Shown here: in pieces, positions 1 to 21,675 of the stretch | How positions within the stretch are numbered: the first letter of the stretch is position 1 | How the letters are laid out: the number at the start of each line of letters is the position of its first letter | Virus record (IMG/VR): IMGVR_UViG_3300030116_001426 | Location: 8,043 to 29,717 of that record | DNA length: 21,675 bases | Direction: 5' to 3' (one strand) | Origin: a virus | Position numbers and translations under genes: made by a program | Notes under the pieces: generated by a model | What the model was told of the DNA's origin: nothing | Database searches by the model: none | What the model saw: the letters and a program-made list of their open reading frames with translations, nothing else

Positions 1-1
1 T

Positions 2-2413
2 ACAGATGGTAACTTAAAGTTTTATAGAGGTCCAGCTAATGGTGGTTTTCAAGAACAACTTACGTTACATAAAGATGGTTTAGCAACTTTTGCAGGAGAT
101 ATAAGTATTCCTGTAGCTAAAAAATTATATTTTGGTGGTGGTAGTCATACTTATATAAGTGAGGATATTGATGATAGATTAAGATTCTTTACAGGTGGTA
201 CTGAATTTATGAGGTTTACAGAAGATACTTCTGACACGATAAACTTTTATACAGATGCAACTTTTGCAGGGCAAGTTTTGTGTGACACAAACACCACAAC
301 CCCTACAAGTGGTGAAGCTGTATTTTATAAATCAAGTGCAGGTGCAGTTTTATCAGGTTTTCAAGCAATATTAGAAACAGGTTCCGCAGGTTCAAGAGCA
401 ACTGCTCTTACAATAAATAATTCACAAAATGCCACTTTTGCAGGAGCTGTAAATGTTTTTCCAAGTTCTTTAGGAGGCTCAACAGCCATGTCTGATGGCA
501 CGTTAATATTTGGAGCAGGTTCTACAAGTTATTATAGCTTTAGATTAGATTCAAATGCTGATTTACATTTAGATAAAGTTTTTGGTGGAACAAATGCTAC
601 CGTATTTAGTATAGATAGAAGCACTACAAATGGAGATATAACTTTTGCAGGTCAATTAAATTCAGGAAGATTATTTGTAGAACAATCAGGTGCTGACATG
701 ATTGACATGACACGTACAAGTGTTGGTACGTATAGACTAGCAATTTCTAGCACAGATAAATTTAGTGTATTTGATGTTGGAGCTAGTGCAGATAGATTAG
801 TAATAGATTCATCAGGTAAGGTTGGTATTGGAACTGATACTCCTGAAAGACCTTTGCACGTTTTAAGTAGCGTGGATAATCCACTGTTAGTTGATTCATC
901 CGATGATACAACTGGAATTATTTTTAGAGATAACAACGCTTCTAATTCTATATTTTACAGAGGTAATGGTGATTACTTTTATACTAATTCTCAAAAGTTT
1001 GGTATTGGAACAGGAACGCCATCAAGTCAGCTTCACTTATATAGAAATGATACTAGCACTAATGAACTATTAATTGAAAACGATGGTACTGGGGATGCGG
1101 CTTTAAGTTTTAGAAGTGATAATAATACTGACGGAAATAATTTTGCTTCAATGTACTTTGATGCAAACGATGAAGGTAATAATAATACAAGATATGCTAA
1201 AATAAGAGCATTTATAGAAGATAATGCGGCTGGCGCTGAAGATGGTAAATTAGTATTTACTACTTTAACAGGAGCAAGCGATGTAAATCAACTTATACTA
1301 GATAGTTCAGGGGCAACTTTTGCAGGAGGCGTGGGTGTTGGTGGAATAACTCCTGGTGCTAGTGGTGGCTATGCAACTTTAGTAGCAAATGGAACATCTG
1401 CTTTGCCAGTTTTAGCATTAAGATCTTCAAGTGGTAAAGTAAGATTTGGGTTTTATGAAGGTGGCGCAGGAAGGTTTTATATAGACACACTAAATGGCTC
1501 TGATGGTCTTGCTTTTATAGATGGTGATGGTAGTAGTGAGAGATTAAGAATTGATTCAAGTGGAAGATTCTTTTTAGGTCATACTTCAACTTTACTTTCT
1601 TCATCAGAAAAGTTTTCTGTAAGTGCAGGTACAAATGGTATAAATGTTTTTTCAAATAGTTCAACTGGAAATGGTACTTTATATCTACAAAACACAAATA
1701 CGTCTACAACTGACTGGCAGACTTATTTGATATTACAAGATGGTACTGGTAATAGAGGTCAAATGGGTATTTTTTATAATACTTCTACTCTAGGAATAGG
1801 TGGACACGGTGGTATAGAATTTAAAACTGGTGCAACAAGTTTAGCTAATGCGACAACTGCTTTAACTATAGACACTTCTCAAAATGCAACTTTTGCGGGT
1901 AATGTAGAGTTAGGTGATAGTACCAATATAAGCATGAGTAGTGGTGGTGCTGGTCAATTACAAGTTGAAGGTTCTGGTTATACGGGTGCAATTGCTTTAA
2001 ATGCAACTGCTATGTATATCTATCACAATAGTAGTATTAGAGATTTAGTATTAGGAACAAATGAAACAGCTAGGTTAACTATAGCTGGTAACAGCGGTAA
2101 CACGTCTATAACTGGTACATTTACAGCGGCAGGTGATGTTGTTGCTTTCTCTGATGAAAGACTAAAGTCTAACATAGAAACACTAGATGGCTCTAAGGTT
2201 TATGATATGAGAGGTGTTAGTTTCACGAAAGATAATAAAGATGGTAGTGGTGTTATAGCACAAGAATTAGAAAAAGTAGCACCAGAACTAGTAAACAATG
2301 ACGGTGAATATAAGTCTGTAGCGTATGGTAACATTACAGGATATTTAATAGAAGCTATTAAAGATTTAAAAGCTGAAGTGGAAGAGTTAAAAAACGAATT
2401 AAAAAATAAATAA
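2..2413 (+). CDS. Tail/head fibre with C-terminal S74 chaperone (5' partial)
   Basis: This is the 3' part of a fibre gene. The frame is open from base 2 with no stop, and the same repeat pattern lies upstream of the ATG at 209, so that ATG is internal and the gene begins outside the window. About 800 residues are visible. The body consists of beta-rich modules separated by TFAG motifs, with LxIDSSG and two GIGTxTP motifs, typical of trimeric phage fibres. The C-terminus carries the peptidase S74 intramolecular chaperone signature SDERLKSNI. The presumed catalytic Ser codon is at 2150 and the Lys follows five codons later. Downstream are GVIAQELEKVAPELV and a final Lys/Glu-rich helix. In known S74 proteins this domain helps trimerise the fibre and then cuts itself off just before the Ser. 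The stop overlaps the next start by one base (TAATG). Receptor binding is inferred from the family. Confidence 0.88.
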   Translation, partial: TDGNLKFYRGPANGGFQEQLTLHKDGLATFAGDISIPVAKKLYFGGGSHTYISEDIDDRLRFFTGGTEFMRFTEDTSDTINFYTDATFAGQVLCDTNTTTPTSGEAVFYKSSAGAVLSGFQAILETGSAGSRATALTINNSQNATFAGAVNVFPSSLGGSTAMSDGTLIFGAGSTSYYSFRLDSNADLHLDKVFGGTNATVFSIDRSTTNGDITFAGQLNSGRLFVEQSGADMIDMTRTSVGTYRLAISSTDKFSVFDVGASADRLVIDSSGKVGIGTDTPERPLHVLSSVDNPLLVDSSDDTTGIIFRDNNASNSIFYRGNGDYFYTNSQKFGIGTGTPSSQLHLYRNDTSTNELLIENDGTGDAALSFRSDNNTDGNNFASMYFDANDEGNNNTRYAKIRAFIEDNAAGAEDGKLVFTTLTGASDVNQLILDSSGATFAGGVGVGGITPGASGGYATLVANGTSALPVLALRSSSGKVRFGFYEGGAGRFYIDTLNGSDGLAFIDGDGSSERLRIDSSGRFFLGHTSTLLSSSEKFSVSAGTNGINVFSNSSTGNGTLYLQNTNTSTTDWQTYLILQDGTGNRGQMGIFYNTSTLGIGGHGGIEFKTGATSLANATTALTIDTSQNATFAGNVELGDSTNISMSSGGAGQLQVEGSGYTGAIALNATAMYIYHNSSIRDLVLGTNETARLTIAGNSGNTSITGTFTAAGDVVAFSDERLKSNIETLDGSKVYDMRGVSFTKDNKDGSGVIAQELEKVAPELVNNDGEYKSVAYGNITGYLIEAIKDLKAEVEELKNELKNK
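83..1899 (+). repeat. Six dispersed TFAG-coding repeats in the fibre gene
   Basis: A 14-base unit close to gcaacttttgcagg occurs at 83-96, 257-270, 431-444 (one change), 638-651 (diverged at the first bases), 1313-1326 and 1886-1899 (one change). All copies are in frame and encode (A)TFAG. A decayed form lies near 2115-2132. The unit marks boundaries between fibre modules. The near-identical DNA could allow module gain, loss or exchange by recombination, which is an inference. Confidence 0.75.
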
Positions 2414-2910
2414 TGACTATACCAAGCAGTGGATCATTAAGTTTAAATGGAATATACAATGAGTTAGATGATAACACATACCCTGGTAGTGCTACTAATT
2501 CTAATGTGTCTTTAACAAATTTATCTACTGGTGGTAATCCTCCTGGTGAAGCAATAAACCAATCTAGTTCTAGTAAACCAGATGGTAACACGCCGCACGC
2601 TATGAGTGAATTTCATGGGTACAGCCATGGAACAGCGCTGCCAGGCTTTACTTTATTTTACTTTGCTGGTAAAGCTACAGACGTAAGCTCTGTTTGTAGT
2701 TCATCGAATACAATTACTGTGTATTCTAGCACAGCAACTAGTGCATCAGATATTTTTTTAAATGAAAGAGTTATTTATCAAGACTCAGCAGGAACAACAT
2801 TAGCGCCCTCATACTGGTATGCAGCTGGAACAAGCACCGGTGACAGGGCTGGAAAATGGTCAAACCTTGGTAGCGGCTCTTGGACAGTAACATCAACTTG
2901 TGGACAATGA
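2413..2910 (+). CDS. Small fibre/appendage protein with Cys-bounded C-terminal module
   Basis: A 165-residue protein, not named by any family I can recall with certainty. The N-terminus (IPSSGSLSLNGIYNEL, residues 3-18) and the later MSEFHGYSHG (64-73) follow a pattern common in small phage virion appendage proteins, where a proline/serine start leads into short beta strands. Residues 95-163 form a compact module bounded by Cys95 and Cys163, rich in Ser, Thr, Tyr and Trp. It resembles a surface-exposed beta domain seen in fibre proteins of Bacteroidota phages. The gene sits directly after the S74 fibre (one-base overlap) and is followed by a methyltransferase through an ATGA overlap, so all three are likely translated together. 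A role as fibre tip or tail appendage is inferred from position and composition. No signal peptide or membrane segment is visible. Confidence 0.65.
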   Translation: MTIPSSGSLSLNGIYNELDDNTYPGSATNSNVSLTNLSTGGNPPGEAINQSSSSKPDGNTPHAMSEFHGYSHGTALPGFTLFYFAGKATDVSSVCSSSNTITVYSSTATSASDIFLNERVIYQDSAGTTLAPSYWYAAGTSTGDRAGKWSNLGSGSWTVTSTCGQ

Positions 2911-3518
2911 ATTATATATTTAACGAAAATAGTATTTACGATTTGGATTGCGATATGTGCGGAGAAAAAGGTACTTTAGTTATGCACGCAGATCATGCAG
3001 ATTATGAAAACGCGGTAGCAGATTTTATTACATTTGAAGGTGCTACTATATTAGAAATAGGTTACGGCATGGGGTTATCAGCAAATCAAATACAAGCAAA
3101 TAATCCGACTAAACATGTTATTATAGAAAAACATGAGCAGGTATATAATAACGCAGTTGCTTGGGCACAAGATAAAGATAACGTAGAGATTATATTAGGA
3201 GACTATAAAGATGTTATAAGCACATTAACAGATAAGTTTGATGGTGTATACCACTCAGCTGATAAAGAAACTAAAGGAGCTTTATTTAATTTTAAAAACG
3301 ATATAAAAAGTTTATGTAACGAAAATTGTAAACTTGTTATGCTTAATTGGGATATGAATCAAGATATATTAAATAAAGCAAATTATAAAGAAATACAAAC
3401 AACACAAGCATATAAAGATGCGTTTGGTGAATTACAAACATTTATAATATACACTACATTAATGAACAACAAATGGGAAAAAGTAAATGAAGATCCCGTT
3501 TATGTAAATTTAAAATAG
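2907..3518 (+). CDS. GAMT/RMT2-like class I SAM-dependent methyltransferase
   Basis: A 203-residue protein. I chose the ATG at 2907 (ATGA overlap with the preceding stop); a longer reading from a TTG at 2880 would overlap the upstream gene by 31 bases and adds nothing recognisable. Motif I is ILEIGYGMG (residues 48-56), followed by an acidic strand end HVIIE74, GDYKDV (98-103) and FDGVYHS (111-117), the order of a Rossmann-fold methyltransferase. The combination VM-8 residues-motif I GxGMG-KHxIIE closely matches guanidinoacetate and protein arginine delta-methyltransferases. The acidic residues that grip the guanidino group in mammalian GAMT appear replaced (VMHADHADY in place of VMERWETPY, and no YDTYP motif), so the substrate probably differs. 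The position behind two fibre genes suggests it modifies a virion or host component; this is inference. Confidence 0.75.
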   Translation: MNYIFNENSIYDLDCDMCGEKGTLVMHADHADYENAVADFITFEGATILEIGYGMGLSANQIQANNPTKHVIIEKHEQVYNNAVAWAQDKDNVEIILGDYKDVISTLTDKFDGVYHSADKETKGALFNFKNDIKSLCNENCKLVMLNWDMNQDILNKANYKEIQTTQAYKDAFGELQTFIIYTTLMNNKWEKVNEDPVYVNLK

Positions 3519-3577
3519 TTATAAATACTGTAATAATAAAAATATAAAATTATGTTTAACAATTAAAATAGAGAATA
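3519..3577 (+). promoter_or_regulatory. AT-rich leader with candidate promoter elements
   Basis: This 59-base gap lacks a Shine-Dalgarno sequence. It contains TATAAATA at 3520-3527, identical to the T4-type late promoter core, and GTTTAACAATT at 3554-3564, which recurs exactly upstream of the capsid gene. In DNA this AT-rich the first match can be chance. The second is more telling because both copies sit 13-16 bases before a start codon. Confidence 0.3.
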
Positions 3578-3949
3578 ATGGCTTTAGAAGGTAAATATAC
3601 ATACAAAGGTATCGATATTACAAAAGCATATGTTATGGTTACTAATGTAAATACTAGTAATTACATAGGTTCAGAAACTACTGAAAAAACTCCTAAGAAG
3701 TACAATGAAGACGGCTCTGTAAAAAGTGAAGCCGTTATGGAAACAAAGTGGGTAAAAAATCTTAGTGGTAACTGGAGCGCCGCTGTATATAAAGATAAAG
3801 ATGCTAGAACAAATACGCCAAACGTAGTTATTGATAACATCAGTGGTAGTTTTGACGTTGACGTTAAAGCAAGTGGTAAAAATCCAGTAGTACAAGCGTA
3901 CGCTGCGATTAAAGCATTAGACGCGTATAAAACTTATACAGACGCCTAG
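3578..3949 (+). CDS. Small conserved phage protein, probably tail-associated
   Basis: A 123-residue soluble protein of unknown function. It opens with a short strand pattern (GKYTYKGIDITKAYVMV), has a Lys/Glu-rich middle, then ISGSFDVDVKASGKN and a C-terminal helix QAYAAIKALDAYKTYTDA. That last element, a helix ending in a short acidic tail, is reminiscent of a widespread group of about 110-residue phage proteins encoded beside tail fibre and baseplate genes. The assignment is by pattern memory only. It has its own 59-base leader and is followed by a hairpin, so it may be expressed as a single-gene unit. A minor virion or tail assembly role fits the position; nothing indicates enzymatic activity. 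Confidence 0.6.
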   Translation: MALEGKYTYKGIDITKAYVMVTNVNTSNYIGSETTEKTPKKYNEDGSVKSEAVMETKWVKNLSGNWSAAVYKDKDARTNTPNVVIDNISGSFDVDVKASGKNPVVQAYAAIKALDAYKTYTDA

Positions 3950-3955
3950 TGACAT

Positions 3956-3983
3956 TAGCGTGTTAATAAACACGTTATTTATG
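3956..3983 (+). terminator. Hairpin with short T-rich tail, possible terminator
   Basis: Bases 3956-3964 (TAGCGTGTT) pair with 3969-3977 (AACACGTTA) around an AATA loop: nine pairs including one G-T, six of them a perfect core. TTTATG follows at 3978. The stem is moderately stable but the T-tract is weak, so termination may be partial. It lies eight bases or fewer after the stop of the 123-residue gene. Confidence 0.45.
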
Positions 3984-3993
3984 TAATAATAAT

Positions 3994-4024
3994 AAAGTAA
4001 ATTTTAACTTAAATTAAATTAATT
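3994..4024 (+). promoter_or_regulatory. AT-rich leader sharing sequence with the capsid leader
   Basis: Runs directly into the ATG at 4025 without a Shine-Dalgarno sequence. TTAAATTAATTA at 4014-4025 is repeated exactly at 11209-11220 before the capsid gene, and TTTTAAC lies just upstream in both. It could be a promoter or an A/U-rich translation leader. Confidence 0.25.
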
Positions 4025-4297
4025 ATGAATAAAAAAGTAGAAAAAATATCTGAAGATCATTTAAAAGAACTTCAAGGTCACGTTAATAAAATCAACCAAG
4101 CACAACTACAACTTGGTGGTTTAGAATCTCAGAAGCATAGCTTACTACATGCTGTAGTTAACATGCAAACTGAGTTAACTGAGTTTCAAAATAAACTAGA
4201 AGAAGAGTATGGTAAAGTAAGTATTAACATACAAGACGGTAGCATAGCTCCACTTCCTGAAGAAAACGTGCAAAATGAATCTGATACGCAAGATTAG
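4025..4297 (+). CDS. Small coiled-coil phage protein
   Basis: A 90-residue acidic protein without a known function. Residues 1-65 are a near-continuous amphipathic helix with heptad-like spacing of Leu, Ile and Val, including ESQKHSLLHAV and EFQNKLEEEYGKV, so a coiled-coil dimer or trimer is likely. The tail is short, acidic and probably disordered. Proteins with this build (helix, ExQKHxLLH, EEEYG) recur in late regions of marine phages as hypothetical proteins. The last 23 bases overlap the next gene in another frame, which points to coupled translation. A role as assembly or linker protein is possible, but the sequence does not show it. Confidence 0.65.
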   Translation: MNKKVEKISEDHLKELQGHVNKINQAQLQLGGLESQKHSLLHAVVNMQTELTEFQNKLEEEYGKVSINIQDGSIAPLPEENVQNESDTQD

Positions 4298-4493
4298 TAT
4301 TGGTAAAGATTATAAAAATGACGCGATGCATTACTCTGTAGGCCAAGAAGTCTACGGAGGGCACGTCATTTGTGATATACTAGAATCACCTACTAAATAT
4401 AGTGTTTATATTAAAAAAAATAAAGAGGTATTACCTTGGAAAGATTTTAATAAAAACATGGCTGTATCAGTAGAGTATAATCTAAACTACTAA
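4275..4493 (+). CDS. Small conserved phage protein
   Basis: A 72-residue beta-rich protein of unknown function. I prefer the ATG at 4275 over an internal Met at residue 17. The early stretch (RKISIGKDY) leads smoothly into AMHYSVGQEVYGGHVI, and small marine phage proteins I recall have the same beginning. Near the C-terminus are VLPWKDFNKNM and AVSVEYNLNY. The start lies inside the preceding coiled-coil gene and the stop shares one base with the start of the GroES-like gene (TAATG), so it belongs to the same transcript. Its constant place before packaging genes suggests a late role, but no motif gives a function. Confidence 0.6.
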   Translation: MNLIRKISIGKDYKNDAMHYSVGQEVYGGHVICDILESPTKYSVYIKKNKEVLPWKDFNKNMAVSVEYNLNY

Positions 4494-5098
4494 TGAAAAG
4501 TATTTTTGATTTTGTAATAACACCACAAAATAAAAGATATAACAATACTAAAAAAATAGGTGACGTTGATTTAATTGTAAATACTGAAATACAAAACCAT
4601 AAGTTTATAAGTCAACAAGCTAAAGTTTTATACACACCAACAGCTTTTAAAACTAATATAAAACCTGGTGATGATGTAATTGTACATCATAATATTTTTA
4701 GAAGATGGAGAGACGTGCGTGGCGAAGAAAAAAATAGTAAAAGCTTTATTGATGAGCAAACATATTTATGCCAACCGGATCAGCTATATCTTTATAAGCA
4801 AAACAATAAATGGCAAACCCAGCCAGGTTATTGCTTTGTTAAACCAATAAAAAATACAGACAAATATAGTTTAGATAAAGAGCAACCATTAATAGGTATT
4901 GTAAAATACGCTGGTGATGATTTAAATGCTATGGGCTTAAAAGAAAATGACTTAGTAGGCTTTTCACCACACAGTGAGTTTGAATTTATTGTTGATAATG
5001 AAAGGCTTTACAGGGTATTATTAAATTCAATTACAATTAAATATGAATATCAAGGACAAGAAGAAGAATATAATCCAAGCTGGCTACAAAGCAGTTGA
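4493..5098 (+). CDS. Tandem GroES-like protein, candidate phage co-chaperonin
   Basis: A 201-residue protein that reads as two GroES-like beta barrels. In the second half, YCFVKPI (113-119) is followed by IGIVKYAG (134-141), LKENDLVGF (149-157) and a terminal strand pair YRVLLNSITIKYE (173-185). This matches the GroES order of an RVxVK strand, a GxVxxVG strand, xGDxVxF and a closing strand. The first half repeats the scheme: QAKVLYTP (42-49), IKPGDDVIVHHN (56-67) and TYLCQPDQLYLYK (90-102). T4 encodes its own GroES-like protein, gp31, needed to fold its capsid protein. By analogy this protein may adapt the host chaperonin for capsid or other virion proteins. I see no clear mobile loop with the usual hydrophobic triad, so a structural barrel protein is the alternative. 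The next gene starts within its last 56 bases. Confidence 0.55.
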   Translation: MKSIFDFVITPQNKRYNNTKKIGDVDLIVNTEIQNHKFISQQAKVLYTPTAFKTNIKPGDDVIVHHNIFRRWRDVRGEEKNSKSFIDEQTYLCQPDQLYLYKQNNKWQTQPGYCFVKPIKNTDKYSLDKEQPLIGIVKYAGDDLNAMGLKENDLVGFSPHSEFEFIVDNERLYRVLLNSITIKYEYQGQEEEYNPSWLQSS

Positions 5099-5318
5099 TG
5101 AATTAATTAAAGTTGCTAAAGAAGAAATTGTAGATACAGATGAAGATGTATCAGCTGATAGATTAAAAAACGCGGCAGCTACTAAAAAGCTAGCTATATT
5201 TGATGCTTTTGAAATATTAAATCGTATTGAAGAAGAAAAATCAATGCTTGATGGTAAACAAAAAGAAGAAACAAAACCTAAAGCATTTGGTGGTTTTGCT
5301 GAAAACAGATCAATATAA
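5043..5318 (+). CDS. Probable terminase small subunit-like protein
   Basis: A 91-residue, strongly helical, charged protein directly before the large terminase, with which it shares one base (TAATG). The core AGYKAVDELIKVAKEEI (13-29), then VSADRLKNAAATKKLAIFDAFEI (around 36-58), predicts two or three helices; the C-terminus (GGFAENRSI) is short and probably extended. Small terminase subunits bind the packaging site and regulate the large subunit, and their genes usually sit just here. I see no clear helix-turn-helix, so the assignment rests on position, size and helix content. The start at 5043 overlaps the GroES-like gene by 56 bases; no later Met would leave the conserved helix intact. Confidence 0.5.
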   Translation: MNIKDKKKNIIQAGYKAVDELIKVAKEEIVDTDEDVSADRLKNAAATKKLAIFDAFEILNRIEEEKSMLDGKQKEETKPKAFGGFAENRSI

Positions 5319-7531
5319 TGTACAAACAAACGTTATATAGAATAATAAAACCTATAAAACAAACTACTTTATCAAGATTAAATAAAGGTAAGAAGTGGAA
5401 ATATGGTTATAACAAAGAACATGATGTTGTTGTTATAAGTAAAACAGGGCAAATAGGTGATATATATGAAATACAAAATTTAAAAATAGCATTACCAAAG
5501 CAACCAAAGAAAATACAAAAATTTAGTAAAAACAAATGGGAAGTAACTGATTATCCTAAAGAACTAAATAAAATAAAAACGATATTTGACTGGCGTAACT
5601 ATCCAGAAGATTTTAAAAACAAGTGGTACAATTATATTGAAGGTGAATTTAATAAACGCGATAATGGGTTTTGGTTTTATAATAAAAACAAACCTACTTA
5701 TATTACTGGTACTAATTACATGTACTTGCAATGGACAAAGATTGATGTTGGACACCCTGATTTTAGAGAATCAAACAGGTTATTCTTTATATTTTGGGAA
5801 GCATGCAAAGCAGATGAAAGATCGTACGGTATGTGCTATGTTAAAAACAGACGATCAGGCTTTTCATTTATGGCATCTGGCGAAACAGTTAACATGGCAA
5901 CCATATCAAGCGATGCAAGATTTGGTGTATTATCAAAGTCCGGTGCAGACGCTAAAAAAATGTTTACCGATAAAGTCGTACCAATATCTGTCAACTACCC
6001 GTTTTTCTTTAAACCAATACAAGACGGTATGGACAGACCAAAAACAGAACTTGCTTACAGAGTTCCAGCTTCAAAACTCACGAGGCGTAAAATGGTTTCA
6101 AATGAACCAACAGAAGAACTCGTTGGTCTCGATACCACTATTGACTGGAAAAACACTGGTGATAACGCTTATGACGGTGAAAAACTAAAACTACTTGTAC
6201 ACGATGAAAGTGGTAAGTGGGAAAGACCTGAAAATATTTTAAATAACTGGCGGGTTACTAAAACGTGTTTACGTTTAGGTAGTAGAATTATTGGTAAGTG
6301 TATGATGGGCTCAACGTGTAACGCTTTAGATAAAGGTGGTGATAATTTTAAAAAGCTATATAATAACTCTGACATAACAAAAAGAAATAAAAATGGCCAA
6401 ACAAACTCTGGCTTGTATTCTTTTTTTATACCTATGGAGTGGAACTACGAAGGTTTTATAGATGAGTACGGTATGCCAGTATTTGAAACGCCACAAGAAG
6501 AAGTTTATGGACCATACGGTGATCTAATAGATTTAGGCGTTATAGAGCATTGGCAAAATGAAGCTGATGGTTTAAAGAACGATCAAGATGGTTTAAATGA
6601 ATTTTACAGACAGTTTCCAAGAACAGAAGAACACGCGTTTAGAGATGAAACTAAAAACAGTATATTTAATTTAGTTAAAATATACGAACAAATAGATTAT
6701 AACGACGGTGTTGAAACTACTTCTGCTGTAACTAAAGGTAATTTTCAGTGGGTTAATGGCGTGAAAGATACAAGTGTAATATTTTATCCTGATCAAAATG
6801 GTAGGTTTAATGTTAGCTGGATACCGCCAAGCCACATGCAAAATAAGATATTATTAAAGAACAACATTAAATATCCTGGTAACGAGCATATAGGTGCATT
6901 TGGTTGTGATAGTTATGATATATCAGGAACAGTTGATGGCAAAGGATCAAAAGGTGCTTTGCATGGTTTAACTAAATTTAGTATGGAAGAAGCTCCTACT
7001 AATCATTTCTTTTTAGAATATATAGCTAGACCAAGTACAGCTGAAATGTTTTTTGAAGATGTTTTAATGGCATTACATTTTTATGGTATGCCAATATTAG
7101 CAGAGAATAATAAACCACGTTTATTATATTATCTAAGAAGAAGAGGGTATAGGCAATATTCTATGAACAGGCCTGATAAATCTTTTAACAAACTCTCAAC
7201 TGCTGAAAAAGAAATAGGTGGTATACCTAACTCAAGTGAAGATATAAAGCAAGCACACGCTGCTGCTATTGAAATGTACATACAAGATCACGTTGGTAAA
7301 AATGAAGCTGGCGAATATGGTTCAATGTACTTTAATAAAACTTTAAATGAGTGGTCTAGGTTTGATATTAATAAAAGAACAAAGTTTGATGCTACTATTA
7401 GTTCAGGTCTAGCAGTTATGGCATGCAATAGGCATTTATATTCGCCTAATGTAGAGAAGCAAAAAGCAAAAGTTAATTTAAGTTTTGCAAGATATACAAA
7501 CACAGGAACAAGATCAAGAATAATTAAATAA
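5318..7531 (+). CDS. terL: Terminase large subunit (packaging ATPase-nuclease)
   Basis: A 737-residue packaging motor protein, longer than the 450-650 residues common in other phages but usual for crAss-like relatives. After an N-terminal region of about 170 residues comes a variant Walker A region VKNRRSGFSF (175-184), in which an Arg pair and Gly-Phe-Ser replace the classic GKS/T. Walker B is KLLVHDE (291-297) with catalytic Glu297, and a coupling segment MMGST lies at 329-333. The C-terminal RNase H-like nuclease has Asp531 (GCDSYD), Glu596 (ILAEN) and Asp691 (FDATISSGLA), the three expected metal ligands. The protein docks on the portal, hydrolyses ATP to translocate DNA and cuts the concatemer. 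It starts on the stop of the small-subunit candidate and ends two bases before the portal gene. Confidence 0.92.
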   Translation: MYKQTLYRIIKPIKQTTLSRLNKGKKWKYGYNKEHDVVVISKTGQIGDIYEIQNLKIALPKQPKKIQKFSKNKWEVTDYPKELNKIKTIFDWRNYPEDFKNKWYNYIEGEFNKRDNGFWFYNKNKPTYITGTNYMYLQWTKIDVGHPDFRESNRLFFIFWEACKADERSYGMCYVKNRRSGFSFMASGETVNMATISSDARFGVLSKSGADAKKMFTDKVVPISVNYPFFFKPIQDGMDRPKTELAYRVPASKLTRRKMVSNEPTEELVGLDTTIDWKNTGDNAYDGEKLKLLVHDESGKWERPENILNNWRVTKTCLRLGSRIIGKCMMGSTCNALDKGGDNFKKLYNNSDITKRNKNGQTNSGLYSFFIPMEWNYEGFIDEYGMPVFETPQEEVYGPYGDLIDLGVIEHWQNEADGLKNDQDGLNEFYRQFPRTEEHAFRDETKNSIFNLVKIYEQIDYNDGVETTSAVTKGNFQWVNGVKDTSVIFYPDQNGRFNVSWIPPSHMQNKILLKNNIKYPGNEHIGAFGCDSYDISGTVDGKGSKGALHGLTKFSMEEAPTNHFFLEYIARPSTAEMFFEDVLMALHFYGMPILAENNKPRLLYYLRRRGYRQYSMNRPDKSFNKLSTAEKEIGGIPNSSEDIKQAHAAAIEMYIQDHVGKNEAGEYGSMYFNKTLNEWSRFDINKRTKFDATISSGLAVMACNRHLYSPNVEKQKAKVNLSFARYTNTGTRSRIIK

Positions 7532-7533
7532 GT

Positions 7534-9954
7534 ATGGCCGAAAAAGCAATAAAAGGTTATTTTCCAAGTCAAGTCGTTAGCGATTTAGAGAAGTCAAGTA
7601 ATGAATATGGGCTAAAGGTAGCTAAAGCTATTGAGCATGAATGGTTTGGTAAAGACACGGGTTTAAATAGATTTAAAACAAATCAAACTAGCTTTCATAA
7701 GTTAAGGCTATATGCAAGAGGTGAGCAGTCTGTACAAAAATATAAAGATGAATTATCTATTAATGGTGATTTATCTTATCTTAATTTAGACTGGAAGCCT
7801 GTACCTATTATACCTAAGTTTGTAGATATAGTAGTAAACGGTATAGCTGAAAGAACATATGATATAAAAGCATATTCACAAGATCCACATGGTGTTAGTA
7901 AAAGAACAGAATACATGGCGTCTATTGTTCGTGATATGCAAACAAAAGATTTAAACGAGTATGTTCAAGGTGCATTTGGTATTAATATGTTTGAAAGCGA
8001 TCCAAACAATTTACCTGAAAACCAAGAAGAGCTACAACTTCATATGCAGCTTAATTATAAGCAAGCTGTAGAAATAGCAGAAGAACAAGCTATCAATACT
8101 TTATTTGAAGGTAATAAATACGAGTTAACTAAAAAACGTGTGTATTACGATTTAACTGTTTTAGGTATTGGTGCTGTTAAAAATAGCTTTAATACTTCAG
8201 AAGGTATAACTATAGACTATGTTGATCCTGCTAATTTAGTATATTCATATACAGAATCGCCTTATTTTGATGATATATATTATGCAGGCGAGGTAAAAAA
8301 TATACCTATAAATGAACTTAAAAAACAATTTCCAGAACTAACAGACTCTGATCTTGAAGATATACAGCAGCAAGGTATTTATAATGATGGTTATTCAAAC
8401 AGATCATCATACGAAAGAAGTAGTTTAGATAAAAACATTGTACAAGTTTTATATTTTAATTATAAGACATACGCAAACGAAGTTTATAAAGTAAAAGAAA
8501 CATCAAGTGGTGCTACTAAGATGTTACAAAAAGATGATTCATTTAATGTGCCTGAGGGTGAAGAAAGATTTAGCAGGGTGTCTAATGCTTTAGAAGTTTT
8601 ATATGAAGGTGTTTTAGTTGTTGGTAGCAAAAAATTATTAAAATGGGAGCTAGCTAAAAATATGGTTAGGCCAAAGAGTGATTACACGAAAGTAAAAATG
8701 AATTATGCTGTAGTCGCTCCGCGTATGTATAAAGGTAAAATAGAATCATTAGTTAGTAGAATAACAGGTTTTGCTGACATGATACAATTAACGCATTTAA
8801 AGCTACAGCAAGTAATGTCACGTATGGTACCAGATGGTGTATACATGGATGCGGATGGTTTAGCAGAAGTTGATTTAGGTAATGGCACAAACTATAATCC
8901 ACAAGAAGCTTTAAATATGTTCTTTCAAACTGGTAGTGTTATTGGTAGATCATTAAACTCTGAAGGTGACATGAATCCAGGTAGAGTACCAATACAAGAA
9001 ATAGCTAGTGGTAATGGTGGCGCTAAGTTACAAAGCTTAATCAGTACGTATAATTATTATTTACAAATGATAAGAGACGTGACTGGTTTAAATGAAGCAA
9101 GAGATGGTAGTACACCAGATAAAAACGCTTTAGTAGGTGTACAAAAGTTAGCAGCAGCTAATAGTAATACAGCAACCAGGCATATATTACAAGGTGGTTT
9201 ATTTTTAACTACTGAGTTAGCAGAGTGTATATCATTAAGAATATCAGATATACTAGAATACTCGCCAACAAAAGATGCTTTTATTCAAGCTATTGGTGCG
9301 CATAACGTAGGTACTTTAGAAGAAATGAGTACGTTACATTTATACGACTTTGGTATATTTATTGAATTATCACCTGACGAAGAGCAAAAGCAGTTACTAG
9401 AAAACAACATACAAGTAGCATTAGCACAAAAGAATATAGAGCTTGAAGATGCTATAGATGTTAGAGAAATTAAAAATTTAAAGTTAGCTAATCAGCTTCT
9501 TAAATTAAGAAGAAAAAAGAAAATTGAAAGGGATCAAATGATCCAACAACAAAACATACAAGCTCAAGCACAAGCAAACGCGCAAGCACAGCAAGTTGCA
9601 GCACAAGCAGAAGTACAAAAACAGCAAGCGTTAACGCAAAATCAACTACAACTTGAGCAAGCTAAGTCGCAGCTTAGTACGCAAAAGCTACAAAGCGAGG
9701 CATTGTTGAAAAAAGAATTAATGAATCATGAGTTTCAAATTAATATGAGATTAAAAGAAATGGAGATTGAAGCATTAAAAACCAAAGAGTCTAACAAGGA
9801 AGATCGTAAAGATGAACGTACTAGAATACAAGCATCACAACAGTCTGAATTAATAGAGCAAAGAAAAAATAATACACCACCTAAAAAATTTGAAAGTACA
9901 AGTAATGATATACTTAGTGGTGATTTTGATTTAGGCATGTTTGAGCCTAGATAA
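7534..9954 (+). CDS. Portal protein
   Basis: An 806-residue protein between the large terminase and the scaffold/capsid genes, the standard place and size for the portal of P22- or crAss-like phages. The N-terminus (KGYFPSQVV, then LRLYARGEQ and LNLDWKPVPIIPKFVDIVV at residues 87-105) matches a pattern I associate with portals of uncultured marine phages. The middle holds the stem and wing regions, including helix-rich stretches before and after MIRDVTGLNEARDG. From residue 670 the chain becomes a Gln/Ala-rich, then Lys/Glu-rich helix of more than 100 residues, like the C-terminal barrel helices of P22 gp1. The end, GDFDLGMFEPR, is acidic and probably extended. Twelve copies would form the DNA channel at the capsid vertex that receives the terminase and later the adaptors. 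Confidence 0.88.
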   Translation: MAEKAIKGYFPSQVVSDLEKSSNEYGLKVAKAIEHEWFGKDTGLNRFKTNQTSFHKLRLYARGEQSVQKYKDELSINGDLSYLNLDWKPVPIIPKFVDIVVNGIAERTYDIKAYSQDPHGVSKRTEYMASIVRDMQTKDLNEYVQGAFGINMFESDPNNLPENQEELQLHMQLNYKQAVEIAEEQAINTLFEGNKYELTKKRVYYDLTVLGIGAVKNSFNTSEGITIDYVDPANLVYSYTESPYFDDIYYAGEVKNIPINELKKQFPELTDSDLEDIQQQGIYNDGYSNRSSYERSSLDKNIVQVLYFNYKTYANEVYKVKETSSGATKMLQKDDSFNVPEGEERFSRVSNALEVLYEGVLVVGSKKLLKWELAKNMVRPKSDYTKVKMNYAVVAPRMYKGKIESLVSRITGFADMIQLTHLKLQQVMSRMVPDGVYMDADGLAEVDLGNGTNYNPQEALNMFFQTGSVIGRSLNSEGDMNPGRVPIQEIASGNGGAKLQSLISTYNYYLQMIRDVTGLNEARDGSTPDKNALVGVQKLAAANSNTATRHILQGGLFLTTELAECISLRISDILEYSPTKDAFIQAIGAHNVGTLEEMSTLHLYDFGIFIELSPDEEQKQLLENNIQVALAQKNIELEDAIDVREIKNLKLANQLLKLRRKKKIERDQMIQQQNIQAQAQANAQAQQVAAQAEVQKQQALTQNQLQLEQAKSQLSTQKLQSEALLKKELMNHEFQINMRLKEMEIEALKTKESNKEDRKDERTRIQASQQSELIEQRKNNTPPKKFESTSNDILSGDFDLGMFEPR

Positions 9955-9979
9955 TTGTTTAATTTTATAATATTATATT
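9955..9979 (+). promoter_or_regulatory. AT-only leader with palindrome before the scaffold gene
   Basis: The gap contains TTTAATTTTAT (9958-9968), repeated exactly at 12683-12693 before the gene after the capsid, and a perfect 12-base palindrome TATAATATTATA (9966-9977). No Shine-Dalgarno sequence is present. TATAAT so close to the ATG would give an almost leaderless mRNA, so a promoter reading is uncertain. Confidence 0.25.
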
Positions 9980-11197
9980 ATGGCAGATAAAAATGTAAAG
10001 ACAAATGAAGAGGTTGTCGAACAAGTTGAAGAGACTAAAGAGCAACCTACTAAAGATGAAAAGGTTACATTTAAAGTAAAGCCTCGTATTAAAAAAAATA
10101 CAGACGAGGTGCTAAAGGTAGATTTAAGAAAAAAACCTGAGCAAGAAGAAAATGTAGCTGAAGAAAAAGTTGAAGAAGCTACTGAAGAAAAAGTAGAAGA
10201 ACAAACTGAAGCTGTTTTAGAAGAAATAAAAGATGAAACAGAAACTACTGAAGAGCAGGAAGAAAAACCTGTTATTGAAGAAGTAACTGAAGAAGAAAAT
10301 AAAACAGAAACACAAGAAGAAAATGTAGAAACAGTTGAGCAAACTGAGCAAACGCCAGAGCAACCAGCTGTTGAATTACCAGAAAACGTGGATAAACTAG
10401 TAAAGTTTATGGAAGAAACTGGTGGCGACATTGAGGATTACGTAAAGCTAAATGCTGATTATAGTAAGTACGATGATCAAGCTATGCTTAGAGAATATTA
10501 CAGGCAGACAAAACCTCATTTAACATCATCTGAAATAGATTTTTTAATTGAAGATGATTTTACATACGATGAAGAGGTTGATGATCCAAAAGATGTTAAA
10601 AGAAAGAAATTGGCTTTCAAAGAGCAAGTTGCTTCTGCCAGAGGCCATATGGATAAATTAAAATCCAGTTACTATGCGGAAATTAAGAGCGGGGTTAAGT
10701 TAACTCCAGAACAACAAAAGGCTGTTGATTTCTTTAATAGATATAACAACGAGAAGCAAGAGAGTGATAAACTCCTTAATGAACAACAACAAACTTTTCA
10801 AAATAAAACTAACGAATTATTTAAATCTGATTTTAAAGGTTTTGAATATAATGTTGGTGATAAGAGATACAGGTTTAATGTTAAAAATGCTGAAGAGGTA
10901 AAAACACAACAGAGTGATATAAACAATTTTGTTAAACGTTTTGTTGATAAAAAAAATATGATGAGTGATGCTAGTGGTTATCATAAGTCATTATTTACCG
11001 CAATGAATGCTGATGCTGTAGCTAATCATTTTTATGAGCAAGGTAAAGCAGACGGTATTAAACAAAGCATGGCTAACGCTAAAAATGTAGATATGACACC
11101 AAGAACAGCAGCACAAGATGTTGAAGCTGGTGGAATAAAAGTTAGGGCAATAAGCGGTGATAACAACTCAAGACTTCGAGTTAAAGTACGTAAATAA
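9980..11197 (+). CDS. Putative capsid scaffolding protein
   Basis: A 405-residue, highly charged protein lying exactly between portal and capsid genes, where most tailed phages encode their scaffold. Residues 1-130 are low complexity and dominated by Glu with Thr, Val and Lys (runs such as VEEATEEKVEEQTEAVLEE), so they are probably disordered or loosely helical. The rest is helix-rich: DKLVKFMEETGGDIEDYVKL (about 137-156), a long charged helix around KRKKLAFKEQ, and KLTPEQQKAVDFFNRYNNEK. The C-terminus is basic (LRVKVRK), as in scaffolds whose C-terminal tail binds the acidic coat subunit. Scaffolds guide shell curvature and leave before DNA packaging. No protease motif is visible, so it would leave intact or be cut by another enzyme. 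The function is inferred from position and composition. Confidence 0.7.
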   Translation: MADKNVKTNEEVVEQVEETKEQPTKDEKVTFKVKPRIKKNTDEVLKVDLRKKPEQEENVAEEKVEEATEEKVEEQTEAVLEEIKDETETTEEQEEKPVIEEVTEEENKTETQEENVETVEQTEQTPEQPAVELPENVDKLVKFMEETGGDIEDYVKLNADYSKYDDQAMLREYYRQTKPHLTSSEIDFLIEDDFTYDEEVDDPKDVKRKKLAFKEQVASARGHMDKLKSSYYAEIKSGVKLTPEQQKAVDFFNRYNNEKQESDKLLNEQQQTFQNKTNELFKSDFKGFEYNVGDKRYRFNVKNAEEVKTQQSDINNFVKRFVDKKNMMSDASGYHKSLFTAMNADAVANHFYEQGKADGIKQSMANAKNVDMTPRTAAQDVEAGGIKVRAISGDNNSRLRVKVRK

Positions 11198-11224
11198 GTT
11201 TAACAATTTTAAATTAATTAAAAA
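11198..11224 (+). promoter_or_regulatory. Capsid gene leader with repeated AT-rich motifs
   Basis: GTTTAACAATT at 11198-11208 matches 3554-3564 exactly, and TTAAATTAATTA at 11209-11220 matches 4014-4025 exactly. The capsid leader thus joins the two motifs found separately before other virion genes. No Shine-Dalgarno sequence precedes the ATG; a run of six A's abuts it. A late promoter or an A/U-rich ribosome-loading leader would both fit. Confidence 0.35.
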
Positions 11225-12628
11225 ATGGCAGTAATAACTCCAAGTGCTGGTGCGAATTTAAATTCTGTACCTGCACCGGTAAAACAAACGCTATCATCAA
11301 ATTATATAGACTTTACTGCGTCTGGCACAGCAGGTTGGGCACAGCAATATTTACCTGATTTGATAGAAGCGGAAGCTGAGGTATTCGGAAAAAGAACTAT
11401 CTCTGGCTTTTTAGAAATGGTCGGCGCTGAAGAAGCAATGACATCAGACCAAGTAATTTGGTCAGAGCAAGGTAGATTACACATCTCTCTTTCTGCGACT
11501 GTAGCAAATGCAAGCATTAACAAAATTGAGTTTGCAGGTGGTGTATCGCATCAAATTAGAGTTGGTGATACTATACTAGTACACAAAGCAGCTAAAACAG
11601 TAAAATGTTTTGTGTCTGCACTTTCACCTGATGGTGGAAATACAATTACAGCGCTTCCTTACTCAATCGAAAACTTAGCAACAGGTTCAGCTTTCGCTAA
11701 TGCTGACGATGTAACTATATTAGTTTACGGTTCTGAGTTTGCAAAAGGTGTAGCTGGTAGAACTGAAGCTATAACTCCTTCATTCAAATCATTTACTAAC
11801 AAACCAATCATCATTAAAGATATGTATCAGGTTTCAGGATCTGACGCTTCTCAAGTAGGTTGGGTTGAAGTAACTGGCGAAGATGGACAAAATGGTTTCT
11901 TATGGTATCTAAAAGCAGAAGGTGACACAAGATCAAGATTTACTGATTACTTAGAAATGTCACTAGTAGAAGCTGAGAAAAAAGATTCTACAGCAGCGGC
12001 TGGTGTACCTGATGGTACTGAAGGTTTATTTGCAGCTATAGAAGATAGAGGTCATACTACAACTGGTATTGACGGAAACACTGCAGCTGAAGATTTAGAT
12101 GACTTTGATGAAATACTCAAAAAGTTTGATACACAAGGAGCAATCGAAGAAAACATGTTATATGTTAACAGAAAAGTATCATTAAGTATTGATGATATGT
12201 TAGCAGCTCAGAACTCATATGGTTCTGGTGGTACTTCTTACGGGGTATTTAACAACTCTGAAGATATGGCTCTTAATTTAGGATTTACAGGATTTAGAAG
12301 AGGTTCTTATGACTTCTATAAGCAAGACTGGAAATACTTAAATGATCAAGGTACAAGAGGTGCTTTTGGTGATAACGACATAAGAGGTGTTATTATTCCA
12401 GCTGGTACTTCATCTGTTTATGATGAAACACTAGGTAGGAATTTAACAAGACCTTTCTTACACGTTAGATACAGAGCTTCTCAAGCTGATGACAGAAGGA
12501 TGAAAACTTGGATCGTTGGTTCAGTAGGTGGAAACATCACAACTGATATTGACAAGATGGAAGTACATTATCTATCTGAAAGATGCTTAGTTGTACAAGG
12601 AGCAAATAACTTTATGTTATTGAACTAA
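11225..12628 (+). CDS. Major capsid protein (HK97-fold expected)
   Basis: A 467-residue protein after portal and scaffold genes. Most diagnostic is the C-terminal third: FTGFRRGSYDFYKQDWKYLN, GVIIPAGTSSVYDETLG, RPFLHVRYRASQADDRRMKTW and the closing strand LSERCLVVQGANNFMLLN. This arrangement is typical of major capsid proteins of podovirus-like marine and crAss-like phages. Residues around 96-180 (RVGDTILVH, then DDVTILVYGSEF) look like a beta-rich insertion, probably an outward-facing domain. No cleavage site is obvious. Compared with its neighbours the gene uses more C-ending codons (TTC, AAC, ATC), for example around 11780-11817, which fits very high expression. It has its own AT-rich leader and a strong terminator behind it. 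Confidence 0.87.
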   Translation: MAVITPSAGANLNSVPAPVKQTLSSNYIDFTASGTAGWAQQYLPDLIEAEAEVFGKRTISGFLEMVGAEEAMTSDQVIWSEQGRLHISLSATVANASINKIEFAGGVSHQIRVGDTILVHKAAKTVKCFVSALSPDGGNTITALPYSIENLATGSAFANADDVTILVYGSEFAKGVAGRTEAITPSFKSFTNKPIIIKDMYQVSGSDASQVGWVEVTGEDGQNGFLWYLKAEGDTRSRFTDYLEMSLVEAEKKDSTAAAGVPDGTEGLFAAIEDRGHTTTGIDGNTAAEDLDDFDEILKKFDTQGAIEENMLYVNRKVSLSIDDMLAAQNSYGSGGTSYGVFNNSEDMALNLGFTGFRRGSYDFYKQDWKYLNDQGTRGAFGDNDIRGVIIPAGTSSVYDETLGRNLTRPFLHVRYRASQADDRRMKTWIVGSVGGNITTDIDKMEVHYLSERCLVVQGANNFMLLN

Positions 12629-12642
12629 TACATTATAAAAGA

Positions 12643-12678
12643 GTTAGGCGCTACGGCGCCTAGCCCTTTTTATTTTTT
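12643..12678 (+). terminator. Strong intrinsic terminator after the capsid gene
   Basis: Bases 12643-12651 (GTTAGGCGC) pair with 12656-12664 (GCGCCTAGC) in a nine-pair stem with one G-T pair, around a TACG loop closed by C-G, a member of the very stable UNCG tetraloop class. TTTTTATTTTTT follows at 12667-12678. It is the most GC-rich patch in the surrounding DNA and lies 14 bases after the capsid stop codon. Confidence 0.92.
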
Positions 12679-12699
12679 AATATTTAATTTTATTATATC

Positions 12700-13440
12700 A
12701 TGAAAAAAACAAAAAACAATTGGGAGATAAAAGACAGAGTATACTTTTTGCGTGACGGTCGATCTCCATTAACATGTACAATTAAAGGTAAAGGTATATA
12801 TTGGTTTGACGAAGAAAAAGGATACGAAAGAGAACTTAAGTATGCTGTAAATCAAAAAACACCGTTTGTAGATGAATTTAAAGGTGACGCAAGACTTGGC
12901 CATATAGTATTTGAAGACGGTGTACTTAATGTGCCAAAAGAAAAACAAACTTTACAACAGCTATTATCTATGTATCATCCAGATAATGGTATTGTATACG
13001 AAGAGTTTGATGCAGTTCAAGAAGCTACTGATGATTTAGTAGATATTGAAATGGAAATAGAAGCTTTAAATATAGCTAAAGATTTAGATGTTGATCACGC
13101 TGAAGCTATATTAAGAGTTGAACAAGGAAGTGAAGTTAGTAACATGACTTCAAGAGAATTAAAAAGAGATGTTTTGGTTTTTGCTAAAAAAAATCCAAAG
13201 CTATTTATGAATCTTGTAAATGATGATAATGTTGAAGTTAGAAACTTTGGTATTAAAGCTGTTGAAGCTGATATATTAAGATTATCTAATGATCAAAGAA
13301 CATTTACTTGGGCTAGTAACAAAAGAAAAGTAATGACAGTTCCGTTTGACGAACATCCTTACTCAGCACTAGCAGCCTTCTTTAAAACAGATGAAGGTTT
13401 AGAAGTTTATAAGAACATAGAAAAAAGATTAAAAAAATAA
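12700..13440 (+). CDS. Conserved head/neck region protein, function unknown
   Basis: A 246-residue protein that I recognise only as a recurring neighbour of capsid and adaptor genes. The first 110 residues are beta-rich: a small barrel-like start (WEIKDRVYFLRDGRSPLTCT), then HIVFEDGVLNVPKEKQTLQQ and LLSMYHP. The middle is an acidic helix (about 107-130), followed by MTSRELKRDVLVFAKKNPKLFMNLV and VRNFGIKAVEADIL, both helical. The C-terminus has VPFDEHPYSALAAFFKTDEG and a terminal helix ending in Lys. The start is fixed by the ATG at 12700, 22 bases after the terminator's T-tract, so the gene needs readthrough or its own promoter in the AT-rich gap 12679-12699. A head completion or assembly role is inferred from position. 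Confidence 0.65.
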   Translation: MKKTKNNWEIKDRVYFLRDGRSPLTCTIKGKGIYWFDEEKGYERELKYAVNQKTPFVDEFKGDARLGHIVFEDGVLNVPKEKQTLQQLLSMYHPDNGIVYEEFDAVQEATDDLVDIEMEIEALNIAKDLDVDHAEAILRVEQGSEVSNMTSRELKRDVLVFAKKNPKLFMNLVNDDNVEVRNFGIKAVEADILRLSNDQRTFTWASNKRKVMTVPFDEHPYSALAAFFKTDEGLEVYKNIEKRLKK

Positions 13441-13446
13441 TCACCT

Positions 13447-13483
13447 TATAGAGTAGTCACTCTATATGAGTGGCTACACTATA
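13447..13483 (+). other. Long RNA hairpin without a T-tract
   Basis: Bases 13453-13462 (GTAGTCACTC) pair with 13468-13477 (GAGTGGCTAC), ten pairs with one G-T, around the loop TATAT. After one A-A mismatch, 13447-13451 pair with 13479-13483 for five more pairs. On neither strand does a T-tract follow, so this is not a standard terminator. Its place, 12 bases before the adaptor start, suggests an RNA processing site, mRNA end protection or control of ribosome access. Confidence 0.55.
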
Positions 13484-13495
13484 TAAAAAGAAATT

Positions 13496-14212
13496 ATGGC
13501 AGTATTAATAGATACAGTATATCAAAGGGTTTTATCAATTGCTAATAAAGAGCAGAGAGGTTATATAACACCTCAAGAGTTTAACTTGTTAGCCAACCAA
13601 GCGCAAATGGAAATATTTGAGCAATACTTTTATGATTTAAATCAGTTCAGCAGACTGCCAGGTAACGAAACAAAACACGCTGATATGGTAGATATACTAG
13701 AAGAAAAAATATCTATATTTGAAAAGTTTAGACAAGATGTTGGTATGGGATCAGGTGGTGTAGGAGATTTAACAAACACCGGCGCTAACGATATATATAG
13801 ATTAGGTGTTGTGAGTTACAATAACTCTGGTCAGTATATTGAAATAGAACACGTTAATCAAAATGAATTAAACAATTATATTAATTCACCATTAACAGCA
13901 CCAACAACGTCAAGACCTATTTATATTAAAACATCTGAAACAGCGATACAAGTTTACCCAACAACAATAACTAGTGGCGTAACGTGTAACTTCATAGCAA
14001 GACCCGCTGATGTAGTTTGGAATTTTACTACAGTATTAGGTGAAGCTTTACACAACTCTAACGGCACGGTTAATTTTCAATTGCATGAATCAGACGAAAC
14101 TACGTTAGTACAAAAGATATTACAGTTAGCTGGTATAACTATTAAAGACCCTGGTTTATATCAATTAACTGATAAAGAAGAAAACGAAACAACTCAACAA
14201 GAAAAATTATAA
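13496..14212 (+). CDS. Head-tail adaptor / ring protein 1
   Basis: A 238-residue protein. Its N-terminal helix region, DTVYQRVLSIANKEQRGYIT (6-25), then PQEFNLLANQAQMEIFEQYF (26-45), is a strongly recurring pattern in neck proteins of crAss-like and uncultured marine phages. The middle (DIYRLGVVSYNNSGQYIEIE) and YIKTSETAIQVYP are beta-strand rich, and LVQKILQLAGITIKDPGLYQ forms a late helix. The C-terminal residues are charged and probably disordered. Adaptors dock under the portal dodecamer and close the head after packaging. Three bases separate it from the next gene, also neck-like, so the two are probably made together. The ATG at 13496 is preceded by AAAAAG, a purine stretch but not a true Shine-Dalgarno sequence. 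Confidence 0.7.
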   Translation: MAVLIDTVYQRVLSIANKEQRGYITPQEFNLLANQAQMEIFEQYFYDLNQFSRLPGNETKHADMVDILEEKISIFEKFRQDVGMGSGGVGDLTNTGANDIYRLGVVSYNNSGQYIEIEHVNQNELNNYINSPLTAPTTSRPIYIKTSETAIQVYPTTITSGVTCNFIARPADVVWNFTTVLGEALHNSNGTVNFQLHESDETTLVQKILQLAGITIKDPGLYQLTDKEENETTQQEKL

Positions 14213-14215
14213 TAG

Positions 14216-15124
14216 ATGGCTTTATTCACGGGAACACAACAGTCTTATTATCAAGGTGCTGATAACAATTTTAATACGTCAGACGATTTAAATACGTATG
14301 GTAACTATCAGTTTATTAACATCAAAGATTTAATAACAAACTTTATTATTACATATGTTGGTGAAGGTAAAATAATAAGTAAAGTTAAAAGGCCTGATGT
14401 TGCTTTTCACGCGCAAAGAGCTTTGCAAGAGCTTAGTTATGATACTTTAAAATCAATTAAAACACAAGAGGTTGAAGTTGGCTCTAATTTAAATTTACCA
14501 CTACCACATGATTATGTTAACTATGTTAAGATATGTTATGTTGATGATAATGGTATAGAAAATATTTTGTATAAGTCAAGAAAAACTAGTAATCCAAGAG
14601 CTTTATCGCAAGACTCTAGTTTTAATTATCAGTTTGATAGTGATGGTAATTTAACTGAAGCATCAGATTCAAACTCTTGGCTGCGTTATAAAGAGAGTTC
14701 TAACGTTGATAGCGGCGACACAAACAATGAAGATGAGCCAGGCGCTTTATTAAATGAAGGTGGTAGATATGGTTTAGAGCCTGAGTTTGCACAAAGCAAT
14801 GGTATATTTTATATTGATGATAGCCGTGGTAGAATACATTTTAGTTCTAATATGTTAGAAAAAACAATATTGATAAAATATATAAGTGACAGTTTAGCTA
14901 CTGAAGGTGAAATGCAAGTACATAAGTTTGCAGAAGAAGCAGTATATAAATTTATAGCACACGCTATTTTAGCTAGTCGTGCTAATACACCTGAATATTT
15001 AGTTGCAAGATTTAAAAAAGAAAAGTTTGCAGAAATAAGGAAAGCAAAAATAAGATTATCAAATATTAAATCTGAAGAGCTAGTTCAGGTAATGAGAGGT
15101 AAGTCGAAACGAATTAAACACTAA
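14216..15124 (+). CDS. Head-tail connector / ring protein 2
   Basis: A 302-residue neck-type protein. RPDVAFHAQRALQELSYDTL, then IKTQEVEVGSNLNLPLPHDY and VNYVKICYVDDNGIE, form the helix-strand core that I associate with P22 gp4 or T7 gp11-like connectors in marine phages. A variable loop rich in Asp, Asn and Ser (about 140-195) interrupts it. The C-terminus is a conserved helical block: EMQVHKFAEEAVYKFIAHAI, VARFKKEKFAEIRKAKIRLS and VQVMRGKSKRIKH, whose basic end suits packing against DNA or portal. It lies between adaptor 1 and the giant hub, seven bases before the latter, matching the portal-adaptor-hub assembly order. The exact ring it forms cannot be decided from sequence alone. Confidence 0.68.
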   Translation: MALFTGTQQSYYQGADNNFNTSDDLNTYGNYQFINIKDLITNFIITYVGEGKIISKVKRPDVAFHAQRALQELSYDTLKSIKTQEVEVGSNLNLPLPHDYVNYVKICYVDDNGIENILYKSRKTSNPRALSQDSSFNYQFDSDGNLTEASDSNSWLRYKESSNVDSGDTNNEDEPGALLNEGGRYGLEPEFAQSNGIFYIDDSRGRIHFSSNMLEKTILIKYISDSLATEGEMQVHKFAEEAVYKFIAHAILASRANTPEYLVARFKKEKFAEIRKAKIRLSNIKSEELVQVMRGKSKRIKH

Positions 15125-15131
15125 GTAACAC

Positions 15132-18100
15132 ATGGCGGAGTTGAAGCGTAATTTCACATCAAGTCGTATGAATAAAGACCTTGATGAAAGGTTAGTGCCT
15201 AATGGCGAGTATAGAGATGCGTTAAACATTAGTATCTCAACTTCAGAATCATCTGACGAAGGTTCAGTTGAAAGTATAAAAGGTAATTCAAGAATAGGTA
15301 TTCAAGCTCAAGATAGAAGCTTCACACAAACATTAGGTATTACTGGTCAAAAATGTATAGGAACTGTCAGAGATGAAGAACAAAATAAAATTTATTGGTT
15401 TATATCTGGTACAAACGTTGATGCTATAGCTGAGTATGACGAAAATACAAATAGTGTGGCTTCTGTTTTTACAGATCTTTTTAATTTTACAACATCAGCA
15501 AACTACACAAATTCGCCATCAAACACAATTACATTTAATACAGCACAGCCTAATATAAAAGTAGGTGCTGCTATCAGCGGTACTAATGTGATAAGTGGCA
15601 CTACTGTAGCTAGCATATCAGCAGATAACAAAACAATAACACTTTCTAACAGCGGCCCAGCTACAATATCTGGAGCATTATCTATTGTAAATCCAAGGGC
15701 ATTAAACTTCTCGCCTAGTATGTTTATAACTGCTGCTAATATATTAGATGGTATATTATATTTTACCGATAATATTAATGAGCCAAAACAAATTGACATT
15801 AATAAAAGCAAACTTGGCACACCGGGTTTCTCCTCGTCAACTATACTAAGAGTAAAATCACAGCCACAAGATGCTGCTCTAAAAGAACATATCACGTTAA
15901 TTAAAAAATCACCATTAAACGCCCCTAATATTACAATGTCTAACAGTTTACGCGGTGGTATTGTAAACTCAACTTTTACTTCTGCGTCAAACTTTTTTGG
16001 TGATACTAACGGATCAAAAGCGCCAGGCACAGAGCTAGGTGATATAATATTTTCGCCAAAACCAAGCTTTGAGGTTGGTGATAATTTAAAGTTTACTCAC
16101 TCAGCCGTTGAAGAGGCTGGCGGTGAAACAATTTTATACGAAGTTCGTGTTGTATTAACTAGCTTAGAAAGTGAGTCAGCTGTTGCAAAAACATTTAAAT
16201 CAAAAATATTAAGTATAACTGATGACGTTATACATAGCGCTAACGTACAGTGGGACGTAGCATTAGAACAAAAAGATCCATTTTTTGAGTTAGTTTTTCC
16301 AAGGTTTGCATACAGATGGAAATATGAAAATGGTCAATACTCTGCTTTTTCACCATTTAGTGAGGTTGCTTTTTTACCTGACGAGGTTAACGGCTATAAG
16401 TTTGATTCAAAAAGCGGATTTAACAAAGCTATGGTTAACACTGTAAGAAAAATAACGTTAAGCACTTTTGACACAAAGCCAAAAGATGCAGTTGAAGTTG
16501 ATGTGTTATTTAAACAATCAAACAATACTAACGTGTATACCGTTAAAACTTTAAAAAATAACGAAGATACAATTGACATTACGTCAGAGCAAATATATGC
16601 TACAGTACCATCTAATCAATTAATAAGACCATATGATAATGTGCCTAGAAAAGCGCTAAGCCAAGACGTTGTAGGTAATAGATTAGTTTTTGGTAACTAT
16701 ATACAAAATTATAATATTGAAGACGAGCAAACTGATGATGGTAAAATTAGTTCTACCGTTGCGTTTCAAACAAACGTTTTATCAAATAAAATAACAGAAA
16801 ACACACCAACCAAATCGTTAAAGGCAATACGTAAATATCAGCTTGGTGTTATATATTTAGACGAGTTTGGTAGACACACGCCTGTTTTTTCTGACGATAC
16901 TGGTGTTATAACAATTGATCAAATACAGTCAAATACAGCCAATAAAATTGAAGCTAAAATAACAACACCAGCTCCATCCTGGGCAACACATTATAGATAT
17001 TATATTAAAGAGCCTTCTAATGAATATTACAACTTAGCATTAGATAGATACTACGAAGCAGAAGACGGTAACGTATGGCTTAGTTTTTCATCAGCTGATA
17101 GAAACAAAGTAGATAACGAAACGTTTTTAATATTAAAAAAGAAACATACAGAAAATGTAAGTGTTTTTAATACTAGTGGTGGAACTGTAAAGTATAAAAT
17201 ACTTGATATAGCTAATGAAGCACCAACATTTATAAAACAAAAGAAAACATCGTTAGGTAAAATTACTACGCAGTTCGGTGAAAACTCAAATGCAGCTGAA
17301 GGTTTTCCACAAAAAGGATTTTTATCATTTAAGGTTAAAGGATCTGAGATAAATGTTTTAAAAGATTTAAACACAACTTCTGTAACTGATAAGTATATAC
17401 GTATATCAACTAGTTCAAACGCATCAGAGTTATATCAGTTAAGCAGCATAAATGTTAATGACGCAGGTACTACTGGAGACTTAACAGAAGCTGCGGATAC
17501 TTGGACGTTTAACATAGCTGAAGCTTTTGGTAGCGATATAGATTTTGTAGGAACAGGAACGAGTAAAACAGCTGGCTTATCATTAGAGGTATTACAAGAA
17601 GAGATAGACGAAAATAACCCTGAGTTTGTTGGTAGGTTTTTTGTTAAAGTACCTAGAGACGCAACACTTGATAAAAGTATTTTAACTAAAGCTGTTGATA
17701 GAGTATATAAAGTTAAAAACGCGCAAAACATATTTAAAATAGATACGCAACATGACACTAAAGCAGATTTTTCAGATACTCAGCTTTTTGCTATTGATAA
17801 GTCTGGTGGATTTGATGAAGATAAAAACGCTTTAGCTGTAGGTAAAGGTGCTCAAGCAGGTAAAAAAACAATACAACTACGTTTAATAGGTATTGGTCCT
17901 GATAAAGAGCCACACACGTTGTTTCCAAACGTTGTAAATTTAACTGCTAACGCGCAGCTAGACGGACAATTACGTGCTCCTGGTACTCTATTACGTTGGA
18001 GGTCAGATGGTTCAACAGATAACGTCTATGAGATTATAAGCTCATCACCTATCAAAGTGTTTAACTATGGTACAGGCCCTATTAGGCGTAAGAAAGCCGA

Positions 18101-21100
18101 CAACAAAGGTATAAGATATACAATAACGTTAGACAGAGAGCTTTCATTTAATGCGCAAAACGCTGTGCAATCAGGTGTTACTTCAGACAGTGGAACAAGT
18201 ACAGTTCTTGAAGTTGTTAGTGAAGTTATAAATGAAAATACATTTAGTAGTGATAGCCCAGCTGTGTTTGAAACAGAACCAAAACAAGCTGTTGATTTAG
18301 ATTTATATTACGAAACAAGTAAGACATATCCAATAGCTGACTTAGCAACAAGTAAAACTTTAGATTATTTTAACTGTTTTTCTTTTGGTAATGGTGTTGA
18401 ATCAAACAGAATACGTGATGATTTTAATGCGCCAACTATAGATAAAGGTGTAAGAGTATCTACTGTTTTAGCAGAGCAGTATAGAGAAGAGCACAAGAAA
18501 AGTGGTTTAATATACTCTGGTATATATAATTCTACAAGCGGTATAAATAGATTAAATCAATTTATTGCTGGTGAAAAAATAACAAAAGATTTAAATCCAG
18601 AGTACGGATCAATACAAAAACTACACACAAGAAACACAGACTTAATAGCTTTATGTGAAGATAAAGTATTAAAAATACTAGCTAATAAAGACGCTTTATT
18701 TAATGCGGATGGTAACGTAAACTTAACTTCAACTAACAATGTTCTTGGCACAGCAATACCATTTGCTGGCGAATATGGTATAGCTAAAAACCCAGAGAGT
18801 TTTGCTAGTTACGGCTATAGGGCTTATTTTACTGATAAAGCTAGAGGTGTTGTATTAAGATTATCAATGGACGGATTAACTAAAATATCTGACTATGGTA
18901 TGGGTAATTATTTTACAGATAATTTAACTGCAGCAACAACGGTATTAGGTACATATGATGAAGATGGTAATAATTACAATGTTACGCTAAATAATGATAC
19001 TGTAAGTTTTGCTGAATCTATAAACGGCTGGGAAAGTAGAAAATCGTATATACCAGAAGCTGGTATATCTTTAAATAAAACATACTATACTTTTAGTGGT
19101 GGTGATATGTGGAAACATACAGATACAGCTACGCGAAATACTTTTTATGGAGGCTCATTTGTTGACTCACAAATAACATTATTACTTAATGACTTACCGT
19201 CAAGTATTAAAAAATACAAAACGATAAACTACGAAGGTAGTAGATCAAGAGAATATAATGCGTCAGGCGCACAAACAAAAACTGGGTGGTATTTAAACAA
19301 TATAACAACAGATCAACAGTCTGGTGAAATACAACAGTTTAAAGACAAAGAAAACAAGTGGTATAATTATATAAAAGGTAAAGCTATAAGTGGTGTAGAT
19401 ATTGATACTAAAAATTTTAATATACAAGGCGTTGGTAAACTATCAGCATTAAGTGGTAATGGACAAAGTTTATTTAATTTAAGCATAACAGTTAATACAA
19501 CAGGTAAACTTATGACTTTAACTGGTGTTAGTAGTGACAATGCCGTGTGGACACTAGACGGTAATACAGCTACTTGTACAGGTGTTGGTCAAATAGCAGA
19601 CACTGATCCTGTAGTGTTAACGTTTACTGCTGATGAAAACTGTAAACCTCCTTCAGCGCAAAGTGTAGACAGCTTACCATCTGAATTTAATGGCCAACCA
19701 GTGTATAACGCTACAAATAATACATTAACTATAACGTTTAACAGCGAAACTTTAACTGCAAATAAAAATATAAATATAACACCAAGCGCGGCTTGTCCTG
19801 TTGAAACGTTTACAATATCTGGTACTTTTGATGTAGATGTTAACAACACAACTGGTAGCAGCTCAACAAACAACGCGTACAGCGGTGATACTGCAAATAA
19901 CGCTGAATTTAATAATTTGATAGACCAAACGTTTACTGCATCAGCAGATCATTATTTTTTTAGTGAACCGCAAATAATATTTACTGACGTTAAGCATCGA
20001 GATAATTACAAGGTTATTGTAACAGATACAAACGATAGTGATGGTAATTTAACAGCTAGGCGTTTTCAAGTTTCATACACAATTAGAGACAAAGAAAGTG
20101 TAACTACAGACAAAATAAGGTTTGTAGCTAGAGCTATAAATAATCAAGCATCAACAGGTAAATTATATAACTTTACTTGTGATCAAACTGATATGAACTT
20201 CTTTGGCGCTGAAAGGGTTATAAGTGTTTATGGTGATCCTACTGCTACGTATAAATTATCTATATCTGATGGTAGCAATACGTATGATTTTTCTAGTAAT
20301 ACTTTTACAAGTAGCTCTACTGAAAGTGGAACATTAACTATAGGTACGCAAGGCTCATCATCTACAACTATTGATTTTCCAAGTGTAACAGCTAACAAAA
20401 CTTACACAACTACTATAACTGCTGTTGGCGGTGGGGTTAGTTGGAATACTGGTAACGCTACAACAAGAACATTTACTATTGATCAGAAAAAAGAAGTATT
20501 TATAAGGTTTACACCAACAAACGTTAATGCTATTGATGGGTCAAACGGAAATCAAACAATAACACCAAGTAACATAACAGTTACATCGACTGCTGGCGAT
20601 ACTCAAACGCAACGTGTGTTGTTAGAGTTTACTGTAACGGAAACAAACGATATTGTACTATTAAGTACACCACAGTATAGTAGCTTCTCGGGTGATATAG
20701 CTTCAACTAATAACACAACTAGAGAGCTAACATTAAATGATGGTGGTAAAGTTACTATCGATAATCACAGCATAACATTAGATAACAACTCAACACCTAA
20801 ATCAGCTACATATAGAGCCACGGCTTTAATTTCTCAGTTTGGTACAGATAACGATACTGTTAACATTAATCTCGCTAATCATTTAAGTGCTGGTTTATCT
20901 AGCAATCAGTATGTTACATTAGCACCTACTGTTGCTGCTAATGATGCTGGTGAAACAAACTTAACTGGAGTTACGTTTACATCAGGATCGCAGGTGTTAA
21001 GTAGCGCTGATGTTGCAACTGGTACAGGTGAAGTGACAGGTGATTTTAGCGAATTTAATATTGATGAAGTTACAATAAACGTTCAAGCGATAACAGATAG

Positions 21101-21281
21101 TAGCCAAATACAAGGTTTTGGTTTAAGCACTAGTACAACTAATTTAGTACAAAGCGTACAGCCTACTTCTTTAACAGCTACTAAAGCAACGTTTAATTGG
21201 GCTGCTACATTAATTCCAAATAACACAGTTGCTAACAACGAATACAATGTAGCTATAAGTGTAGATTTAATTGGTGTATAA
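15132..21281 (+). CDS. Giant tail hub/nozzle protein with adhesin-like extension
   Basis: A 2049-residue virion protein. Residues 12-32 (RMNKDLDERLVPNGEYRDAL and N) introduce a beta-strand-rich body that looks like a propeller-type tail hub, comparable in role to T7 gp12, P22 gp10 or the crAss-like muzzle. Repeated blades include NKIYWFISGTN and DGILYFTDNINEPKQIDI. A small beta module (about 118-190) sits between two blades. Further conserved marks are GWESRKSYIPEAG (1299-1311), YYTFSGGDMWKH, TINYEGSRS and GWYLNNITTDQQSGEI, ending at YNYIKG (to residue 1416). From 1417 to 2049 the chain changes to Ser/Thr/Asn-rich strands resembling tandem Ig-like domains. No signal peptide, transmembrane segment or lysozyme motif is visible. 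The protein probably forms the tail tube end, with the extension reaching the host surface. It is one uninterrupted frame of standard-code codons. Confidence 0.72.
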   Translation: MAELKRNFTSSRMNKDLDERLVPNGEYRDALNISISTSESSDEGSVESIKGNSRIGIQAQDRSFTQTLGITGQKCIGTVRDEEQNKIYWFISGTNVDAIAEYDENTNSVASVFTDLFNFTTSANYTNSPSNTITFNTAQPNIKVGAAISGTNVISGTTVASISADNKTITLSNSGPATISGALSIVNPRALNFSPSMFITAANILDGILYFTDNINEPKQIDINKSKLGTPGFSSSTILRVKSQPQDAALKEHITLIKKSPLNAPNITMSNSLRGGIVNSTFTSASNFFGDTNGSKAPGTELGDIIFSPKPSFEVGDNLKFTHSAVEEAGGETILYEVRVVLTSLESESAVAKTFKSKILSITDDVIHSANVQWDVALEQKDPFFELVFPRFAYRWKYENGQYSAFSPFSEVAFLPDEVNGYKFDSKSGFNKAMVNTVRKITLSTFDTKPKDAVEVDVLFKQSNNTNVYTVKTLKNNEDTIDITSEQIYATVPSNQLIRPYDNVPRKALSQDVVGNRLVFGNYIQNYNIEDEQTDDGKISSTVAFQTNVLSNKITENTPTKSLKAIRKYQLGVIYLDEFGRHTPVFSDDTGVITIDQIQSNTANKIEAKITTPAPSWATHYRYYIKEPSNEYYNLALDRYYEAEDGNVWLSFSSADRNKVDNETFLILKKKHTENVSVFNTSGGTVKYKILDIANEAPTFIKQKKTSLGKITTQFGENSNAAEGFPQKGFLSFKVKGSEINVLKDLNTTSVTDKYIRISTSSNASELYQLSSINVNDAGTTGDLTEAADTWTFNIAEAFGSDIDFVGTGTSKTAGLSLEVLQEEIDENNPEFVGRFFVKVPRDATLDKSILTKAVDRVYKVKNAQNIFKIDTQHDTKADFSDTQLFAIDKSGGFDEDKNALAVGKGAQAGKKTIQLRLIGIGPDKEPHTLFPNVVNLTANAQLDGQLRAPGTLLRWRSDGSTDNVYEIISSSPIKVFNYGTGPIRRKKADNKGIRYTITLDRELSFNAQNAVQSGVTSDSGTSTVLEVVSEVINENTFSSDSPAVFETEPKQAVDLDLYYETSKTYPIADLATSKTLDYFNCFSFGNGVESNRIRDDFNAPTIDKGVRVSTVLAEQYREEHKKSGLIYSGIYNSTSGINRLNQFIAGEKITKDLNPEYGSIQKLHTRNTDLIALCEDKVLKILANKDALFNADGNVNLTSTNNVLGTAIPFAGEYGIAKNPESFASYGYRAYFTDKARGVVLRLSMDGLTKISDYGMGNYFTDNLTAATTVLGTYDEDGNNYNVTLNNDTVSFAESINGWESRKSYIPEAGISLNKTYYTFSGGDMWKHTDTATRNTFYGGSFVDSQITLLLNDLPSSIKKYKTINYEGSRSREYNASGAQTKTGWYLNNITTDQQSGEIQQFKDKENKWYNYIKGKAISGVDIDTKNFNIQGVGKLSALSGNGQSLFNLSITVNTTGKLMTLTGVSSDNAVWTLDGNTATCTGVGQIADTDPVVLTFTADENCKPPSAQSVDSLPSEFNGQPVYNATNNTLTITFNSETLTANKNINITPSAACPVETFTISGTFDVDVNNTTGSSSTNNAYSGDTANNAEFNNLIDQTFTASADHYFFSEPQIIFTDVKHRDNYKVIVTDTNDSDGNLTARRFQVSYTIRDKESVTTDKIRFVARAINNQASTGKLYNFTCDQTDMNFFGAERVISVYGDPTATYKLSISDGSNTYDFSSNTFTSSSTESGTLTIGTQGSSSTTIDFPSVTANKTYTTTITAVGGGVSWNTGNATTRTFTIDQKKEVFIRFTPTNVNAIDGSNGNQTITPSNITVTSTAGDTQTQRVLLEFTVTETNDIVLLSTPQYSSFSGDIASTNNTTRELTLNDGGKVTIDNHSITLDNNSTPKSATYRATALISQFGTDNDTVNINLANHLSAGLSSNQYVTLAPTVAANDAGETNLTGVTFTSGSQVLSSADVATGTGEVTGDFSEFNIDEVTINVQAITDSSQIQGFGLSTSTTNLVQSVQPTSLTATKATFNWAATLIPNNTVANNEYNVAISVDLIGV

Positions 21282-21292
21282 AAAATAATAAC

Positions 21293-21664
21293 ATGGCAGA
21301 ATTAACATTAACAATAAGCGGAAATATAAATAAATCTTTACAGCCAAAAGGTGATGCTTCTTTGGCTGGTCAAGATATAATATACTATGGCGTAACAAGT
21401 GGAAACACACCAAATGAAGCTTCTTCTATAGTAAGGCTAGGCGAATGTGTTAGTGTTAATAGAACAAATAACACTATAGTAGTAGAAGTAGCTAACAGTG
21501 TAGTTAGGCCGTCACAAAACGACTTTATATTTTTTGGCAAAGACAACCAAGCAAGTACATCAGGTATTTTAGGTTATTACGCAGAGCTAGAAATGAAAAA
21601 TAATTCAACAGATAAAATCGAACTATTTTCAGTAGGTACAGAAGTATTTGAAAGTAGCAAATAA
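21293..21664 (+). CDS. Small virion-type protein after the tail hub
   Basis: A 123-residue beta-rich protein of unknown function. The start (ELTLTISGNINKSLQPKGD), then IIYYGVTSG, SIVRLGECVSVNR and FIFFGKDNQASTSGILGYYA, lead to a C-terminal strand ending LFSVGTEVFESSK. Small proteins with the same FFGKD-SGxLGYxAE-VFESS signature recur in marine phages next to tail genes. It has no charged coiled coil, membrane segment or enzyme motif, so a decoration, tail or fibre-adaptor role is the best inference. The ATG at 21293 follows an A-rich leader without a Shine-Dalgarno sequence, 11 bases after the hub stop. The stop lies 11 bases before the window end, so the gene is complete; whether another gene follows cannot be seen. 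Confidence 0.68.
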   Translation: MAELTLTISGNINKSLQPKGDASLAGQDIIYYGVTSGNTPNEASSIVRLGECVSVNRTNNTIVVEVANSVVRPSQNDFIFFGKDNQASTSGILGYYAELEMKNNSTDKIELFSVGTEVFESSK

Positions 21665-21675
21665 CGTGTGATTAT

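Follow-up and report, generated by a model that had tools for sequence, protein, structure and literature searches.

A GAMT-family methyltransferase encoded behind the tail fibre genes of a marine virus, and its relatives in fibre-adhesin cassettes

What does a methyltransferase do when it is encoded directly behind the tail fibre genes of a marine bacterial virus, and on which substrate would it act? We addressed this question for a 21,675-nucleotide stretch of DNA (hereafter the window), part of a 29.7-kb virus record, in which an earlier note had pointed to a methyltransferase of the guanidinoacetate methyltransferase (GAMT) type. Our preferred reading, to which we assign a probability of roughly 0.45, is that this GAMT-family methyltransferase (MT) is produced along with the fibre tip and, ahead of assembly or in its course, methylates a side chain in one of the virion's fibre or adhesin proteins. 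The family and placement of the gene are well supported; its catalysis, substrate and role we infer.

The MT gene (positions 2907–3518, plus strand) begins with ATG, encodes 203 amino acids and follows two overlapping genes on the same strand. The ORF at 2–2413, whose 5' end lies outside the window, encodes the C-terminal part of a tail fibre with an S74 intramolecular chaperone domain (PF13884 in Pfam, 9.6e-11); positions 209–2413 also match tail fibre families of PHROG (best 8.8e-29). It meets the next ORF (2413–2910) in a TAATG overlap, and the stop codon of that ORF is in turn overlapped by the MT start as ATGA, both junctions being read directly from the sequence. The second ORF encodes a putative fibre-tip or short appendage protein of 165 amino acids. 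Since this product has no significant family match (best PHROG hit 0.016; none in Pfam), its "fibre" label reflects position and composition only. The MT gene is real and under purifying selection: dN/dS between the window and its relative L003 (81% identity) is 0.123, within the 0.06–0.20 of neighbouring genes (terminase left out).

Sequence, profile and predicted structure all point to the same family. In phmmer searches against the PDB, human GAMT was the best match of the window MT (4e-8) and was followed by three more GAMT sequences, with all non-GAMT matches above 0.1. A profile of 50 viral relatives (alignment A7) likewise recovered GAMT as its only PDB match at E<=0.001 (4.7e-26). The AF2 model of the window MT (pLDDT 87) had GAMT as its best Foldseek match (9e-11), and in VIA-align comparisons it superimposed on GAMT structures 3orh, 1xcj and 1khh with Z scores of 19.9, 19.5 and 18.5, the first with an rmsd of 2.6 over 178 residues, versus 16.1 for the best non-GAMT structure. 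The MT therefore shows both specific similarity to GAMT sequences and the GAMT fold, and these comparisons support its assignment to the GAMT sequence family as a predicted class I, SAM-dependent methyltransferase with the GAMT fold, in agreement with the earlier note. Among other class I folds, Agrobacterium PmtA (9ko3), which we take to be a phospholipid N-methyltransferase, reached a Z score of 15.5, well under GAMT and level with many other families. A PHROG match to phrog_15516, "methyltransferase" (3e-4), adds no function. The THW loop is a mark of type I–III protein arginine methyltransferases, and a direct reading of the 203-aa protein found no THW. Yeast Rmt2, a protein arginine delta-N-methyltransferase, is said to have a GAMT-like catalytic domain, and its substrate, protein arginine, is of the type that we propose below for one group of the viral relatives; no Rmt2 was among the listed PDB matches.

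Two scans of IMG/VR returned 374 and 371 relatives, and the 80 best from each were fetched. Among 50,697 phage records the sole good match was LR745206, an uncultured 634-kb phage; a Vibrio phage methyltransferase shared 26.5% identity (9e-4), and a Vibrio tail protein matched weakly (0.2). A plasmid search gave weak actinobacterial matches, and a search of prokaryote genomes gave 11 loci, with L175 alone close to the group that we call A. L175 (a Flavobacteriales MAG, NZWA01000020.1) and L177 (a Saprospiraceae MAG) carry GAMT-like relatives in bacterial assemblies that are perhaps phage or prophage contigs. A tree of the MT proteins, from which truncated L117 was omitted, set group A apart from group B and the window clade together. 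Group A holds 86 of the 114 distinct proteins (85 by rule plus L039, which has a mis-called start and was placed in B by the rule and in A by the tree). The window clade consists of three distinct proteins (L001, L003 and L004), and we found no further members beyond its four contigs. Its branch is long (2.41), and its neighbours in the tree are L099, L104 and L107 (support 91); group B is its nearest relative in sequence.

In the cofactor site, the window MT retains the SAM-binding residues. Motif I, GYGMG (residues 52–56, positions 3060–3074, plus strand), forms the SAM site within the context EIGYGMG (residues 50–56), and the KHVIIE strand and the VM segment occupy residues 69–74 and 25–26, as the earlier note had recognized; the VM segment, a GxGM motif I and an IIE strand are shared with GAMT. 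Glu74, which closes the KHVIIE strand (3126–3128, plus strand), is presumably the acid that binds the SAM ribose. All 50 sequences of alignment A7 have Glu50, Gly52, Gly54 and Glu74.

The substrate side of the pocket, in contrast, differs between the window clade and GAMT. Rat GAMT Glu45 (E45), which we take to be the residue holding the guanidino group, is unambiguously His30 in the window (2994–2996, plus strand), and His is found at this position in L001, L003 and L004 only. Rat GAMT Asp134 (D134) is described as the proton acceptor from the substrate (PMC12471008; PMC12842229). Both acids are present in 110 of the 114 distinct viral proteins, the exceptions being the three window-clade proteins with His and L117, which is truncated before E45. 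In the window clade the sequence around D134 is FDG[VI]YHSADKE, versus FDGIFHDTHR in its nearest relatives. The site corresponds to Ser117-Ala118-Asp119 (3255–3263, plus strand): MAFFT places a two-residue insertion that brings Asp119 to D134, and otherwise Ser117 takes its place, so that D134 appears either replaced by Ser117 or shifted by two residues to Asp119. The earlier suggestion that the guanidino-holding acids are replaced is thus certain for E45 and uncertain for D134. Since E45 is lost, a guanidino substrate is unlikely in the window clade and its substrate is probably of another kind; with its pocket remodelled, the clade forms a divergent branch. A CxxC pair (Cys15 and Cys18; 2949–2960, plus strand) is also kept in the window clade, where it forms a conserved set with Cys137 and Cys141 (3315–3329). 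Cys141 is found in L099 as well, and the four cysteines are a possible metal or structural site.

Is the link to fibre genes conserved? Within the window clade, the ATGA overlap is kept in the window, L003 and L004, and in both L003 and L004 the 165-aa gene remains next to the MT, whereas the long upstream fibre is not the same in the two. Because these members represent one lineage, their fibre linkage counts as a single observation. Group A provides much broader evidence, with its MT genes lying between a fibre-like gene and a gene for a CBM96-like protein. An upstream ORF is available for 84 of the 86 group A representatives and is fibre-like in all 84: 48 end in '..VRVVGY..YFNPDNTWVE', 33 end in '..DIxSFYWD..' and three are other fibre-like proteins (assigned partly by eye, with eight of the first type and one of the second added after a loose regular expression). 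In a PHROG scan of 81 upstream proteins, many tail fibre families were matched with few members each (the commonest by 13 of 81); since these families match only part of the set, "fibre-like" refers for many group A genes to the C-terminal types. The upstream gene and the MT overlap by one base in 46 of 84 representatives, and the gap from the MT to the downstream gene is -1, 0 or +2 in 77 of 85.

Downstream, a full-length homologous CBM96-like protein (~210–262 aa) is encoded in 82 of the 86 representatives. In the other four, the CBM96-like gene is cut by the contig end (L016), no ORF is left (L057), or the MT follows a fibre gene and no CBM96-like gene is present (L005 and L014). The CBM96 Pfam family (PF24517) matches weakly (11 of 82 proteins at E<=0.01, best 2.6e-4), and a PHROG scan of the CBM96-like proteins gave no matches. 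The AF2 model is confident (pLDDT 91), with Foldseek matches to a chondroitin-sulfate-binding CBM (4.1e-7) and an alginate-binding CBM (9.1e-7). By eye, the cassette occurs beside podovirus-type portal and terminase genes and in the 634-kb phage. The conserved fibre linkage, whose absence the earlier note had named as refuting, thus exists in the window clade (three proteins) and throughout the 84 group A loci; group B genes lie in non-fibre regions.

The MT is an optional member of the group A cassette. While a single CBM96-like query found only four close loci, a scan with ten CBM96-like proteins found 51, of which 30 have the MT between the fibre and CBM96-like genes and 21 lack it (MT-). 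Where an upstream ORF is present in MT- loci, the fibre and CBM96-like genes themselves overlap by one base (18 of 20), and a profile search found no MT elsewhere in any of 22 MT- records (both of two positive controls were detected). Cassettes with and without the MT, which differ by one gene, form a natural pair for testing.

We compared 109 distinct CBM96-like proteins from cassettes with (93) and without (16) the MT; 31 of 72 loci were left out of this set as duplicates, as partial or for want of a complete upstream region. Two arginines (54 and 63 of L007) are invariant in all 109, the 16 MT- proteins included. Arg54 was part of one of the two scan patterns, so its invariance among scan loci is partly built in, which is not the case for the 82 downstream proteins found via the MT. 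In the AF2 model Arg54 sits in the turn that joins two long strands. The two arginines are separated by 7–10 residues in 93 of 93 MT+ proteins and by 5–6 in 15 of 16 MT- proteins, the typical hairpin forms being GRGGGT and TGRT. On a tree built without the hairpin columns, however, MT state changes four times and hairpin length three times; of the independent pairs, two are supported (one agrees, one shows no difference) and four appear when all branches are used (sign test p 1). Because independent events are few, the association between the MT and hairpin length is suggestive and not significant. An MT- adhesin with a long GRGGGT hairpin is encoded at L204:2501–3190, in a 27-kb record with no MT, and may reflect a recent MT loss. 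At the fibre C-terminus, no Arg column separates MT+ from MT- loci, a comparison that included five MT- tails, too few to be informative.

Placed together, these patterns suggest how a fibre-linked MT might work. In group A, where the guanidino pocket is kept, the likely target would be an arginine, an assignment made plausible by the two retained acids; for the window clade, with E45 lost, it is less likely. In the CBM96-like adhesin, the invariant Arg at the tip of the Gly-rich hairpin would be the best candidate, or else an Arg of the fibre C-terminus. In the window clade, where E45 has become His, the target has probably shifted to another amine or side chain, and the product of the 165-aa gene would be the first candidate. 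Several observations count against this reading. Since the invariant Arg is found in 16 of 16 MT- adhesins, it has a role even where the MT is missing and is not there only as a substrate. L204 has the long hairpin without an MT, and L005 and L014 have an MT without a CBM96-like gene. Group B lacks fibre neighbours, and the window clade has lost E45; a CBM96-like gene was found neither in the window nor in L003, L004 or the examined part of the L002 contig. We hold a more detailed version to be a speculative one, with a fairly low chance of being right: that ocean phages carry a GAMT-derived, removable protein arginine methyltransferase, inserted between the tail fibre and a CBM-type adhesin, that methylates the hairpin-tip Arg and tunes glycan binding, with the hairpin short where the gene is absent, that in the window clade the enzyme now acts on a different side chain, and that the viral creatine pathway of the ocean is a misreading of enzymes that modify fibres.

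That pathway is the first alternative to weigh. An ocean gene catalogue found GAMT (K00542) to be 85.4-fold enriched in viruses, from nine virus populations, and proposed creatine synthesis as its function (PMC11360552); its K00542 genes probably belong to the family analysed here. As an auxiliary metabolic gene, the viral GAMT would produce creatine, or a different methylated guanidino compound, inside the host during infection, and GAMT is indeed the nearest solved family to the window MT. Group B lends this idea some substance. Its neighbours, judged by eye, include genes resembling those for APS kinase, nucleotidyltransferase, carbamoyltransferase, 2OG-oxygenase, DUF2061, ssDNA-binding protein and RecA, and in 2 of 25 group B records a gene of the ADI/amidinotransferase fold, the enzyme type responsible for guanidinoacetate synthesis, lies within ~9 kb of the MT. 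Group B may for this reason act on a small guanidino compound, which we offer as a lead only. In the records behind L130 and L144, the two genes (L188:1156–2211 and L189:1249–2277) stand beside RmlC-like and sulfotransferase-like genes, possibly as a phage guanidino-compound pathway; flavin halogenase-like (L119:5818–7062) and carbamoyltransferase-like (L105:1345–3006) genes were also seen by eye in group B regions.

The picture elsewhere is different. Among 50 records searched, some of which may be fragments, the amidinotransferase family PF02274 was found in none of 42 group A contigs, in the one window-clade contig not at all, and in two of seven group B contigs; the 63-kb contig behind L002 contains no amidinotransferase, although a host enzyme could supply the substrate. 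Creatine kinase was found in none of the 50 records, a weak result given that the control was silent too. Group A MT genes are locked between virion genes, and loss of E45 speaks against creatine synthesis in the window clade. The earlier note had held that a firm placement in a small-molecule methyltransferase family would tell against its proposal, and GAMT is formally such a family; the fibre cassette nevertheless argues against creatine-enzyme function and for methylation of a virion protein. We consider creatine synthesis an unlikely explanation overall.

Equally unlikely, in our estimate, is that the window-clade protein retains the MT fold without being an enzyme and now serves in fibre assembly or as a structural cap. 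Many phages carry fibre chaperone genes directly behind their fibre genes, which is the position of this MT, and the catalytic acids are altered in the window clade alone, on its long branch. A structural protein, however, would have no need of a SAM site, and motif I, the acid of motif II and the predicted fold are all intact, with a dN/dS of 0.12.

The chances are poorer still that the MT modifies a host component, such as a surface polymer, a receptor or a defence protein, and merely shares a late operon with the fibres. Group B relatives found, by eye, among sugar, sulfotransferase-like and oxygenase-like genes are in keeping with such a role. The fibre and adhesin flanks of group A, with overlaps on both sides and on several genome backbones, are hard to explain without a function in the fibre. 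A DNA, RNA or ribosomal methyltransferase is very improbable, since the profile matches to nucleic acid families (TrmB, RsmA, Erm and MnmC) are weak and far under NCBIfam cut-offs (the window protein reaches 21.4 bits at best where 112.65 are required), and in profile and fold comparisons alike the scores for GAMT are much higher.

Returning to methylation of a virion protein, the closest parallel in the open-licence literature comes from Cellulophaga phages, also infecting flavobacteria, whose virion proteins carry lysine and arginine methylation, including on the tail fibre of phi18:1 (PMC13288928). Those phages are described there as not known to encode methyltransferases, and host enzymes were proposed. 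Searches of the same literature for phage arginine methyltransferases or fibre methylation returned nothing closer, and turned up no report of a phage enzyme methylating adhesins of its own virion. An MT in such a cassette may be one type of source of methylated virion proteins like those reported in flavobacterial phages. Ocean virus genes called GAMT have been read as creatine biosynthesis (PMC11360552); genes of what is probably the same family are found here in a fibre-adhesin cassette, which turns the 85-fold enrichment into a directly testable alternative: the presence of relatives in the fibre gene blocks of many ocean viruses suggests that they decorate attachment fibres rather than make creatine.

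The window terminase matches 87 records, mostly Flavobacterium and Cellulophaga phages; it shares 64% identity with the terminase of a Podoviridae record from Manatee Spring and ~44% with those of Flavobacterium elemo phages. Elsewhere in the window, the product of positions 4493–5098 matches a GroES-like phage PHROG (phrog_13932, 6.8e-19); it is 60% identical to its counterpart in L003 and evolves faster than the neighbouring genes.
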